From: Deltaproteobacteria bacterium
GTDB lineage: Bacteria > Myxococcota_A > UBA9160 > UBA6930
NCBI GenBank assembly: GCA_016875395.1
Contig: VGRF01000008.1
Coordinates: 62,001 to 126,000 of the forward strand
Reading direction: 5' to 3'
Length of the DNA stretch: 64,000 nucleotides
How positions within the stretch are numbered: position 1 is the first letter of the stretch; each line of letters begins with the position of its first letter. The notes under the pieces were generated by a model that was given only the letters and a program-made list of their open reading frames with translations, ran no database searches and had not been told where the DNA came from. The position numbers were made by a program, and so were the translations under genes. Of the stretch, positions 1-64,000 are shown piece after piece.

Positions 1-1047
1 CTGCGCCGCGATTACTTCACGGCGGGGATGATCGTGGGCCTACCCGCGATCCAGCTGTTGCTGTTCGGTTACGCGATCAACACCGACGTGCGCCACCTGC
101 GCGCGGGCGTCGCCGACGCCGCGAACACGCAGCTCTCGCGCCGTCTCGTCGCCGACGCGGAGGCGAGCCAAGTCGTCGACGTGGTCGCGCAGGTCGAGAC
201 GCCGGAGCAGCTCGAGGAGTTGTTACGGGAAGGCGAGATCGCGGTCGGCATCGCGATCCCGCGCGACTTCGAGCGCCGCGCGCGAAGAGAGGGTCGCGCC
301 CCCGCGCAGCTGCTCGTCGACGGCGCGGATCCCGCCTTGCTGATCGCCGCTCGCGGCCTCGCCTCGCTGCCGATCGCCGCGCGCCCCACGCCGCGCGCGG
401 AGCCGACGCCCACCTTCGAGGTGCGCCCGTTCTACAACCCCGAGCGCCGCTCGGCGGTCCAGATCGTGCCCGGCCTGATCGGCGTGATCCTCACGATGAC
501 GATGGTGCTGTTCACGTCGGTCGCGATCGTGCGCGAGCGCGAGCGCGGCAATCTCGAGCTGATCATCAACACGCCCGTGCGCACCACCGAGCTGATGCTC
601 GGCAAGATCTCCCCCTACGTCGCGATCGGAATGATCCAGACCACGCTGATCCTGTTGCTGGGGCGCGCTGTCTTCGACGTGCCGATCGCGGGCAGCCTCT
701 TCGACCTCTACGCCGGCTCGCTGATCTTCGTCACCTCGGTCACCGCGCTCGGCCTGCTCTTCTCGACGCTCGTCTCGACGCAGATGCAGGCCTTCCAGCT
801 CACCTTCATGTCCTTCCTGCCGCAGATCCTGATGAGCGGCTTCATGTTCCCCTTCGACGGCATGCCGAAGCCCGCTCGGCTCGTCGCCGAAATCTTTCCG
901 CTCACCCACTTCGTGCGCCTCGTGCGCGGCATCATCCTGCGCGGCGCGAGCCTCGGCGAGGTGCGCGGCGAGCTGTGGCCGCTCGCGCTGTTCTTCGTGG
1001 TCACCGTGTCGATCGCGATCGCGCGCTTCCGAAAGCGGCTCGACTAA
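1..1047 (+). CDS. ABC-2 type transporter permease, 5' end outside window
   Basis: The frame is open from base 1, so the true start lies upstream; 348 residues are visible. The protein has the ABC-2 permease layout: a first membrane helix ending in LLFGYAINTD, an extracytoplasmic domain of about 130 residues, then five hydrophobic segments between about nt 470 and 1030. The sequence RERERGNLELIINTPVRTTE after the second helix is the typical coupling region of YbhR/YhhJ-like exporters. It would form a membrane exporter with an ATPase encoded upstream. Its stop overlaps the stop of the convergent HTTM gene by a few bases. Family assignment is firm; substrate unknown. Confidence 0.9.
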   Translation: MRRDYFTAGMIVGLPAIQLLLFGYAINTDVRHLRAGVADAANTQLSRRLVADAEASQVVDVVAQVETPEQLEELLREGEIAVGIAIPRDFERRARREGRAPAQLLVDGADPALLIAARGLASLPIAARPTPRAEPTPTFEVRPFYNPERRSAVQIVPGLIGVILTMTMVLFTSVAIVRERERGNLELIINTPVRTTELMLGKISPYVAIGMIQTTLILLLGRAVFDVPIAGSLFDLYAGSLIFVTSVTALGLLFSTLVSTQMQAFQLTFMSFLPQILMSGFMFPFDGMPKPARLVAEIFPLTHFVRLVRGIILRGASLGEVRGELWPLALFFVVTVSIAIARFRKRLD

Positions 1048-1970
1048 TCGCGACGCGGGTCCGCGAGCCACGGCGCGATGCGGCGCGTCACGGCGCTCAG
1101 ATCGAAGAACGTCACGAACACGACGGGCATGAACAGGAACTGCACGTTCAGCAGCACCCAGGTCATCGCGTGGAACGTCGCGACGAATGCGACGAAAGCG
1201 ATGCGTTGCCAGAGCGCCCGGAGCCAGAAGATCACGGGGAAGCCGAGCTCCATCGCGGCGACGCCGAGGCCCGGCAGGATCAGCGTCCACGGATGTGCGG
1301 CGAGCCAAAGGCCGAGTTGTGCGCCCGCGCCGACGTCGGACTCGCCGAACCGAAGCGCGCGTTCGAGCGTGAGCTGCCGCAACACTTCCGGCCCGAACCA
1401 GGCGAGCCCCGTGCCCCGCAGCTTCGCGAAGCCGCTCCACCAATAGAACGCCGCGATGTAGAGCTGCGAGGCGCGAATCGGCCAGCTCGCCTCCCACTCC
1501 GCGAGCGCGCCGCGCGCGCGCCCGGCCAGCGCATCGAGGGAGAACGTCTCGCCCGAACGCGAGAGCGCGAAGAAGAGCAGCACGTGGAACGGGATCAGCT
1601 CGCGGTGGTGGACGTCGCCCGCGACGCTGTCGCGAAAGCCTTTCAGCACGACGATCAACGCGAGGGACGCGAGCGCGGCAGCGCGCGTTCTCCAGCCCAA
1701 GGCGAACGCGGCGAGGGCGGCCAGGAGCACGACCACGCCGGCCTGTGCGAGCAGCGGCTCGAAGCGGGTGATGCCGAGCGCGTCGAAGTACCAGATCGAA
1801 TCGATCAGCCGGAAGCGCGCGCCGAACGGGTCGATCTCGAAGAAGCTCGAGAACTGCATCGCGAAGAACGGGATCAGTCCGAGCCCGAGCAGGAACCGCG
1901 TCGCTCCGAGCCGCTGCGGCGTGCCGCCGCTGAACACGAAGCGATCGAGCGCGGCGAGGGCCGTCTTCAT
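1044..1970 (-). CDS. HTTM-domain membrane protein, second cassette copy
   Basis: A 308-residue polytopic protein of the HTTM family (membrane domain related to vitamin K-dependent gamma-carboxylase). Family-like stretches are KGFRDSVAGDVHHREL and the tryptophan-rich AAFYWWSGFAKLR, between hydrophobic helices. The ATG at 1970 overlaps the TGA of the upstream partner gene as ATGA, which decides the start; the frame is open further upstream but reads as a shadow there. It is paralogous to the protein at 2545-3483 over its whole length. Bacterial HTTM proteins mostly have no known reaction, so carboxylation should not be assumed. It is last in a four-gene, translationally coupled operon. Confidence 0.85.
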   Translation of the reverse strand: MKTALAALDRFVFSGGTPQRLGATRFLLGLGLIPFFAMQFSSFFEIDPFGARFRLIDSIWYFDALGITRFEPLLAQAGVVVLLAALAAFALGWRTRAAALASLALIVVLKGFRDSVAGDVHHRELIPFHVLLFFALSRSGETFSLDALAGRARGALAEWEASWPIRASQLYIAAFYWWSGFAKLRGTGLAWFGPEVLRQLTLERALRFGESDVGAGAQLGLWLAAHPWTLILPGLGVAAMELGFPVIFWLRALWQRIAFVAFVATFHAMTWVLLNVQFLFMPVVFVTFFDLSAVTRRIAPWLADPRRD

Positions 1971-2548
1971 CGCGCGCTCCCGGCGTTCCACTCGGTCCGC
2001 CAGCGCAGCCGCGCCGTCTCGCGCGTGTCGGGCAGGCGCTCCAGCGTCTCGGACGAGAAGTGCATGCGCACGCGCTCGGCGTGAAGCTCGACGATGAAGT
2101 CCGGAGCGCCCGGCGCGCGCCCCAGCGTCTCGTTCACGCTCACCAGCAGCGCGCGCTCCCAGTTCTCCACGAAGATGGGCTCGCCCGGCGCAATGCCCAA
2201 CCACCAGCGGTCGAGCGTCGCGCCGCCGGAGTTCTTGTGCTTGAAGCGCGGCGGAGGGTGGCCCCAGCTGCGTTCGTAGTAGAGCCGCCACATGTTGCGC
2301 GGCGCGACGTTCAGGTCCGCGCGCCGCACCCACTCCTCGCCCCCATCCGCGCGCACGGCCCGCCAGCCCTCGCGCTCGAGGCGCTCGCGATCTTTGAGCA
2401 CGACGCTGCGCCGCTCCGGCGCCTCGGCGGGCTGGATCGCGTACATCGGCGCCCAGGTGAGCCGGAACTCGTCGATGCGAAACGGCACCGCGAGCCACAC
2501 CACGAGCGCGTGGACGGCGAGCAGCCACGCGACGCTGCGCTTGTTCAT
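1967..2548 (-). CDS. Membrane-anchored partner of HTTM protein, copy B
   Basis: 193 residues: one N-terminal membrane helix (about residues 8-23) followed by a soluble extracytoplasmic domain with LTWAPMYAIQ and MWRLYYERSWG. I do not recognise a named family. It is clearly paralogous to the protein at 3480-4058, sharing the LTWAPMY and the RxxYYERS motifs, and it always sits directly upstream of an HTTM gene here with a 4-base overlap. That arrangement suggests an obligate partner, perhaps the substrate-facing or anchoring subunit of the HTTM enzyme; this is inference from context. Confidence 0.8.
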   Translation of the reverse strand: MNKRSVAWLLAVHALVVWLAVPFRIDEFRLTWAPMYAIQPAEAPERRSVVLKDRERLEREGWRAVRADGGEEWVRRADLNVAPRNMWRLYYERSWGHPPPRFKHKNSGGATLDRWWLGIAPGEPIFVENWERALLVSVNETLGRAPGAPDFIVELHAERVRMHFSSETLERLPDTRETARLRWRTEWNAGSAR

Positions 2549-3483
2549 TCAGTCCCTCGTGCGGAGCGCCTGCCGAGCACCGGCGCAATGCGGTCGAGCA
2601 GGGGCGAAAGATCGAAGAAAACCGCGAACACCACGGGCAGGAATACGAACTTCACCTTCATGAGGACATAGTTCGCGACGTGAAAGAGCGTGACGCCGCC
2701 GAGGAACAGCGCGCGCAGCCCGGCGGCGCGCATCCACAGGACGAGGTGGAACCCGAGCTCCATCACGAAGGTCGCGAGCGCGAGCAGGATCAACAACTCG
2801 GTCTGGTGCGAGAACCAGAGCGCGAGCGGGTTGCCCTCCGGCTCGCCGTCGGGGCCGATGCCGAAGCGAAACGAACGGTTGAGCAGAAGTACCTGCAGCC
2901 GCTCGCCGTCGCGGATCCAGTCCCATCCGGTCATGCGCCACTTCGCGAGGCCGCTCCAGAAGTAGAACGACGCGATGTGCAGCTGCGCGGCCTTGATCGG
3001 CCAGCTCGACTCCCACTCCTCGAGCTCGCGGGTTTCCGGGCGACGGCGCGCATCGAGCGAGTCGACATCGCCGCAGCGCGAGAACGCGAACAGGAACAGC
3101 ACCGCGAACGGCACGAGCTCGCGGTGGTGCACGTCGCCCGCGACGCTGTCGCGCATTCCCTTCAGCAGTGCGATCGCGACGAGGCAGACGACCGCGGAGA
3201 GGCGCGTGCGGTAGCCCAGCGCGAACGTGGTGGTCGCAATCAGGAGCGTCGCGAGCGCGAGCGCCGCGAGTGCCGGGTCCAAGCGTTGGATGCCGAGCCA
3301 CTCGAAGTACCAGATCGGGTGCACGAACCAGAACTTCGGGCCCGTCCAATCGAGCCCTAACAACGTGTAGTACTGCAGCACGTGAAACGGCAGCATCCCG
3401 AAGCCGAGCACGATTCGAGTCGCCGCCAATCTCCGCGGCGAGCAACCCGTAAAGAAGAAACGCGCGAGCGCTCTCGCGATCAC
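2545..3483 (-). CDS. HTTM-domain membrane protein, first cassette copy
   Basis: 312 residues, starting with GTG at 3483, which overlaps the TGA of the upstream gene as GTGA. Conserved HTTM stretches include KGMRDSVAGDVHHREL and FYFWSGLAKWRMTG, closely matching the copy at 1044-1970. About seven hydrophobic segments are visible. The stop overlaps the start of the next partner gene at 2548 as ATGA, so all four genes form one coupled unit. Function in this branch of HTTM proteins is not established. Confidence 0.85.
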   Translation of the reverse strand: MIARALARFFFTGCSPRRLAATRIVLGFGMLPFHVLQYYTLLGLDWTGPKFWFVHPIWYFEWLGIQRLDPALAALALATLLIATTTFALGYRTRLSAVVCLVAIALLKGMRDSVAGDVHHRELVPFAVLFLFAFSRCGDVDSLDARRRPETRELEEWESSWPIKAAQLHIASFYFWSGLAKWRMTGWDWIRDGERLQVLLLNRSFRFGIGPDGEPEGNPLALWFSHQTELLILLALATFVMELGFHLVLWMRAAGLRALFLGGVTLFHVANYVLMKVKFVFLPVVFAVFFDLSPLLDRIAPVLGRRSARGTE

Positions 3484-4058
3484 TCGAAGTCGCCCCGCCA
3501 CGCGTCGTCCCACCTGAGCACGACCTCGCGCTGTTTGCGTCCGACCAGCTCGAGCGTCTCGCGATCGAAGCGCAGCGTCTCGCGTGATGCAGCCAACGAG
3601 ACGATGAACTCGGGGTCCTGCGGCGATCGTCCGAGCGTGTGATTGACGCTGCCGATCAGGCGGCGGTCCCAGTTCACCACCCACGTCTTCTCGCCGGGCT
3701 CGAGGCCCCACAGCCAGCGGTCGAACGCCCCTGCGTCGGCATTGGCGTGCTTGAAATTCATCGACCCGCTGCCGAATGAGCGCTCGTAGTAGATCCGCCA
3801 GAACGAGCGCATCGGAATGTTCAGCCGCGAGATCGGCATCCACTCCTCGGCGCCATCACGCCGCCGCGCCAACCAGCCGCGCTCGCGCAGGAACACCTTG
3901 TCCTTGCGGACCATCGCGAGCGTTTCGGTGCCGCGATATCGGTAGACCGAGTACATCGGCGCCCACGTAAGTGGAAACTGGTCGACGCGTGCGATCGCCG
4001 CGGCCCAGTTCGCCGCGAAGAATGCGGCCAGCAGAACGCAAACGGCACGGCGCGACAC
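3480..4058 (-). CDS. Membrane-anchored partner of HTTM protein, copy A
   Basis: 192 residues with an N-terminal hydrophobic segment (VCVLLAAFFAANWAAAI) and a soluble domain containing LTWAPMYSVY and FWRIYYERSFG. It is first in the four-gene unit and paralogous to the protein at 1967-2548. No named family recognised. The region upstream (4059-4164) separates it from the divergent sulfotransferase gene and must hold its promoter, though I could not pick out clear -35 and -10 boxes. Confidence 0.8.
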   Translation of the reverse strand: MSRRAVCVLLAAFFAANWAAAIARVDQFPLTWAPMYSVYRYRGTETLAMVRKDKVFLRERGWLARRRDGAEEWMPISRLNIPMRSFWRIYYERSFGSGSMNFKHANADAGAFDRWLWGLEPGEKTWVVNWDRRLIGSVNHTLGRSPQDPEFIVSLAASRETLRFDRETLELVGRKQREVVLRWDDAWRGDFE

Positions 4059-4164
4059 TCGCCTCCCTCCGGCGCGCGCGAAGTTATCGCGCGGAGGTGC
4101 GCGGTCGATTCTCGCGCGCCCCGCTGCTAATCGAGGCGCGTCCCCCGAACTCGCGTGGACCTCG

Positions 4165-5157
4165 ATGCCGCATCCGCTCGTTCACATCGGCTTCCACAAG
4201 ACGGCGACGAAATGGTTCCAGGAAGCCGTCTACCCGCTCGTGAAGAGCCACGTCTACATCCCGCGCGCTCGCGTGCAGGCCGCGCTGCTGGGGCCGAGCG
4301 CGTTCCACTTCGACGCGGACGAAGCTCGCGCTTGCCTCGAAATCCCGCCGGGCACCGCGCCGATTCTGTGCGAAGAGAACCTCAGCGGGTACCTGCACAA
4401 TGGCGGGTTGTTGGGCCTCCTCACCAAGGAAGTCGCGCAGCGCGTTCGCGCCACGCTCCCCGATGCGCACGTCGTAGTCGTCGTGCGCGCGCAGCCCGAA
4501 ATGGTCGCAGCGTGTTACCAGCAGTACGTGCGCGGTGGCGGCACCTACAGCGCGCAGCGTTACCTCTGGCCGGCGGATTTCGTGCGAGGCGCCTCGGCGC
4601 TGGCTTTCAAGGCGCCGCGCTTCAGCTTCGACCACTTCGAGTACGACCGCGTGATCGCTCACTACCAGCAGCTCTTCGGCCCCGAGCGAGTTCACGCCTA
4701 CGCCTACGAGCAGATCGAACGTGATGCTCGGGAGTTCTTGCGCCTCTACGCCCGCGAGCACGCGCTCGACCTCGACGTGGCGAACGTGCCGCTCGCCAAG
4801 CGAAACGCTTCCTACAGCCGGACGGTCAATCAGCTCTCGCGCATCCTCAATCGCTTCACGGCGCGCTCCGTCACGGACAAGCACACCTGGCTGCACGTGC
4901 CCTATCTGTATCGCCAACGACGCCGCCTGATCGAAGCCGCCAACGCGACGGGCGTGTTCGGCTCCCGCGCGTCTCCGGACGACTTGTTAGGTGCGCAGAC
5001 CGTCGCATGGATTCGGCAGCGCTACTGGGAGTAGAACCGCCGGCTCGCGAAGCTCGTGAACTGCGACCTCGCCGACCTCGGCTACCCGCTCGATCCACCG
5101 CCGGCGCCCGTGGCGCGACCCGAGCGCGCCGCTTGGCTGCGGTGGACGACGAAGTAG
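4165..5157 (+). pseudogene. Sulfotransferase-like gene with in-frame TAG
   Basis: The first 289 codons encode a PAPS-dependent sulfotransferase-like protein. HIGFHKTATKWFQ (residues 7-19) is the 5'-phosphosulfate loop, and VVVVRAQPEMVAACYQQYV fits the 3'-phosphate-binding strand and helix. A TAG at 5032-5034 ends it, but the same frame continues for 40 more sense codons to a TAG at 5155-5157. Those codons read NRRLAKLV and LADLGYPLDPPP, the usual C-terminal tail of this family (commonly ESNRRL...LGYP). One base change (TCG to TAG) would restore a normal length. The gene is either a fresh nonsense allele or a consensus error; the truncated form may be inactive. Confidence 0.75.
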
Positions 5158-5211
5158 CGCCCTGCGCGGCACCCTCCTCTTGGTGCACGCTCCGCAGCCA
5201 GGAGGCCCGCC

Positions 5212-6021
5212 ATGTACACCGACATCCGCACCGAGAAGCGCGGCGCGTGCCATTGGATCGTGCTGAATCGCCCCGACGCGATGAACGCGGTGCGCCCCAA
5301 AACCTACGTCGAGCTCACGCACGCCTTCGAGGACGCCGACGCCGATCGCGACACGCGCTTCATCGTGCTCTCCGGCGAAGGTCGAGGCTTCTGCGCCGGC
5401 GACGACTTCAACGAGATCTTCCTCAGCGAGGACCAGCACCCCTCGAAGCGCAGCGACGCCACGCTCGCGCGCTACCGCTCGCGCCACGGCGCCGCGACCC
5501 CCGTGGTCGGCGCGATTCTCGCGTGCACGAAGCCGACCATCGCCGCGATCAACGGCCCCGCGGTCGGCATGGGCATGGACCTCGCGCTGCTCTGCGACAT
5601 CCGCATCGCGAGCGAGCGCGCGAAGCTCGGCAGCTACTTCGTGCGCCGCGGCGTGATCGGCAGCATCGGCGGCACGTACCTCCTGCCGCGCATCGTCGGC
5701 CTCTCGCGCGCGATGGAGCTGCTGCTCTCGGGCGAGCTCGTCGACGCACACGAAGCGGAGCGGCTCGGCCTGGTCTCGCGCGTCGTGCCCGACAGCGAGC
5801 TCGCCGCCGCGGTCGACGCCCTCGCCGAGAAGCTCTCGTGGGGAGCGCCGCTCGCGCAGCGCGCGATCAAGCGCGTGGTGCGCCGCGGCCTCACCGTCGA
5901 CCCCGATGCGCTCGAGGAGTACGGACGCCTGCTGTCGGACGAGCTGTGGAAGACGGAGGACCACCGCGAGGGCGTGCGGAGCCACGTCGAACGGAGGAAG
6001 CCCGCGTTCAGGGAGCGCTGA
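5212..6021 (+). CDS. Enoyl-CoA hydratase/isomerase family protein
   Basis: 269 residues of the crotonase fold. GEGRGFCAGDDFNE and INGPAVGMGMDLALLCDIR carry the two backbone amides of the oxyanion hole that stabilise acyl-CoA enolates. The C-terminal part (residues 180-269) has the expected helices. The start at 5212 follows a strong Shine-Dalgarno, GGAGG, about 8 bases upstream. It probably acts in fatty- or aromatic-acid beta-oxidation; exact substrate cannot be read. Related crotonases are at 29604 and 51381. Confidence 0.9.
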   Translation: MYTDIRTEKRGACHWIVLNRPDAMNAVRPKTYVELTHAFEDADADRDTRFIVLSGEGRGFCAGDDFNEIFLSEDQHPSKRSDATLARYRSRHGAATPVVGAILACTKPTIAAINGPAVGMGMDLALLCDIRIASERAKLGSYFVRRGVIGSIGGTYLLPRIVGLSRAMELLLSGELVDAHEAERLGLVSRVVPDSELAAAVDALAEKLSWGAPLAQRAIKRVVRRGLTVDPDALEEYGRLLSDELWKTEDHREGVRSHVERRKPAFRER

Positions 6022-6077
6022 GGGACTGCGTTCTGCGGAGGGATCGGCGCGGCACGGAGCAGCCTCGTTTCTTTGCA

Positions 6078-6146
6078 CTTCGCTCGCCTCCGCGGACTCC
6101 GGCTCGCGGCTTGCGGTTCATATCGAGCCCGCGTTTCGTCGTCAGG
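6078..6146 (+). repeat. Short dispersed repeat, copy 1 (two blocks)
   Basis: Block one (6078-6117) contains CTTCGCTCG, CTCCGCGGACT, CGGCTCG and CTTGCGG. Block two (6128-6146) is CCCGCGTTTCGTCGTCAGG. Both blocks recur at 34590-34704 in the same order and orientation. The copy fills the gap between the crotonase and the deacylase and encodes no protein. Unlike the other copies it has no hairpin between its flanks. Confidence 0.7.
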
Positions 6147-6212
6147 GAGTGGTTGCTGGCTACGTGGCGTCGGCCGGCACTTCGGTACCGTGCGCGAACT
6201 CCTGGAGGCTTC

Positions 6213-7874
6213 ATGGCGCACGATCTCGTGATTCGGGGCGGGGACATCATCGACGGCACGGGCAAGCCTGCCTTTCGCGGCGACGTCGCCATCGATGGCG
6301 ACACGATCACCGCGGTCGGCGCGGTCTCCGCACCCGGCAAGCGCGAGATCGACGCGCGCGGGCACGCGGTCACGCCGGGCTTCGTCGACATCCACACGCA
6401 CCTCGACGCGCAGATCGCGTGGGACCCGCTGCTGACGCCGCTTTCGTGGCACGGCGTGACGAGCGCGTTGTTAGGGAACTGCGGCGTCACCTTCGCGCCG
6501 GTGCGGCCGGGCGATGCGGCGACGCTCGCGGGCATGATGGAGACGGTCGAGGACATCCCGCGCCGCGCGATCCTCGAGGGCCTGCCCTGGAACTGGGAAG
6601 GCTACGGCGGCTACCTCGACGCGCTGCGCACGACGGCGCCCGCGATCAACGTCGCGGGGCTCGTCGGCCACTGCGCGGTGCGCTTCTACGTGATGGGCGA
6701 GCGCGCCGTCGACGAGCAGCCGACCGACGCCGAGATGGATCGCATCGCGGAAGTGGTCGGCGAGTCCGTGCGCCAGGGCGCGGTCGGATTCTCGACCTCG
6801 CGCCTGATCGGCCACGTGCTGCCCGACGGCCGCGACGTGCCCGGCACGCACGCGAGCGCCGAAGAGCTCGTGCGCATCGCGCGCGCCGTGAAGCGCGCGG
6901 GCGGCGGGCTCATGCAAAACGTGCTCGACCTCTCGGGCAAGTTCGACCACGAGATGGCGCTGATCCGCAAAGAGGCCGAGGCGACTGGCGACCGCGTGCT
7001 GTTCAGCGTGACCGCGGGCAACTCCGACGCCTCGGGCAAGCGCCTCAACGCGATCGTCGACGGCATGCGCGCCGACGGCCTCGACGTGAGCTGCGTCGCG
7101 ATCCCGCGCGGGTCGGGATTTGTTACGGGCCTCGTGAACGAGCTGCCCTGGCGCAGCGGCGCCTGGAAGGAGCTCGCCGCGCGGAGCTTCGCGGAGCGGC
7201 TCGCGGCGCTCGACGACGCCGACTTCTGCGCGCGCCTCGTCGCCGATGCGAACGCGGACACGAGCTTCATGGCGAAGGTGCCGACCTTCCATCTCGGCAG
7301 TGGCGACACGCCCGACTACGTGTTCCGCATGGAGACCTCGCTCGCGCATCTCGCGAAGCTCGCGGGCGAGACGGAGGCCGAGACGTTCCTGCGCATGCAG
7401 CGCGAGACGCGCGGCAAGGCGCTCTTCACGAAGCTCTTCTTCAACCCGAACCTGCGCGCCGTCGAGGACCTGATCTCGGGCGGCCACATCCTGCCGGGCC
7501 TCGGCGACGCCGGCGCGCACGTCGGCCAGGTGATGGACTCGGGCTGGTGCTCGTTCGTGCTCGCCCACTGGGTGCGCGAGCGCGGCCTCTTCACGACGGA
7601 AGAAGCGGTGCGCCGCATGAGCGCGATGCCAGCGCGCATCATGGGCCTGAAAGATCGCGGCAGGCTCGAAGCGGGCCTCAAGGCCGACGTGAACGTGATC
7701 GACCTCGCCCGCGTGAGCGAACGCATGCCCGAATACGTGCGCGACTTCCCGAACGGCGCCGGCCGCTTCGTGCAGCGCGGCCGCGGCTACCGCGCCACGC
7801 TGTGCAACGGCGTGCCGATCCTCGAGAATGACGAGCACACGGGGCTACGCGGCGGCGCCGTGATCGGGCGCTGA
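6213..7874 (+). CDS. N-acyl-D-amino-acid deacylase (amidohydrolase family 3)
   Basis: 553 residues. The N-terminal beta-sandwich start (LVIRGGDIIDGTG) is followed by the metal site FVDIHTHLDAQ (about residues 57-67). Later come GLVGHCAVR, the GLGDAGAHVGQV region and a C-terminal sandwich ending with an NGVPI turn. This order matches zinc-dependent D-aminoacylases/dihydroorotase-like amidohydrolases, which remove acyl groups from N-acyl-D-amino acids. The ATG at 6213 follows a GGAG; the open frame further upstream crosses the repeat and is not coding. It could also hydrolyse another cyclic or acylated amide. Confidence 0.88.
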   Translation: MAHDLVIRGGDIIDGTGKPAFRGDVAIDGDTITAVGAVSAPGKREIDARGHAVTPGFVDIHTHLDAQIAWDPLLTPLSWHGVTSALLGNCGVTFAPVRPGDAATLAGMMETVEDIPRRAILEGLPWNWEGYGGYLDALRTTAPAINVAGLVGHCAVRFYVMGERAVDEQPTDAEMDRIAEVVGESVRQGAVGFSTSRLIGHVLPDGRDVPGTHASAEELVRIARAVKRAGGGLMQNVLDLSGKFDHEMALIRKEAEATGDRVLFSVTAGNSDASGKRLNAIVDGMRADGLDVSCVAIPRGSGFVTGLVNELPWRSGAWKELAARSFAERLAALDDADFCARLVADANADTSFMAKVPTFHLGSGDTPDYVFRMETSLAHLAKLAGETEAETFLRMQRETRGKALFTKLFFNPNLRAVEDLISGGHILPGLGDAGAHVGQVMDSGWCSFVLAHWVRERGLFTTEEAVRRMSAMPARIMGLKDRGRLEAGLKADVNVIDLARVSERMPEYVRDFPNGAGRFVQRGRGYRATLCNGVPILENDEHTGLRGGAVIGR

Positions 7875-7902
7875 GGCGTCCGTCACTGCGCCGACCCGGA
7901 CG

Positions 7903-7922
7903 ACTGCGGTGGCTGCCGCAGT
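7903..7922. terminator. Possible hairpin terminator downstream of deacylase
   Basis: ACTGCGG and CCGCAGT form a perfect 7-bp stem around a 6-base loop, 29 bases after the deacylase stop. There is no T run, so intrinsic termination is uncertain; it may only be an mRNA end-stabilising hairpin. Confidence 0.35.
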
Positions 7923-8032
7923 TGCGAGCACGTGCGTGATCGCTGCGTGAGCGGCGCGGACCCGCTGGCCACTCAGCGGCGCCCGTATGACGGCACTCTT
8001 CTTGCGACCTCTCCGGCTCGGGAGGGGTCGCC

Positions 8033-9568
8033 ATGCCGCGCTATGCGTACGAGTGGCTTTCGGGACAGGACCTGACGTTCCTGCTCGCCGAGAACGAGAA
8101 CGCCCCGATGAACGTCGCCGCCGTCGGCGTCTTCGAGGCAGGGCCAATGCGGCGCGACGATGGCGGCCTCCACATGGAGCGCTTTCTCGAGTCGATGCAG
8201 GCAATCCTGCACCGCATTCCACGCTACCGGCAGCGCCTCGTGTTCAGCCCGCTCGAAAACCGGCCCGTGTGGGTCGACGACCGCCACTTCGAGCTGCGCT
8301 TTCACGCGCGCCACGCGGCGCTACCGAAGCCCGGCTCGCTCGCGCAGCTGAAGGATTTCGCCGCGTGGGTGCTGTCCCGGCAGCTCGATCGCGCGCGGCC
8401 GCTGTGGGAGGCGTGGCTCGTCGAGGGTGTCGAGGGCGGCGCTCAGTTCGCGCTGATCACGAAGGTGCATCACTGCATGATCGACGGCGCGGCTGGCTCG
8501 GATCTCATCCAAATCATGCTGTCGCCGTCGCCCCGTCCCGACGTCGATGCGCCGGCGCCGTACACACCGCGCCCCACACCCGGCCCGTTCGAGCTCGCGG
8601 TCGAAGAGGTGATGCGCGGCGGCGCGCGCATCGCGACCGCCGCGCGAGTACTCGTCGGCACCGCGCGCGATCCCAAAGGAGCGCGCGAACGAACGCAGGT
8701 GCGTGCGGCGTCGCTCGCGAAGCTCGCGAGCTACGCGCTGCGGCCGGCGTCGGCGACGCCGCTCAACGGCCCGGTCGGACCCCATCGCCAGCTCGACTGG
8801 CTGACGATGCCGCTCGATGACTTGCTCGAGCTGCGCAAGGTGCTCGGGTGCAGCCTCAACGACGTCGTGCTCGCGACGGTGGCGGGCGCGGTGCGGCGAT
8901 ATCTCATGCATCGCCGCGCGGATCCCGCGCTGCTCGACTTCCGCGTGAGCGCGCCGGTGAACATGCGCAAGCCGAGCGAGCGCGGTCGGCTCGGCAATCG
9001 CGTCTCGTCGTGGATCGTGCCGCTCCCGATCGCGGAGAAGGATCCCCTGAAGCGCCTCGGCCAGATTCGCGACGAGACCTCGCGCCTCAAGCGCTCCGAC
9101 GCAGCGGCCGGACTCGACAGCTTGTTCTCTCTGGCCGACTGGCTGCCGCCGCGCGTTCTCGCAAGTGCGGTGGGGCTCGCAGAAGGCCCGGCGAACCTGA
9201 TCGTGACGAACGTGCCGGGGCCAAACTTCCCGCTGTATCTGTGCGGCGCGAAGCTGCTCGGGATGTATCCCCTCGTTCCCTTGCTACCGCGTACGGGCCT
9301 CGGCATCGCGCTCTTCAGCTACGACGGCCGGCTCTGCTGGGGCTTCGCCGTCGACCGCGACCTGGTGCCCGACGTCGCCGCGTTCGTTCGTTCGGTGCGC
9401 GATGCCTTCGAGGAGCTGCGAACGGCCGCGGTGTCGCACGTGTTCCGTAAGCCCGTCGTGGGCGCGGCGCCTCGCGCCGAAGCGCCGGCGCCGCACGCGG
9501 GCGATGCGGTCGTGCCGCTTCGCGCTTCGCGTTCCCGGACGAGCGACGAGGACATCGCGCAACGCTGA
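8033..9568 (+). CDS. Wax ester synthase/diacylglycerol acyltransferase (WS/DGAT)
   Basis: 511 residues. The catalytic HHxxxDG motif is present as HHCMIDG (residues 146-152). The family opening MNVAAVGVFE and the later NVPGPNFPLYLCGAKL and PLVPLLPRTGLGIALFSY stretches are all in place. Enzymes of this family transfer acyl groups from acyl-CoA to long-chain alcohols or diacylglycerol and make storage wax esters or triacylglycerol at the membrane. The start follows GGGAGGGG. The C-terminal 40 residues are low-complexity and extend past the family end. It stands alone in a 158-base-flanked position. Confidence 0.92.
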   Translation: MPRYAYEWLSGQDLTFLLAENENAPMNVAAVGVFEAGPMRRDDGGLHMERFLESMQAILHRIPRYRQRLVFSPLENRPVWVDDRHFELRFHARHAALPKPGSLAQLKDFAAWVLSRQLDRARPLWEAWLVEGVEGGAQFALITKVHHCMIDGAAGSDLIQIMLSPSPRPDVDAPAPYTPRPTPGPFELAVEEVMRGGARIATAARVLVGTARDPKGARERTQVRAASLAKLASYALRPASATPLNGPVGPHRQLDWLTMPLDDLLELRKVLGCSLNDVVLATVAGAVRRYLMHRRADPALLDFRVSAPVNMRKPSERGRLGNRVSSWIVPLPIAEKDPLKRLGQIRDETSRLKRSDAAAGLDSLFSLADWLPPRVLASAVGLAEGPANLIVTNVPGPNFPLYLCGAKLLGMYPLVPLLPRTGLGIALFSYDGRLCWGFAVDRDLVPDVAAFVRSVRDAFEELRTAAVSHVFRKPVVGAAPRAEAPAPHAGDAVVPLRASRSRTSDEDIAQR

Positions 9569-9573
9569 GCGCG

Positions 9574-9785
9574 TCAGGCGGCGTCCTGGCTCGGCGGAGT
9601 CGCGCGACGCGCTCCGCGAGCGAAGTCGAACACGGGGCGAGGGGCAGGCGCGCAGCGCGCTGCAGTCAGGGCCTCGCTCGCGGAGATCGCGTCTCGCGCG
9701 GCGTCGCTGAGGGGTTCGCTCGTACTGAACGAGAGCTGACAGAGGCCGAAGTCCACGACGAAGTCACGCAGCCCTGCCTCTGTAT
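9574..9785 (-). other. Possible C-terminal gene fragment
   Basis: On the minus strand this stretch reads LRDFVVDFGLCQLSFSTSE and continues to VFDFARGARRATPPSQDAA with a stop at 9574. Third codon positions are strongly G/C, as in the real genes around it. Upstream on the same strand the frame loses coding character where the nuclease fragment begins, so it looks like the tail of a deleted gene. No family recognised; this could be chance. Confidence 0.25.
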
Positions 9786-9806
9786 CGATTTCCCGGCAGC
9801 CGGCGC

Positions 9807-10115
9807 GTGATCGACCTGCTTTGCGAGGAGCGAAAGGGTCGTGGGCTCGTCGGCATCGAGTTGAAGCACGGCCCCGCAGATCGGGGCTTGCCGGCGCAGA
9901 TGATCGACTACATGACCGAGCTGGAACGGCTCGCGAAACGGGAACGCCGACCAACGTTTCGAGGCATCGTCATCACCGGACAACCCGACATTCGCCTGAA
10001 GCGCCTACTCGAGACCGCTGCCGCTCCTCGCGGCTGGAGAGTCGATTGGCACGTCTACCAGGCGTCGATCGCGTTGCGCGGTTTGGGCGAAGACGCCGTC
10101 GCGGTGCTCCGCTGA
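9807..10115 (+). pseudogene. NucS/PD-(D/E)XK nuclease-like C-terminal fragment
   Basis: 102 codons from a GTG. IDLLCEERKGRGLVGIELK contains the D...ExK arrangement of PD-(D/E)XK nucleases of the NucS/DUF91 type, followed by a helix (QMIDYMTELERLA) as in that family. In-frame codons just upstream read LYRFPGSRR, which fits the family, but before them the frame shifts: another frame reads RELTEAEVHDEVTQ. The N-terminal half is missing or frame-shifted, so I treat it as a remnant; a short standalone nuclease domain is the alternative. Confidence 0.5.
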
Positions 10116-10158
10116 CCTCGACCCTGCATGACGTCGGCACGTAACCCGTTGAATCCAC

Positions 10159-10232
10159 TGGAGGCGCCGCCCGGATTCGAACCGGGGATCGGGGTTTTGC
10201 AGACCCATGCCTTACCACTTGGCTACGGCGCC
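10159..10232 (-). tRNA. tRNA-Cys (anticodon GCA)
   Basis: The reverse complement folds as a complete cloverleaf: a 7-bp acceptor stem GGCGCCG/CGGCGCC, D-arm GCC...GGC, anticodon loop CTGCAAA with GCA at positions 34-36, and T-arm CCCGG-TTCGAAT-CCGGG. The discriminator is T and CCA is encoded (10159-10161). The first anticodon-stem pair is a T-C mismatch; the other four pairs are sound. Confidence 0.93.
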
Positions 10233-10484
10233 GTTCCGTGAGCGGCGCTTGCGCGGCCGACCAGCGGGCGGCGGAAGATGGCGGAGGGGCGCGCGCGCGT
10301 CGACGCGAATCTCGCTGCGTGAGGGCGGCCCGCGCGTACACGAAACCCGCGGCGGGCGCGTCGACTGCTCGCGCGCTCCACCGCGGGCCCTCGCGCTCCA
10401 TGACTCGACCCGGTTTCGCGCGCTGGCGCTTCGCGGCGCGAAGCGGAAGCAGCGCCTTTGGGAGTCAGAGCGAGAGGCGAATTC

Positions 10485-10637
10485 TTAGTCGTTTACTTCG
10501 TGGTCGTGAATCTGGTTGTGGTGCGGGTGCACGTAGCGGCTCCCGATCCACAGCGTGGCGAGGCCCCCGAGCGCAACGAGCACGATCGGCCCGAGCACGA
10601 AGACCATGGCGATCACGGCGACGGCTGCAGCGTCCAT
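10485..10637 (-). CDS. Small single-helix membrane protein
   Basis: 50 residues: a short polar start, one long hydrophobic helix (AVIAMVFVLGPIVLVALGGL) and a charged, histidine-rich tail ending HPHHNQIHDHEVND. The start at 10637 is preceded by a GGGAG. Its composition is plainly protein-like although the gene is short. No family recognised; it could be a regulatory or assembly microprotein. The flanking stretches 10238-10484 and 10638-10993 show no other convincing gene. Confidence 0.55.
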   Translation of the reverse strand: MDAAAVAVIAMVFVLGPIVLVALGGLATLWIGSRYVHPHHNQIHDHEVND

Positions 10638-10993
10638 GGGCGGACTCCCGAGAGGCCGCCGGCGCAGTCGGTGCAACGCGCACCGGTGCGAGCCGGCGGC
10701 ACGCCGCGCACGCTCGAGGCGGCGCGGCGGGTTCGGGCGCGGTCTACGCGCCCGGCTAGTGGCCCGGCGGAGTCTCCTCCATCACGTCTCCTCCCGATTG
10801 AGGCCGGTCGGTCGCGATTGCGGGGCGGGCAGCAGCGCGATTCCAGCATCGAAGCGAGCGGTCGATCGGCGGCTGAATCCACCTTACTCATCGATCGCGG
10901 AACGGGAAGTGTTTTTTGGGGGCGGCCCGACGATTCGTGCCAGGCGCCGATCGTCGGTCGCGCAAGCCTCGGCGCCCTCCTAGCGTGCCGACG
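10638..10993. other. Gene-poor spacer upstream of crcB
   Basis: 356 bases with no credible reading frame. A short T run followed by a G run (about 10911-10922) is the only low-complexity feature. The crcB promoter and that of the small membrane protein must lie here. I looked for a fluoride riboswitch and saw none. Confidence 0.4.
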
Positions 10994-11359
10994 ATGCAGT
11001 GGGCGCTCGTGTTCGGCTTCGGCGGCCTCGGGGCGGTGATGCGCGTCGCAATCGGCGCGGCGATCGGTGCTCGCGCGTTTCCGTGGGCAACTCTGCTCGT
11101 GAACTTCGCGGGCTGCCTAGCGATCGGCGTGCTGCACGAGTGGCTCGCGGCGCGCGCCGCCGCGCCTCCGCTGTGGCGGCCCGCACTGATCGGTGGCCTG
11201 CTCGGCGGCTTCACCACGTTCTCCGCGTTCGGTCTCGAGACGTGGCAGCTGCTTCAGTCCGGCCGGCCCGCCGCCGCTGTCTTGTACGTGCTCGCGAGCA
11301 GCGTGCTCGGCGTCGCGGCAGTCGCAGCGGGCATCGCGATCACCCGCCACGCGACGTAA
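10994..11359 (+). CDS. crcB: Fluoride ion channel CrcB/Fluc
   Basis: 121 residues with four membrane helices. GGLGAVMR (residues 10-17), the LLVNFAGCLAIG helix and GGLLGGFTTFSAFG (67-80) are the signature segments of Fluc channels, whose dimers export fluoride across the inner membrane. I chose the ATG at 10994 because the first residues then match the family length. A single gene implies a homodimeric channel. Confidence 0.9.
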   Translation: MQWALVFGFGGLGAVMRVAIGAAIGARAFPWATLLVNFAGCLAIGVLHEWLAARAAAPPLWRPALIGGLLGGFTTFSAFGLETWQLLQSGRPAAAVLYVLASSVLGVAAVAAGIAITRHAT

Positions 11360-11379
11360 GCGCGCTCACTTCTCAGGAG

Positions 11380-12442
11380 ATGCCCGTGACGATCTCGTTC
11401 GACCCGCTGCGCGACATCGCGAGCGCCGACGCTGATTCGCGCGCGCATCAACCCGTTCCTGTTCCGCAAGAACCCGAGCCTGATCGCGACCGACGGGCCG
11501 AAGCACGATGCGCTGCGCGCGATCGTGAACCGCGGCTTCTCGCCGCGCCGCATCACGCTGTGGGAGGCGCGTGCGAAAGAGGTCGTGGCGGAGTGCGTCG
11601 CGAAGCTCGATCGCGGCGAGCGCTTCGACCTCGTGGAGGATCTCTCGGTGCCGCTGCCGGTCACCGTGATCGCCGAGATGTTGGGGGTCGAGCCCGAGCG
11701 CCAGCGCGACTTCAAGCGCTGGTCGGACGCGATCATCTCGGGCGCAACCGGCGCACATCGCGCCAACCCCTTCAGGCCCGAGCTGATGCAGGCCTTCTAC
11801 GACCTGCTCACGTACCTCTCGGACATCGCGCGCGCGCGGCAACGTGCGCCGCAGAACGACCTGATCAGCGCGATCGTCTCGCGCGGCGAAGGCGACGCGC
11901 TGAGTCCGCAGGACGCGATGATGTTCGTGGTACTGCTGCTCGTCGCGGGCAACGAGACGACGACGAACCTGATCGGCAACGCGGTGAGCGCGCTGCTCGA
12001 TCACCCGGATCAGCTCGCGCAGCTCGCCGCGAATCCGGCGCTGATTCCCGACGCGATCGAAGAAGCGGTGCGCTTCGACACGCCCGTGCAGGCGGTGTTT
12101 CGCACCGCGACGGCCGACACCGAGATCGCGGGCACGCGCATCGCGAGAGGCGAGGTCGTCGCCGTGCTGCTCGGCTCCGCGAATCGCGACGAGCGGCGCT
12201 TCCCCGGCGGCGAGCGCTTCGACATCGCGCGCAGACCGCAGGGCCACCTCGCGTTCGGCTTCGGCAAGCACTTCTGCCTCGGCGCCTCGCTCGCGCGGCT
12301 CGAAGCGCGCATCGCGCTCGAAGCGCTCGTGCCGCGCCTCGTCGCGCTGCGCAAGCGCGAGGCGCGGCCGCCGATCATCGAGTCGTTCATCGTGCGCGGG
12401 CCGCAGCGGCTCGAGCTCGAGAGGGCGCCGCGCGCCGCGTGA
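11380..12442 (+). pseudogene. Cytochrome P450 with N-terminal deletion and frameshift
   Basis: The ATG at 11380 (after CAGGAG) begins MPVTISFDPLRDIASADA, a typical bacterial P450 N-terminus. The rest of the protein lies in the +1 frame, read from about 11432 as LIRARINPFLFRKNPSLIA and continuing to 12442. The catalytic half is intact: AGNETTT in the I helix, EEAVRF (ExxR) in the K helix, and FGFGKHFCLG carrying the heme thiolate cysteine. Compared with a usual length near 400, about 70 residues (the A-B helix and first sheet) are missing at the junction. A protein could start at 11525 but would lack the substrate-access region, so it is probably inactive. Confidence 0.7.
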
Positions 12443-12490
12443 AGCGCGACCTCGTCTCGGAGTAGCCTGCGCGCTCGCAAGGAGTCGCGC

Positions 12491-13702
12491 ATGCCTGCAC
12501 CGCTTTCCGGAATCCGCGTCGTCGAGCTCGCGAGCTTCGTGGCCGCACCGGCGGCCGGGGCGCTGATGGCCGACCTCGGCGCCGAAGTCGTCAAGGTCGA
12601 AGTGCCGTGGGGCGAGATCTACCGCCACAGCATTCCGAAGCACGCGGGCTTCGACAGCGACTTCCCCCTCGCGCCGCACTTCCAGATGGACAACCGCGGC
12701 AAGCGCTCCGTCGCGCTCGACCTCGCGCTACCGGAGGCGGTCGCCGCGCTGCAGAAGCTCGTCGCGCGCACCGACGTGTTCCTCACGAACATGCTGCCCG
12801 AGCGACTCGCGCGGCTCGGCCTCGACCCCGAGTTGTTACGGAAGCAGCGCCCGGAGCTGATCGTCGCGCGCCTCTCCGGCTACGGACCGAAAGGCCCCGA
12901 AGCGAACTCGCCCGCCTTCGACTACTCGACTTATTGGGCGCGCACCGGCTTCATGGACATGCTGCACGAGCCCGATGCGCCGCCCGCCTTCCAGCGCCCC
13001 GGCATGGGCGATCACTCCGCCTCTCTCGCCCTCGTCGTCGGCGTGCTCTCCGCGCTGCGCCAGCGCGAAGCCGGCGCGCCGGGCCAGATCATCGACGTCG
13101 CGCTCCAGCACATCGGCTTCTACATCGTCGGCAACGACGCCGCGATGACGCTCGCCACCGGCCAAACGCCGCCGCGCCACGATCGACGCGCGGCGCGCAA
13201 TCCGCTCTGGAACCACTACGAGACGCAGGACGAGCGCTGGCTGTTCCTCGTGATGGTCGAGTCCGACCGCTACTGGCCCGCCTTCGCGCGCGCGCTGGAG
13301 ATCGACGAGAACGATCCGCGCTTCAGCAACGCCGTCGCGCGCTTCCGTAACAACACCGCGCTGATCCAGCTGCTCGACGCGCGCTTCGCGGCGAGGCCGC
13401 TCGAAGCCTGGAAGGCGCACCTCGCGAAGCACCGCCTGATCTGGGCGCCCGTGCTCACGCTCGCCGAAGCCGTCAACGAAGAGCAAGCCATCGCCGCCGG
13501 CAGCTTCCCCACCGTGAAGCACCCGGTCGCCGGCGACTTCCGCACGATCGCCCCGCCCCTCCAGATGAGCGGCCACGCGCTCCACGGCACGACGCCCGCG
13601 CCCGCCCTCTCCGCCGACACCGAAGCCGTGCTGCGCGAGTCCGGAGTCAGCGCGGAAGAAATCGCCCTGCTCGTCGCCGCCGCCGAATCCGCGACGAGCT
13701 GA
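12491..13702 (+). CDS. CaiB/BaiF family (family III) CoA-transferase
   Basis: 403 residues. The opening SGIRVVELASFVAAPAAG and LGAEVVKVEVPWGE, and LSGYGPKGPEA later, define family III CoA-transferases, which move CoA between carboxylic acids through an aspartyl-CoA thioester. The catalytic Asp falls in the HSASLALVVGVLSAL neighbourhood, in MGDHSAS. The start follows AAGGAG. It stands near acyl-CoA enzymes and the broken P450, suggesting a degradative role; the acid is unknown. Confidence 0.9.
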   Translation: MPAPLSGIRVVELASFVAAPAAGALMADLGAEVVKVEVPWGEIYRHSIPKHAGFDSDFPLAPHFQMDNRGKRSVALDLALPEAVAALQKLVARTDVFLTNMLPERLARLGLDPELLRKQRPELIVARLSGYGPKGPEANSPAFDYSTYWARTGFMDMLHEPDAPPAFQRPGMGDHSASLALVVGVLSALRQREAGAPGQIIDVALQHIGFYIVGNDAAMTLATGQTPPRHDRRAARNPLWNHYETQDERWLFLVMVESDRYWPAFARALEIDENDPRFSNAVARFRNNTALIQLLDARFAARPLEAWKAHLAKHRLIWAPVLTLAEAVNEEQAIAAGSFPTVKHPVAGDFRTIAPPLQMSGHALHGTTPAPALSADTEAVLRESGVSAEEIALLVAAAESATS

Positions 13703-13705
13703 GCC

Positions 13706-14188
13706 TCAGCCGAGCTCGGGCACCGAAACGCGCCGCCCCCCAGTAACAACCGAATGGCCCGCGCCGTCGGGCTCGATCGCCGCAAGCAGCTCCGCCTGCG
13801 CCCCCGGCATGAAGCGCGCGAGCAGCCCCTCCGGCACGAGGGCGCGCTTCACGCGACACAGCAGCGCCCCATCCCGCGGCGACACGTGCAAGCTCGCAAC
13901 CTCGAGCACGTCGCGCGTGCCATCCGACAGCGCGACCTCGCCACGCGCGAGATCGACCTCCCGCACGAAGAACCCCGCCTCCTCCACGACGATCTCGCCC
14001 CGGAAGTGCCTGAGCGTCACCACGAACTTCCGCTCGCTCGCCAGAAACACGACGCTGCGATCGAAGTGCTCCCGAATCCCCCGATGCAAAATCGCCTGCC
14101 CCTCATGCGACCACCGCCCATCGTGATGCAACACCAACCCAAACGGCGCGAGCGGCGTCGGTCCAGCTCTCAGAGGCGCGTCATTCAT
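13706..14188 (-). CDS. DUF1285-like protein
   Basis: 160 residues from the ATG at 14188. DGRWSHEGQAILHRGI followed by a region of alternating strands (FVVTLRHFRGEIVVEEAGFFV) resembles the DUF1285 pattern of DG-W-HEG and later V-x-DAPF-like sequence. Function is unknown in the family. The open frame extends further upstream to 14353 but that part is arginine- and alanine-rich and has no family match. It is convergent with the CoA-transferase, three bases apart. Confidence 0.5.
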   Translation of the reverse strand: MNDAPLRAGPTPLAPFGLVLHHDGRWSHEGQAILHRGIREHFDRSVVFLASERKFVVTLRHFRGEIVVEEAGFFVREVDLARGEVALSDGTRDVLEVASLHVSPRDGALLCRVKRALVPEGLLARFMPGAQAELLAAIEPDGAGHSVVTGGRRVSVPELG

Positions 14189-14392
14189 CTCAGCAGCGTG
14201 CCAGAAAACGCGCGTCGCTGACTCCGTGACAACTCCAGCCGCCGCAAACCCCAACGCACCGTCGAAGCGCGAAGCGCGCGGGAGGCGCGGCTCAAAGCCG
14301 CGCCGATCCGCGCACGCGTCCAAGAAAACCTGACGCAGAGCCGTACTCAGCACGAGCAGCCGGCGCGGGCCGCAGCGGGGGTCGCGGAGCGC

Positions 14393-14552
14393 GAGCGCAG
14401 CTCACGAAGCCGGACCGAGCCCGGCGTGCGGATTCGGCCGGCTGGCAAGGCGCGCGAGCGAAGCCGTAGCAGGGCTACGGCGAGCGAAGCGCAACGCCGC
14501 CAGCCGGACGAAGACGCGCGCTGGGCGACGGGAGGGTTCGTGAGCTGCGCTC
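14393..14552 (+). repeat. 160-bp palindromic element, copy 1
   Basis: A 16-bp perfect inverted repeat, GAGCGCAGCTCACGAA and its complement, closes the element (14393-14408 and 14537-14552). Inside are nested complementary arms (CCGGCTGGC with GCCAGCCGG) and a central hairpin, GCCGTAGC-AGG-GCTACGGC. The core of about 120 bases is roughly 90% identical to the element at 24285-24451 in the opposite orientation. It sits in a 561-base gene-free stretch between the DUF1285-like gene and the nuo cluster; I see nothing else in that stretch (14189-14392 and 14553-14749). Confidence 0.8.
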
Positions 14553-14749
14553 CGGCCCAGGCGCGAGGCGCGCTCACGCCCCGGTGCATCGCGAGACGGC
14601 ACGATCAGCGCAGGGCTTCGCCTGACGCGCCCGCGCGGCCGAGCGGAGGCGAGCCCCCGCGGAGGCCCGCGCCGGCTGCGCAGCCACGAACGAGCGGGCC
14701 ACGCAAAGCAAGAGCGGCGAGTCTTCGACGCCGCGAAGCCCGAAGAACC

Positions 14750-15001
14750 TCAGTGCCCCGCCTTGTCCGGCAACGCCTCCGGCGTCGCACTTCCATCCCG
14801 CGCAATCCGCCACACCCCGAGCAGGTCGTACCGATGCCACAGCACGACCCGATCAAACCCCTTCCGCTCCGGATCCCGATACAACCACTTCTCGTTCCAC
14901 TTCACGCCGAGCTCCTCGGTCGTGCGCGGATCATTCACACTGCCGAACTGGTCCGTCGGCGCACCGAGCCGCTTCGAAACCTCACCGCGACCGACGATCA
15001 T
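14750..15001 (-). CDS. Small protein coupled to nuoD
   Basis: 83 residues; the ATG at 15001 overlaps the nuoD stop as ATGA. The sequence is soluble, with two tryptophan-containing stretches (VKWNEKWLYRD and WHRYDLLGVWRI). I do not recognise a family. Coupling to nuoD suggests an accessory or assembly role in complex I, but this is only context. Confidence 0.6.
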   Translation of the reverse strand: MIVGRGEVSKRLGAPTDQFGSVNDPRTTEELGVKWNEKWLYRDPERKGFDRVVLWHRYDLLGVWRIARDGSATPEALPDKAGH

Positions 15002-16236
15002 CGATCGCACTCCCCGCCGATCATGTTGATGAAGTCGAACGTCGGGATCAGGTCCGCGAGCATCGCCCCGCGCACCATGAGCGGCAGCGGCGCGAGATTG
15101 ATGAAGCTCGGCGGCCGGCAGCGCACCTTCACCGGCTGCGCGCTGCCGTCGCTCACGAGATAGAACCCGAGCTCGCCGTTCGCGCTCTCGATCGCGAAGT
15201 ACGCCTCGCCCTTCGGCACGCGCGGCCCCTCGGTCACGCTCTTGAACTGCTGGATCAGCTCTTCCATCGCGTTGAACACGCGGCCCTTCGCGGGCCAGCG
15301 CACGCGCGGATCGTCCACGTTCACCGGGCCGGGCCCTAATTGCTCGAGCTTCACGAGGCACTGGTCGACGATGCGGAGGCTCTGGTGCATCTCCTCGACG
15401 CACACGAGGTAGCGGTCGTAGTTGTCGCCGACCTCGCCCACCGGCACGTCGAAGTCGATCTGGTCGTACACCAGGTACGGCTCGTCCTTGCGCACGTCGA
15501 GCGGCACGCCGACCGAGCGCAGGATCGGGCCGGTGACCGCGTACTTGATGCAGTCCTCCTTCGAGATGACGCCGGTGCCCTTCATGCGGTCGACGAAGAT
15601 GCGGTTCTGCGTGACGACGTCGTCGAAGTCCTTCAGCAGCTCGCGGATCTTCGCGATCTTCTCGCGCGCGGCGGCCGGGTAGCTCGGCGCCATGTCGTGC
15701 TTCACGCCGCCGATGCGGATGTAGTTCGACGTGACGCGCGCGCCGCACAGCATCTCCTGCAGATCCCACGTCAGCTCGCGCGCTTCGATGCCGTAGAGGA
15801 ACGGCGTCATCGCCTGCAGCTCGAGGCAAGCGGCGCCGGTGCGCGTCAGGTGATCGCCGAGCCGCGACAGCTCGCTCGCGAGCACGCGCAGCCACTGGCA
15901 GCGCTCGGGCGTCTCGATCTGCAGCAGCTTCTCCACCGCCATGCAGAAGCCGAGATTGCACAGGATCGCCGAGTTGTAGTTGAGGCGATCGGTGTACGGG
16001 ATCGCCTGATACCAGGAGCCGCTCTCGCATTCCTTCTCGAACCCGCGGTGCAGGTATCCCACCTGCACGTCGAGGTCGACGACCGTCTCGCCGTCGAGCT
16101 CGATCACGAACTTCACGGTGCCATGCGTCGCCGGATGCGACGGCCCCATGTTCAGGATCTGATGCTCGCTGTGCAGATCGCCCCGTTGGTCTTGATCCGC
16201 CGGGAGCTCCGCGCGCAGATGAAGGTCCGTCGACAT
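14998..16236 (-). CDS. nuoD: NADH-quinone oxidoreductase subunit D
   Basis: 412 residues. NMGPSHPATHGTVKFVIELD near the N-terminus, VGYLHRGFEK, DRLNYNSA, the MTPFLYGIEARE stretch and the C-terminal DLIPTFDFINMIGGECDR are diagnostic of the 49-kDa subunit that forms the quinone pocket with NuoB. It acts in the peripheral arm of complex I at the membrane. The ATG at 16236 is 5 bases after the nuoC stop. Order here is nuoI-nuoC-nuoD; nuoB is 11 kb away. Confidence 0.97.
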   Translation of the reverse strand: MSTDLHLRAELPADQDQRGDLHSEHQILNMGPSHPATHGTVKFVIELDGETVVDLDVQVGYLHRGFEKECESGSWYQAIPYTDRLNYNSAILCNLGFCMAVEKLLQIETPERCQWLRVLASELSRLGDHLTRTGAACLELQAMTPFLYGIEARELTWDLQEMLCGARVTSNYIRIGGVKHDMAPSYPAAAREKIAKIRELLKDFDDVVTQNRIFVDRMKGTGVISKEDCIKYAVTGPILRSVGVPLDVRKDEPYLVYDQIDFDVPVGEVGDNYDRYLVCVEEMHQSLRIVDQCLVKLEQLGPGPVNVDDPRVRWPAKGRVFNAMEELIQQFKSVTEGPRVPKGEAYFAIESANGELGFYLVSDGSAQPVKVRCRPPSFINLAPLPLMVRGAMLADLIPTFDFINMIGGECDR

Positions 16237-16241
16237 CGCGA

Positions 16242-16730
16242 TTAATTCCTCGGCCCGACGAGCGGCTGGCGCTTCTCTTTGGCGTAGTCCTTGCGCAGCG
16301 GGTGGCCCTCGAACTCTTCGTAGAGCAGGATGCGGCGCAGATCGGGGTGGCCCGCAAAGCGAATCCCGTAGAGGTCCCACACCTCGCGCTCCATCCAGTT
16401 CGCCGACGGCCACAGCTCGCACAGCGTCGCGATCTCCGGCGACTTCTCGCCGACGCGCGCCTTCACGCGCAGGCGCTTGTTCCGCGGCACGGAATAGAGG
16501 TGGTAGACCATCTCGAAACGCGGCTCTTCGCCGAGATAGTCGACCGCCGTGACGTCCGTGAGCATGTCGAACTGGCATTCGCCGTCGTCGCGCAGGAAGC
16601 GCATCACGTCGACGAGGCGAGCGGGATCCACGATCGCGGTCGCGTCACCGAGGTTCGCGTGCGTGTTCTTCAGCGCGCTGCCGTGCATCTCGATCAACCG
16701 CTTGAGCGCCGCAGAGCCGAAGTCTTCCAT
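16242..16730 (-). CDS. nuoC: NADH-quinone oxidoreductase subunit C
   Basis: 162 residues of the 30-kDa subunit. FDMLTDVTAVDYLGEEPRFE, the central WMEREVWDLYGIRFAGHPDL and the terminal GHPLRKDYAKE are the conserved family segments. NuoC pairs with NuoD in the peripheral arm of complex I. It is followed directly by nuoD; a repeat with a strong hairpin separates it from nuoI upstream. Confidence 0.96.
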   Translation of the reverse strand: MEDFGSAALKRLIEMHGSALKNTHANLGDATAIVDPARLVDVMRFLRDDGECQFDMLTDVTAVDYLGEEPRFEMVYHLYSVPRNKRLRVKARVGEKSPEIATLCELWPSANWMEREVWDLYGIRFAGHPDLRRILLYEEFEGHPLRKDYAKEKRQPLVGPRN

Positions 16731-16740
16731 CTTTACGACT

Positions 16741-16804
16741 CTCCGTTCGCCTTCGGCTCACTGCGCGCCGGCTGCACCGCTTCGCGGTGCTGGCCGGCTT
16801 GCGC
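16741..16804 (+). repeat. Short dispersed repeat with hairpin, copy 2
   Basis: It starts CTCCGTTCGCC, contains CTCACTGCGCG, then a long hairpin (stem arms 16767-16780 and 16784-16798 around TTC) and ends CTTGCGC. It lies in the 126-base gap between nuoI and nuoC, so it is probably transcribed within the operon. Confidence 0.6.
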
Positions 16805-16856
16805 TTCTCGAGCTGCGGTCGGTCGTGACTCGGCGGCGGCTCTCGAGCACGTGCAT

Positions 16857-17432
16857 TCAGCTTTGTCGCTTTTCGGCCGCCGCGTGCTGGCGGTCGTACT
16901 CGCTGCGGATGAACTCGAGGCGGCGCTTCAGCATCGGCTCGGGCACGAGCAGCTGCTCTTTCTTGTAGAGCATGTCGGGCCGCGTGAAGGCGCCGAGCTC
17001 GACCTCGCGGCTCATCACGATCGCTTCTTCCGGGCACGCCTCTTCGCACAGGCCGCAGAACATGCAGCGCGACATGTCGATGTCGAACTCGAGCGGGTAA
17101 CGCTCGATGCCCGAGTCGACGAGCTCGCCCGGCACGATCGTGATGCAGTCGGTGGGGCACGCGAACTCGCACAGGCCACACGCGACGCACTTGGGCTTGC
17201 CGCTGTCGAGCTGCACCAACACGGGCTGGCCACGGAACGCGTCCGAGAAGTCGAGGCGCTCCTCGGGCCACTGCACGACGAAGGCGGTGCGCTTGCCCGA
17301 CAGGAAGCCGAACAAGTTCCGGAAGAAGTGCGCGCTCGTGACCCAAAGGCCATTCACGATCATCGGGAAGTAGAGGCGCTCGATGAACGTGAGCTTTTCG
17401 GCGCGGCGAACTTTGACGACGCGAGCGGTCAT
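16857..17432 (-). CDS. nuoI: NADH-quinone oxidoreductase subunit I
   Basis: 191 residues with two 8-iron ferredoxin motifs, CVACGLCEFACP and CMFCGLCEEACP, which hold clusters N6a and N6b on the electron path to quinone. The N-terminal amphipathic helix region LTFIERLYFPMIVNGLW docks to the membrane arm. The ATG at 17432 gives the usual length; the frame is open further upstream without family similarity. Confidence 0.95.
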   Translation of the reverse strand: MTARVVKVRRAEKLTFIERLYFPMIVNGLWVTSAHFFRNLFGFLSGKRTAFVVQWPEERLDFSDAFRGQPVLVQLDSGKPKCVACGLCEFACPTDCITIVPGELVDSGIERYPLEFDIDMSRCMFCGLCEEACPEEAIVMSREVELGAFTRPDMLYKKEQLLVPEPMLKRRLEFIRSEYDRQHAAAEKRQS

Positions 17433-17496
17433 GCGGCGAGGCACGCTAGCGGAGCGATTTTGGCCTCGCTGCCGCTTTTCGCGTGAAAACCGGCGC

Positions 17497-19140
17497 TTAG
17501 GAAGGCTCGCTGCGAGCCGCACGCGCGCGCTCGAGCTCGCGGCGGAGCGAATCGTCGCCCGGCGCGAGCGCCGCGGCGCGTTCGAGGTGCGGAAGCGCGC
17601 GCGCAGGCTCACCCGCCTCGCGCCACGCGCGCGCGGTGCGGCGCAGCAGCGGCACGCGCTCCGGTGCGAACGCGAGCGCCGCCTCGTAGGCGAGCGCAGC
17701 TTCGCGCGCGTCGCCGAGCGCTGCGTGCGCGAGGCCGAGCGTGAGCTGCGACTGCAAGCCGGCCCCGCCGCTCTCGATCGCGCGGCGCGATTCCGCACGC
17801 GCGCCTTCGAACGCGCGCAGCCGAAGCAGCGCCTGCGCGATCGCGAGGTGGTAGCTGCCGCGATCGAGGCCGAACCAGCGCAGCTGCTCCAGCGACGCGC
17901 GGGCCGTCGCGAAGTCGCCCGCTCTCATCGCGCGACTCCAGCGGTCGTGCAGCAGCACGCCCGCGAGGTTCGCGATCAGCAGCGCCGCGCACAGCGCCCA
18001 CGCGGCGCGCCCGAGCCAGCTCGCGCGCGCGGAGCCGAGCGACGCCTCGGGCTGGCTGAAGATCAGCACCTCCGCGATGCGCCCGCGCAGCTTCCAGATC
18101 GCGCCGTCGAGCACGAAGTGGTGGAGGTTCGCGAACGCGGCGACGAGCAGGAGCACGCCGGCGTCAGGCGACAGCAGCTCGAAGCCGGGCTGCCACAGCA
18201 CGAGCAGCGGCAGCGTCCACGGCAGCGCGCCCGCGGCGGCGGACTTCGCCCAAAAGCTCGCGAGGCTGCGCTGTGCGCCCGACTGCTTCGCGTAGTACGC
18301 GGTCACCCACAGGTACTGCGCGGCGTGCGAGAGCGCGATCCACATGAAGTAGTGGTTGTTGTTGGCCCAAGCGAGCGCGTCGACGTGCTCGAACCAGCCG
18401 TAGTGCAGCGTCAAGTACGGCAGCGTGAACCAGAGCACCTGCGCGGCCCACAGCGCGAGCGCGGGCGCGATCGCGCGCAGCGAAGCGCGGCGCAGCAGCG
18501 AGGCGGCGCACAGCGCGAGCGCGATGCACTGGCCCGCGAGCGCGAGCGGCACCGCCCACGCGACCAGGCTCGCGGGAATGCCGAGCGGCGCGAACGCGAT
18601 GCCCTGTGCTCCGCCGTAGAGGTCCGCGTTGCGCACGCCGACGCCCGCGCCGTGCGCGACGACCGCCACGAGCACGAACGACAGCACGAACGACGTGTAC
18701 AGCCAGCGCTTCTCGGCGCCCGCGGTCTCGACGCCGCGTCGCCGCAAGAACATCACCGCGAGCCCGTAGTTCTGGCCGGTGTAGTGCCACGGGCTCCACG
18801 TGAAGTAGAGCGTGACGAGGAAAGTTCCGAGCGCGGGCGAGAACACCGCGGCGGCGAACAGCGCCACGAGCGCGAGCGTCGCCCAGATCGAGAACAGCGC
18901 GTAGGCGCGCCGGTCGCGCGCGTTCTCGTACACGCGCAGCAGCGTCGCGCCGTAGTGCGGAATGCTGACCGCGAGAAAGGCGAGGCTGAACAGCAGCGGC
19001 GGCTGCGCGAGGCGCAGCTCGCGGCCGACGAACAGGAGCGCGACGAACAGCGCGGCGTAGGCGAGGCCGCAGCCGAGCAGGAGATCGCTCCAGCGCCCGA
19101 ACAGCCAGCCGTCGTTCGCGGGTTTCGTCGCGGCCGCCAT
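17497..19140 (-). CDS. Polytopic membrane protein with TPR-like tail, paralogue C
   Basis: 547 residues. About ten hydrophobic segments fill residues 10-400, then a TPR-like alpha-helical region to the end. Conserved among the three tandem paralogues are HYGATLLRVYE, WSPWHYTGQNYGLAVMFL, an HAAQYLWVTAYYA helix and HHFVLDGAIWKLRGR. The repeated histidines in or next to membrane helices could bind a metal. I do not recognise a family. The ATG at 19140 shares one base with the stop of paralogue B (TGATG). It is last of the three and lies directly upstream of nuoI. Confidence 0.8.
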   Translation of the reverse strand: MAAATKPANDGWLFGRWSDLLLGCGLAYAALFVALLFVGRELRLAQPPLLFSLAFLAVSIPHYGATLLRVYENARDRRAYALFSIWATLALVALFAAAVFSPALGTFLVTLYFTWSPWHYTGQNYGLAVMFLRRRGVETAGAEKRWLYTSFVLSFVLVAVVAHGAGVGVRNADLYGGAQGIAFAPLGIPASLVAWAVPLALAGQCIALALCAASLLRRASLRAIAPALALWAAQVLWFTLPYLTLHYGWFEHVDALAWANNNHYFMWIALSHAAQYLWVTAYYAKQSGAQRSLASFWAKSAAAGALPWTLPLLVLWQPGFELLSPDAGVLLLVAAFANLHHFVLDGAIWKLRGRIAEVLIFSQPEASLGSARASWLGRAAWALCAALLIANLAGVLLHDRWSRAMRAGDFATARASLEQLRWFGLDRGSYHLAIAQALLRLRAFEGARAESRRAIESGGAGLQSQLTLGLAHAALGDAREAALAYEAALAFAPERVPLLRRTARAWREAGEPARALPHLERAAALAPGDDSLRRELERARAARSEPS

Positions 19141-20780
19141 CAGAGCGTTCTCCGCAGCGCGGCGCGCGCCTGCGCAAGCTCGCGCGCGATTGCGCCGTCG
19201 CGCGGGCGCAGCCGACGCGCGGCCTCGAGGTGGGCGACCGCCGCCTGCGCATCGCCCGCCGCCAGCAGACTCGCCGCGGCATTGCGGCGCACCTTCGCGT
19301 GGTTCGGCGCGAGCGCGACCGCGTGCTCCCACTGCGTCGCGGCGCTGCGCGCATCGCCCGCTCGCGCGAGCGCCCGCGCGAGCAGCGCGTGTCCGGCGAG
19401 CGAAGGCTCGAGCGCGAGGCTCCGCTCGAGCTGCGCCCGCGCGGCGGCGACGTCTCCCTCGGCGAGACGCTCGCGGCCGAGGATGCGCCGCGCCTGCGCG
19501 CGGTCGTGCCCGATCCACGCCAGCCGCGCCTCTGCGCGCTCTGCCGCCGCGAGATCGCCGCGCACGAGCGCACGCCGCGAGAGCTCCTCCTGCGCCACCT
19601 GCCAGAGCCCCGCGCCGAGCGCGAGCGCGCAGGTCGCCCACACGGCGTTGCGCACGAGCGGCCGCCGCGGCGCGGCGTCTGCCTCGTCGTCCGCGTTCCG
19701 GATCAGCACGGCCGCCACGCGCCCGCGCAGCTTCCAGATCGCGCCGTCGAGAATGAAGTGGTGCACGTTCACCGCCGCGGCGACGAGCAGCGCGAGCCCC
19801 GCGTCGAGCGAGCGCCAGCCGAGCGCGGCGGGGCCGAGCGCGATCGCGGGGAGCATCCACACCCCCGCGCTCGATGCGAGAGCCTTGCCGTAGAAGGCAA
19901 AGAATCCCTGATGACCCGGCGTGTGGCGCGCGGTGAATGCCGTCACCCACAGATATTGGATTGCGTGGCCGGCGGCGATCCAGACGAAGTAGTGCTCGTG
20001 GTGCGCCCAGTCGAGCACCTCGAACGGCGTCGCGAGGTCGAACTGACGGACCACTGAAGGCACGACGAACCAGAGCGCCTGCGTCAGCGCGAGGCAGGCT
20101 GGCGCCAGCAGCTGCGACGGCGCCGCGCGACCGAGCAAGCCGGTCGCGCTGCGTCCGAGCGCAGCCAGGTAGGCGACGAGCACGAATGGCTGGAGCCACG
20201 CATTGAGCGACTCGGGAATCCCGAGCGGGCGCACCGGCAAGCCATACCGCCCGTCCGGCAGCGACGCGCTCGCGCCGCCGGGCACTTCTTGATGGAGCAT
20301 CAAGAACACGAACACGAAGGAGAGCGCGTAGGAGGCGTAGAGTCAGCGCTTCTCCTCGCCCTCGATCGCGACGCCGGCGCGGCGCAGGAACATCACCGCG
20401 AGGCCGTAGTTCTGGCCGGTGTAGTGCCACGGGCTCCACGTGAGGTAGAGCGTCACGAGCCACGCGCCCGCTGCGGCGTTCAGCGTGCCTGCGAGGAACC
20501 ACGCGGCGACCGCGAGCGTCGCCCAGAGCGAGAACAGCGCGTAGCTGCGGCGGTCGCGCGAGCGCTCGTAGACGCGCAGCAGCGTGGCGCCGTAGTGAGG
20601 CATCGACGCGAACGTGAGGAGCAGCGGGAAGAGCAGCGCGGGCTGAGCCGCACGCACTTCGGGACCCGCCGCGAGAAGCAGCGCGAACGCGAGCGTGTAG
20701 AGCGCGCCGCAGCCGAACAGCAGATCGCGCCAGCGGCCGAACAGCCACGGCGTAGGCGCGCTCGTCGCCGCGCTGCTCAT
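19140..20780 (-). pseudogene. Polytopic TPR membrane protein, paralogue B, with in-frame TGA
   Basis: The frame from the ATG at 20780 to the stop at 19140 matches paralogues A and C throughout, with the same HYGATLLRVYE, WHYTGQNYG and HHFILDGAIWKLRGR motifs. At 20343-20345 it has TGA exactly where the others have TGG (EKR-W-LY in paralogue C, KR-W-LW in A). One base change explains it. Codons continue as conserved protein after the stop. As read, it would make a 145-residue truncated peptide; the rest could restart only weakly. This is a recent nonsense mutation or a base-call error. Confidence 0.75.
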
Positions 20781-22444
20781 GGAGCCCCCGCGCCGGGGCC
20801 GATCAGGCGTGCGAGCCGATCGCGCTCGCTGCGCACCTCGGCGTCGTCCGGCGCGAGCGCGAGCGCGCGGTCGAAGTGCGGCAGCGCGCGCGGCGCGCGG
20901 CCCGCGGCGAGCCACGCGCGCGCCGCCTCGGCGTGCAAGTTCGCGCTCTCGGGTGCGGACTCGATCGCAACCTCGATCGCCTCGGCGGCGCGCGCGAAGT
21001 CGCCCTCGGCGAAGGCGAGCTTCGCCAGTAACAACTGCGACGCGAGCGTCGGCGCGAGCGCGTGCGAGCGCTCGGTGTTCGCGCGTGCGGCGGCGAGGTC
21101 GCGCGCCGAGAGCTGCGCCTCCGCGAGCGCGAGCCGCGTCGCCGCGTCGTCGCGCCCGAGCTGCGCGAGGCGCGCTTGGCTCGCCTCGGCGCCGGCGATG
21201 TCGCCGGCTGCGAGCGCGCCGCGCGAGCGCTCTTCCTCGAGTACGAGCCAGAGCGCAGCCGCGAACAGCGCCGCGCAGGTCGTCCACACGAGCGGCCGCA
21301 GCACGAGGCTCGGCCGCTCGCCGTCGGCGCCCTCGCGCGCGGCGCGGATCAGGATCTCGCCGATGCGCCCGCGCAGCTTCCAGATCGCGCCGTCGAGGAT
21401 GAAGTGGTGGACGTTCACTGCCGACGCGATCAACAGCGCGAGACCCGCGTCCATCGAGCTGACGCCGAGCGCCGCGGGGCCGAACGCGAGCGACGGCAGC
21501 GTCCAGATCGCGGCGCCGGAGGCGAGCACCTTCGCTGCATACGGCGCGAAGCCGCTCCACGACTCGCTCTGGCGAGCGTAATAAGTCGTCACCCACAGGT
21601 ACTGCGCCGAGTGGAACAGCGCGATCCAAGTGACGTAATGGGCGCGCTGGCGCCAGTCGAAGGCTTCGAATCCGAACGACGTGTTCAACATCAGCGCCGC
21701 GGCGGGGAGCGCGAACCAGAGCGCCTGCGATGCGGCGAGCAGCGCTGCGGGACCGAGCGCGGCGAGGCTCGGAGCGCTGCGCGCGAGTCCGACCCCGGCA
21801 CGCACGAGGCACGCCAGCGCGGCGGCGCCGAGCGCGAGCGTGAGCGGCTGCGCGAGCGCGAGAGGAATCCCGAGGCGACCGACGTGCAGCGCGTAGCTCG
21901 CGTACTGCACGGGCGCCTCGACCTCGCCGGGCGTCTGCGCGTGCATCGAGACGAACGTGAGCGCGTACGAGAGCGCGAATGCGGCCCACAGCCAGCGCTT
22001 GTCCTTGGCGTCCACTGCGACGCCGCGCCGGCCGAGGAACATCACCGCCAGGCCGTAGTTCTGGCCGGTGTAGTGCCACGGGCTCCACGTCAGATAGAGC
22101 GTCGCGAGCCAGGTTCCCGCGACCGGCTCGATCAGCGCGAGCGCTAACCACGCTGCGACGGCCGCGGTCGCGCCGTAGGAAAACACGGCGTAGCTGCGGC
22201 GGTCGCGCGCGCGCTCGTACACGCGCAGCAGCGTGCCGCCGTAGTGCGGCATGCCGAGCAGCAGCACGCCGAGCGGGAACACGAGCGCCGGCTGCGCGAT
22301 GCGCAGCCGCTCGCCGCCGAGCATGAACGCGCCGAACGCGAGCAGCGAGAGCGCGCCGCAGCCGAGCAGGAGATCCGGCGCGGGCCCGAACAGCCAGCCG
22401 GAGCGCGCGGCAGGCGGAGTCGTGGCGGCGGCGATGGCACCCAT
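20777..22444 (-). CDS. Polytopic membrane protein with TPR-like tail, paralogue A
   Basis: 555 residues from the ATG at 22444. It shares the full architecture with B and C: an N-terminal GWLFGPAPDLLLGCGALS start, WSPWHYTGQNYGLAVMFL, HSAQYLWVTTYYARQ, HHFILDGAIWKLRGR, then a helical repeat tail with alanine-rich 34-residue spacing (AAEAIEVAIESAPESANLHA). The stop overlaps the start of B as ATGA. First of three in a coupled unit, 62 bases after lipA. Family not recognised; membrane enzyme or complex-assembly factor are both possible. Confidence 0.8.
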   Translation of the reverse strand: MGAIAAATTPPAARSGWLFGPAPDLLLGCGALSLLAFGAFMLGGERLRIAQPALVFPLGVLLLGMPHYGGTLLRVYERARDRRSYAVFSYGATAAVAAWLALALIEPVAGTWLATLYLTWSPWHYTGQNYGLAVMFLGRRGVAVDAKDKRWLWAAFALSYALTFVSMHAQTPGEVEAPVQYASYALHVGRLGIPLALAQPLTLALGAAALACLVRAGVGLARSAPSLAALGPAALLAASQALWFALPAAALMLNTSFGFEAFDWRQRAHYVTWIALFHSAQYLWVTTYYARQSESWSGFAPYAAKVLASGAAIWTLPSLAFGPAALGVSSMDAGLALLIASAVNVHHFILDGAIWKLRGRIGEILIRAAREGADGERPSLVLRPLVWTTCAALFAAALWLVLEEERSRGALAAGDIAGAEASQARLAQLGRDDAATRLALAEAQLSARDLAAARANTERSHALAPTLASQLLLAKLAFAEGDFARAAEAIEVAIESAPESANLHAEAARAWLAAGRAPRALPHFDRALALAPDDAEVRSERDRLARLIGPGAGAP

Positions 22445-22505
22445 CGCGGAGAAAGTGGCCCGAAACCGGCTCGATGTGGCAGGCAGAGTGCCGCGAAACT
22501 GCGCG

Positions 22506-23417
22506 TCAGCGCTGCGCGAGCTGCTCCGCGTGGTACGAGCTGCGCACCAGCGGTCCCGCGGCCACATCCCGGAACCCGAGGGCGCGCGCGAAGTCTGCGA
22601 ACGCGTCGAACTCGGCGGGGCTCACGTAGCGGTCGACCGGCAAGTGATCGGCAGAAGGCCGCAGGTACTGCCCCATCGTGAGCAGCGAGACGCCGGCGGC
22701 GCGCAGGTCCGCGAGCGCCTGGCGAATCTCGTCGTCGCGCTCGCCCATGCCGAGGATCAGGCCCGACTTGGTGGGGATGTCGGGGCGCAGCTCACCGGCA
22801 CGGCGCAGCACGAACAGCGAGCGCTCGTAGCTCGCCGCCGGGCGCACGCGGCGCTGGAGGCGCGCCACCGTCTCGAGGTTGTGGTTGAGCACGTCGGGGC
22901 CCGCATCGAGCACGGCCGCTAGCGCCGCTTCGTCGCCCTGATAATCCGCGATCAGCACCTCGACTCCGGTGCCGGGGCAGCGCCGCCGGATCGCGCGCAC
23001 CGTCGCGGCCATCTGCGCGGCGCCGCCGTCGGCGAGGTCGTCGCGCGCGACGCAGGTCACGACGGCGAACTTGAGCCCGAGCTGCTCGACCGCTCTGGCG
23101 ACGCGCGCGGGCTCGAAGGGATCGAGCGCCTCGGGCCGCCCCGTCGCGACGTCGCAAAAGCCGCAGCGCCGCGTGCAGTCGTTGCCGCCGATCATGAACG
23201 TGGCGGTGCCGCGCGACCAGCACTCCGAGAGATTCGGGCAGCTCGCCGAGGAACAGACCGTGTGGAGCTTCTCGTCGCGCACGATCTGGTGCACGCGCTC
23301 GAGCTCGGGCGTGGTGCGCACGCGCACCTTCAGCCACGGCGGCTTCGCGCCGCGGTCCGTCGGCACGGCGCGATTTTCCTGCGGCCGTGCCACGCGCTGG
23401 TCCGGCGGGCGCGTCAC
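22506..23417 (-). CDS. lipA: Lipoyl synthase
   Basis: 303 residues. The auxiliary-cluster cysteines CSSASCPNLSEC (C55, C60, C66) and the radical-SAM motif CTRRCGFC (C81, C85, C88) are both present, and the C-terminal RSSYHAEQL holds the serine ligand of the auxiliary cluster. LipA inserts two sulfurs into the octanoyl group carried by lipoyl domains. I chose the GTG at 23417 because it overlaps the lipB stop as GTGA and gives the family length. It acts on the E2 encoded just upstream at 24455. Confidence 0.96.
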   Translation of the reverse strand: MTRPPDQRVARPQENRAVPTDRGAKPPWLKVRVRTTPELERVHQIVRDEKLHTVCSSASCPNLSECWSRGTATFMIGGNDCTRRCGFCDVATGRPEALDPFEPARVARAVEQLGLKFAVVTCVARDDLADGGAAQMAATVRAIRRRCPGTGVEVLIADYQGDEAALAAVLDAGPDVLNHNLETVARLQRRVRPAASYERSLFVLRRAGELRPDIPTKSGLILGMGERDDEIRQALADLRAAGVSLLTMGQYLRPSADHLPVDRYVSPAEFDAFADFARALGFRDVAAGPLVRSSYHAEQLAQR

Positions 23418-24166
23418 GCGAGCGCCCGCTCGAATGCCGCGCCGACGCGCTCGCGCGCGCTCGCGAAGAGCGAGCGCTCCGCCGCGCTGCCGAACTCGCT
23501 TGTCAGGGCGAGCTCGCGCGCGACCGAGGTCATCGTGACGCCAGAGAGTCCGCACGGCACGATGTCGCCGAAGCCGGCGAGATCGGGCGTCACGTTGAGC
23601 GCGAAGCCGTGGTAGGTGATCCAGCCCTTCAGGCCCACGCCGATCGACGCGATCTTGCGCTGGCCGCGTTCCCTTCGCTCGGCTGCGCCTCGCTGCGCGC
23701 GCGACTCCGTCGCGCTTGCGGCCGCCTGCGCGGACCTTGGCGGGATCGAGTCATCCACGAACACGCCGGTCATTCCTTCGACGCGCTTCGCCGGCACGCC
23801 CAGCTCCGCGAGCGCCTCGATCAAGCACGCCTCGATGCCGCGCAGCCAGAGCGACACGTCCTGCGCGCCGCGCGCCGCGAGGTCCGCGATGACGTAGCCG
23901 ACGAGCTGCCCGGGGCCGTGCCACGTGACGTCGCCGCCGCGCGCGATCTCGTGCACGGCGACGCCGCGCGCGGCGAGCTCGGCGCGCGGCGTGAGCAAGT
24001 TCTCGGGCTTCGCGCTGCGGCCGAGCGTGACGACGGGCGGATGCTCGAGCAGCAGCAGACGATCGGGCCCGCCCGCCCGCCGCGCTTCGACGGCCGCGAG
24101 CTGGCGCGCGAGCGCGTCGTCGTACGCGACGGTGCCGAGCCAGCGGGTCTCGAGCGCGAGGGCCAT
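23414..24166 (-). CDS. lipB: Octanoyltransferase with repeat-derived insertion
   Basis: 250 residues. GGDVTWHGPGQLVGY, the catalytic lysine in RKIASIGVGLK, WITYHGFALNV and the nucleophilic cysteine in DIVPCGLSG are all intact. LipB moves octanoate from acyl carrier protein to lipoyl domains. Between VFVDDS and RKIASIG there are about 29 extra arginine- and alanine-rich residues, where family members have only a few. That insert is encoded by a dispersed repeat (23673-23722). The frame is kept, so the protein may tolerate it as a surface loop near the active-site lysine. The ATG at 24166 is the family start. Confidence 0.92.
   Translation of the reverse strand: MALALETRWLGTVAYDDALARQLAAVEARRAGGPDRLLLLEHPPVVTLGRSAKPENLLTPRAELAARGVAVHEIARGGDVTWHGPGQLVGYVIADLAARGAQDVSLWLRGIEACLIEALAELGVPAKRVEGMTGVFVDDSIPPRSAQAAASATESRAQRGAAERRERGQRKIASIGVGLKGWITYHGFALNVTPDLAGFGDIVPCGLSGVTMTSVARELALTSEFGSAAERSLFASARERVGAAFERALA
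23673..23722 (+). repeat. Short dispersed repeat inside lipB, copy 3
   Basis: It reads CTTCGCTCGGCT, then CTCGCTGCGCG, a perfect hairpin GCGCGAC-TCC-GTCGCGC (23699-23715) and GCTTGCGGC. The first 28 bases differ by one from 44459-44486. It is wholly coding (minus strand) and in frame within lipB. Confidence 0.75.
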
Positions 24167-24176
24167 TTCTTGCGAG

Positions 24177-24242
24177 CTCCGCTCGGCCTCGCCTTGCCGC
24201 GCGCGACCTGCACCGGCGGCGCCGTCGCGGGTCGCTTGCGGC
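24177..24242 (+). repeat. Short dispersed repeat upstream of lipB, copy 4
   Basis: It begins CTCCGCTCGG, has CTTGCCGCGCGC in place of the usual CTCGCTGCGCG, then GCGACC...GGTCGC as a hairpin stem, and ends TTGCGGC. It lies 10 bases upstream of the lipB start, so it forms the lipB leader. Confidence 0.55.
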
Positions 24243-24284
24243 TCCTCGAGCCGGATTCGGTCGGGGCTTCTCGGTCGGAAGGTT

Positions 24285-24451
24285 CTAGAACCCATCTCAG
24301 AACTCCTCCCGTCGCCGGGCACGCGTCTTCGTCCGTCTGGCTTCGTTGCGCTTCGCTCGAAGTATCGACGGATACGCCTTCGCTCGCGCGCCTCGCCAGC
24401 CGGCCAAATCCGCGCGCCGGGCTCGGTCCGGAATTCTGAGATGGGTTCTAG
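24285..24451 (-). repeat. 167-bp palindromic element, copy 2
   Basis: The ends are a perfect 18-bp inverted repeat, CTAGAACCCATCTCAGAA (24285-24302) and its complement (24434-24451). The core matches copy 1 at 14393-14552 in reverse orientation, but the terminal stem and the central hairpin (GTATC-CGTC-GATAC) differ in sequence while keeping their pairing. It fills the gap between the E2 gene stop and lipB. Confidence 0.8.
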
Positions 24452-24454
24452 CGC

Positions 24455-25714
24455 TTACAGGTCGAACTCCGCCGCCTCGAGCAGCTCGCGCACGCGGTAG
24501 AGGAAGCCGTTCGCGGGGGCGCCGTCGACGGCGCGGTGATCGTACGAGAGCGCGAGGTGCATCATCGGGCGGATCACGATCGCGTCCTGGCCCGCGACGC
24601 TGCGCACCACCGGGCGCTTCACCATCTCGCCCATGCGCAGGATGCCGACCTGCGGCTGGTTGATGATCGCGAAGCCGTAGAGATTCCCCTTCCGCCCCGG
24701 ATTCGAGATCGTGAAGGTGCCGCCCTTCAGCTCGTCCGCCGTGAGCTTCTTGCTGCGCGCGCGGCTCGACAGATCCTCGATCGCCGCCGCGAGGCCCGCG
24801 AGCGAGAGGCGATCGGCGTTCCGTACCACCGGCACGACGAGGCCTTTGTCGGTCTCGGTGGCGATGCCGATGTGGATGTCGCGCTTCTCGACGATCGCGT
24901 CTTCGAGCACCGAAGCGTTCAGCGCGGGGTACTCGCGCAGCGCGCGCACCGCGGCGTGCACGATGAACGGGAGGAACGTGAGGCCGAAGCCGTGCGCCGC
25001 CTCGAACGCCTTCTTCTGCGCGTCGCGCACCGCGGCGACGCCGCCCATGTCGATCTCGGCGACGGTGCCGACGTGAGGGCTCGTGCGCTTCGAGTAGACC
25101 ATGTGGTCCGCGACGAGCTTGCGCAGCGGCGACATCGGGACGACGCGGTCGCCCTCTTGGATCGCGTAGCTGCCGAAGCGCGCCTTCGTGTCCGCGTCTT
25201 GCTGCGCGCGCGCAGCTGCGGACTTCTTCGCGGGCGCGGGCGCCTTTGCGGGAGCAGCCGCGGCGGCCACGAGCTCGGGCGGCGGAGGCGCGGCGGCGAT
25301 GCGATCGATCACGTCGGCCTTCATCACGCGGCCCGAAACGCCGCTGCCGGAAACTCCCGCGAGATCGACGCCCGCGTCCGCGGCCACGCGCTTCGCCATC
25401 GGCGTCGCGCGCGGCGCGTCGTCGGCGGGCGCGCTCGGTGCGGGCTTCGCAGCCGGGGCGCTCGCACCCGCGCTCGCGCCTTCCTCGATGCGCGCGATCT
25501 CGGCGCCCACGTTCACCACCTCGCCCTCCGAGGCGAGCAGCGCCGTAACAACTCCGGCCGCCGGCGCGGGAATCTCGGCGTCCACCTTGTCGGTGGTGAT
25601 CTCCACGAGCGGCTGATCGCGCTCGACGCGATCCCCTTCCTTCACGAACCAACGCGCGATGGTGCCGTTGGCGACGCTTTCACCTAGCTCGGGGACGCGG
25701 ACCGCGATCGCCAT
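24455..25714 (-). CDS. sucB: 2-oxoacid dehydrogenase E2 (dihydrolipoamide acyltransferase)
   Basis: 419 residues in the usual order: a lipoyl domain with the modified lysine in TTDKVDAE (K43), an alanine/proline linker, a peripheral-subunit-binding domain (TPMAKRVAADAGVDL) and a catalytic domain with SYDHRAVDG (HxxxDG). It transfers the acyl group from lipoate to CoA. The GRVMKADV and VPELGES features fit 2-oxoglutarate dehydrogenase E2, but a branched-chain or pyruvate enzyme cannot be excluded because no E1 is in the window. Followed 12 bases downstream of lpd, in one unit. Confidence 0.9.
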   Translation of the reverse strand: MAIAVRVPELGESVANGTIARWFVKEGDRVERDQPLVEITTDKVDAEIPAPAAGVVTALLASEGEVVNVGAEIARIEEGASAGASAPAAKPAPSAPADDAPRATPMAKRVAADAGVDLAGVSGSGVSGRVMKADVIDRIAAAPPPPELVAAAAAPAKAPAPAKKSAAARAQQDADTKARFGSYAIQEGDRVVPMSPLRKLVADHMVYSKRTSPHVGTVAEIDMGGVAAVRDAQKKAFEAAHGFGLTFLPFIVHAAVRALREYPALNASVLEDAIVEKRDIHIGIATETDKGLVVPVVRNADRLSLAGLAAAIEDLSSRARSKKLTADELKGGTFTISNPGRKGNLYGFAIINQPQVGILRMGEMVKRPVVRSVAGQDAIVIRPMMHLALSYDHRAVDGAPANGFLYRVRELLEAAEFDL

Positions 25715-25726
25715 GACAGGGCCTCG

Positions 25727-27121
<1,395 letters not shown>

Positions 27122-27186
27122 GCGATTTCCTCTCGAAGCGAGACGGATCGGCGTGGCCGTCGCCGCGCTTGATGGCGCGGGCTGCG

Positions 27187-27786
27187 TTAGGCGACCGGCT
27201 TTTCTACCTGGCGCGGCGGCAGCTCGTCGATTTCCTTGTGGCGGCCCTGTGCGTCGACGCGCTCGGCCTGGATTCGCGCCTGCAGCTTGATCACGCCGTC
27301 GAGCACCGCTTCGGGCCGCGGCGGGCAGCCGGGCACGTAGATGTCCACGGGGATGATCGTGTCGATGCCCTGCACCACGGCGTAGTTGTTATAAGGGCCA
27401 CCCGAGCAGGTGCAGGCGCCGAACGCCATCACCCACTTCGGCTCCGCCATCTGGTCGTAGACCTTCTTCAGGATCGGCGCGTTTCGATGTGAAATGGTGC
27501 CGACCACCATGAGCAGGTCGGCCTGGCGCGGCGAGAAGCGCGGCAGCGCGGCGCCGAAGCGGTCGATGTCGTAGCGCGGGCCGGCGGCGCTCATGAACTC
27601 CATGCCGCAGCACGCCGTCACGAACGGGTAGAGGAACATCGAGTACTTGCGCGCCCAGTTGAGGACGGCGTCGGCGCGCGTGGTGATGAACGAGTCGTTG
27701 CCTTGGCGGAGGATCTCGACGAGGTCGTCGGCGCGCTTCAGCGGCGAAACGCGGTCGCCTTGGTCGGTGATCGTCTGCAGCGCCAT
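27187..27786 (-). CDS. nuoB: NADH-quinone oxidoreductase subunit B
   Basis: 199 residues. The N2-cluster ligands are in place with exact spacing: C59-C60 (ACCGMEF), C125 (GACTCSGGPY) and C154 (VPGCPPRPE). NuoB carries the last iron-sulfur cluster before quinone. It is detached from nuoI-nuoC-nuoD (14998-17432) and lies 65 bases upstream of lpdA in the same direction. A 26-residue extension beyond the PEAVLDG helix is a little longer than usual. Confidence 0.96.
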   Translation of the reverse strand: MALQTITDQGDRVSPLKRADDLVEILRQGNDSFITTRADAVLNWARKYSMFLYPFVTACCGMEFMSAAGPRYDIDRFGAALPRFSPRQADLLMVVGTISHRNAPILKKVYDQMAEPKWVMAFGACTCSGGPYNNYAVVQGIDTIIPVDIYVPGCPPRPEAVLDGVIKLQARIQAERVDAQGRHKEIDELPPRQVEKPVA

Positions 27787-27840
27787 GGAGTCCTCCCCGA
27801 AGGGGCGGCACTATAGCCCCACGTTTTGGGGCGCATAGAG

Positions 27841-28560
27841 ATGGGAACTGCGGATCTGGCGCACTCGACACCCGCGCAGCGGCTTCTCGCGTGGTGCGTG
27901 CACGCGCTCACGGCGAGCGGCGCGGCGATGGGCCTGTTCGCGCTGCTCGAAGCGGCGCGCGGCGATCTGCGCGCGAGCGCGCTCTGGATGCTCGCGGCAT
28001 TCGCGGTCGACTCGGTGGACGGCACGCTCGCGCGCGCCGCGCACGTGCACGAGCGCACGCCCGGCATCGACGGCCGCCGCCTCGACGACGTGGTCGACTA
28101 CCTCAACTACGTGATCGTGCCGTGCTTCTTCCTCGCGCAGGGCGGCTTCGTCGCATGGGGGTGGACCGCGCTGCCCGCGCTCGCCAGCGCCTACCAGTTC
28201 GCGCAGGCCGACGCGAAGACCGACGACCACTTCTTCCTCGGCTTCCCCTCGTACTGGAACTTCGTCGCCATCTACGCCTGGCTGCTCGAGGCCTCGTCGT
28301 TCACGACCGCGGCGTGGTTGTTAGGGCTCTCCGCGCTCGTGTTCGTGCCGATCAAGTACCTCTACCCGACGCGCATGACGCGCTTCGCGCGCGCGATGAT
28401 CTTCGGCGCCGCCGCGTTCACGGCGCTGCTCACACTCGCGTGCGCGACGGGCGATGCCGCGCTGCGCACGAGCGCCGCGTGGATCTCGCTGCTCTACCCC
28501 GCCGCGTACGGCGCGCTCTCGCTGTGGCTCGGCGGGCTGCAGCGTGCGAGCCGCGCGTGA
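27841..28560 (+). CDS. pcs: Phosphatidylcholine synthase (CDP-alcohol phosphatidyltransferase)
   Basis: 239 residues, about eight membrane helices. The CDP-alcohol motif DG-x2-AR-x8-G-x3-D-x3-D appears as DGTLARAAHVHERTPGIDGR then DDVVD. DYLNYVIVP after it and KYLYPTRMTRFARA are typical of the Pcs branch, which joins choline to CDP-diacylglycerol in the inner membrane. The ATG at 27841 follows a weak AGAG; an in-frame TTG at 27826 is possible. Divergent from nuoB across a small hairpin (GCCCCA-CGTTT-TGGGGC). Confidence 0.85.
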   Translation: MGTADLAHSTPAQRLLAWCVHALTASGAAMGLFALLEAARGDLRASALWMLAAFAVDSVDGTLARAAHVHERTPGIDGRRLDDVVDYLNYVIVPCFFLAQGGFVAWGWTALPALASAYQFAQADAKTDDHFFLGFPSYWNFVAIYAWLLEASSFTTAAWLLGLSALVFVPIKYLYPTRMTRFARAMIFGAAAFTALLTLACATGDAALRTSAAWISLLYPAAYGALSLWLGGLQRASRA

Positions 28561-29579
28561 CCACGGGCGTCCTGCTCGCACAGCTCGGCACGCCCGCGTC
28601 GCCCGCGGTGCGCGACGTGCGCCGCTATCTGCGCGAGTTCCTCTCCGACCCGCGCGTGATCGACCTGCCCGCGCCCGCGCGCTGGCTGCTCGTGAACGCC
28701 GTCATCGCGCCGTTTCGCGCGCCGAAGTCCGCGCACGCGTATCAGGCGGTGTGGACGCCCGCGGGTTCGCCGCTGCTCGTGCACTCGCGGGGGTTCGCCG
28801 AGGCGCTGCAGCGCGAGCTCGGCGACGGCTTCCGCGTCGCGCTCGGCATGCGCTACGGCGCACCGCGCCTCGCAGACGCGCTCGCGGAGCTGTGCGACGC
28901 GGGCGTGTCGCGCATCGTCGCGTTTCCGCTCTACCCGCAGGTGGCCGAGTCATCGAGCGGCACCGCGATCGCCGCAATTCGCGACGCCGCGGCGAAGCGC
29001 ACAAGCGCGCCGCCGCTCGCGTTCGTCCCCGCGTTCTTCGCGCAAGCGGGCTTCATCGCCGCGGTCGCGGAGCAAACCCGCGCCGTGATTGAGCGCGCGC
29101 GCTGCGATCACCTCTTGCTCAGTTACCACGGCCTGCCCGAGCGCCACGTGCGCGCCGCGGACCCCACGCGATCGCATTGCCTCGCGAGTGGAACGTGCTG
29201 CGACGCACCGCCCGCAAGCGTGCTCGCGAGCTGCTACCGCGCGCAGTGCTTCGCCACCACGCGCGCGATCCGCGCCGCGCTCGCGCTGCCGAGCGAGCGC
29301 GTCACCACCTCGTTCCAGTCGCGCCTCGGCCGCGACCCCTGGATCAAGCCCTGGAGCGACGAGGAGCTACCGCGGCTCGCCGCGCGCGGCGTGAAGCGCC
29401 TCGCGGTCGCGTGCCCGTCGTTCGTCGCGGACTGCCTCGAGACGCTCGAGGAAGTCGGCATTCGCGCGCGCGAGCAATGGCTCGCGCTCGGCGGCGAGGA
29501 GCTCGCGCTGGTGCCGTGCGTGAATGCGGACTCGAGCTGGGTGCGCGCGGCGGCGGAGCTGGTGCGCACGTCCCGATGA
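28557..29579 (+). CDS. hemH: Ferrochelatase with internal cysteine-rich insert
   Basis: 340 residues from a GTG that overlaps the pcs stop (GTGA). LLAQLGTPASPAVRDVRRYL and the active-site histidine in LLSYHGLPERHV are diagnostic. YRAQCFATTRAI, FQSRLGRDPWIKPW and ACPSFVADCLETLEE complete the chelatase. Between the histidine strand and YRAQC lies an insert with SHCLASGTCCDAP and a further cysteine, matching the internal [2Fe-2S]-type segment known in some deltaproteobacterial ferrochelatases. It inserts iron into protoporphyrin IX. Confidence 0.95.
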   Translation: MTTGVLLAQLGTPASPAVRDVRRYLREFLSDPRVIDLPAPARWLLVNAVIAPFRAPKSAHAYQAVWTPAGSPLLVHSRGFAEALQRELGDGFRVALGMRYGAPRLADALAELCDAGVSRIVAFPLYPQVAESSSGTAIAAIRDAAAKRTSAPPLAFVPAFFAQAGFIAAVAEQTRAVIERARCDHLLLSYHGLPERHVRAADPTRSHCLASGTCCDAPPASVLASCYRAQCFATTRAIRAALALPSERVTTSFQSRLGRDPWIKPWSDEELPRLAARGVKRLAVACPSFVADCLETLEEVGIRAREQWLALGGEELALVPCVNADSSWVRAAAELVRTSR

Positions 29580-29603
29580 ACGCGTGCTGCGCGAACGCAC
29601 GGC

Positions 29604-30401
29604 TCAGTTCCCTGAGAACTCCGGCTTCCGCTTCGCGAAGAACGCCGTCACCGCTTCGCGGAAGTCGTCGCTCTGCGACGCGAGCAACCACTGGTCCGCG
29701 TCCATGTGCATCACCGCGCGATCGAGCGCGCCCGCGACGTGGTTCACGCTGCGCTTGATCATCTGCACGGCCAGCGGCGGCAGCGCCGCGTACTCCTCGG
29801 CCCAGCGCTGCGCGGCCGCGTCGAGCTCCGCGCGCGGCACGACCTCGTCGAGGTAACCCCAGCGCTCGAGCGTCGCGGCGTCGAACAGCTTGCCGCTCGC
29901 GATCATGCGCTTCGCGCGCGCGGCGCCGACGAGTCGCACGCACAGCGGCACCGCGTTCCACATCAGGTTGATGCCGAGCTTCACCTCGCCGTAGCCGATG
30001 CGCGCGTCGTCGGCGCCGACGCGGAAGTCGCACGCGCTCGTGATGCACGCGCCCGCGCCGGTCGCGATGCCTTGCACCGCGCAGATCGTCGGCTGGTGGA
30101 TCTCCTCGATCGCGTGCATCAGCGCCGCGCCGAGCTCTGCGCCGCGGCGGCGCATCACGAGACTCGGCGGCTTTGCGTTCTTCGCGGGGCGCTGCTGCTG
30201 AAGGTCCGCGCCCACCGAGAAGTCGCGCCCCTCCGCGCGAAAGATCACGGCGCGCGTCTCCTCGTCGGCCGCGAACCCGCGCGCGGCATCGATCAGCGCC
30301 TGCATCATCGCGGGCGTCACCGCGTTGCGGCGCTCGGCGCGCCGGAGCGTGACGGTCGCGATGCGACCCGCGCGCGCGACCTCGATGACAGGCTCCGTCA
30401 C
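29604..30401 (-). CDS. Enoyl-CoA hydratase/isomerase family protein
   Basis: 265 residues of the crotonase superfamily: GRDFSVGADLQQQ and VQGIATGAGACITSACDFR form the oxyanion hole, followed by KLGINLMWNAVPLCVRLVG. The glutamate pair typical of true hydratases is not obvious, so isomerase or another acyl-CoA activity is possible. It runs in the same direction as hemE-hemY and the DUF1761 gene, but the 61-base spacing does not prove one operon. Confidence 0.88.
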   Translation of the reverse strand: MTEPVIEVARAGRIATVTLRRAERRNAVTPAMMQALIDAARGFAADEETRAVIFRAEGRDFSVGADLQQQRPAKNAKPPSLVMRRRGAELGAALMHAIEEIHQPTICAVQGIATGAGACITSACDFRVGADDARIGYGEVKLGINLMWNAVPLCVRLVGAARAKRMIASGKLFDAATLERWGYLDEVVPRAELDAAAQRWAEEYAALPPLAVQMIKRSVNHVAGALDRAVMHMDADQWLLASQSDDFREAVTAFFAKRKPEFSGN

Positions 30402-30462
30402 GTCTCCCCCGCTGGTCGAACCGAGGTCCCTGCTTCGTTGCGCAACTCCGGTGGGCGTTGGC

Positions 30463-30867
30463 TCAGCCCAAGAAGCCGAACGCTGCGCCCATCAACGTGA
30501 AGCGCACGACGTGGTAGCCCCCGTTGATCAGGAAGAGCGTGAGCGTGCTGCGCTCGAACAGGTAGTTCGTGGCGATCGAAGCGGCGACCCAGAAGAGACC
30601 CGCGGAAAAGCCGAAGCCGACCGCGAAGAGCCCGCTGTGCTCGCCTAACAAGCCGAGGAAGATTCCGAACACCACCGCGCTGAGCGCCGCCAGAACTGCG
30701 GTGAGGCCGTAGGTCTTCGCGGGGTTGAAGTCCTTGGTGAGCTGCTCCTCGCTGAAGCCGTGCTCGGCCATCCATGCCTTCCCGAACAGCGGGCCGTACC
30801 AAAGGCCGCCCAGTGCGAACGCGAGCACGGTCGCGACGAGCGTGGCGAGCCAAGAAATCTCGGGCAT
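30463..30867 (-). CDS. DUF1761 family membrane protein
   Basis: 134 residues with four membrane helices. ALGGLWYGPLFGKAWMAEHGF followed by helices and INGGYHVVRFTLMGAAFG matches the DUF1761 pattern. Function unknown. The start at 30867 has a good GGAGGA 10 bases upstream. Confidence 0.8.
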   Translation of the reverse strand: MPEISWLATLVATVLAFALGGLWYGPLFGKAWMAEHGFSEEQLTKDFNPAKTYGLTAVLAALSAVVFGIFLGLLGEHSGLFAVGFGFSAGLFWVAASIATNYLFERSTLTLFLINGGYHVVRFTLMGAAFGFLG

Positions 30868-30918
30868 CGAGTCGTCCTCCGCGTGAGGCCGCATGATGCG
30901 CGCGCCCCCGTGCGGGAA

Positions 30919-32259
30919 TCAATCCGCGCGTGCGCCCGCCGCGAGGCCACTCGCGAATGCGTCGCCCAGCGCGACGCCATCGAGCCAGCCGCCCGCGAGC
31001 TGGAAGCTCGGGCTCGCTGCGACGCGGGCGCGCAGCGCTGCGGCCAGCGCCGCGTGATTCGCGCCCGGCTGCGCGACGGCGTGCACCCAGCGCGAAGCCG
31101 CGAGCACGCGCGGGGTGGCGTGCAAACCGAGCGCGCGATCGAGGCCCGCGAACACGCGCCGCGCGATCTCGTCGTCGCTCGCGTCCAGCACGCTCGGCCA
31201 GCGCGCGCCTCCGATCAGCGCGGTGACGAGCTCGCGACCCGCTGGCGCGCGTCCTGCGAAGAGCTGCGACATGAAGAGCGCGCCGAGCAGATCGAGCTGC
31301 ATGTCGCGCGGCACGAGAAAGCCGAAGCCCGCGAGCTGCGTGCGCAGCGCGCTCGGGTCGACATCGAGCGAGACGCTCGCGATCGGCACGTACGCGACGC
31401 TCGCCGCGGCGCGCGACGCTTCCGGATCGAGCGCTGCGAGCAGCTGCGCTGCGGCGGGCGCCTCCGCTGCGAGCACGAGCGTGCGCGCGCGAATCACCTC
31501 GCGTTCGAGCGCGATGCGCCAGGCGGTGCCGTCGCGCGCGATCTCTCGCACCGGCGCGCTGCAGCGCACGGCGCCGTCGCCGAGCGCGCCCGCAATCGCC
31601 GCGGCGAGCGCCCCGAGGCCGCCGCGCGCAGAGAGGCTGCCTGCGAGGCCCCGCGGCGCGCGGGCGAACAGCGATGCGAGTGCGCCGCCTACGATCGAGC
31701 CGCGCTCGCGCTCGAAGCGCACGAGCGAGGGGAACACGGCGTTCGCGCCGAGCTGCGTCTCGTCGCCCGCGTAGACCCCGGTGAGGAAGGGCGCGACGAG
31801 CTTCTCCAGCGCCTCGGGCCCGAGCCGGCGGGCGACGAACTGAGCCACGGTCTCGCGCGCGCCGTCACCGCGCGGGGTGAACGGCTCGGCGAGCAGGCGC
31901 AGCTTGCCGCGCGCAGACACGAGCCTCGTCGTGGCGAATGCCAGGGGCGAGAGCGGCACGGCGACGAGGCCCTCGGGCCGGAGCAGGTAGCGCGCGCGGC
32001 TCGCAGGTCCCGCCTTCTCCACGAGCGCCTCGGCGCGCGTCTCCCGTAACAACTCGAGCAGCGGCGCCCCGATGCGCAGCGAGTTCGGTCCGCGCTCGAA
32101 GGTGAAGCCGTCTTGCGTAACGGTGCGCATCGCGCCGCCTGGCGCCTCGCGTGCCTCGAGCACGAGCACGTCGCGCCCGCGGCGCTTCAGCGCGTGCGCT
32201 GCGCCAAGGCCCGCCGCGCCGGCGCCGATCACGACCGCGTCGCGATCGCTCTCGCTCAC
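30919..32259 (-). CDS. hemY: Protoporphyrinogen oxidase (HemY/HemG type, FAD)
   Basis: 446 residues. VIGAGAAGLGAAHALKRRG is the FAD dinucleotide fold, FERGPNSLR the conserved substrate-side loop, and the C-terminal LAGGWLDGVALGDAFASG the second FAD segment. It oxidises protoporphyrinogen IX with oxygen, which fits an aerobic cell. GTG start at 32259, 3 bases after the hemE stop; together with hemH at 28557 the last haem steps are clustered. Confidence 0.93.
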   Translation of the reverse strand: MSESDRDAVVIGAGAAGLGAAHALKRRGRDVLVLEAREAPGGAMRTVTQDGFTFERGPNSLRIGAPLLELLRETRAEALVEKAGPASRARYLLRPEGLVAVPLSPLAFATTRLVSARGKLRLLAEPFTPRGDGARETVAQFVARRLGPEALEKLVAPFLTGVYAGDETQLGANAVFPSLVRFERERGSIVGGALASLFARAPRGLAGSLSARGGLGALAAAIAGALGDGAVRCSAPVREIARDGTAWRIALEREVIRARTLVLAAEAPAAAQLLAALDPEASRAAASVAYVPIASVSLDVDPSALRTQLAGFGFLVPRDMQLDLLGALFMSQLFAGRAPAGRELVTALIGGARWPSVLDASDDEIARRVFAGLDRALGLHATPRVLAASRWVHAVAQPGANHAALAAALRARVAASPSFQLAGGWLDGVALGDAFASGLAAGARAD

Positions 32260-32262
32260 GGC

Positions 32263-33312
32263 TCAGGCGCTCGCGGGCGCGAGCGCGCGCACCGCGTCGG
32301 TGAACGCGCGCACGCCTTCCACGGGCGTCTCCGGCAAACAGCCGTGGCCGAGGTTCATCACGTGCCCGCGCGCCGCGCGCCCCGCCGCCGCGATCTCGCG
32401 CACGCGCGCGAAAATCTCCTCGCGCGGGCGCGCGAGCTCGTGCGGATCGAGATTGCCCTGCACGCTCGCGAGCCGTCCCGCTTTGCGCGCCGCGCTCGCG
32501 AAGTCGACCGCGCCGCCCACCGAGATCACGTCGGCGCCGCCGTCGAGCATCGCGTCCACGAGATGCGGCGCGTCGTTCATGTAGAGGATCAGCGGCGCCT
32601 TCTCGCGGCGGATGCCCTGCGCGATCGCGCGCGTGTGCGGCAACACCAGCGCGCGGTACTCGGGCTCGCTGAGCGCGCCCGCCCAGGTGTCGAAGAGCTG
32701 CACCACTTGCGCGCCCGCGTCGATCTGCGCGTTGAGATACGTGACGGTCATCTCGGCGAGCTTCTCGAGCAGCGCCGCGAGCGTGGCCGGCTCGCGCGCG
32801 GCGAGCTCGCGCAGCGAGGTGTACTTGCGCGTCGGGTCGCCGCGGCCCTCGACCAGGTACGTCGCGAGCGTGAACGGCGCGCCGGCGAAGCCGATCAGCG
32901 GCGTCTGCGTCGCAGCCAGCTCCTTGCGCAGGCGGCGCAGAATCTCGAACACGTACGCGACGGACTCCGGCTCGAAGCGCGTGAGCGCGTCGACCTGCGC
33001 GCGCGTGCGAATCGGCGGAGTGATGACGGGGCCGGGCGCGAAGTCGACGTCGACGCCGAGCCCGAGCACGGGCACGAAGATGTCGCAGAAGAACACCACC
33101 GCCTCGGTGCCGACGAGGCGCAGCGGCTGCAGCGAGATCTCGACCGCGCGCTCGACGTCGCGGCACGAATCGAGGAACGCCTGCCCCGCGCGCGCCGCGC
33201 GGTACTCGGGCAGGTAGCGGCCCGCTTGGCGCATGAGCCACACCGGCGGGCGATCCACCGGCTCGCCGCGGCAGGCGCGCAGCATGCGGGTCGTGCGATC
33301 TACCGAATTCAC
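32263..33312 (-). CDS. hemE: Uroporphyrinogen decarboxylase
   Basis: 349 residues. RPPVWLMRQAGRYLPEYR near the N-terminus and VFFCDIFVPVLGLGVDVDF are signature segments; FAGAPFTLATYLVEG and the C-terminal NLGHGCLPETPVEGV agree. It removes four acetate carboxyls of uroporphyrinogen III. A GTG at 33312 gives the family length. It is first in a hemE-hemY pair. Confidence 0.95.
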   Translation of the reverse strand: MNSVDRTTRMLRACRGEPVDRPPVWLMRQAGRYLPEYRAARAGQAFLDSCRDVERAVEISLQPLRLVGTEAVVFFCDIFVPVLGLGVDVDFAPGPVITPPIRTRAQVDALTRFEPESVAYVFEILRRLRKELAATQTPLIGFAGAPFTLATYLVEGRGDPTRKYTSLRELAAREPATLAALLEKLAEMTVTYLNAQIDAGAQVVQLFDTWAGALSEPEYRALVLPHTRAIAQGIRREKAPLILYMNDAPHLVDAMLDGGADVISVGGAVDFASAARKAGRLASVQGNLDPHELARPREEIFARVREIAAAGRAARGHVMNLGHGCLPETPVEGVRAFTDAVRALAPASA

Positions 33313-33360
33313 TCCGCCCGCCTCCGGCTCGCTGCGCGGACCGCTTCGCGGCGCTTGCCG
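33312..33360 (+). repeat. Short dispersed repeat with hairpin, copy 5
   Basis: It reads CTCCGCCCGCCTC, then CTCGCTGCGCG, a hairpin CCGC-TTC-GCGG and CGCTTGCCG. It lies directly upstream of the hemE start, between the acyl-CoA dehydrogenase and hemE. Confidence 0.6.
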
Positions 33361-33397
33361 CGTCGGTTCTCAAGTTCGGCGTCGAGGCCCATGGTGC

Positions 33398-34531
33398 CTA
33401 ATAGCCGCCGAGGCTCGCCCAGCGTGCGCGGTGGAAGGCGGCGTCGCCGAAGGTGAGCTCGCAGGCGCGCGCGCGCTTCATGTAGAGGCCGATGTCGTAC
33501 TCGTCGGTCATGCCGACGCCGCCGAACATCTGCACGCCCTCGTTCGCCGCGAGCACGTACGCGTCCGAGCACTTCGCCTTCGCGAGCGAGGCGAGCCGCG
33601 CGAGCTCCTCGCTGTTCTCGTCGACCGCGCGCGCCGCCGCCATCACCACCGACTTCGCGAGCTCGAGCTCGATGAACACGTCCGCCGCGCGGTGCTTCAG
33701 CGCCTGGAACGAGCCGATCGGCACGTCGAACTGCTTGCGCGTCTTCAGGTGCTCGACCGTGAGCGCAAACGCCTGCTCCATCCCGCCGAGCATCTCGGCG
33801 CACAGGCCGATCGTGGCGCGATCGATCACACGCGCGAGCAGCGCCCCGCCCTGCCCCTCGGCGCCGAGCAACTCGCCACTGGCGCCTTCGAGCTTCGCGA
33901 TCGCGGCGCCGCGCGAATCGAGGCGCGTCTGCCGCGTCACGCTGAGCCCGGCGGCGCCCTTCGTCACGAGGAACAGGGAGATGCCCGCGGCGTCGCTCGC
34001 GGCGCCCGACACTCGCGCCGGCACGATCAGCGCGTCGGCGACGTGGCCGTCGAGCACCTGCACCTTCTCGCCCGTGAGCTTCCAGCCCGCGCCAGCCTTC
34101 TCGGCGCGCGTCTCGACGTGGTGCACGTCGTAGCGGCTGCGCGCCTCTTGATGCGCGAGCGTCACGATCGCGTCGCCGCTGCACAGCTTCGGCAGCCACG
34201 CCTGCTTCTGCGCGTCGCTCCCGCCTAACAAGAGCGCCTGCCCGCCCATCAGCACGGTGGAGAGAAACGGCTCCGGCGCCAGCGTCTTGCCCAGCTCCTC
34301 GAGCACCACCGCGAGCTCCGCAAACCCGAGCCCTGCACCGCCGTGCTCCTCCGGAAACGCGAGCCCCACCCAGCCCAGCTCCGCCATCTCCTTCCACAAC
34401 GCGCGCGAGAACCCCGTCACATCTCGCGAATCGCGAAGCGCGCGGAAACGCGAGACCGGCGACTTCTCCTTCACGAAGTCTGCCGCCGTCTTTGCGATGA
34501 GTTCTTGGTCTTCGGTGAGCGCGAGATCCAT
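33398..34531 (-). CDS. Acyl-CoA dehydrogenase, second subunit of a pair
   Basis: 377 residues. It has the N-terminal helical domain (LGWVGLAFPEEHGGAGLG), the middle beta domain and the C-terminal QMFGGVGMTDEYDIGLYMKRA, typical of the acyl-CoA dehydrogenase subunits that pair with a neighbouring paralogue. Catalytic glutamate in the EGG position is not evident. With the gene at 34743-35939 it may form an alpha2beta2 enzyme like those of steroid side-chain breakdown; substrate unknown. Confidence 0.88.
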   Translation of the reverse strand: MDLALTEDQELIAKTAADFVKEKSPVSRFRALRDSRDVTGFSRALWKEMAELGWVGLAFPEEHGGAGLGFAELAVVLEELGKTLAPEPFLSTVLMGGQALLLGGSDAQKQAWLPKLCSGDAIVTLAHQEARSRYDVHHVETRAEKAGAGWKLTGEKVQVLDGHVADALIVPARVSGAASDAAGISLFLVTKGAAGLSVTRQTRLDSRGAAIAKLEGASGELLGAEGQGGALLARVIDRATIGLCAEMLGGMEQAFALTVEHLKTRKQFDVPIGSFQALKHRAADVFIELELAKSVVMAAARAVDENSEELARLASLAKAKCSDAYVLAANEGVQMFGGVGMTDEYDIGLYMKRARACELTFGDAAFHRARWASLGGY

Positions 34532-34589
34532 ATGCGTGCCTCTCTCTTTCTGCGGGTCTCTCGGGGCCTCTCGGGAAGAGTTCCTTGTG

Positions 34590-34704
34590 CTTCGCTCGCC
34601 TCCGCGGACTACGGCTCGCTGCGCGCCGCGTTACGCATCCAGCTCGTCCCTGCTTGGGCGCTCGCGGCTTGCTGCACACATCGCGCCCGCGTTTCGTCGT
34701 CAGG
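34590..34704 (+). repeat. Short dispersed repeat, copy 6 (two blocks)
   Basis: Block one begins CTTCGCTCG and CTCCGCGGACT (34590-34610), then CTCGCTGCGCG, CCGCG...CGCGG arms and CTTGCTGC. Block two is CCCGCGTTTCGTCGTCAGG (34686-34704). Same order and strand as copy 1 at 6078-6146. It fills the gap between the two acyl-CoA dehydrogenase genes. Confidence 0.7.
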
Positions 34705-34742
34705 CAGAGGTTGCTTGGCTGGGATTTCGCAGCGAACCGCCA

Positions 34743-35939
34743 TCAATCCGGCAGCCCGAGCACGCGCTTTGCGATCACGTTCCGCTGCACTTCCGAAGTC
34801 CCACCTTCGATCGAGTTGCCGCGGGACCGGAGCCAATCACGCGTCGTGGTGAGCTCCTCGTCCGAGAACCCAGGCCCTTCCCACCCTAATGACTGCGGGC
34901 CGGCGAGGCGTACGAGCGTCTCTTGGCGGCGCATGTTCAGCTCGGTGCCGTAGGCCTTGAACATCGAGCTCTCGGCGCCGGGCTGGTGGCCGGCCTTCGC
35001 GGCGTCGCGCGAGCGCTGCGTGGTGAACGCGAACGCGCGCGTGTCCATCTCGATGCGCGCGATCGCGTCGCGCGCGGCGGCGTCCGTGATGCGCCCGCTC
35101 GCGTCGCTCGCCACGTACTGCCGCGCGCGCTCGGCGAGCGTGCGGCGCGAGCCGCCGCCCGCGCCGAAGGCCTCGGCCACCATCGTGCGCTCGTGACCGA
35201 GCAGCGCTTTCGCCACGGTCCAGCCCGCGTTGATCTTGTGCACCACGTTCTTCTTCCACGCCTTCACGTCCGTGAAGTGCGTCTCGCAAAACGGCGAGCT
35301 GCCGCTGATCAACAGGATTGGCGAGACGGAGACGCCGGGCGTCTCCATGTCGATCAAGATGAACGTGATGCCTTCTTGCTTCTTCGCCTTCGGGTCGGTG
35401 CGCACGAGCGCGAAGATCCAGTCCGCCTTGTCCGCGTACGAGGTCCAGATCTTCGTGCCGTTCACGATGTAGTGATCGCCCTTGTCCTCGGCGCGCGTCT
35501 GCAAGCCGGCGAGGTCGGAGCCGGCGCCGGGCTCGGAGTAGCCCTGGCACCAGCGGATCTCGCCGCGGCAGATCTTCGGGAGGTGCTCCTTCTTCTGCTC
35601 CTCGTTCCCGAACTGGAGCAGCGTGGGCCCGATCATCGTGAGCCCGAAGCCGACGAGCGGCGGCGGCATGCGCAAGCGGCGCAGCTCTTCGGCGAGCACC
35701 TTCGCTTCGTCCTTGCCGAGCCCGCCGCCGCCGTACTCCTTCGGCCAGGTCGGCGCGGTGAAGCCGCGCGAAGCGCAGGCGTCGAGCCACTTCTTCTGAT
35801 CGGGGTCGGCGCTCTTCAGCCACTTCTTCCCGCCCCAGATGCCCTCGAGCTGATCCGCCGGCATGCCGCGCAGCCGCTGCGGCGCATTCGCCTCCAACCA
35901 ACCGCGCGTATCCGCGCGAAACGTCTCGAGATCGGCCAT
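34743..35939 (-). CDS. Acyl-CoA dehydrogenase, first subunit of a pair
   Basis: 398 residues from the ATG at 35939, which follows [26 protein letters not shown] is the FAD/acyl-CoA signature, and the C-terminal [20 protein letters not shown] is the conserved FAD-binding tail near the base. It introduces a double bond into acyl-CoA and passes electrons to ETF. It lies just upstream of a second, more divergent dehydrogenase, suggesting a heteromeric enzyme. Confidence 0.92.
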
Positions 35940-36045
35940 CGCGATTCCTCCACGGGTGGAAACGACGGGGGCTCGCCCCCTTGTTTCCGCGAAGCGCGGC
36001 ACGGTAGCCCGGCAGATCGCAGCGTCATTCCGTAGCTTGGGCTCG

Positions 36046-36987
36046 ATGCGCATCCTGCTCGCCAGTCCCCGCGGCTTTTGCGCCGGCGTCGACCGCGCGA
36101 TCGAGATCGTCGAGCAGGCGCTCGCGCACTTCGGGCCGCCCGTCTACGTGCGCCACGAGATCGTCCACAACCGCCACGTCGTCGACGCGCTGAAGGCGAA
36201 GGGCGCCGTGTTCGTGGACGAGCCGCGCGAAGCACCGCCCGGCGCGCTGCTCATCTACAGCGCTCACGGCGTCTCGCCGGCCGTGCGCAGCGAGGCGGAG
36301 GCGCAGGGGCTGCGCACGATCGACGCGACCTGCCCGCTCGTGACGAAGGTGCACCTCGAGGCGCAGCGCTTTGCGCGCGACGGCTACGAGATCGTGCTGG
36401 TGGGCCACGCGGGCCACGTCGAGGTCGAGGGCACGATGGGCCACGCGCCCGAGCGCATGCGCCTCGTGGAAGATGCGGGCGACGTCGCCGCGCTCGACGT
36501 CGCGCAGCCGGAGAAGCTCGCGGTGCTCACGCAGACGACGCTCTCGGTAGACGACACCCGCGAAGTCACCGACGCGCTGCGCGCGCGCTTCCCCGAGATT
36601 CGGCTGCCGCGCAAGGACGACATCTGTTACGCGACGCAGAATCGCCAGAACGCGGTGAAGCAGCTCGTCGCCGAGTCGCAGCTCGTGCTCGTGGTCGGCG
36701 CCCCGGAGAGCTCGAACTCGAATCGGCTCGTCGAGATCGCGCAGAAGGCCGGCGTCGCGGCGCACCTCGTGCAGAGTGAGAGCGACGTGCGCGCGGAGTG
36801 GCTCGCGGGCGTGACCACCATCGGCGTCACGGCGGGCGCGTCGGCGCCGGAGTCCGTCGTGCAAGACGTGGTGGCGAAGCTGCGCGAGCTCGGCGGCGTG
36901 CACGCGCGCGTCGAGAGTCAGCCGATCGTCGACGAGGGCGTCGTGTTCCAGCTGCCGAGGCTCGACGCCGCCGAAGCGCGCAAGTAG
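36046..36987 (+). CDS. ispH: 4-hydroxy-3-methylbut-2-enyl diphosphate reductase
   Basis: 313 residues. The three cluster cysteines are C12 (RGFCAGV), C96 (ATCPLVTK) and C194 (DICYATQNR); H41, H74, H124 and E126 of the active site are at the same positions as in the E. coli enzyme. It makes IPP and DMAPP in the MEP pathway. The start at 36046 keeps these residues in register. It is followed 6 bases later by the MATE gene. Confidence 0.97.
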
Positions 36988-36993
36988 CTCTCG

Positions 36994-38487
36994 ATGACCG
37001 ACGCAAACGCGCCGAGCGGCGCGCGAACCGGCGCGAGCGAAGTCGAGGAAGATCTCGAGGCGCTGCCCGACCCGGAAGGCGGCCCTGCGAATCCCGCCGG
37101 TGCGCTCGCGGTCGGCGCCGGCGCGCCGCATCGCTCGCTCGGGACGCGCCGCGAGATCTGGCGGCTCGCGCTCCCGGTGATGGCCTCGATGACCCTCGCC
37201 AGCGCCGTGGGCATGGTCGACGTGTGGATGATGAAGGGCCTCGGCGCCACCGCGCAGGCCGCGGTCGGCTTCGGCTCGCAGGCCTTCATGCTCGCCCAGG
37301 CCGTGCTGTTCGCGCTCTCGTTCGCGTGCGTGTCGCTGATGGCGCGCGCGATCGGCGCGAAGCAAGTCGGCGATGCGCGGCGCGCGCTCGCGGCGTCGCT
37401 CACCGTCTCGCTCGGCGTGGGCGTGCTGCTGTTCTTGCTGATGGGCGCGGCGCCGCACGTCGTGCTCTCGTACATGAACCCCGAGCCGGCGGTGCTCGAG
37501 CTCGCAGCGCCGTATCTCCAGCTCGTGATGCTGGCGACGATCTTGATGTCGCTCTCGCTCACCTTCGAGAGCGCGCTGCGTGCGAATCGCGACACGGTCA
37601 CGCCGATGCTCGTGACCGCGCTCGTCGCCGTGGCGAAGATCGGACTCAACGCGCTGCTGATCTTCGGCTACGGCGACGCAGTCCCTGCGCTCGGCGTCGC
37701 GGGCGCGGGCTGGGCGACGCTGGGCGCGCAGGGCGTCGCGCTGCTCGGCTTCGCGCTCGTGCGCGCGCGCGCGGGCGCCGACTCGCCCCTCGCGGTGACG
37801 GGCCGCGACTTCGCATCGATCGGGACGATCGTGCCCGGCTTGTTACGGATCGCCGCGCCCGGCGTGGTCGAACGCGCGATTCTGCAGGGCGCGATGTTCA
37901 CCTACGTCAGCGCGGTCGGGACGTACGGCACGTACGCGGCCGCCGCGTACACGATCGGTGTGCGCCTGCTCTCGTTCTCGTGGATTCCGGGCAATGGCTT
38001 CTCGCAAGCGGCAGCGACGATCGTCGGGCAATCGCTGGGCGCGGGCGATCTCAAGGGCGCCGAACGCGCGACGCGGCGCGCGGCGAGCCTCTCGGTGACG
38101 GTCGCGATCGGGATGGGTGTGATCGCCGCGTTCGCCGACCGGCCCCTTGCAGAAACGTTCGCCGCCGACCCGCACACGGTCGACGCGCTGATCCCGTTCA
38201 TGATGTGCCTCGCGGTCGCGCAGCCGTTCATGCAGCTCCACTTCACGCTCGCGGGCGCGTTCCGCGGCGCCGGCGACACGGTCACCTCGCTCATCGCCGC
38301 CGTGATCGGCAACTGGGTCTTCCGCGTGCCGTTCGCCTGGCTCGTGACGAACGTGCTGCACGCCGACCTGATCTGGGTCTGGGCCGTGCTGATGCTCGAT
38401 CACGTGGCGCGCGCGATCTGGCTGGTGTGGGCGTTCCGCCGCCGCGACTGGGCGAAGCGGCTCGGCGGGATCTCGGCGAGCGCTTAG
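36994..38487 (+). CDS. MATE family efflux transporter
   Basis: 497 residues with twelve predicted helices and a polar 45-residue N-terminal extension. LALPVMASMTLASAVGMVDVWMMK and the second-half repeat IAAPGVVERAILQGAMFTYV are typical of MatE domains; FSWIPGNGFSQAAATIVGQSLG matches the conserved NGF...GQ motif. It exports cationic compounds using a sodium or proton gradient. Probably cotranscribed with ispH. Confidence 0.9.
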   Translation: MTDANAPSGARTGASEVEEDLEALPDPEGGPANPAGALAVGAGAPHRSLGTRREIWRLALPVMASMTLASAVGMVDVWMMKGLGATAQAAVGFGSQAFMLAQAVLFALSFACVSLMARAIGAKQVGDARRALAASLTVSLGVGVLLFLLMGAAPHVVLSYMNPEPAVLELAAPYLQLVMLATILMSLSLTFESALRANRDTVTPMLVTALVAVAKIGLNALLIFGYGDAVPALGVAGAGWATLGAQGVALLGFALVRARAGADSPLAVTGRDFASIGTIVPGLLRIAAPGVVERAILQGAMFTYVSAVGTYGTYAAAAYTIGVRLLSFSWIPGNGFSQAAATIVGQSLGAGDLKGAERATRRAASLSVTVAIGMGVIAAFADRPLAETFAADPHTVDALIPFMMCLAVAQPFMQLHFTLAGAFRGAGDTVTSLIAAVIGNWVFRVPFAWLVTNVLHADLIWVWAVLMLDHVARAIWLVWAFRRRDWAKRLGGISASA

Positions 38488-38493
38488 CCGCGC

Positions 38494-39378
38494 TCAGTCT
38501 CCGAAGTGAACCATGCCCCCGTTCGGCGTGAAGATCGCGCCCGTGCTGCCGCCATCGATTCCGCTCGAAAGGCGCGAGCTCCAAGTCGTGTCGCGACCGC
38601 CGCCGCCCCCGGTTCCGCCGGCGGCCATTGCCATCGCCACGAGGTTCCATTGCGGTGGGCCGCCTTCGAAGCCCGCGAATCCCTCGGCGGTCAGGAAGTA
38701 GCGCGCGGGCAGAATCGGTCCGCCGAGCAGCTGCGACAGGGCCAGCACGTCCCAGGCGTGCAGCTCGCGCCCGTTCACGAAGACGCCCGTGCCCCCGCCC
38801 GAGGCCTCTGAGCGCAGCTCGCCTCCGAGCTGGAGTCCCGGCCGAAGGAAGCCCGCCGTCGGTCCGCCTTCGCCGCCCCACGCGCCCGAGATGGGGTCGT
38901 ACCAGAAGCGCGCATCCGGAATGCGCAGCCGGTAGTCGCGCTCGATCCGCGCGAGGTCGGACGCACTGAGCCGCGTCGCGTTGACCACGACCTGGCGGGC
39001 GCTCGCAGGTGGAGACGCGGCGACGGGGTCGCGGGCCGGCGCGACGGCGCCCGCTCGCTGCAGCAGGACCGACTCCGCCTCGTCTCCTGCGCCGAGCGTC
39101 AGCACGAGCTGCGCGCCCTCGAAGCGCGCGCTGCAGGGCAACGCTTCCCCCGCGAGGTTTGCCGTGCCGGCGAATCCGCTAGCGCCGCGCCGCGCGTCGA
39201 TCGTCGCCGACGAGCCGTCGCTCTCGAGCGTTCCGCGGACGGAGCCCCCCGTGGCCTCGGTGAGTGTGAGCTGGAGCGAAGGATCGGCCTCACTGCGCCA
39301 GACGCCGGACAGCGGCTGCGCGAGTGCGCTGCCCGCGATCCCGAGGCCCGCCGCGATCCAAAGTGCCGTGCGCGTCAT
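38494..39378 (-). CDS. Secreted protein with C-terminal WYD/GGPTAGF domain
   Basis: 294 residues. A signal peptide (TALWIAAGLGIAGSALAQ) is followed by a beta-rich N-terminal domain (SGVWRSEADPSLQLTL). The C-terminal domain has RFWYDPISGAWGGEGGPTAG, GGGTGVFVNGRELHAWD and a GGPPQWNL ending. I recall similar C-terminal domains in cyanobacterial and myxobacterial hypothetical proteins, without a named function. The start follows GGAGGA. Third in the minus-strand run after the interrupted membrane protein. Confidence 0.75.
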   Translation of the reverse strand: MTRTALWIAAGLGIAGSALAQPLSGVWRSEADPSLQLTLTEATGGSVRGTLESDGSSATIDARRGASGFAGTANLAGEALPCSARFEGAQLVLTLGAGDEAESVLLQRAGAVAPARDPVAASPPASARQVVVNATRLSASDLARIERDYRLRIPDARFWYDPISGAWGGEGGPTAGFLRPGLQLGGELRSEASGGGTGVFVNGRELHAWDVLALSQLLGGPILPARYFLTAEGFAGFEGGPPQWNLVAMAMAAGGTGGGGGRDTTWSSRLSSGIDGGSTGAIFTPNGGMVHFGD

Positions 39379-41347
39379 CTCGACCTCCTCCCCGCAAGGC
39401 TACGCGCACCGGGCGCGCAGCGGAGTCCGCGCGTGGCGAGCGCGCGTCCTGCAAATCCACGACGACGAGCGTCGCTCCCTGGAAGACGACGCGGCGCGTG
39501 CGCGCGAGCGCGAGCGCATTGCGCGAGAAGTCGAGGCTGTACGGCGCCCACTTCTTCCAGAGCCATTGCCCGTTTTGGAGGTTCACGCGCGCGAACTCGT
39601 CGGACTAGAGGCACAGGCTCCTGCGCGGCCGCGTGAAGGCGAGGTGCGTGTAGCCGAGGCTCGTGAGGTACTCCGCGAGCGCTTCGGGCCCGCGGAAGAA
39701 CGGCATGCCGGGCGACGGGCTCGTCGGGCCGAGGAAGTCGAGCGAGTGAATCGTCTGCGCGTCGTAGCGCCACTCCCAAGGCTGCTCGGCGGTAGAGACG
39801 ACGCGCGCATTCACGGGAAGCGCAGCCTGCGCGGCGCGAATGTTCGCGGCGCCCTTCACGGACTCGAGCGTGAAGCCGTCGCGCACGAGCTTGTGCAGCG
39901 CGAACGCCCATTCGCGCGCGTCGTCTGCCGCGAACTCGAGGAGCGAGAAACGATTCGCGTCGTAGACGCGGTGCGTGGTCGCCGGCGCGAGCCACCACAC
40001 GAGCGCGCTCGCCGCGAGCGCGCTTCGTCGCCAGCGCGCGCCTTCGCGCGCGAAGGCCGCCATCGCCGCGAGCACGAGCAGCGCCGGCACGCTCAGCGGC
40101 GCGACTTAGCGCAGCACCGTCCACGAATCGAAGGCGCTCGTCACGAGCGTCGTCGCCGCCCCTAACAAGAGCGTCGCCGCCGCGAGCTCCAGCGCGAGCG
40201 CGCGCCGCGCGACTGGCGCGCACGCGAGCGCCGCTACGGCGAGCAGCACAGGCACGCGCGCCGCGAGCGCACACTCGAGCGCGAACGCCGCGAGGCGTGC
40301 GGGCGCCATGGGCTCAGCGAACAAGTCGTCGAAGCGATAGTTCCCGGCGAAGAGCGGAAACAGCGGCGTGCCCGAGGAGCGCCACAGCGAGAGCGACCAC
40401 GGCGCGAGCGCGAGCGCCGTCGTGAGCGCAGCGATCGCAGCGAGACGCAGGCGCCCGCGATCGCGCTGCAGCGCCGCGCGCGAGAGCGCGAACGCCCACA
40501 GCGCAGCCGGCAGCACCGCGTTGCTCACGCGCAGGCCGATCGCGAACGCGGCGATCACGCCGAACGCGACCGCGTCGCGCGTGCGCGTCGCGTCCGCCTC
40601 GCGCTCGGCCATGCGCGCGTGCAGCGCGAAGAGCGCGAGCGCGCTCGCGTACGGCAGCAGCAGCGGCAGCGTGTTGATGTAGGGCACGCTGAGCGTGCCA
40701 AGCAGCGCGAGCAAGACGAACGCGCGCTTTGCGTGCACGCTCGCGCCTCCGCGGGATGCGGCATCGCAAGCGAGCAGCGCCGCTCCGAGCAGCGCGGGTA
40801 AACCGAAGAACGCGTCGGCCGCCGCGTTCGCCGAGACGCCGAAGCCCGGCGCGAAGAAGCTCTGCAGCCACTGCCCCGAGCCGAGCACGCCGAGCCGGCG
40901 CGTACTGAACGGCTCCTCGAACGCGCCCGTCTCCAACAGCAAGCGCGGGAAGTGCAGGTACTGCACGAAGTCGTCGCACGGGTTGTAGTGCGGGAAGCGC
41001 AGCGCCCCGAGCCCGCGCGCCAGCACGAACGCCGCGATCGGCAGCAGCCAAAGCGCGCTCGCCCACGTCGCGCTCTCGCGCGCGCCCGGCCGCGACTCTC
41101 TCGGCGCACGCGGCAGCACGAAGCCGAGCGCTGCCAGCGCACACAGCGCGTACGCCGCCGCGCGCGAGTACGCGCCGAGCGCCACGAACCAGCCCGCAAC
41201 GGCGCAGAGCAGCGCAAGCCCCGTGAGCCATTGCGCCCCGAACGGCAGCGAGCCCGCGCGCAAACCGCACGCGCGCGACAGGAGCCGCGTCGCACCGAGC
41301 GCCCCCACCGAGAGCGCAAGCGGCGGCGCGAACAGCTCGAGACTCAC
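39290..41347 (-). pseudogene. Large membrane protein (glycosyltransferase-like) with two in-frame stops
   Basis: From the ATG at 41347 one frame codes a polytopic protein for 413 residues, then TAA (40106-40108), then 166 residues of clear protein (VAPLSVPALLVLAAMAAF to RRSLCL), then TAG (39605-39607), then more protein (SDEFARVNLQNGQWLWKKW, DFSRNALALARTRRVVFQG). Both stops sit where a tyrosine would fit. The helices and large soluble tail resemble membrane mannosyl/arabinosyl-type glycosyltransferases, but no decisive motif is visible. The natural C-terminus is unclear; the last codons overlap the next gene. Probably a pseudogene, or a consensus with two errors. Confidence 0.65.
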
Positions 41348-41500
41348 GCCGCGCGCTCACTCGCGCGAGCAACGCTGCCGCGACGAATCCCCTCGGAAAC
41401 GCGCAACGAGCGCGGTGCTCGCAACGACGCCGACGCCGCTCGAAGCGGCGGAGGCGCCGCCCGCCCAACCCCCGGGACGATCGCGTTCCGACACCGAGGA

Positions 41501-41669
41501 GCGCAGTGCGGGGGGCCGGGCGCTGCGGAGCCGAAATCAAGCGCAGAGAGGCCCCGCGAGAATGGTCGCGCGCAGATCAACGCAACGTGGCCAGCCGGCA
41601 ACGCGGCCGAACGAGAGGCGGGCCGAACGAGCCATTCGGCGCAGCAGCGCCCGGCCCCCCGCGCTGCGC
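41501..41669. repeat. 169-bp inverted-repeat element
   Basis: The outer 26 bases (41501-41526) pair with 41644-41669 with one mismatch, a T opposite G that could still wobble in RNA. The interior includes a second set of arms (GCCGAA/TTCGGC), a direct repeat of GGCCGAACGAG and CGCAACG-N2-GCCAGCCGG, a word shared with the 160-bp elements. It lies in a 367-base gap between the interrupted membrane protein and clpA; the rest of that gap (41348-41500 and 41670-41714) shows nothing I can name. Confidence 0.7.
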
Positions 41670-41714
41670 GGCGCCGGCGAAAGACACCCACGCCTCGCAC
41701 CTCGGGCCGCAATC

Positions 41715-43981
<2,267 letters not shown>

Positions 43982-43985
<4 letters not shown>

Positions 43986-44302
43986 TCGGCCTCGACCCCC
44001 GCGCGCAGCGGATAGCCGCGCTCTTCGGCCAGCTTGTGGACTTGCGAAACCTTCGTCTCGGCGACCTCGTGCGTGTAGACGCCGGCGATGCCCTTCCCGC
44101 CGCGATGGATTTGCAGCATCAGCGCGTTCGCCTCCACCGGGCTCTTGCGAAACACCGACTCCAGCAGGTTCACCACGAACTGCATCGGGGTGTAGTCGTC
44201 GTTGTAGAGCACGACCTTGTACTTCGGCGGGCGCGCCTGTTTTTCGCGCGTGCGTTCGAGCACGCTGCCTTGGCGATCCCGCTCGTCCCGTGTTCCTGCC
44301 AC
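43982..44302 (-). CDS. clpS: ClpS adaptor
   Basis: 106 residues. YKVVLYNDDYTPMQFVVNLL and MLQIHRGGKGIAGVYTHEVAE are the conserved ClpS core, which binds N-degrons and delivers them to ClpA. The N-terminal 28 residues are polar and unstructured, as usual. It is first in a coupled clpS-clpA unit. Confidence 0.96.
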
Positions 44303-44376
44303 GGCGGCCCAACATAGCCGCGACCCGATCGACTCCGGGCTGCGCAGGGATCGCGCGGCCAGATTTCACCGCGCAT

Positions 44377-44498
44377 GGCTCCGCCTCGCTGCGCGCTTCG
44401 CTCCCGCGCTTGGCTTCGCTCGCCTCGGCCTCGCTGCGCGCTCCGCTCCCGCGCTTGGCTTCGCTCGGCTCCGCCTCGCTGCGCGCTTCGCTTGCGGA
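44377..44498 (+). repeat. 45-bp tandem repeat, 2.7 copies
   Basis: Units 44377-44421 and 44422-44466 are nearly identical; a partial third runs to 44498. Each unit contains CTCGCTGCGCGC and CTTGGCTTCGCTC, the words of the short dispersed repeat. It lies in the 237-base divergent region between clpS and the FemAB-like gene; promoters for both must be nearby. Confidence 0.8.
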
Positions 44499-44539
44499 CC
44501 CCTTCCGGTCGCGATCTTTCCCGCCCACACTCGTCCGCC

Positions 44540-45694
44540 ATGCCCGACTTCGCGCTGCTCGATTCCGTGAGCGAGATCCCGCGCGAGGAGTGGAACGCGC
44601 TGGTCGGCGACGAATCGCCATTCGTCGAATGGGAGTGGCTCGCGTCGCTCGAGGAAGCGGGATGCGTCGGCGAGCGCACGGGCTGGACGCCGCGGCCGCT
44701 CGTGGTGCGCGAGGGCGGGCGGCTCATCGCGGCGTGCCCGCTCTACGTGAAGGCGAACAGCGAGGGCGAGTTCGTGTTCGATTGGGGTTGGGCCGACGCC
44801 GCGCAGCGCTCGGGCATCACCTACTACCCCAAGCTGCTCGTGGGCGCGCCGTTCTCGCCCGTGACCGGCGCGCGCTTCCTCACGGCAAAGGGCGAGGACC
44901 GCGCCGCTTGGCTGCCGCGCTTCGCGCGCGCGCTCGCCGAGCTGTGCGAGGGCAACGAGCTCTCGAGCGTGCACGTGAACTTCCTGCGCGACGACGAGCG
45001 CGACGCGCTCGAGCGCGCGGGTTTCCTCGTGCGCGCGGGCTTCCAGTACCACTGGCGCAATCGCGGCTTCGCGAGCTTCGACGACTACCTCGCGAGCCTC
45101 ACCAGCAAGCGCCGCAACCAGGCGAAGCGCGAGCGGCGCGAGCTCGCCGAGCAAGGCGTCGCGATCGAGGCGCTCAGCGGCGACGCGCTCACGCCCGAGC
45201 TCGCGCGCGAGATGTTCCGGATCTACCTCGCGACGATCAGTAACAACCCGTGGGGCCGTCAGTACCTGAACCAGAGGCTATTCACGCTGTTGCGGGAGCG
45301 CTGGGCGCACCGGCTCTGCTTCATGCGCGCGCGCGTGGGCGACGATCTGGTCGCCGGCACGATCAACGTGCAGAAGGGCGCCGCGCTCTACGGCCGCTAC
45401 TGGGGCGCGCTGCGGCCGATGCGCCACCTGCACTTCAACACGTGTTACTACGCGGGCATCGAGCACTGCATTCGCCGCGGTCTCGCATGCTTCGAGCCCG
45501 GCGCCGGCGGCGAGTACAAGCAGCTGCGCGGCTTCGACGCGACCGCCACCTACAGCGCGCACTTCATCGCCGACGCGCGCCTGCGCGACGCGATCGCGCG
45601 CTTCCTCGAAGCCGAGCGCCGCAAGGTCGCCGGCGCGATCGACTGGTACGCCGAGCACTCGGCGAATCGCGACGGACCCGTGATTCCGGACTGA
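44540..45694 (+). CDS. FemAB-like / DUF482 GNAT-fold protein
   Basis: 384 residues from the ATG at 44540. FVEWEWLASLEEAGCVGERTGWTP (first part quoted up to the GNAT start), LTSKRRNQAKRERREL, and GTINVQKGAALYGRYWG with FEPGAGGEYKQLRGF match the DUF482/FemAB-like family of two GNAT folds. Related proteins add amino acids to peptidoglycan or other acceptors, but most DUF482 members are uncharacterised. It is divergent from clpS and in the same direction as the kinase that follows. Confidence 0.8.
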   Translation: MPDFALLDSVSEIPREEWNALVGDESPFVEWEWLASLEEAGCVGERTGWTPRPLVVREGGRLIAACPLYVKANSEGEFVFDWGWADAAQRSGITYYPKLLVGAPFSPVTGARFLTAKGEDRAAWLPRFARALAELCEGNELSSVHVNFLRDDERDALERAGFLVRAGFQYHWRNRGFASFDDYLASLTSKRRNQAKRERRELAEQGVAIEALSGDALTPELAREMFRIYLATISNNPWGRQYLNQRLFTLLRERWAHRLCFMRARVGDDLVAGTINVQKGAALYGRYWGALRPMRHLHFNTCYYAGIEHCIRRGLACFEPGAGGEYKQLRGFDATATYSAHFIADARLRDAIARFLEAERRKVAGAIDWYAEHSANRDGPVIPD

Positions 45695-45757
45695 GCGTGC
45701 CGCTTGGCTTTCGCTTCCCGGGGCGCGCGTCAAGAAGCCCTCGCTGCGCACCGATGA

Positions 45758-47281
45758 ATGGCGCGGATGGGCGCGACACGCGTAGGCAAGACGCTCGGCA
45801 ACTTCCGCATTCTCGAGTGCCTCGGGAGCGGCGGCGCCGGCATGATCTGGAAGGCTGAGGACCTGACCCTCGGCCGCGTCGTCGCGCTCAAGGCTCTGCG
45901 CCCCGAGCTCGAGCATGACGGCGAGATGGCCGAGCGCTTCCGCGCCGAGGCGCGCGCGCTCGCGAAGCTCTCGCACCCGAACGTCGCCTCGCTCTACAGC
46001 CTGATCGAAGACGACGACGGACTCTTTCTCGTGATGGAGTACGTCGAGGGCAACACGCTCGCGGCGCTGCTCGCGACGAGCGGGCCCCTGCCCTTCGACA
46101 GCGCGTTCGCGCTCTTCCACCAGATCCTCGACGGCGTGGGCCACGCGCACGACGCAGGCGTCGTCCATCGCGACCTCAAGCCGGCGAACCTGATGGTGGA
46201 CGCGCGCGGGCGCGTGAAGGTGATGGACTTCGGCATCGCGCGAATGGCTGGCGCCGCGCGCACGACGCATCACGGCAAGCTCGTGGGTACGCCGGAGTAC
46301 ATGTCGCCCGAGCAGGTGCGCGGCGAGGATGCGACGCTGCGCAGCGACATCTACTCGCTCGGGATCTTGCTGTACGAGATGCTCACGGGTCAGCCGCCCT
46401 TCCGCGCCGCAGCCTCGTTCGAGCTGATGCGCGCGCAGCTCGAGAGCGAGCCGCACGATCCGCGGCTGCACCGGCGCGACCTCGATGCGCGCGTCGCCGA
46501 GGCCGTGCTGCGCGCGCTCGCGAAGCGCCCCGCGGATCGCTTCGAGTCGACGCGCGAGCTGCAAGACGTGCTGCTCAGCGTCGGCGCCTCGCGTCGCGGG
46601 CGAGCGGTGCTGCCCGTGTGGCGCGACGTGCCGACGCCCGCCACGAGCAGCGAGGCACGGACGCTGTCCGCGAGCGCAATCACGATCTCGCAGCGGCGCG
46701 GCGAGCCGCCGCTCGCGAGCGCGACCGAGCCCTACGCCGTGGTCCACGCGCAGGCGTCGAGCGCGCTCGACAGTGCGCTCGACGACGTGTTCGCGCGCGC
46801 GAGCGTGGACGCGACCGCGCGCGCCGATGCGCCGGCGACGCGCGTGATCGACGCGTCCCTCGATACCGAGCAGATCGAGCCCGCGAGCCCGACGCGCATG
46901 CTCGAGGACGCGCCTTTCGACGCGCACGTGCGCGCGCTCGCACGAGAGGGCGAGCCCCGCGCTCCAGTCGCGCCGCGCGCGCAGTTGTTATGGGCCGCGG
47001 GCGCGGCGCTCGCCGTACTGCTCGCGCTGGGAGTCGTGAAGCTCGCATCGCGCGAGGAGCCCGCTGAACCCGCAGTCGTGCCGGCAGCCGAGGCGCTGCC
47101 CGCTGCTGCGGCGAGCGGACGACCCGACGAGGCGGCGAAGGCGGAGAGTCGAGTCGATCCGGCACCCGCCCAAGATTCGGAAGCGAAGCCCGTACAGCGC
47201 GTGCGCGACCCTGCGCCCGCACCGCGCGCGGCGCCCGCGGCACCGAGCGAGGAGGACTCCGGATGGACCATTCGGCGCTGA
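45758..47281 (+). CDS. Membrane Ser/Thr protein kinase
   Basis: 507 residues. The kinase domain has the glycine loop LGSGGAGMIWKA, catalytic K45, HRDLKPAN (H137-D139) and DFG (157-159), then GTPEYMSPEQ. After about residue 290 comes a disordered alanine-rich region, one membrane helix (LLWAAGAALAVLLALGV) and a short outer tail. This is the eukaryotic-like Hanks type common in myxobacteria and actinobacteria. Its last bases overlap the lipoprotein gene by 19, and a further envelope gene follows, so the three may form one signalling unit. Confidence 0.9.
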   Translation: MARMGATRVGKTLGNFRILECLGSGGAGMIWKAEDLTLGRVVALKALRPELEHDGEMAERFRAEARALAKLSHPNVASLYSLIEDDDGLFLVMEYVEGNTLAALLATSGPLPFDSAFALFHQILDGVGHAHDAGVVHRDLKPANLMVDARGRVKVMDFGIARMAGAARTTHHGKLVGTPEYMSPEQVRGEDATLRSDIYSLGILLYEMLTGQPPFRAAASFELMRAQLESEPHDPRLHRRDLDARVAEAVLRALAKRPADRFESTRELQDVLLSVGASRRGRAVLPVWRDVPTPATSSEARTLSASAITISQRRGEPPLASATEPYAVVHAQASSALDSALDDVFARASVDATARADAPATRVIDASLDTEQIEPASPTRMLEDAPFDAHVRALAREGEPRAPVAPRAQLLWAAGAALAVLLALGVVKLASREEPAEPAVVPAAEALPAAAASGRPDEAAKAESRVDPAPAQDSEAKPVQRVRDPAPAPRAAPAAPSEEDSGWTIRR

Positions 47282-47787
47282 CCCGCGCCCTGTGCGCGCT
47301 GCTGCTGGCCGCTGCGAGCGCGTGCGCGACGACCGCACCGGTTGCGCGGTCGGGCTACGCCCCTGCCAAGAGCGCGCAGCTGCCCGGCCCGAAGCTGCTC
47401 GGTACCGAGGCCGAGGTCGCGGCGCAGTACGCGTGCGCGAATCAGAAGGCTTCGCTCGTGCTCGAAGAGAGCTCGCTCGCGCCGTCGCCCCTCGGCGCGG
47501 GTCAAGAGTTCGGCCACCGCGTCGTGTACGCGCTCTGCCCCGCGCGCGAGAAGCAAGGCATCGCGGGCACGCTGCGCACGCGCATTCGCTTCGGCACGCA
47601 GATCGTGGTGGAGGACAGCGCCCCGTACCGCATCGAGCCCGGCCGCTGGGCCGTCGACACGTTCATCGCGCTGCCCCCGCACGCAAAGCCGGGCGCGTAC
47701 GAGGTCGAAGTCGAGTTCGCGAGCGCGGCGAGTCCGGTACGGTTCGCGACGAAAGTTCCCTTCAGCGTGTGGGTGAAAACGAGATGA
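47263..47787 (+). CDS. Putative lipoprotein
   Basis: 174 residues. A short N-region and the hydrophobic LCALLLAAASAC segment fit a lipobox, with the cysteine near residue 21. The rest is a beta-rich domain without a recognised family (FGHRVVYALCPAREK and YEVEVEFASAASPVRF). The start lies inside the kinase gene by 19 bases, and its stop overlaps the next start as ATGA. It is probably an outer- or inner-membrane anchored partner of the kinase; function unknown. Confidence 0.65.
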   Translation: MDHSALTRALCALLLAAASACATTAPVARSGYAPAKSAQLPGPKLLGTEAEVAAQYACANQKASLVLEESSLAPSPLGAGQEFGHRVVYALCPAREKQGIAGTLRTRIRFGTQIVVEDSAPYRIEPGRWAVDTFIALPPHAKPGAYEVEVEFASAASPVRFATKVPFSVWVKTR

Positions 47788-49019
47788 AGCTGGGCGCGGC
47801 GCTCGCACGCGCCGCGTTCTTCGCGGTGCTGATGGTGATCGCCGGCGGGCTCGTTCTCACGGGCACGCGCGACGGCGACGCCCCCGACGACTCCGACCTG
47901 CGCGCGCTGCCCGTTGCACCTCCCGACTTCGCGAACGCTCAGCTCACGCTCACCTCTGCAGCAGCGCTGCTCGTGCGCGACACGCAGGACTCGCGCTGGC
48001 CCGCTCTCGCGAGCGGCGAGGCGTGGGACGACGCGCTCGTTCCACACGCCCTCACCGCGAACGAGGCAGCGCTGCGTGCGTTCGAACGCGCGGCTCGGCA
48101 GCCCACCTTCCAGTCGAGCGGCGCGGAGACCGCGGAGGAGCTCGTCGCCTGGATCGATCTCGCACGGCTGCAGGGGGTGCGCGCGATCTCGCTCGCGCGC
48201 GCGGGTGAGCCGCCCGCGGCAGTCGCTGCAGCGGTCGCGGACCTCCGCGTGGCGCGCCTCGTCGCCGGCGACGCGCGCGGAACTCAGCTCGTGCGCGAGG
48301 TCGCGGAAGCCATGGCGGACGCGAGCTGGCGCGCGACGCACGAGGTGCTGCGACACGTCGCGCTCGGGGTAAGCGACGCGCATGGGTTCGCAGGCGAGCT
48401 GGCCGCCGCGCGCGCCGACGCAACCGGCGTGCGCAGTCAGCTCGTCGCGGCGTATCGCGACTTCGCCGGTGCCGACGCGCCTGCCGCGGATCTTCCGCCC
48501 GCAGCGCTCAGCCCCGCGCTGCGCTGGCTGAGCACTGCGCTCCCCGCGCGCCATCGCATTCAGCCCAACAACACGCTCGCGCTCTACGCAGAGCGGGCGC
48601 GCGCGCGCATCGCGGCGGCGGACGAGTCGTGCGCTGCGGACGACACGACGCCGCTGTTCACGCCGAGCCTTCGCTCGGTCGTCGCCGCGAACTCCGAGGG
48701 CCGCTCGCGAATCGACTCCTCGAGCGCGCTCGACGACGTGCGCCGGAGCGCGTGCCGCTGGAACACGCGCATCGAAGCGCTGCGGGCCGCGCTTGCAGTG
48801 CAGCAGTTCGAGCGCGAGAGGAGCGCGCTGCCGCCTTCGCTCGAGTCGCTCGTTCCCGATCATCTGCCCGAGCCGCCGCGCGACTGGTTCGGCGATGGCG
48901 CGCTCCGCCTCGACCGCGGCGCGCGAGAGATCGTTTCGTTCGGAGCATGGGACGTGCACACGGACGCGGGACCGCGCGAAGAGCGCTTTCCGCTGCTGCC
49001 CGCACCCGCCGCGCCCTGA
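47784..49019 (+). CDS. Membrane-anchored protein of unknown function
   Basis: 411 residues: one N-terminal helix (FFAVLMVIAGGLVLTG) and a large, mainly helical extracytoplasmic part ending with a PPSLESLVPDHLPEPPRDWFG segment. That ending is often seen at the C-terminus of pilin-like or secretion-associated proteins in this kind of genome, where a strand and turn follow. No family assigned. Coupled to the lipoprotein gene by ATGA. Confidence 0.65.
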   Translation: MKLGAALARAAFFAVLMVIAGGLVLTGTRDGDAPDDSDLRALPVAPPDFANAQLTLTSAAALLVRDTQDSRWPALASGEAWDDALVPHALTANEAALRAFERAARQPTFQSSGAETAEELVAWIDLARLQGVRAISLARAGEPPAAVAAAVADLRVARLVAGDARGTQLVREVAEAMADASWRATHEVLRHVALGVSDAHGFAGELAAARADATGVRSQLVAAYRDFAGADAPAADLPPAALSPALRWLSTALPARHRIQPNNTLALYAERARARIAAADESCAADDTTPLFTPSLRSVVAANSEGRSRIDSSSALDDVRRSACRWNTRIEALRAALAVQQFERERSALPPSLESLVPDHLPEPPRDWFGDGALRLDRGAREIVSFGAWDVHTDAGPREERFPLLPAPAAP

Positions 49020-49101
49020 GCACGGCTCGCGGTCTTGCCGCGTCGCAGCGCGCTTTGCTTGCCCGCGCGATACCGTCGCTCCTTCACCCAAGGAGCCGCA
49101 C

Positions 49102-50079
49102 ATGGCGCGCATCATCGGCAACCTCGCCCCCGAAGACGATCTGATGCATCCGCTCGGGCCCGAGAAGAACTTCAACGAGAGCGCCTACTACAACTTCTTC
49201 GACACGAAGAAGTCGCTCGGCGGCTGGTTCCGCATCGGCAACCGCGCGAACGAAGGCAGTGCCGAGCGCACCGTGTGCCTCTACCTCCCCGACGGCCGCG
49301 TGCTGTTCAGCTTCGGCCGCCCCTCGATCCCTAACAACGACGCCTTCGACGCCGCGGGGCTCAAGTTCGAAGTGCTCGAGATGACCGACCGCCACCGCAC
49401 CACCTTCGACGGCAACGTGGTGGAGCTGCGCGAGCCGCGGCAGATGGCGGACCCGAAGGCCGCGTTCCAGAACAACCCGAAGAAGCGCGTCACGTTCGAC
49501 CTCGAGCACGTCGCGGTCGGCCCGCTCTACGGCCACAAGGCCGAGGAGAAGCCGGGCGAGGACGCGAGCCAGGGCTTCGCGCGCGCGCACTTCGAGCAGC
49601 ACATGAAGGTGACGGGCTCCCTGACGATCGACGGCGAAGTGCAGCGCATCGAGGGCTTCGGCCTGCGCGACCACTCGTGGGGCCCGCGCTTCTGGCAGGC
49701 GATCCACAGCTACGAGTGGCTCACGCTCAACTTCGGCGAGGGTCTCGGCGCGATGGTCTCGTGCGTGCAGCGCGACGCCGCGGGCAAGGAGACCTCGAAG
49801 GGCGGCGTGATCGTGCGCGGCATGGAGATGGAGCGCATCGTCGACGCGCAGATCACGGCCGAGTACGAAGACAACGGCCTCTACCACAAGAGCCTCACCG
49901 CAAAGATCAAGACCGAGAAAGGCGCGGAGCACACCATCACCGGCACCGTGAAGGGCTTCATCCCGCTGCGGAACCGCCGCGAGAACCTGGAGACCTTCAT
50001 CGGCGAAGGCATGACGGAGTGGCGGATGGGAGATCAGGTCGGGTACGGGCTGAGCGAGTTTCTCAGGCAAAAGAAGTAG
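49102..50079 (+). CDS. DUF7064/DUF7065-type lipocalin-like protein
   Basis: 325 residues, rich in beta strands. NESAYYNFFDTKKSLGGWFR, GFGLRDHSWGPRFWQ and repeated GxxxxxxGxVKGFIPL strands resemble the hydroxyneurosporene-synthase/AttH-like fold found in mycobacterial and lipid-using proteobacteria. Its substrate is probably a hydrophobic lipid. RBS AAGGAG precedes the ATG. Its codon use does not stand out. Confidence 0.65.
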   Translation: MARIIGNLAPEDDLMHPLGPEKNFNESAYYNFFDTKKSLGGWFRIGNRANEGSAERTVCLYLPDGRVLFSFGRPSIPNNDAFDAAGLKFEVLEMTDRHRTTFDGNVVELREPRQMADPKAAFQNNPKKRVTFDLEHVAVGPLYGHKAEEKPGEDASQGFARAHFEQHMKVTGSLTIDGEVQRIEGFGLRDHSWGPRFWQAIHSYEWLTLNFGEGLGAMVSCVQRDAAGKETSKGGVIVRGMEMERIVDAQITAEYEDNGLYHKSLTAKIKTEKGAEHTITGTVKGFIPLRNRRENLETFIGEGMTEWRMGDQVGYGLSEFLRQKK

Positions 50080-50095
50080 GAGCTCGCGGCTGCGC

Positions 50096-50599
50096 ATGGG
50101 CTGGGACGCGATCAGCGCGCTCGCGGAGCTGGCCGGAGCGATCGCGGTCGTCGCGACGCTGCTCTACCTCGCCGCGCAGATCCGCCAGAACACGACTGCG
50201 GTGCGCGGCGCGACGTTCCAGAGCATCACGGACGCGGCGACGAGCTTTAGCGACGCCATGGGCCGCGACCCGGAGGGCGCCCGCGTGTTCAGCCGCGGCC
50301 GGAATCTGGACTCGCTCTCCGAGGAGGAATCGCGTCGATTCCAGTCGCTGATGCTGAGCCTCGTGCGACGCAGTGAGAATCTCGAGTACCAGACGCGCAA
50401 GGGTCTGCTCGACGAGTCGGACTGGGCGGGCCTGCGCGCATCGATCGTGGAAGCGCTCGCTACTCCCGGCGCGCGCCGCTGGTGCGCGGAGAACGTGGAG
50501 TTCATCAACCCGCACTTCCGCGCCTTTCTCGCGAAGCACTGCGGCCCCGCGGAGAACCCGCACACGCCCGCCGAAAGCGCTCGCAGCGTGACCGGTTGA
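50096..50599 (+). CDS. Small membrane-anchored protein with conserved QIRQN motif
   Basis: 167 residues: an N-terminal helix (AGAIAVVATLLYLAAQIRQN) and a helical cytoplasmic part. The start followed by TLLYLAAQIRQNT is widespread in uncharacterised proteobacterial proteins. Function unknown. Its stop overlaps the next start as TTGA. Confidence 0.65.
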   Translation: MGWDAISALAELAGAIAVVATLLYLAAQIRQNTTAVRGATFQSITDAATSFSDAMGRDPEGARVFSRGRNLDSLSEEESRRFQSLMLSLVRRSENLEYQTRKGLLDESDWAGLRASIVEALATPGARRWCAENVEFINPHFRAFLAKHCGPAENPHTPAESARSVTG

Positions 50600-51330
50600 T
50601 CCGCCCTCCCCGCGCCTTCCTGCTCGACTTCGGCGACACGCTCGTCGAGGAGCTGCGCGAGGACCGCGCCGCCGGCGTGCGCTGGCTGTTTGCGCAGGCG
50701 TCGCACGTGCCGCGCGGCGTCACGCTGGATCTCGTGCTCGCGCGCGCGCAGCGAGCCCGGCGTGGCGTGGATGCGAAGCGCATTCCCGGCGAGATCGAGG
50801 TGTCGTGGGCGCAGCTGATGCGCCTCACGTTCGAGCCTCTCGGCGTGCGCTTCAGCGCGCCGCTCGCTGACTTCGAGCTCGAGGCGTGGCAGCGCGTCGT
50901 CACGACGCGGCCGCTGCCCGGAGTGCACGATGCGCTTGCGGAGCTGCGCGGCGCGGGCTGCGCGATCGGCGTCGTGAGCAACGCCTCGTTCAGCGGCGCA
51001 ACAATTCACTGGGAGCTCGCGCGCCACGGGCTCGATTCGCACCTCGCCTTCGTGCTCGCGTCGTCCGACTACGGAGTGCGCAAGCCGAGCGCGCTGCTGT
51101 TCGAGGCGGCGGCTGCGCGCCTCGGCGTCGAAGCGCGCGAGATCTGGTTCGTCGGCGATCGCCTCGACAAGGACGTGGCGGGCGCGAGGACCGCCGGCAT
51201 GACCGCTGTGTGGTTCCGTGCGGTCGTCCGGCACGGAGCGCCGATCGATGGCGCGACGCCCGACCTCGTCGCGCACGGCTGGAGCGAGGTCGTCGCGCTC
51301 GCGCGCGAGCACGGCCTCGGTCGCGCCTGA
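50596..51330 (+). CDS. HAD-superfamily hydrolase
   Basis: 244 residues. Motif I is LLDFGDTLVEE, with the nucleophile aspartate but glycine in place of the second one; motif II is VVSNASF, the lysine of motif III is in RKPSALLF, and motif IV is WFVGDRLDKDVAGA. The cap domain is helical. This is a class I HAD, probably a phosphatase or dehalogenase-like enzyme. The TTG at 50596 overlaps the previous stop and fits the family start. Confidence 0.8.
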   Translation: MIRPPRAFLLDFGDTLVEELREDRAAGVRWLFAQASHVPRGVTLDLVLARAQRARRGVDAKRIPGEIEVSWAQLMRLTFEPLGVRFSAPLADFELEAWQRVVTTRPLPGVHDALAELRGAGCAIGVVSNASFSGATIHWELARHGLDSHLAFVLASSDYGVRKPSALLFEAAAARLGVEAREIWFVGDRLDKDVAGARTAGMTAVWFRAVVRHGAPIDGATPDLVAHGWSEVVALAREHGLGRA

Positions 51331-51380
51331 GCCGCGAACTCAGGTAAACCTCGCGCCTTCGCCCGAACAGGAGAGAGCGC

Positions 51381-52202
51381 ATGTCAGAAGAACGCGTCCG
51401 CGTCACCCGCAAAGACGGCATCGCCGACGTGAAGATGGTTCGCGTCGACAAGATGAACGCGGTCGACCCGCTGATGTTCGAGGCGCTGGTCGAGACCGCG
51501 AAGGATCTCGCCGACGATCGCAGCGTGCGCGTCGTCGTGATCTCCGGAGAAGGGCGCGGCTTCTGCTCCGGCCTCGACATGGCGAGCATGCAGGCCCTCG
51601 CCGGCTCGCGGGATGCGAACGCGGAGCGCCCCGCGCGGCCGCTGTTCGAGCGCAGCGCGGGGAGCCCCGCCAATCACGCGCAGCAGGCGGCGTGGCTGTG
51701 GCACGCGATGCCCGCGCCGGTGATCGCGGCGGTGCACGGCGTGGCCTACGGCGCGGGCTTCCAGATCGCGCTCGGGGCGGACATCCGCTTCGTCGCGCCC
51801 GACGCGAAGCTGTCGATCCGCGAGAGTTATTGGGGACTGATCCCCGACATGGCGGGCAGCCAGCTGCTGCGCGGAATCGTGCGGCCGGATGTCGCGAAGG
51901 AGCTGACGTACACCGCGCGCATCATCTCGGGCGAGGAGGCGCATCGGCTCGGCATCGCGACGCACGTGACGAACACGCCGTACGAGGCGGCGCTCGAGCT
52001 CGCGCGCGAGATCGCGCTCGTGTCGCCCGACGCGGTGCGCGCGGCGAAGAAGCTGCTGAACGAGGCGCCGCTCGTGTCGACCGCAGAAGGCCTGCAGCGC
52101 GAGGAGGAGCTGCAGCGCCGGCTCGCGGGCAGCAAGAATCAGATGGAAGCGGTGCGCGCGAACTTCGAGAAGCGCGCGCCGCGTTTCGAGAATCCCGCCT
52201 AA
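51381..52202 (+). CDS. Enoyl-CoA hydratase/isomerase family protein
   Basis: 273 residues of the crotonase family. ISGEGRGFCSGLDMASM and VAYGAGFQIALGADIRF form the oxyanion hole, then RESYWGLIPDMAGSQLL. The RBS AGGAGAG precedes the ATG. Third crotonase in the window; likely fatty- or aromatic-acyl-CoA metabolism. Substrate unknown. Confidence 0.9.
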   Translation: MSEERVRVTRKDGIADVKMVRVDKMNAVDPLMFEALVETAKDLADDRSVRVVVISGEGRGFCSGLDMASMQALAGSRDANAERPARPLFERSAGSPANHAQQAAWLWHAMPAPVIAAVHGVAYGAGFQIALGADIRFVAPDAKLSIRESYWGLIPDMAGSQLLRGIVRPDVAKELTYTARIISGEEAHRLGIATHVTNTPYEAALELAREIALVSPDAVRAAKKLLNEAPLVSTAEGLQREEELQRRLAGSKNQMEAVRANFEKRAPRFENPA

Positions 52203-52225
52203 TCGCTCGGTCGCACGGGGCCGCC

Positions 52226-53287
52226 GTGACGCGCCCACCCTTCGACGCGCCTCCCGCGAGCGTGTGCCTGCTGCGCCTGTCCGCGCTCGGGGACGTGTGC
52301 CACGCGATCGCGGTGCTGCGCGCCCTCCAGCGCGCCTGGCCCGAGACGCGCTTCACCTGGATCGTGGGCAAGCCCGAGGCGAAGCTGCTCGCGCTCGTGG
52401 ATGGCGTCGAGGTGATTCCGTTCGACAAGCGCGGCGGGCTCGGCGCCGTACGCGAGCTCGGCTCGCGGCTCGGAACGCGGCGCTTCGACTTGTTGCTGAT
52501 GCTGCAGGCCGCTCTGCGCGCGAGCCTGCTCTCCGCGCTGATCCCCGCGCGCGTGAAGCTCGGCTTCGACCGCGCGCGCGCCTACGAGGGCCAGTGGCTC
52601 TTCAGCAACGCGAAGATCGCGGCGCGCGCGCGCGAGCACCAGCTCGACGCGCTGCTCGGCTTCGCGGCGGCGTGCGGCGTGCGCGACCTCACGCCGCGCT
52701 GGGAGCTCGCGCTCCCCGAAGACGCGCTCCGCTATGCGCAGCAGCTCATCCCCGATGGCTCGCCACCTGCGCTCGTGATCTCGCCGTGCTCGAGCGTGCG
52801 CGAGCGCGACTGGCTGCCCGATCGCTACGCCGCGCTCGCGGACTACGCGCAGGGACGTCACGGAATGCGCGTGATCCTGTGCGGCGGGCCCAGCGAGAAC
52901 GAGCGCGCGATGGGTGCGGCGATCGAGCGCGCCGCCGAGCGCGCACTCGTGAATCAAATCGGCAAAGACACGCTTCCGCAGCTGATCGCCCTGCTCGCGC
53001 GCGCGCGCGCCCTCGTCTGCCCCGACTCGGGGCCCGCGCACTTCGCCAGCGCGGTGGGCACGCCGGTGATCGGGCTGCACGCGACCTCGAACCCCGAGCG
53101 CACGGGCGCCTACTTCTCGCGCGCCTTCGCAGTGAACCGGTTCGCCGATGCCGCGCAGAAGTTCCGCGGCTGCGCGGTGAGCGAGCTGCCGTGGCAGGAC
53201 CGCATCGAGGACGCGGGCGTCATGGCGCTGATCGAGGTCGCGGACGTGACGGCGCAGCTGGACGCGTTGTTAGGCTCGCGCGCATGA
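52226..53287 (+). CDS. Glycosyltransferase family 9 (heptosyltransferase-like)
   Basis: 353 residues from a GTG. LLRLSALGDVCHAIAVLRAL, VISPCSSVRERDWLPDRYA and the C-terminal CPDSGPAHFASAVGTPVIG are the three conserved blocks of GT9. These enzymes build lipopolysaccharide core on the inner membrane. The next gene encodes a DUF6165 protein often next to LPS genes, which supports the role. Start choice is not certain; the first 12 residues are disordered. Confidence 0.88.
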   Translation: MTRPPFDAPPASVCLLRLSALGDVCHAIAVLRALQRAWPETRFTWIVGKPEAKLLALVDGVEVIPFDKRGGLGAVRELGSRLGTRRFDLLLMLQAALRASLLSALIPARVKLGFDRARAYEGQWLFSNAKIAARAREHQLDALLGFAAACGVRDLTPRWELALPEDALRYAQQLIPDGSPPALVISPCSSVRERDWLPDRYAALADYAQGRHGMRVILCGGPSENERAMGAAIERAAERALVNQIGKDTLPQLIALLARARALVCPDSGPAHFASAVGTPVIGLHATSNPERTGAYFSRAFAVNRFADAAQKFRGCAVSELPWQDRIEDAGVMALIEVADVTAQLDALLGSRA

Positions 53288-53679
53288 GAGAGCTGCGCGT
53301 CCCGATCTCCCCCGGTGAGCTGCTCGACAAGCTCACCATCCTGCGACTCAAGGCCGCCCGCATCGGAGACGCCGCGAAGCGGGCGAACGTGCAGCGCGAG
53401 CTCGCCCTGCTCGAGCAGGTGTGGCACGAGGGCGCCGGCGGCGTCGACGTGAGCGCGGAGGAGCAGGCGCTCGCGCGCGTCAACGCGGCGCTGTGGGAGA
53501 CCGAGGATGCGCTGCGCTCGCTCGAAGCCGAGCAGCGCTTCGATGCCGAGTTCGTCGCGCTCGCTCGCTCGGTCTACCGGCAGAACGACGAGCGCGCGGC
53601 GCTCAAGCGCCGCGTGAACGAGAAGCTCGGCTCCGCGCTCGTCGAGGAGAAGTCGTACCGCGCGGATCGCGCGCGCTGA
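53284..53679 (+). CDS. DUF6165 family protein
   Basis: 131 residues, mostly helical. ISPGELLDKLTILRLKAARI and LWETEDALRSLE, then DAEFVALARSVYRQNDERAALK, match DUF6165, a small family next to LPS-assembly glycosyltransferases. The ATG overlaps the GT9 stop (ATGA), so they are expressed together. The biochemical role is unknown. Confidence 0.85.
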   Translation: MRELRVPISPGELLDKLTILRLKAARIGDAAKRANVQRELALLEQVWHEGAGGVDVSAEEQALARVNAALWETEDALRSLEAEQRFDAEFVALARSVYRQNDERAALKRRVNEKLGSALVEEKSYRADRAR

Positions 53680-53835
53680 TCCCCACCGCTCGCCTGCGCG
53701 CCGCCTGCACCGCCTTGCGCACTCGACGAGCAACACGCAGGCAACTCGCGATTCCGGGCGTCACCTCGCCGCTCGCGTCTCTCACTCACTCCCAGCGCGG
53801 TCCATTAGGTCCATGCGGGTCGGAGTGCTCACGCG

Positions 53836-54654
53836 GTGAACGAGAAAACTCGAGACGCAGTGCTCGCGATCGGCTTCGCGGGTGTGAGCGGCGGCGTCGC
53901 CGCGCGCCTGATCGCGCTCGGCTATCGGCCGATCAGCGTGAGCGACCCACAGGCCGCCGCCGCGCGTCTCGGTCGTGAGCCGGCGCCCGTGCGCGCCGCA
54001 CTCGTGCCCGCCGACGCAGCGTTCCTCACGCCCGGCTCGCTGTTTCGCTTGATTCGCGCCTCGGGGCCGAACTCCCTGCGCTGCGTTTCGCTCGGCGCCC
54101 GCGCAGACGAGAGCCACGCCGAGCGCCTCCGGCTCGCGGGCGTCAGCGCGATGCTCTGGGCGCCCCACACCGAGCGCGAGCTCCGCTTTGCCGTGAACCG
54201 CGCGCTCTACGACGCTGGCCACGGCCAGAGCCGGCTGCATCCGCGCGCCGCCACCGATCTCGTCGCGCGCATCCGCATCGGCACGCGCGAGAAGGCGGGG
54301 CTCGTCTACTCGCTCTCCGCGCACGGTTGTTATGTCGAGACGGAGCGCCCGAGCGTTCCCGACAGCTTCGTGTCCGTGAACGTTCCGCTGCCGGACGGCG
54401 CGCTCGAGCTCCCCGCGCGCGTGCTGTGGGCGAACGTGCCTGGGAACATGCTGCGCACGAATCTGCCGCATGGCATGGCGCTCTCGTTCACGCACGTCAG
54501 CGAGGGCCAAGAGCGCGCGCTGGCGTCGTTCGTGAGCGAGCAGCTCGCGGCGCAGGGCATCGCGGCGCGCGGCGATGGCGCGGTGGCAGCGAGCGGGATG
54601 ACGCGCGCTTGGGCTCGGCTGCGCGAGTGGATCACGCCCACGGCCGCGGCCTGA
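53836..54654 (+). CDS. PilZ-domain protein with receiver-like N-terminus
   Basis: 272 residues from GTG at 53836. Residues 1-125 look like a degenerate receiver or Rossmann-type domain; the C-terminal part has a PilZ arrangement (RAATDLVARIRIG, YSLSAHGCYVETERPSV, then LPDGALELPARVLWANV). The conserved D/N-x-S-x-x-G box is SLSAHG and the upstream arginines are only partly in the canonical place, so c-di-GMP binding is uncertain. It stands alone; 156 bases precede it. Confidence 0.75.
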   Translation: MNEKTRDAVLAIGFAGVSGGVAARLIALGYRPISVSDPQAAAARLGREPAPVRAALVPADAAFLTPGSLFRLIRASGPNSLRCVSLGARADESHAERLRLAGVSAMLWAPHTERELRFAVNRALYDAGHGQSRLHPRAATDLVARIRIGTREKAGLVYSLSAHGCYVETERPSVPDSFVSVNVPLPDGALELPARVLWANVPGNMLRTNLPHGMALSFTHVSEGQERALASFVSEQLAAQGIAARGDGAVAASGMTRAWARLREWITPTAAA

Positions 54655-54675
54655 TCGCGCACTGCGGGAGCCCGC

Positions 54676-55296
54676 TCAGGTCTCCCCTAACAGCGCGAGC
54701 ACCGCTGCCTCTTGCGCAGCGCGAGCGCGCGCGGGCGTGAGACCCTGATCGCGGCACAGCCGGTCCCAGGCTTCGAACGACGCGACCAGCTCGATCGCGT
54801 CGCTCGTGGCATGCGTGGCCTTCGCGAGCTCGGGCAGCCACAGCGCGAGGTGTTCGCGCAGCTGCAGCACGAGCTTCTCGTGCTCGGCGTTCAGGAACGG
54901 CGAGCGCTCGCGATTCAAGTTGCCCGAGCGCTTGTAAGGCGCGATGCGCTCGAACAGGCGCGCGCGGCGCTGCACCATCGTGCGCGCGCGCTGCGCCACC
55001 CCGCCCCTCGGCTGATCCGCCGCGACGATCGGCTCCACCTCGCGGCGCAGGCGCTTCGTGACCCCCGCGTAGAGGCTCTCCATGTCCGTGAAGTGACGGA
55101 ACACGCTGCGCAGGCCCACGCCCGCGCGCGCCGCGACCTGCTCTGCAGTGGGCTCGAGCACGCCCTCGCCCACCAGCTCGAACATCGCGCCGGCGATCGC
55201 GTCGCGATTGCGCTCGCCGCGCTGGACGCGCCCATCCGGTGCGCCCTTCGCCTTCGCGCGCGCGCTCGCCCGCTTCGCCGCTGCTCTCCGCTTCAC
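54676..55296 (-). CDS. TetR-family transcriptional repressor of the catabolic island
   Basis: 206 residues from a GTG at 55296. An arginine-rich N-terminus is followed by a TetR helix-turn-helix, ATAEQVAARAGVGLRSVFRH-like (here PTAEQVAARAGVGLRSVFRH), and a ligand-binding domain (RSPFLNAEHEKLVL, SFEAWDRL). The frame is open further upstream, but the 20-bp operator at 55315-55334 would then be coding; the shorter start places the operator 18 bases ahead, as expected for autorepression. The same operator occurs at 56896 and 61487, so it likely controls both. Its effector is unknown. Confidence 0.85.
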   Translation of the reverse strand: MKRRAAAKRASARAKAKGAPDGRVQRGERNRDAIAGAMFELVGEGVLEPTAEQVAARAGVGLRSVFRHFTDMESLYAGVTKRLRREVEPIVAADQPRGGVAQRARTMVQRRARLFERIAPYKRSGNLNRERSPFLNAEHEKLVLQLREHLALWLPELAKATHATSDAIELVASFEAWDRLCRDQGLTPARARAAQEAAVLALLGET

Positions 55297-55314
55297 CGCC
55301 GGCCTCGCAAATGC

Positions 55315-55334
55315 TGGCACCCACAGTGCCACAA
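55315..55334. promoter_or_regulatory. TetR operator, site 1
   Basis: TGGCAC-CCACA-GTGCCACAA. The 6-base arms TGGCAC and GTGCCA are perfectly complementary. It sits 18 bases upstream of the TetR gene start (minus strand) and matches sites 2 and 3. Confidence 0.75.
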
Positions 55335-55465
55335 GCGTGCGTGCGAATCCCAGGGCGAGGCGCAACGCATCGCGCGCCGTCTCGCCCAGAAATCCTGGAA
55401 GCTCGCGTGGAAGCGCGGCCATCACGCTGCCATGATCGAGGCTTCTCGCACGAAGAGGCGCCTCG

Positions 55466-55843
55466 ATGCAAACCGCGCTGCGCTGGCTCTCACGAATTCT
55501 GGGCGCGTTCTTCTTGGTGGAGGGCGTGAGCTGGCTCGCCAACCCGGCAGGCGCCGCGCAGGGCCTCGCGATGCCGCTGCTCGACGGCCTCGGACGCAGC
55601 ACCCAGGTGGGCGACTTCGCGGCGTTCTTCCTCGCGATCGGCGCCACGGCCCTCGCCGGTGCGCGCGCAGGTCACGCACGCCTGTTGTTCGTGCCCGCAG
55701 GAATCCTCGCGGCGGCGGCTCTCGGGCGCACGCTCGCATGGGCGCTCCACGGTGCGGACTTCGCGAGCGTGTTCATCGGCGTCGAGGTCATGGCTGCCGC
55801 GATCCTGGCCTTCGCCGCGACGAGACTCGATGCCAGCGCGTAA
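55466..55843 (+). CDS. Small four-helix membrane protein (DUF4345-like)
   Basis: 125 residues, four hydrophobic segments, with GRSTQVGDFAAFFLAIGATA and LLFVPAGILAAAALGRTLAW. The layout resembles the small DUF4345-type membrane proteins. It is divergent from the TetR gene with site 1 between them, so it could belong to the same regulon. Convergent with the GST-like gene, 6 bases apart. Confidence 0.65.
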   Translation: MQTALRWLSRILGAFFLVEGVSWLANPAGAAQGLAMPLLDGLGRSTQVGDFAAFFLAIGATALAGARAGHARLLFVPAGILAAAALGRTLAWALHGADFASVFIGVEVMAAAILAFAATRLDASA

Positions 55844-55849
55844 CGCCTG

Positions 55850-56866
55850 TTAGGCGAACAGCGCCTCGCAGCCGGTTCCCGCGAGCACCTCGCCCACCGC
55901 CGCCCGATCGCCGCTCGCGAGCTCTGCATGGCCCTCGCGCAGCCACTGCAGGCACTTGCCCTGATAAGGGAACGGCTGCTGCACCCAAGGCTTGCCGTCG
56001 ATCACGCACTCGACGCGCTCGGCGCGGCGCGCGAGCGCATCCGCGTTCGCGAGCAGGAAGGGCGCGTAGACGCGGCCCACTTCGGCGAAGAGCGCGCGCA
56101 GGGCGGGCGTGATCGCACCGCGCGCGATCCAGCCCGAGTCCGCCACCTCGAGGCCCGACAAGTCCTCCACGATGTCGACCCACGCGACCACGCGCGGCGC
56201 GAGCGCGAGCGCCTCGCCGCGCGGCGTCGGATCGAAGCTCGCGAGCTGCGTGAGCTGGCCGTAGAGACCGAAGTCTGCGGCGCTCGGCCGGGCTCCGAAC
56301 ACGAAGGGCGCCTCGCGTAGCCGCGCGTCGAGGAGCCGTAACAAGCGCCGGTAGCTCTCCTCGATCACCGGCGCCGTCGTCGCGTTCGAGCCCACCACCC
56401 ACAGCCGGCCGATCTGACGCTCCGAGAACATCTTCGCAGCGGCGACCGCGTTCTCCTCGGCGTCGTCGACGCGCCGCCAGCGCGGAAGGATTGCGGCGGC
56501 CTGCGCGATGTCCGCCGCGTACGCCCAGCGGTAGTGGAACATCATCTTCGTCGCCCACTCGTCCGCGTAGTCCTCGAGCAGCGCGTCGAGGAACGCGAGC
56601 GCCGGGTCGTCCGGAATCACGGAGCGCCCGGCGTGCTCCCGCTCGAGGCGGCGAATCAGCGGCGAGGAGTCCGTGAGCGCCTCCCTGGCGAAGGGGTAGA
56701 CGAGCTGCGGCAGCAGCTCGACACGCGGCCTCGGCAGCGAGCGAGCGCCGGGCGAGCCCGCTTGAACCCACGCGTGGGGGATGCGCCGGTAGCGCAGCAC
56801 CGCGCGTAGCTTGCGGCTGTAGGGCGAGCCGGGCGCGCCCACGATGCGAAGCGTCGAATCGGTCAC
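55850..56866 (-). CDS. Glutathione S-transferase-like protein with extended C-terminus
   Basis: 338 residues from GTG at 56866. The thioredoxin-fold N-terminus IVGAPGSPYSRKLRAVLRYR has the SPYS arrangement used by GST-type enzymes, then the helical domain with ADFGLYGQLTQLASFDPTPR. Family length is near 220, so the last 110 residues are an extra domain. It is divergent from the gene at 56935 and shares operator site 2. It may conjugate or dehalogenate the regulon's substrate. Confidence 0.75.
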   Translation of the reverse strand: MTDSTLRIVGAPGSPYSRKLRAVLRYRRIPHAWVQAGSPGARSLPRPRVELLPQLVYPFAREALTDSSPLIRRLEREHAGRSVIPDDPALAFLDALLEDYADEWATKMMFHYRWAYAADIAQAAAILPRWRRVDDAEENAVAAAKMFSERQIGRLWVVGSNATTAPVIEESYRRLLRLLDARLREAPFVFGARPSAADFGLYGQLTQLASFDPTPRGEALALAPRVVAWVDIVEDLSGLEVADSGWIARGAITPALRALFAEVGRVYAPFLLANADALARRAERVECVIDGKPWVQQPFPYQGKCLQWLREGHAELASGDRAAVGEVLAGTGCEALFA

Positions 56867-56895
56867 GTCGTCGTCTCCGGTTCCGGCGCAGATTA

Positions 56896-56915
56896 TGGCA
56901 CGGCCTGTGCCACAA
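56896..56915. promoter_or_regulatory. TetR operator, site 2
   Basis: TGGCAC-GGCCT-GTGCCACAA, with perfect 6-base arms. It lies between divergent genes, 29 bases from the GST-like start and 19 bases from the gene at 56935. An ATAATC next to it on the minus strand could be part of a -10 element. Confidence 0.8.
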
Positions 56916-56934
56916 TGGCGCGCGAGGAGCCGCC

Positions 56935-57576
56935 ATGAACTCGCGCCTTCGCCGCCTCTCGCCTTGGCTCGCCGCCGCGCTCTTCTACGCGGTGTTCCGG
57001 CTCTGGTACGACGGCTTCGCAGCGCCGCTGAGCCCGGACGAGATCGCGCGCTACGTCGCCGTGATGGAGGAGCGCGGCCAGCCACCCGAGCGCATCGCGC
57101 TCCTGCGCAAGTTCCTCGCGGAAGACGACGGCCGCGACTTCGTGATGGTGAACCTGATCGCGTTCGAGGAGGCGCCGCAGGCGGTCGGCGACATGAGGCC
57201 CGGCGAGAGCGGGCGCGACGCGATGGATCGCTACATGGCGCACATGACGCCCGCGCTGCTCGCCCGCGGCTCGCACCCGATCCTCGGCGGTGATGCGGCC
57301 GCGCACGCGATCGAGGTGTGGGGTCTGCCCGATGCGGAGCGTTGGTCGATGGCGGGCGTCGTCCGCTATCGCAGCCGGCGCGACATGATCGAGATCGCGA
57401 CGCAGCCGGAGTTTCGCGACGCCCACGTCTACAAGCGCGCGGCGATGGAGAAGACCGTCGCGGTGCCGATCGCGCCCTACTTCGTCGCGGGCGGGCCGCG
57501 CCTCGCGGTCGCGCTCGCGCTCGTTGCGGGCGCGGCGCTCGCACACGCCGCGCTCGCGCGGCGGGGCGCCCAGTGA
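56935..57576 (+). CDS. Membrane-anchored DUF1330-like protein
   Basis: 213 residues: an N-terminal helix (LAAALFYAVFRLWYDGF), a soluble dimeric-barrel-like domain with FVMVNLIAFEEA and YMAHMTPALLARGSHPIL and IATQPEFRDAHVYKRAA, and a C-terminal helix (LAVALALVAGAALAHAAL). The soluble part resembles the DUF1330 protein at 61078-61470, which shares operator control. It may bind a ring compound. Its stop overlaps the next start (GTGA). Confidence 0.7.
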   Translation: MNSRLRRLSPWLAAALFYAVFRLWYDGFAAPLSPDEIARYVAVMEERGQPPERIALLRKFLAEDDGRDFVMVNLIAFEEAPQAVGDMRPGESGRDAMDRYMAHMTPALLARGSHPILGGDAAAHAIEVWGLPDAERWSMAGVVRYRSRRDMIEIATQPEFRDAHVYKRAAMEKTVAVPIAPYFVAGGPRLAVALALVAGAALAHAALARRGAQ

Positions 57577-58901
57577 CGCTCGCACGACGCATCGCACCGC
57601 TCGTGATGGGCGCGGTCACGAGCTCGCGCACGCGCGACGTGCGGCGGGCGATCGCGCGGATCTCGCGCCGCATTCGCGGGCGCGCCCGCGAGGTGCACTA
57701 CTTCCACCAAGCCGGCGATCCCTACAGCCACCTCGCCGCGCAGACGCTGCGCTCGCTCACGGAGCGCTACGAGATCGCGCTCGTGCCGCACCTCGTGGCG
57801 CCGCCGAGCGACGCGGCGGCGCCCGAGCGCGCGCTGCTCGAAGCCTTCGCGCGCCGCGACGCCGCCGACGTCGCGCGTGGCTACTGGCTCGCGTTCCCCG
57901 CGAATGCAGGCGCGCCCTCGATGGACGCGCTCGCGCGCGCGCAGCGCTTGCTCGCGCACGCGATCGCGCGCGGCGGCTTCGTGGGCAATGCGGCGGCGAT
58001 CGGCGCGGCGCTGTGGAACGCCGACGAGGCCGCGCTCTTGCGCTTGGGCAGCGAGCTCGGCGAAGCCAGCGAGGCGGACACGGCGGCTGCGCTCGCCGCG
58101 GGCACGGCGCTGCGCGAACGCCTCGGGCACTACCTCGGCGCGATGTTCTTCCATGAGGGCGAGTGGTACTGGGGCGTGGACCGCCTGCATCACCTCGAGC
58201 GCCGCTTGCGCGACGAAGGCGCGGTGCGGGCCGCGGCGCAGGGCGCCTTCATCGCGCCGCGCCCCGCGCCGAAGCGCGGCCCGGTCAGTAACAACCCCGG
58301 CGTCACGCTGGAGTTCTTCCTCTCGCTGCGCAGCCCTTACACCTACGCCGTGACCGAGCGCGTCTACGCGCTCGCGCGGCACTACGGCATCGAGCTCGCG
58401 CTGAAGCCCGTGCTCCCGATGGTCATGCGCGGGCTGCCGGTGCCAGCGGAGAAGCGGATGTACATCCTGCTCGACACGAAGCGCGAGGCCGAGGACGCCG
58501 GCGTCCCGTTCGGGCGCATCTGCGACCCCGTCGGGCGCCCCGTCGAGCGCTGCTTTTCCCTCTACCCGTGGGCGCGCGAGCACGGGCGCGCGGCGGAGTT
58601 GTTACTGGAGTTCATGCGCGCCGCGTGGTCGCAGGGCGTCGACACCGGAAGCGACGCCGGGCTTCGCCTCGCCGCCCTGCGCGCGGGGCTCGATTGGCGC
58701 GAGGCGCAGCAGCACGTCGACCGCGACGAGAGCTGGCGCACGGAGCTCGAAGCGAATCGCGAGGAGATGTTCGCGATCGGCCTCTGGGGCGTGCCGAGCT
58801 TCCGCGTGCGCGGCGGCGGCGCTCCGGACTACTCGACCTGGGGGCAAGACCGGCTGTGGCGCGTGGAAGAGGAAATCTGCGCGCGCGCCCCGAACCGCTG
58901 A
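57573..58901 (+). CDS. Tandem DsbA/HCCA-isomerase-like protein
   Basis: 442 residues from a GTG. Two copies of the DsbA-family fold used by 2-hydroxychromene-2-carboxylate isomerases are fused. The first (REVHYFHQAGDPYSHLAAQ) and second (LEFFLSLRSPYTYAVTERVY) both have the F-x-x-x-SPY opening; the second retains a GLWGVPSFRV cis-proline loop. Single-domain forms act on aromatic or CoA-linked substrates with glutathione. Coupled to the upstream gene and under operator site 2. Confidence 0.75.
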   Translation: MTLARRIAPLVMGAVTSSRTRDVRRAIARISRRIRGRAREVHYFHQAGDPYSHLAAQTLRSLTERYEIALVPHLVAPPSDAAAPERALLEAFARRDAADVARGYWLAFPANAGAPSMDALARAQRLLAHAIARGGFVGNAAAIGAALWNADEAALLRLGSELGEASEADTAAALAAGTALRERLGHYLGAMFFHEGEWYWGVDRLHHLERRLRDEGAVRAAAQGAFIAPRPAPKRGPVSNNPGVTLEFFLSLRSPYTYAVTERVYALARHYGIELALKPVLPMVMRGLPVPAEKRMYILLDTKREAEDAGVPFGRICDPVGRPVERCFSLYPWAREHGRAAELLLEFMRAAWSQGVDTGSDAGLRLAALRAGLDWREAQQHVDRDESWRTELEANREEMFAIGLWGVPSFRVRGGGAPDYSTWGQDRLWRVEEEICARAPNR

Positions 58902-58911
58902 GCCCGCGAAC

Positions 58912-59604
58912 TCAGCGCGCCCACTTCGTGCCGGGCGGCGTGTCGCACGGCCCGCCGATGCGCTCGAGCGTGACGACGCGGTCGCCGAGATCGGGGCGGT
59001 GCCACACGAGATGCCCGTCCGCGTCGAGCTTGCGCGTGATCGCGATCGGGATGCGCGGCGGACGCAGCACGAACGCGCCGTCCTCGAAGCTCGCGATCGC
59101 CGTGATCGGCGTTCTGAAGTCGAGTGCGGAGACGTCGTGCACCGCGTTCGCTTCGGTTCCGTCCGCGCGCGCGTCCGCGATCGTGCCTCCGCCCATGTCG
59201 ACGATGCGGTTTCCGCACTGCTCGATGCGCTCGACGTAGTCGTAGATGCGATCACCGGCCGGCACCCGCGTCCGCTCGCGCGCGACACCGAGCGCGTCCA
59301 ACAACACGAACTTCGCGATGGCGAGCGGACGCCAGCCGGGAGCCTCGACTTGCTCTGCGCGAAGCGTCTTCCACAACCCGCGCAGGTCGGGAGCGCCGGG
59401 CGTCAGCGGCTCCGTGCAGGCAGCGAGCACCGGCGCCGGGAACTTCGCGCCGTAGCCGCCCGGCGGAGAGTGCGCGACGGGGATGTCGGCTGCGTTCACC
59501 TCCCGAACGAGCGACGGCTGTGGGCACTGCGGCTTCGGCTCCGCCCGTGCTTCGACAGCGAGAGCGAGCAGCAAGGCAACGCGCGCCGCGGACGCGCGCG
59601 TCAC
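58912..59604 (-). CDS. Secreted protein of unknown function
   Basis: 230 residues with a signal peptide (ARVALLLALAVEARAEP). Cysteine pairs are spaced along the sequence (PQCPQP, AACTEP, EQCGNR, GPCDTP) and may form disulfides. No family recognised. It is last in a minus-strand run from 61470, with a start overlapping the upstream stop as GTGA. Confidence 0.65.
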   Translation of the reverse strand: MTRASAARVALLLALAVEARAEPKPQCPQPSLVREVNAADIPVAHSPPGGYGAKFPAPVLAACTEPLTPGAPDLRGLWKTLRAEQVEAPGWRPLAIAKFVLLDALGVARERTRVPAGDRIYDYVERIEQCGNRIVDMGGGTIADARADGTEANAVHDVSALDFRTPITAIASFEDGAFVLRPPRIPIAITRKLDADGHLVWHRPDLGDRVVTLERIGGPCDTPPGTKWAR

Positions 59605-60041
59605 TGCGCCTCCGTCTTGCCGTGCGACTCACGCAGCGAGAGCCACAGCGCGAGCGCGACGACGGGGACGCCGTAGAGCGCGCCGAACTTTCCGGGCGCG
59701 TCGACGCTGAGCGGCTTCCACACCCATAACAACCATGCGCCCGCGACCTGCTTCGCGAGCAGAAACGCGAGCAGCGTCGGAACCCAGCGCCGATAGCGCG
59801 TGACCACGCCGAGCTCGATCACGCCCCACGCGATCTGGTCCAGGCCGATCGAGGCGAGGAAGCTGATCGTCGGCGCCGCGTTGTGCGTGAGGTCGATCCC
59901 GGCGATGCGGCTCGCGCCCGAGTCCTGCCAGAACACGTGCACCCAGCCGCGGAAGGCGTTGATCGCGATCTGGAGCCACAAGAACCCAATCGCGAGCGGA
60001 GAGCCGCGGTACTCGTTGTCGGGCGGCGGCAGAATGCGCAT
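59601..60041 (-). CDS. Small four-helix membrane protein
   Basis: 146 residues with four hydrophobic segments (AIGFLWLQIAINAF, ISFLASIGLDQIAWGVI, PTLLAFLLAKQVAGAWLLW, ALYGVPVVALALWLSL). No family recognised. It lies 6 bases downstream of the hydrolase, so it is probably in the same regulon. Confidence 0.65.
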   Translation of the reverse strand: MRILPPPDNEYRGSPLAIGFLWLQIAINAFRGWVHVFWQDSGASRIAGIDLTHNAAPTISFLASIGLDQIAWGVIELGVVTRYRRWVPTLLAFLLAKQVAGAWLLWVWKPLSVDAPGKFGALYGVPVVALALWLSLRESHGKTEAQ

Positions 60042-60047
60042 GCGCGA

Positions 60048-61058
60048 TCAGGCCGGCGTGCGCGCGATGAAGTCGAGCGTGATCCGCGCAAGCTCTTCGC
60101 CCGCGTCTTCCTGCACGAAGTGCCCCGCGCCCGCGATGATCGTGTGCGGCTGGCCCTTCGCACCGGGCACTTCGGCTTGGAAGCGCGCGTCGCCGCCCTT
60201 CGTCACCGGATCGCTGTCGCTGAACGCGGTGAGGAACGGCTTCGCGAAGCGCCCGAGCGCCTCCCACGCGCGCCGGTTGTCAGGAATCGCAGTGTCGTCG
60301 GGCAGGATCGGCACCAGCGTGGGGAAGCGGCGCGCGCCGGCGACGTAACGCTCGTCGGGAAACGGCGCGTCGTACGCCGCCGCTTCAGCGGGCGCGAGCT
60401 TCGGGCACATCGCGCGCAGGACGTTGCCCGGCGTGAACGCGGGCGACTCGGCGCAGTGCTTCTGCCAGTGCATGAAGGGCGGCGCAGCGCCGGGCTTCGT
60501 CGCGGCAAAGCCCCGCGCGACCTCGAGCATCGTCTTCGGCACCGGCAGCTGCGCGTAGAGCGCGCGCAGCGGCACTGCGGCGGCGTCGGGGATGCCGCGC
60601 GCGTCGGGCAGGCCCGTGTTCGACGTAACGACCCGCGCGAAGCGTTCGGGCAACTCGGCCACGAGGCGCAGCCCGATGAGTCCGCCCCAGTCTTGGCAGA
60701 CGAGCGTGATGCCGCGCAGATCGAGCGCGAGGGTGAACGCGCGCATCCACGCGACGTGGCGCGCGTACGAGTAGTCCGCAGTGCGCGTGGGCTTGTCCGA
60801 GCGCCCGAAGCCGACGAGATCCGGCGCGATCACGCGATGACCCGCCGCGGCGAAAAGCGGGATCAGCTTGCGATAGAGGTACGACCAGGTCGGCTGGCCG
60901 TGCAGGCACAGGACCGGCGCCGCCGCGCGCGGGCCTTCGTCGACGTAGTGCACGCGCAGCGTGCCGCCCTCGCCGTCGGCGACGCTCACGTAGCGAGGTG
61001 CGTACGGCCAAGCGGGAAGACTCTCGAAGCGCGCGTCCGGCGTGCGAACGAAGTCCAT
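60048..61058 (-). CDS. Haloalkane dehalogenase-like alpha/beta hydrolase
   Basis: 336 residues. The oxyanion-hole motif HGQPTWSYLYR (residues 53-63), the nucleophile elbow CQDWGGLIG with D123 and the halide-contact W124, a second acid near SDSDPVT (281-287), and the catalytic base H313 in AGHFVQED follow the order of haloalkane dehalogenases of subfamily I (DhlA-like). Such enzymes release halide from short alkanes in the cytoplasm. Aspartate and tryptophan in the elbow support dehalogenation over epoxide hydrolysis, but this is not proven. Confidence 0.82.
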   Translation of the reverse strand: MDFVRTPDARFESLPAWPYAPRYVSVADGEGGTLRVHYVDEGPRAAAPVLCLHGQPTWSYLYRKLIPLFAAAGHRVIAPDLVGFGRSDKPTRTADYSYARHVAWMRAFTLALDLRGITLVCQDWGGLIGLRLVAELPERFARVVTSNTGLPDARGIPDAAAVPLRALYAQLPVPKTMLEVARGFAATKPGAAPPFMHWQKHCAESPAFTPGNVLRAMCPKLAPAEAAAYDAPFPDERYVAGARRFPTLVPILPDDTAIPDNRRAWEALGRFAKPFLTAFSDSDPVTKGGDARFQAEVPGAKGQPHTIIAGAGHFVQEDAGEELARITLDFIARTPA

Positions 61059-61077
61059 CGCGGGCTCCTCGTGCTTG

Positions 61078-61470
61078 TTAGGGGCGCGTCGTCGTGGCGA
61101 GCAGCCACTGGCCCTCGAGGCCCGCCGCGCGGTGCACGCCGATGGCGGCGACTTCGGGGCTCGTGGCGATCTCGACGAACGCCTTGCGCGAGGGGTACTC
61201 GACCAGCGCCGCGACGTGGAAGCCTTCGGCGCCGCCGCCGATCACCTGCGAGTCCACCTCGCCCTGCCAGAGGAAACGCCCGCCGCGCGACTCGACGAGC
61301 TTCCGCATCGCCTCGCCGTAGCGCATGTACGCCTCGCGTCCCGAGCTGCCGTCGTCCGGGGCCGTCGCCTCGGCCTTGAAGCGCAGCAGGTTCAGCATCA
61401 CGACCGGGCCCGACTCGGGGCTCGCGAGCAGCGCTTCGAGCTGCGCCTTCTTCGGATACACCGCGATCAT
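61078..61470 (-). CDS. DUF1330 family protein
   Basis: 130 residues: a dimeric alpha/beta barrel with VVMLNLLRFKAEA, YMRYGEAMRKLVESRGGRFL and FVEIATSPEVAAIGVHRAA. It closely resembles the soluble part of the protein at 56935. First gene of the minus-strand run and 13 bases from operator site 3. Function unknown, though several members bind small molecules. Confidence 0.82.
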   Translation of the reverse strand: MIAVYPKKAQLEALLASPESGPVVMLNLLRFKAEATAPDDGSSGREAYMRYGEAMRKLVESRGGRFLWQGEVDSQVIGGGAEGFHVAALVEYPSRKAFVEIATSPEVAAIGVHRAAGLEGQWLLATTTRP

Positions 61471-61483
61471 TGCTTCGCACCTC

Positions 61484-61506
61484 TTGTGGCACATACAATG
61501 CCACAA
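61484..61506. promoter_or_regulatory. TetR operator, site 3
   Basis: TTGTGGCA-CATACAA-TGCCACAA: perfect 8-base arms. The 20-base core TGGCAC-ATACA-ATGCCACAA matches sites 1 and 2. It lies between the divergent DUF1330 and sulfatase genes. The contained TACAAT could be a -10 element for the sulfatase. Confidence 0.8.
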
Positions 61507-61534
61507 CTCGCCCTTGCGGGCGCGGAGGCTCGCG

Positions 61535-63185
61535 ATGCGCAGGCTCGTCGTCGTTCTCGCGATCGCGGCGGCGCTCGGCGCGCTGCTCTGGGCGAACCGC
61601 ATGGAGCTGATCATGAGGGGCCCCGGCGTCGTCGGGCGACTCGTCGACCCCGTAGGCGAGAACGTCGCCGTCGTGTGGGAGGCCGGACCGGCGCAGCCGG
61701 CGAGCGGGGTGCGCCCGCCGAACGTCGTCGTGATCGTGGCCGACGACCTCGGCTACAACGACCTCAGCTTCGGCGGCGGAGGCGTCGCGAACGGCGCCGT
61801 GCCGACGCCGAACATCGACGGCATCGCGCGCGCCGGGGTCGAGTACACGCGCGGCTACGCCGGCAACGCCACCTGCGCGCCCTCGCGCGCCGCGATCATG
61901 ACCGGGCGCTACCCCACGCGCTTCGGCTTCGAGTTCACGCCCGCGCCGAAGCCGTTCATGCGCCTCATCGCGTGGATGCGGCGCAACGAGCCGCTGCCCC
62001 CCCATCTACTTCGAGGAGCGCGAGGCCGGCGTTCCCCCGGTGGCGGACCAAGGCGTGCCTCCGAGCGAGATCACCCTCGCGGAGTTGTTACGGGGCGAGG
62101 GCTACCGAACGCTCGGCCTCGGCAAGTGGCACCTCGGCGAGTCGGCGAGATTCCATCCCAATGCGCAGGGCTTCGACGAGTACCTCGGCTTCGCGCAGGG
62201 CGCGTCGCTGTTCATGAACGAAGACGACCCGCGCGTCGTGAATTCCAAGCAGGACTTCGACCCGATCGACAAGTTCCTGTGGGCGAACCTCGTGTTCGCG
62301 GTGCGCAAGGACGGGGGCGAGCGCTTCGCGCCCGACGCGTACATGACCGACTACCTCGCGCGCGAAGCCGCACGCGCGATCGAAGCGAACCAGCACCGCC
62401 CGTTCTTCCTGTACCTCGCGTTCAACGCGCCCCACACGCCGCTGCAGGCGCTGAAGAGTGACTACGACGCGCTGCCGCAGATCGAGAATCACACGCTGCG
62501 CACCTATGCCGCGATGATCCGTGCGCTCGACCGCGGCGTCGGCGAAGTCTTGGGGGCGCTGCGCGCGCACGGCCTCGAAGAGAACACGCTGGTGTTCTTC
62601 ACCAGCGACAACGGCGGCGCGGACTATGTCGGCATTCCCGACCTCAACCAGCCCTATCGCGGTTGGAAGATGACGTTCTTCGAGGGCGGCATCCGCACGC
62701 CGTTCTTCGCGCAGTGGCCCGCGCAAATCCCAGCCGGCACGCGCTTCCACACGCCTGCGGCGCACGTGGACATCTTCGCGACCGCCGCCGGCGCCGCGCG
62801 AGCGACGCTGCCGAGCGACCGCGTCATCGACGGCGTCGACCTCGTGAAGCTCGCGCGCGGCGAAGCGCAGGGGCGCGCGCACGCCGCGATCTTCTGGAGG
62901 AGCGGCCACTACCGCACGATCCTCGCCGACGACTGGAAGCTGCAGGTGAGCGAACGCCCTGACAAGCAGTGGCTCTTCGATCTCGCGAACGACCCGGCCG
63001 AGCGCACCAACCTCGCGGGCGCTCGCCCCGACAAGCTGGCCGAGCTCGCCGCGATCCTCGCGGAGCACGAGGAGCAGATGGTGCTGCCCGCCTGGCCTGC
63101 GCTGATCGAGGGCCCGATCGCGGTGGATCGCACGCTCGACGCGCAGCGTGTGGAGGGGGAGGAGTATGTGTACTGGGCGAACTAG
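61535..63185 (+). pseudogene. Type I sulfatase with poly-C frameshift
   Basis: The frame from 61535 has a hydrophobic start, the metal-binding VVIVADDLGYND, and CAPSRAAIMTG with C114 as the formylglycine precursor (C-x-P-S-R). At a run of seven C (61997-62003) the frame changes: six C would continue IYFEEREAGVPPVAD and then WHLG, SDNGGADYVGIPDLNQPYRG and the C-terminal domain ending at 63185. Both parts are clear sulfatase sequence. This is either a frameshifted (or phase-variable) gene or a homopolymer sequencing error. It would desulfate sulfate esters outside or in the periplasm. Confidence 0.82.
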
Positions 63186-63206
63186 CGGCCGTTGCGGCGG
63201 TACTCG

Positions 63207-63923
63207 TCAGCTCGCCCGAAAGAACCCCCGCCACACGAACGGCACGAAGAAGCCGTAGTAGAGCTGGTTCGGCACGAGCCTCACGGGCCAGCCCGTGTCG
63301 TAGCCGGCGAGGATGATCACGTCGGCAGCGGCCCAGAGTCCGTAATAAGCGGCCATGTAGCCGAGCACGCGGCGCACGAACTGTGCGTGATGCGGGTGTG
63401 TCGCGGCGTTGGGGAGCGCGAGGCGCGCGAGGGCGAAGGCGAGAACGAGCGAGATCAGCTCGTGCGTGAGCCACATCGCCTGCGCGGGGACGCCGCTGAG
63501 CGAGACGAGGCCCGCGAGCACGGGCGCGATCGTGCTGAGCGCGGCGGCTTCGAGGGCCGCGCGGCGCGTGGTCTGCTCGGGCGTGCGGAAGCGCAGCACG
63601 AGCCAGAACACGCGGAAGTCGCCGAGGACGACGAACGTCGTGCCCAACAGGTTGCCCGCGAGGTTCGGGTGGAGGCCGGCGGCGGTGAACTGCGCGCCAA
63701 GCCACTTCGCGAACGGGCCCGTCGCGACGGGATCGAGCAGCGTCTCGAGCGTGAAGAGCGTGACCCACAGCGAGACGAAGGGCGCCAGCGCGGGATCGAG
63801 CGCGTCCTCGCGGCGCTCGCGCGCGATCGCGCGGTAGAGCAGGAACGCGAACGGCACGACCATCACCGCGAACGGGAACTGCCAGCCCGCGTTGTAGAAC
63901 GCTTGCCAAGTCGGCGCGCTCAT
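63207..63923 (-). CDS. Polytopic membrane protein
   Basis: 238 residues with about seven hydrophobic segments (FPFAVMVVPFAFLLYR, VSLWVTLFTLETLL, LAGNLLGTTFVVLGDFRVFW, and others). No family recognised. The ATG at 63923 overlaps the stop of the upstream gene as ATGA. It is convergent with the sulfatase, 21 bases apart. Confidence 0.7.
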   Translation of the reverse strand: MSAPTWQAFYNAGWQFPFAVMVVPFAFLLYRAIARERREDALDPALAPFVSLWVTLFTLETLLDPVATGPFAKWLGAQFTAAGLHPNLAGNLLGTTFVVLGDFRVFWLVLRFRTPEQTTRRAALEAAALSTIAPVLAGLVSLSGVPAQAMWLTHELISLVLAFALARLALPNAATHPHHAQFVRRVLGYMAAYYGLWAAADVIILAGYDTGWPVRLVPNQLYYGFFVPFVWRGFFRAS

Positions 63924-64000
63924 GCGCGCTCCGCCTCGCGGCGCAGCGCGCGCTCGAGGCGCGGCCACAGGCGCGCGCGATCGAGCAGCGCGTTGCACCA
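63920..64000 (-). CDS. C-terminal end of an upstream gene (partial)
   Basis: The last 26 codons before a TGA at 63920-63922 read WCNALLDRARLWPRLERALR in a frame that continues beyond the window. Coupling to the next gene by ATGA supports that it is real. Too little is seen to name it. Confidence 0.5.
   Translation of the reverse strand, partial: WCNALLDRARLWPRLERALRREAERA

Follow-up and report, generated by a model that had tools for sequence, protein, structure and literature searches.

The lipB locus

The window, by which we mean the whole 64,000-nt stretch of DNA analysed here, carries lipB and lipA next to each other on the minus strand (Table 1). LipB scored 132 bits against TIGR00214, the lipB equivalog profile (cut-off 83.55), and contains 26 extra residues, RSAQAAASATESRAQRGAAERRERGQ, with native loop residues (SIPP) on one side and the RKIASIG strand on the other. 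Since exactly these 26 residues are missing from the relatives L082 and L083 when aligned with the window LipB, the insert, which is real, spans 23660-23737 rather than the about 29 residues at 23661-23748 given in a preliminary description of this DNA. Besides the own genome, 46 of 59 relatives gave a LipB match, and in all 29 of those 46 for which the loop from GVFV to RKIASIG was measured it was 6-17 residues long (median 8), as compared to 32 residues in the window LipB. None of these 29 relatives shares the insert, a finding that in the preliminary description would have counted as a refutation, and the solved LipB structures 1w66 and 2qht are likewise without it.

Table 1. Coordinates in the window of lipB, its insert and the associated repeat features.
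Feature	Position	Strand	Remarks
Leader-type copy	16727-16826		fold z -3.97
lipA, lipoyl synthase	22506-23366	minus	adjoins lipB downstream; start codon uncertain
lipB, octanoyltransferase	23414-24166	minus	250 aa; open ORF, NCBIfam profile
Cys205 codon	23552-23554	minus	in PCGLSG
Lys171 codon	23654-23656	minus	in RKIASIG; directly after R170, the last neighbour of the insert
In-frame insert	23660-23737	minus	78 nt, 26 codons, residues 144-169; gap in aligned relatives
Repeat copy within insert	23662-23723	plus	62 nt; antisense to lipB
Terminal-stem arms	23662-23667, 23718-23723		GGCCGC and partner GCGGCC; predicted fold, lipB copy only
Repeat core	23676-23699	plus	24 nt; zero mismatches to pattern; contains hairpin 1
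Hairpin 1	23681-23689		GGC-TGC-GCC; inside core
Hairpin 2	23699-23715		GCGCGAC-TCC-GTCGCGC, perfect 7 bp; arms 23699-23705 and 23709-23715
Leader-type copy at lipB	24163-24266	plus	next to lipB start codon, upstream; core 24180-24203, 3 mismatches

Several claims of the preliminary description could be confirmed at this locus. The repeat does lie in frame inside lipB, as the 250-aa reading frame is open and the insert includes a member of a dispersed family, and the perfect 7-bp hairpin is present. The catalytic residues had been called intact, and indeed Lys171 and Cys205, the catalytic residues in LipB biochemistry, are present and invariant across a five-sequence LipB alignment. Structural modelling, proposed at the time as a check, was performed with the window LipB and four relatives. 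The LipB model reached a pTM of 0.86 and a mean pLDDT of 87.3, and its top Foldseek matches were the LipB structures 1w66 and 2qhs. The pLDDT was 48-57 in the ten-residue blocks spanning 141-170 and 94 in block 171-180, which starts at Lys171. In the model the fold is intact and the insert forms a loop of low confidence adjacent to the catalytic strand, where it is predicted to lengthen a turn of variable length that stops one residue short of the RKIASIG lysine. On the other hand, the description of LipB as essential and of the insert as tolerated was not supported, as the genome has a second gene with an LplA-B catalytic domain (C1:241471, 38.8 bits). No internal duplication was found when searched for at the insert site, and a search of the window against Rfam returned tRNA as the sole match.

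A dispersed repeat with two hairpins

The core pattern had 116 matches in the 4.5-Mb genome when at most one mismatch was allowed and 153 with at most two, compared to 0 and 1, respectively, for the reversed pattern. A similar scan of 340 kb of contig C1 gave 17 matches against 0 in three order-3 Markov shuffles, and the best other copies were 84-100% identical to the lipB insert over 28-59 nt. Head-to-tail arrays with units of about 45 nt also occur, for example at 44372, 44417 and 44462 of the window.

From the genome stretches taken, 112 distinct copies (at most two mismatches) were examined. The repeat carries two hairpins, one of which is free in sequence. Hairpin 1 was paired in 106 of the copies, by G-C in 59 and by C-G in 47, and had no Watson-Crick pair in the other 6, the search pattern having let the variable position be G or C independently on each side. 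Hairpin 2 lies between CTGCGC and TTGC and is often just GC-TTC-GC; longer stems differ in sequence from copy to copy, as in GCGCGAC/GTCGCGC of lipB, GCGACGCCG/CGGCGTCGC and GCGTTGCCG/CGGCAACGC. It was unparsable in 11 of the 112 copies, and some arms pair poorly. For the 39 copies with hairpins of 13-34 nt, to which the energy test was confined, the mean fold energy was -12.85 kcal/mol, versus -8.40 (sd 0.48) when halves were swapped between copies of similar length. The observed energy was not reached in any of 500 such exchanges, indicating that pairing is conserved while the arm sequence varies. Arms that change sequence yet still pair suggest that it is the shape which is constrained.

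Genes contain fewer copies than their share of the DNA would predict, and copy orientation is biased relative to transcription. Within 464 kb of contiguous sequence (the window, 340 kb of C1 and 60 kb of C3, picked partly for known copies), 7 of 27 copies overlapped called genes, whereas about 89% of this DNA is coding (P=3e-14; genes called with a simple codon-score script, not a standard gene finder). Among intergenic copies between codirectional genes, 46 were antisense and 9 sense.

In-frame copies in other conserved genes

Beyond what the preliminary description covered, in-frame copies also lie within other conserved genes of the genome. As judged by alignment with homologues, at least six conserved genes carry such copies, namely lipB, murC and the genes of an APH-type kinase, an ABC transporter ATPase, a Gfo/Idh oxidoreductase and a BKACE enzyme. 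MurC (C18:80557-82050, L151; TIGR01082, 536 bits, cut-off 335) has its copy at about residues 148-180, and 17 of 19 relatives align solely on either side of this region. The kinase has two copies at residues 180-204, with homologue gaps that coincide with the repeat, and gaps at the repeat were also seen in the ATPase (residues 67-95), the oxidoreductase (16 residues) and the BKACE enzyme, the Pfam match of which extends over residues 4-308 for profile positions 1-274. A DUF1015 gene and an alpha/beta-hydrolase gene probably carry in-frame copies too; relatives of the former align through the insert, the best one being about 12 residues shorter, and the alignment of most relatives of the latter begins at about residue 22-30.

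All eight insertions, lipB included, are antisense, and seven share one reading frame with ASEARSEAKPSEV-like peptides, lipB alone using the frame of RAQRGAAERRERG. With one-third expected, the chance of seven in eight falling in one frame is 0.0026. This count omits C1:21084 (2 mismatches, sense, within a gene) as a presumed chance match and includes C14:93179, which was added by hand because residue 15 of 287 falls outside the interior limits of the script; overlaps at N- or C-termini were not scored as insertions since start sites are uncertain. Translation of the consensus in the antisense direction gives a near-neutral peptide in the favoured frame, a basic one in the second and a strongly basic one that terminates at a stop in the third. 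The sense frames either contain a stop or encode a more hydrophobic peptide.

In other genomes of the order, 45 of 58 distinct copies were intergenic. Eight genes had candidate antisense interior copies, all in the favoured frame, and one of these eight has a second copy in a different frame; one further gene had a sense copy. Several genic copies in these genomes sit in Pro/Ala-rich linkers or near the N-terminus.

Distribution among genomes and relation to Y1 transposases

The core (at most one mismatch) was present in 27 of 59 relatives besides the own genome, but very unevenly, with 0 matches in nearly all of family f4 and 101 in G024. Across the phylum, an exact core was found in 22 of 281 genomes apart from the own one (23 of 282 with it), which belong to the own order, to the sister family f12 of the same class and to the more distant family f22. 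A plasmid search for the core gave no match. Three IMG/VR viral contigs (L216-L218) contain an exact core, and these may be carriers or misassigned host DNA.

Y1 (RAYT-like) transposases were considered as partners of the repeat. The own Y1 gene (L081 1268-2357, C6:88585 region), which was matched in one of two scans with the same model, has copies of a different short repeat, GGGACGTACGTGCA, on either side, and its locus has zero copies of the lipB-type repeat. Among four Y1 loci of relatives, one copy was seen at about 1.4 kb (G030) and one at about 5 kb (G022), with none in G007 and G021, and 5 of the 15 genomes with at least 10 copies had no Y1 gene. Based on the own locus, the Y1 transposase was rejected as the partner; yet, contrary to expectation, Y1 number and copy number were positively correlated over the 59 relatives (Spearman 0.40, P=0.002, without correction for kinship), so that a link of the repeat to Y1 enzymes is possible. 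No parent element was found in a search that covered Y1 transposases only.

Comparison with known palindromic repeats

The preliminary description likened the insert to Rickettsia palindromic elements (RPEs). These are palindromic repeats that lie between and inside genes and are translated in frame, are Rickettsia-specific and measure 105-146 bp, and Gmk, an enzyme containing an RPE, was reported to be active (PMC2229807). The likeness stands as far as mode of action is concerned, the lipB-type repeat likewise being in frame within conserved protein genes. It does not extend to identity, as the size and host of RPEs differ from those of a 62-nt repeat in a 78-nt insert of a Myxococcota-type lineage; the repeat is thus a separate, shorter family in another phylum.

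REPs of the GTAG and CGTC superfamilies are described as short high-copy palindromes that are mainly intergenic and at times in frame in genes of several phyla, with alternative complementary residues in their stems (PMC3733652). The lipB-type repeat is similarly short, palindromic and high-copy (153 core matches), mostly intergenic and in part intragenic. However, it has no regular GTAG or CGTC tag: by a crude test, GTAG and CGTC occurred within 28 nt after the core in 15 and 5 of 112 copies, respectively, and within 45 nt before it in 10 and 11. It further differs from REPs by its two hairpins, one of free sequence, and its head-to-tail arrays, and the association with RAYT (Y1) genes that characterises GTAG REPs was not seen.

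Insertions that add in-frame residues to ORFs are reported for the QMITEs of Coxiella (PMC5896051). The lipB-type repeat resembles QMITEs and bacterial MITEs in this effect. MITEs are regarded as derivatives of insertion sequences, whereas a parent element was not found for the present repeat among the Y1 transposases looked for. A possible terminal inverted repeat, the GGCCGC/GCGGCC pair, was seen in the predicted lipB fold. Given the Rickettsia, REP and Coxiella precedents, in-frame palindromic repeats in proteins are a known kind, and no description of the lipB-type repeat was found in the open-access literature searched.

Origin of the lipB insert

We consider it probable, at roughly 80%, that the 26 codons include one copy of a REP/MITE-like, non-autonomous repeat, which was inserted after the split from the sampled relatives. 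The repeat would spread by copying or insertion, aided by its hairpins and a putative enzyme, and selection would purge most copies that land in genes. Surviving genic copies would be those with lengths in multiples of three, in antisense orientation and usually in the ASEARSEAKPSEV-like frame, which would yield a hydrophilic, near-neutral linker, and the flexibility of the loop and its position away from the active site would let LipB stay active. Speaking against this explanation, the lipB insert itself breaks the frame rule. Movement was not seen either, with no empty site at the DNA level, no sure target duplication (lipB junctions inspected by eye) and no mobilising enzyme.

Alternatively, the repeat could be mainly a functional RNA module acting in mRNA stability, processing or translation, and the lipB copy could be kept for its RNA structure with the peptide as a by-product. 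Such a module would fit the 46:9 orientation bias relative to transcription, the hairpins maintained by compensating changes and the leader-type variant located just before start codons, that of lipB among them, with a z of -3.97 at window 16727-16826. However, the whole lipB insert as RNA had a stability z of +0.90 and hence no extra stability over dinucleotide shuffles, the host genes are unrelated, copy number is very uneven among relatives with 0 in many, and the skew to one frame points to selection on the peptide, so we regard this explanation as unlikely, although worth keeping in mind. Somewhat more speculative still is a novel type of mobile element that would be recognised by its shape, a fixed core hairpin plus a hairpin of free sequence, and not by its sequence. 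It would possibly move in the transcribed orientation, either single-stranded or as RNA, steadily supplying flexible protein linkers and 5' leaders in the class.

If the insert inactivated LipB, lipB would be decaying while the second LplA/B-like gene or scavenging took over. Such a gene does exist (38.8 bits), but an ORF intact over 250 codons and adjoining lipA, the retention of Lys171 and Cys205 and the intact modelled fold make decay improbable. Growth of the LipB loop through slippage or a local duplication in GC-rich DNA, with a likeness to the repeat that is compositional, is in our view highly improbable; a loop length varying from 6 to 17 residues in relatives and a genome of about 70% G+C would suit such growth, but lipB has a core with zero mismatches, the reversed pattern gave 0 to 1 matches per genome and the insert site showed no internal duplication. 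A misjoining of the repeat into lipB during assembly, conceivable in a genome of 96 contigs where short repeats can produce misjoins, is hardly credible for an insert of just 78 nt with lipB on both flanks, and random misjoins would not keep the frame in lipB and other genes.

The occurrence of a hairpin repeat in frame in several conserved enzymes, including those of lipoylation and peptidoglycan synthesis, represents a natural experiment far from Rickettsia and shows how hairpin repeats can add loops to proteins. Because the insertions favour one orientation and one frame, it becomes directly testable how palindromic DNA turns into protein sequence.

Variants of the repeat

The leader-type variant is longer than the lipB insert copy type, contains a long stem that covaries and is interrupted by an internal loop, and terminates in a conserved GGAG-TCG-AAAG immediately before start codons. 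Besides those in the window, copies were located at C1:42827, C1:133791, C1:170447, C6:11695, C10:18036, C32:36641 and C47:14327. This variant resembles a 5' leader that several genes share and that includes a ribosome-binding site. A riboswitch-like leader was considered and rejected, as the six leader-type copies caught by the filter precede genes that by eye seem unrelated, which makes a single ligand unlikely.

Another variant, often found right after stop codons, runs into a conserved GAGATCGAACAGTGGCCTCG (C23:3976, C15:31183, C8:23567, C21:23448, C14:61131, C11:77595, C37:10323 and C32:30394). Finally, a composite intergenic element was observed in which the core is preceded by a conserved TCGAACGC...AAGC-GGTCGGCCGAGGC, followed in most by GATTCGCCGACGCG; its sites are C1:195641, C24:55859, C15:53912, C54:4923, C13:51388, C37:15084, C40:22795 and C10:63980, and it may represent either a small RNA or a larger repeat.

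Follow-up and report, generated by a model that had tools for sequence, protein, structure and literature searches.

Autoregulated TetR-family repressors of catabolic and detoxification genes, of which KstR is an example, combine a helix-turn-helix with an all-helical ligand domain, and repressors of the KstR type recognize a palindromic operator, target their own promoter and control several dispersed operons. The regulator described here is predicted to resemble them in these respects and KstR structures are found among the fold matches of its model, but its operator sequence and target set differ and no named family model fits it. DhaR is a TetR-type repressor of the haloalkane dehalogenase gene dhaA in Rhodococcus. 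As in the present system, a TetR-type regulator is in control of a haloalkane dehalogenase, a likeness of description that carries no claim of kinship; DhaR is actinobacterial, however, and DhaA is more distant from the dehalogenase at our locus, which matches 1BN6-type (DhaA) chains with about 103 bits versus 364 bits for 6F9O.

DccA of Caulobacter vibrioides (5ESR) is a close match of the dehalogenases encoded both at our locus and in the corresponding regulon of a Phenylobacterium. The biological role of haloalkane dehalogenases is described as 'still poorly understood' (PMC10619424), and the sections of that source seen here treat DccA as an enzyme and a structure only, giving neither a regulator nor partner genes (PMC10619424). 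In an independent account, hydrolytic dehalogenases stand out in the Caulobacterales as well as in order UBA9160 of the Myxococcota (PMC10919026), and the predicted regulon presented below was found in both groups. A Psychrobacter SDS module (PMC10779009) was considered for comparison and set aside as unrelated, its regulator being of the AraC type. No published description of this combination of TetR protein, operator and regulon was found in the literature searched.

The locus and its TetR-family regulator

The genes and putative operators lie in the last part of the window, that is, the whole 64-kb stretch of DNA that was analyzed, and are as follows.

54676..55296, minus strand: TetR-family regulator (PF00440 match; orthologues of up to 58% identity; all-helical model, pLDDT 93)
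55312..55334: putative operator 1, in front of tetR, TGCTGGCACCCACAGTGCCACAA (position upstream of tetR kept in relatives)
55466..55843, plus strand: DUF4345-like membrane protein, divergent from tetR (Pfam match just below cut-off)
55850..56866, minus strand: GSTx, a 338-aa glutathione S-transferase-like protein (PF13417/PF13410; same family beside tetR in 45 loci)
56893..56915: putative operator 2, between GSTx and the membrane DUF1330-like gene, TTATGGCACGGCCTGTGCCACAA
56935..57576, plus strand: membrane-anchored DUF1330-related protein (profile comparison; family repeatedly behind the operator in other genomes)
57573..58901, plus strand: DsbA-fold protein related to 2-hydroxychromene-2-carboxylate isomerase (PF01323; weak 2IMD match)
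58912..59604, minus strand: predicted 230-aa protein, last gene of the operon from operator 3 (open reading frame, no Pfam match)
59601..60041, minus strand: small membrane protein (open reading frame; family in 19 collected loci)
60048..61058, minus strand: predicted haloalkane dehalogenase, closest to DpcA/DmrA/DccA (NF002043; PDB 6F9O, 4MJ3, 5ESR)
61078..61470, minus strand: DUF1330 protein, first gene of the operon from operator 3 (PF07045; PDB RPA0582)
61484..61506: putative operator 3, a perfect palindrome between the DUF1330-dehalogenase operon and the sulfatase, TTGTGGCACATACAATGCCACAA
61535..63185, plus strand: putative type I sulfatase with CAPSR motif (PF00884; frame analysis)

The likely GTG start of tetR is at 55296; beyond it, the open frame continues upstream across the operator. 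Against PF00440 (TetR_N helix-turn-helix) the window protein scores 23.5 bits, just below the cut-off of 24, and 35 of 36 members of its family match at E ≤ 0.01. The structure model, based on 38 sequences, is composed entirely of helices, ten in number. Its best PDB fold matches are nearly all TetR regulators (TM ≤0.66, ~20% identity), the closest solved fold being 2NP5 (TM 0.66, 18% identity). By both its helix-turn-helix and its all-helical fold, the window regulator belongs to the TetR family. Matches to the named NCBIfam regulator models lie far below their cut-offs, and none of these models fits. Relatives of at least 40% identity occur in roughly half of the 98 genomes searched; other relatives were found in Phenylobacterium, other Caulobacteraceae, Parvibaculum, Sphingomonas, Novosphingobium and Haliea. 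Apart from a few exceptions, proteins from Alphaproteobacteria and from Myxococcota fall into two clearly distinct groups in a tree. A plasmid search for the TetR protein gave no match.

With regard to the enzymes, the product of 60048-61058 scores 445.7 bits against NF002043 (cut-off 265), and its best PDB matches are 6F9O and 4MJ3, which we take to be DpcA and DmrA, respectively, and 5ESR (DccA). In the alignment with 6F9O, the segments CQDWGG, SDSDPVT and GHF-QED correspond, and the nucleophile Asp with its adjacent Trp (QDWGG) and the catalytic His (GHF) are present at aligned positions, as expected for a predicted haloalkane dehalogenase of the DhlA/DccA type. The regulon dehalogenase of a Phenylobacterium matches DccA (5ESR) with 519 bits over 296 residues. 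The putative sulfatase carries the CAPSR formylglycine motif. Its frame is disrupted near 61990, where a C7 run contains a one-base shift; its relatives are intact, at about 550-564 aa. The plus-strand gene at 56935 had been called DUF1330 beforehand: there is no such Pfam hit, but profile comparison does relate its family to DUF1330 (probability 97%). This gene is overlapped by 4 bases by the DsbA-like gene (57573..58901).

Palindromic sites in the window and the host genome

In line with the original prediction, the pattern TGGCAC-N5-RTGCCACAA has exact matches at 55315-55334, 56896-56915 and 61487-61506 and none elsewhere in the window. Allowing for up to three mismatches, 14 matches are obtained versus 1.39 expected, the largest number in 100 shuffles being 6. 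Similarity among the three sites had been put at 12 of 15 fixed positions, which is too low, as the pattern has 14 fixed letters and all of them are identical (the R position reads G, G and A). The matches are real, but the pattern is part of a larger unit, a 23-bp palindrome of the form TTGTGGCA-N7-TGCCACAA, from which the sites at 55312-55334, 56893-56915 and 61484-61506 deviate by 2, 1 and 0 mismatches, respectively.

All three sites were originally placed within about 50 bases of divergent starts. This holds for operators 2 and 3, located 13-28 bp from the start codons of both divergent genes. Operator 1 precedes the likely GTG start of tetR by 15 bp and is 131 bp away from the divergent ATG (55466) of the DUF4345-like gene, so that 'divergent' applies only loosely here; at this distance from operator 1, membership of the DUF4345-like gene in the regulon is uncertain.

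In the host assembly (4.51 Mb, 96 contigs, 96% complete), the original pattern has exactly three exact copies, all within the window, rather than many copies lacking a link to promoters, the outcome named in advance as speaking against a regulon. A genome-wide search for the palindrome revealed a fourth, perfect site outside the window (contig C7:133750-133772), about 50 bp or less from the starts of two divergent genes that encode a GST and a metallo-β-lactamase (MBL)-fold hydrolase. The genome holds four strong sites, all four at gene starts. Two near-matches, C3:178110 and C3:189226, were rejected as chance occurrences inside the coding sequence of two oxygenase-like paralogues (WQMACHE), and a further near-match is found at C51:7524. 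Genome-wide matches of the pattern with two or three mismatches were at or below control level and were left out of the analysis.

As the three window sites are within 6 kb of each other, they might be the outcome of chance or of a recent local duplication. None of the 100 shuffles, however, came near the observed count, and the bases in the spacer and flanking the arms vary among the three sites, arguing against duplication. The conservation of the site, described below, bears on the same question.

Conservation of the regulator-operator pair and its targets

Just upstream of myxococcotal tetR orthologues, phylogenetic footprinting reveals T(A/T)ATGGCA-N7-TGCCAT(A/T)A, with 23 of 61 upstream regions scoring ≥15/18 compared with 15 of 1200 random stretches. 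The form in Alphaproteobacteria (Caulobacteraceae) is TARTGRCA-N7-TGYCAYTA; in general form, the 23-bp palindrome can be written T[TA]RTGRCA-N7-TGYCAY[AT]A. A site was found upstream of tetR in 42 of 109 non-redundant regions (mean 0.3 after shuffling; mean 0.32 and maximum 13 for permuted palindromes); about 60% of the examined orthologues have no recognizable site directly upstream, some of them having one at another promoter of the locus. A correlation between recognition-helix residues and the TGG or TGA arms was sought by eye and none was evident.

The reappearance of the site at orthologous promoters of other phyla leaves virtually no room for chance or local duplication, and this explanation is refuted by the footprinting of tetR upstream regions together with the orthologue-genome scan and the enrichment in family promoters reported below.

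The footprints also bear on a second explanation, according to which the sites are sigma-54 promoters (TGGCAC-N5-TTGC, with GG at −24 and GC at −12) that are palindromic by accident. GG and GC in TGGCAC-N5-RTGC are spaced as in sigma-54 promoters, and RpoN is encoded in the genome. Nevertheless, in many relatives the two arms change together to TGACA/TGTCA, which breaks the −24 GG, so that GG and GC are not conserved as such. Conservation is instead symmetrical over both arms, the occurrence of the sites goes with that of the TetR orthologue and only four strong sites occur in the genome. We therefore regard a sigma-54 origin as extremely improbable.

Whole-genome scans of 22 genomes that have a TetR orthologue yielded 37 sites, compared with 4 matches of the reversed control; most of these genomes had been picked knowing that a site was present upstream of tetR. 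In 37 genomes without the orthologue, numbers were at chance level (6 sites versus 6 for the control). The carrier genomes do encode many other TetR proteins, one of which, or another regulator altogether, could in principle act at the palindrome and control tetR together with the other genes. Yet the site lies directly upstream of this particular tetR in two phyla, pattern-only scans likewise return tetR neighbourhoods (L265, L268 and L273), and genomes devoid of the orthologue hold no more sites than expected by chance, making control by a different regulator very unlikely.

To define the target set, genes were called and clustered around about 100 tetR orthologues, using a simple codon model that gives approximate start codons. 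The most recurrent families are GSTx (45 loci), haloalkane dehalogenase (44), MBL hydrolase (36), DUF1330 (35) and sulfatase (32). Less frequent are the small membrane protein (19), DUF2855 (13), the membrane DUF1330-like protein (12) and the DsbA-like protein (12), and the rarest families listed are an FGE-type sulfatase modifier (10) and DUF3604 (8). The MBL hydrolase family is the same as that at the distant C7 site, and its matches include the arylsulfatase chain 8GYG and PNGM-1. The operator occurs in 75 of 346 promoters of these families versus 5 of 878 promoters of other genes at the same loci (P = 8e-38), the families having been named partly after the first operator hits. Leaving out tetR, the enrichment persists (58 of 250, P = 1e-34; 0 for the reversed motif). 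Operon-internal genes, such as DUF1330 behind the dehalogenase, have zero operators in this count, as expected.

In view of this partial naming after hits and of the preselection of most of the 22 genomes, pattern-only scans of Caulobacteraceae are the cleaner test. Among 60 genomes of this family, 10 of the 13 newly read site loci fall on the regulon set; in one of these genomes, the tetR/dehalogenase site is accompanied by another, 877 kb away, at an MBL/DsbA-like pair. Phenylobacterium sp. Root1290 (4.3 Mb) has only two strong sites, at the dehalogenase/MBL and sulfatase promoters. In Myxococcota, sites retrieved by the palindrome alone and located away from tetR precede GSTx (3), the membrane DUF1330-like gene (2) and the dehalogenase, MBL, DUF3604 and DsbA-like genes (1 each), and scans by pattern alone of named Alpha- and Gammaproteobacteria likewise returned sites preceding the same families. 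The operator assigns several uncharacterized families (DUF1330, DUF2855, GSTx and the MBL hydrolase) to one predicted regulon.

Taken together, the sequence comparisons strongly support the palindrome as the operator of this TetR protein, a putative autoregulated repressor with a small regulon. Autoregulation, as originally proposed, is favored because the palindrome is found ahead of tetR orthologues in two phyla and tracks their presence, and because pattern-only scans place it before the same target families. The original description of the regulon as small also stands, but 'local' is too narrow, given the target pair on contig C7 and the dispersed targets in other genomes.

Promoter architecture and proposed mechanism

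A −35-like TTGAC precedes the operator edge by 14, 16 or 17 bases in 26 instances among 65 operators, the instances listed all belonging to the related loci that were collected, mostly from Alphaproteobacteria. In the 14-base class, a spacer of 17-18 bases leads to a −10-like CATAAT or CATTAT inside the operator, and the repressor would therefore cover both the spacer and the −10 element. No good −10 is visible at standard spacing in the 17-base class, and a sigma-70 scan of the window gave no recognizable promoter around the sites. The fixed distances of TTGAC from the operator suggest steric repression in the alphaproteobacterial members, and repression by occlusion of the promoter is likely.

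Some TetR-family proteins act as activators, and LuxR of Vibrio harveyi is reported to be both activator and repressor (PMC2628434). TetR might, by analogy, be an activator or a dual regulator at these sites. The window operators, however, are 13-28 bp from start codons and the alphaproteobacterial operator lies just downstream of the −35-like TTGAC, both of which fit occlusion better than activation from upstream; we consider an activating or dual role unlikely.

Our preferred reading, in which we have considerable confidence, is that this TetR protein would be autoregulated and would repress a catabolic or detoxification regulon that is conserved, partly dispersed and built around a DccA-type dehalogenase. 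At the level of sequence, the sites, their restriction to promoters, the conservation of regulator and operator across two phyla and the shared target set are established; from these we infer that TetR binds the sites, that it represses rather than activates, and what kind of inducer it would respond to. In the proposed mechanism, TetR (54676-55296) would bind the 23-bp palindrome in its own promoter as well as the promoters of GSTx, the membrane DUF1330-like/DsbA-like pair, the DUF1330-haloalkane dehalogenase operon and the sulfatase, and at one distant divergent pair, the GST and MBL hydrolase genes on contig C7. Positioned over the core promoter, it would block RNA polymerase. TetR would be released when a small inducer binds its C-terminal domain; this inducer is probably a compound that the regulated enzymes use or form, possibly a halogenated or sulfated organic compound.

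More tentatively, one could imagine a dedicated system for the sensing and degradation of natural halogenated and/or sulfated organics, for instance algal organohalogens, common to Myxococcota, Alphaproteobacteria and some Gammaproteobacteria, which might be the native setting of DccA-type dehalogenases. With a regulator, an operator and a co-regulated gene set in hand across phyla, the question of the natural substrate would become an inducer screen, in which any compound that frees this TetR from its operator would be a candidate for the substrate or product. The conserved TetR-operator pair may in this way offer a direct route to the natural function of DccA-type haloalkane dehalogenases.

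Sulfatase frame and tandem repeat in the window

The reading frame of the type I sulfatase gene beside operator 3 (61535-63185, plus strand) is interrupted:

61985-62000, frame shift in the sulfatase gene, at a run of seven C

In relatives the protein is unbroken, with a length of about 550-564 aa. The shift is due to a mistake in the assembly, or else the gene has recently become a pseudogene. Elsewhere in the window, at 17899-22317, a unit of ~1640 bp occurs in three tandem copies with a mutual similarity of 60-75%, apparently representing three consecutive paralogous genes on the minus strand.

Weak and near-operator sites

In the window's own genome (G000:C3:170500-197000; L022, L023), a near-operator sequence is common to two paralogous oxygenase-like genes. 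It lies within the coding region of these paralogues, where it encodes WQMACHE, and was rejected as an operator and attributed to chance. Weak operator sites were also found upstream of orthologous thiolase-like genes (MAREAVIVGSLRTGLAKAHRG) in three genomes of one genus (L244, L245, L246), and these genes may be additional regulon members.

TetR orthologues in a MAG and in a Myxococcota subgroup

In the tree, a TetR orthologue from a MAG titled Spirochaeta sp. (L166; contig NZGT01000073.1) falls within the myxococcotal portion. This MAG may have been mislabelled. In a Myxococcota subgroup (L198/L123, L121, L099), the TetR gene adjoins a TauD-type dioxygenase gene, the same loci carry genes for a GST, a luciferase-like monooxygenase and an acyl-CoA dehydrogenase, and one operator arm reads TTRTAGCA. 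This subgroup possibly has a sub-regulon for a different substrate.
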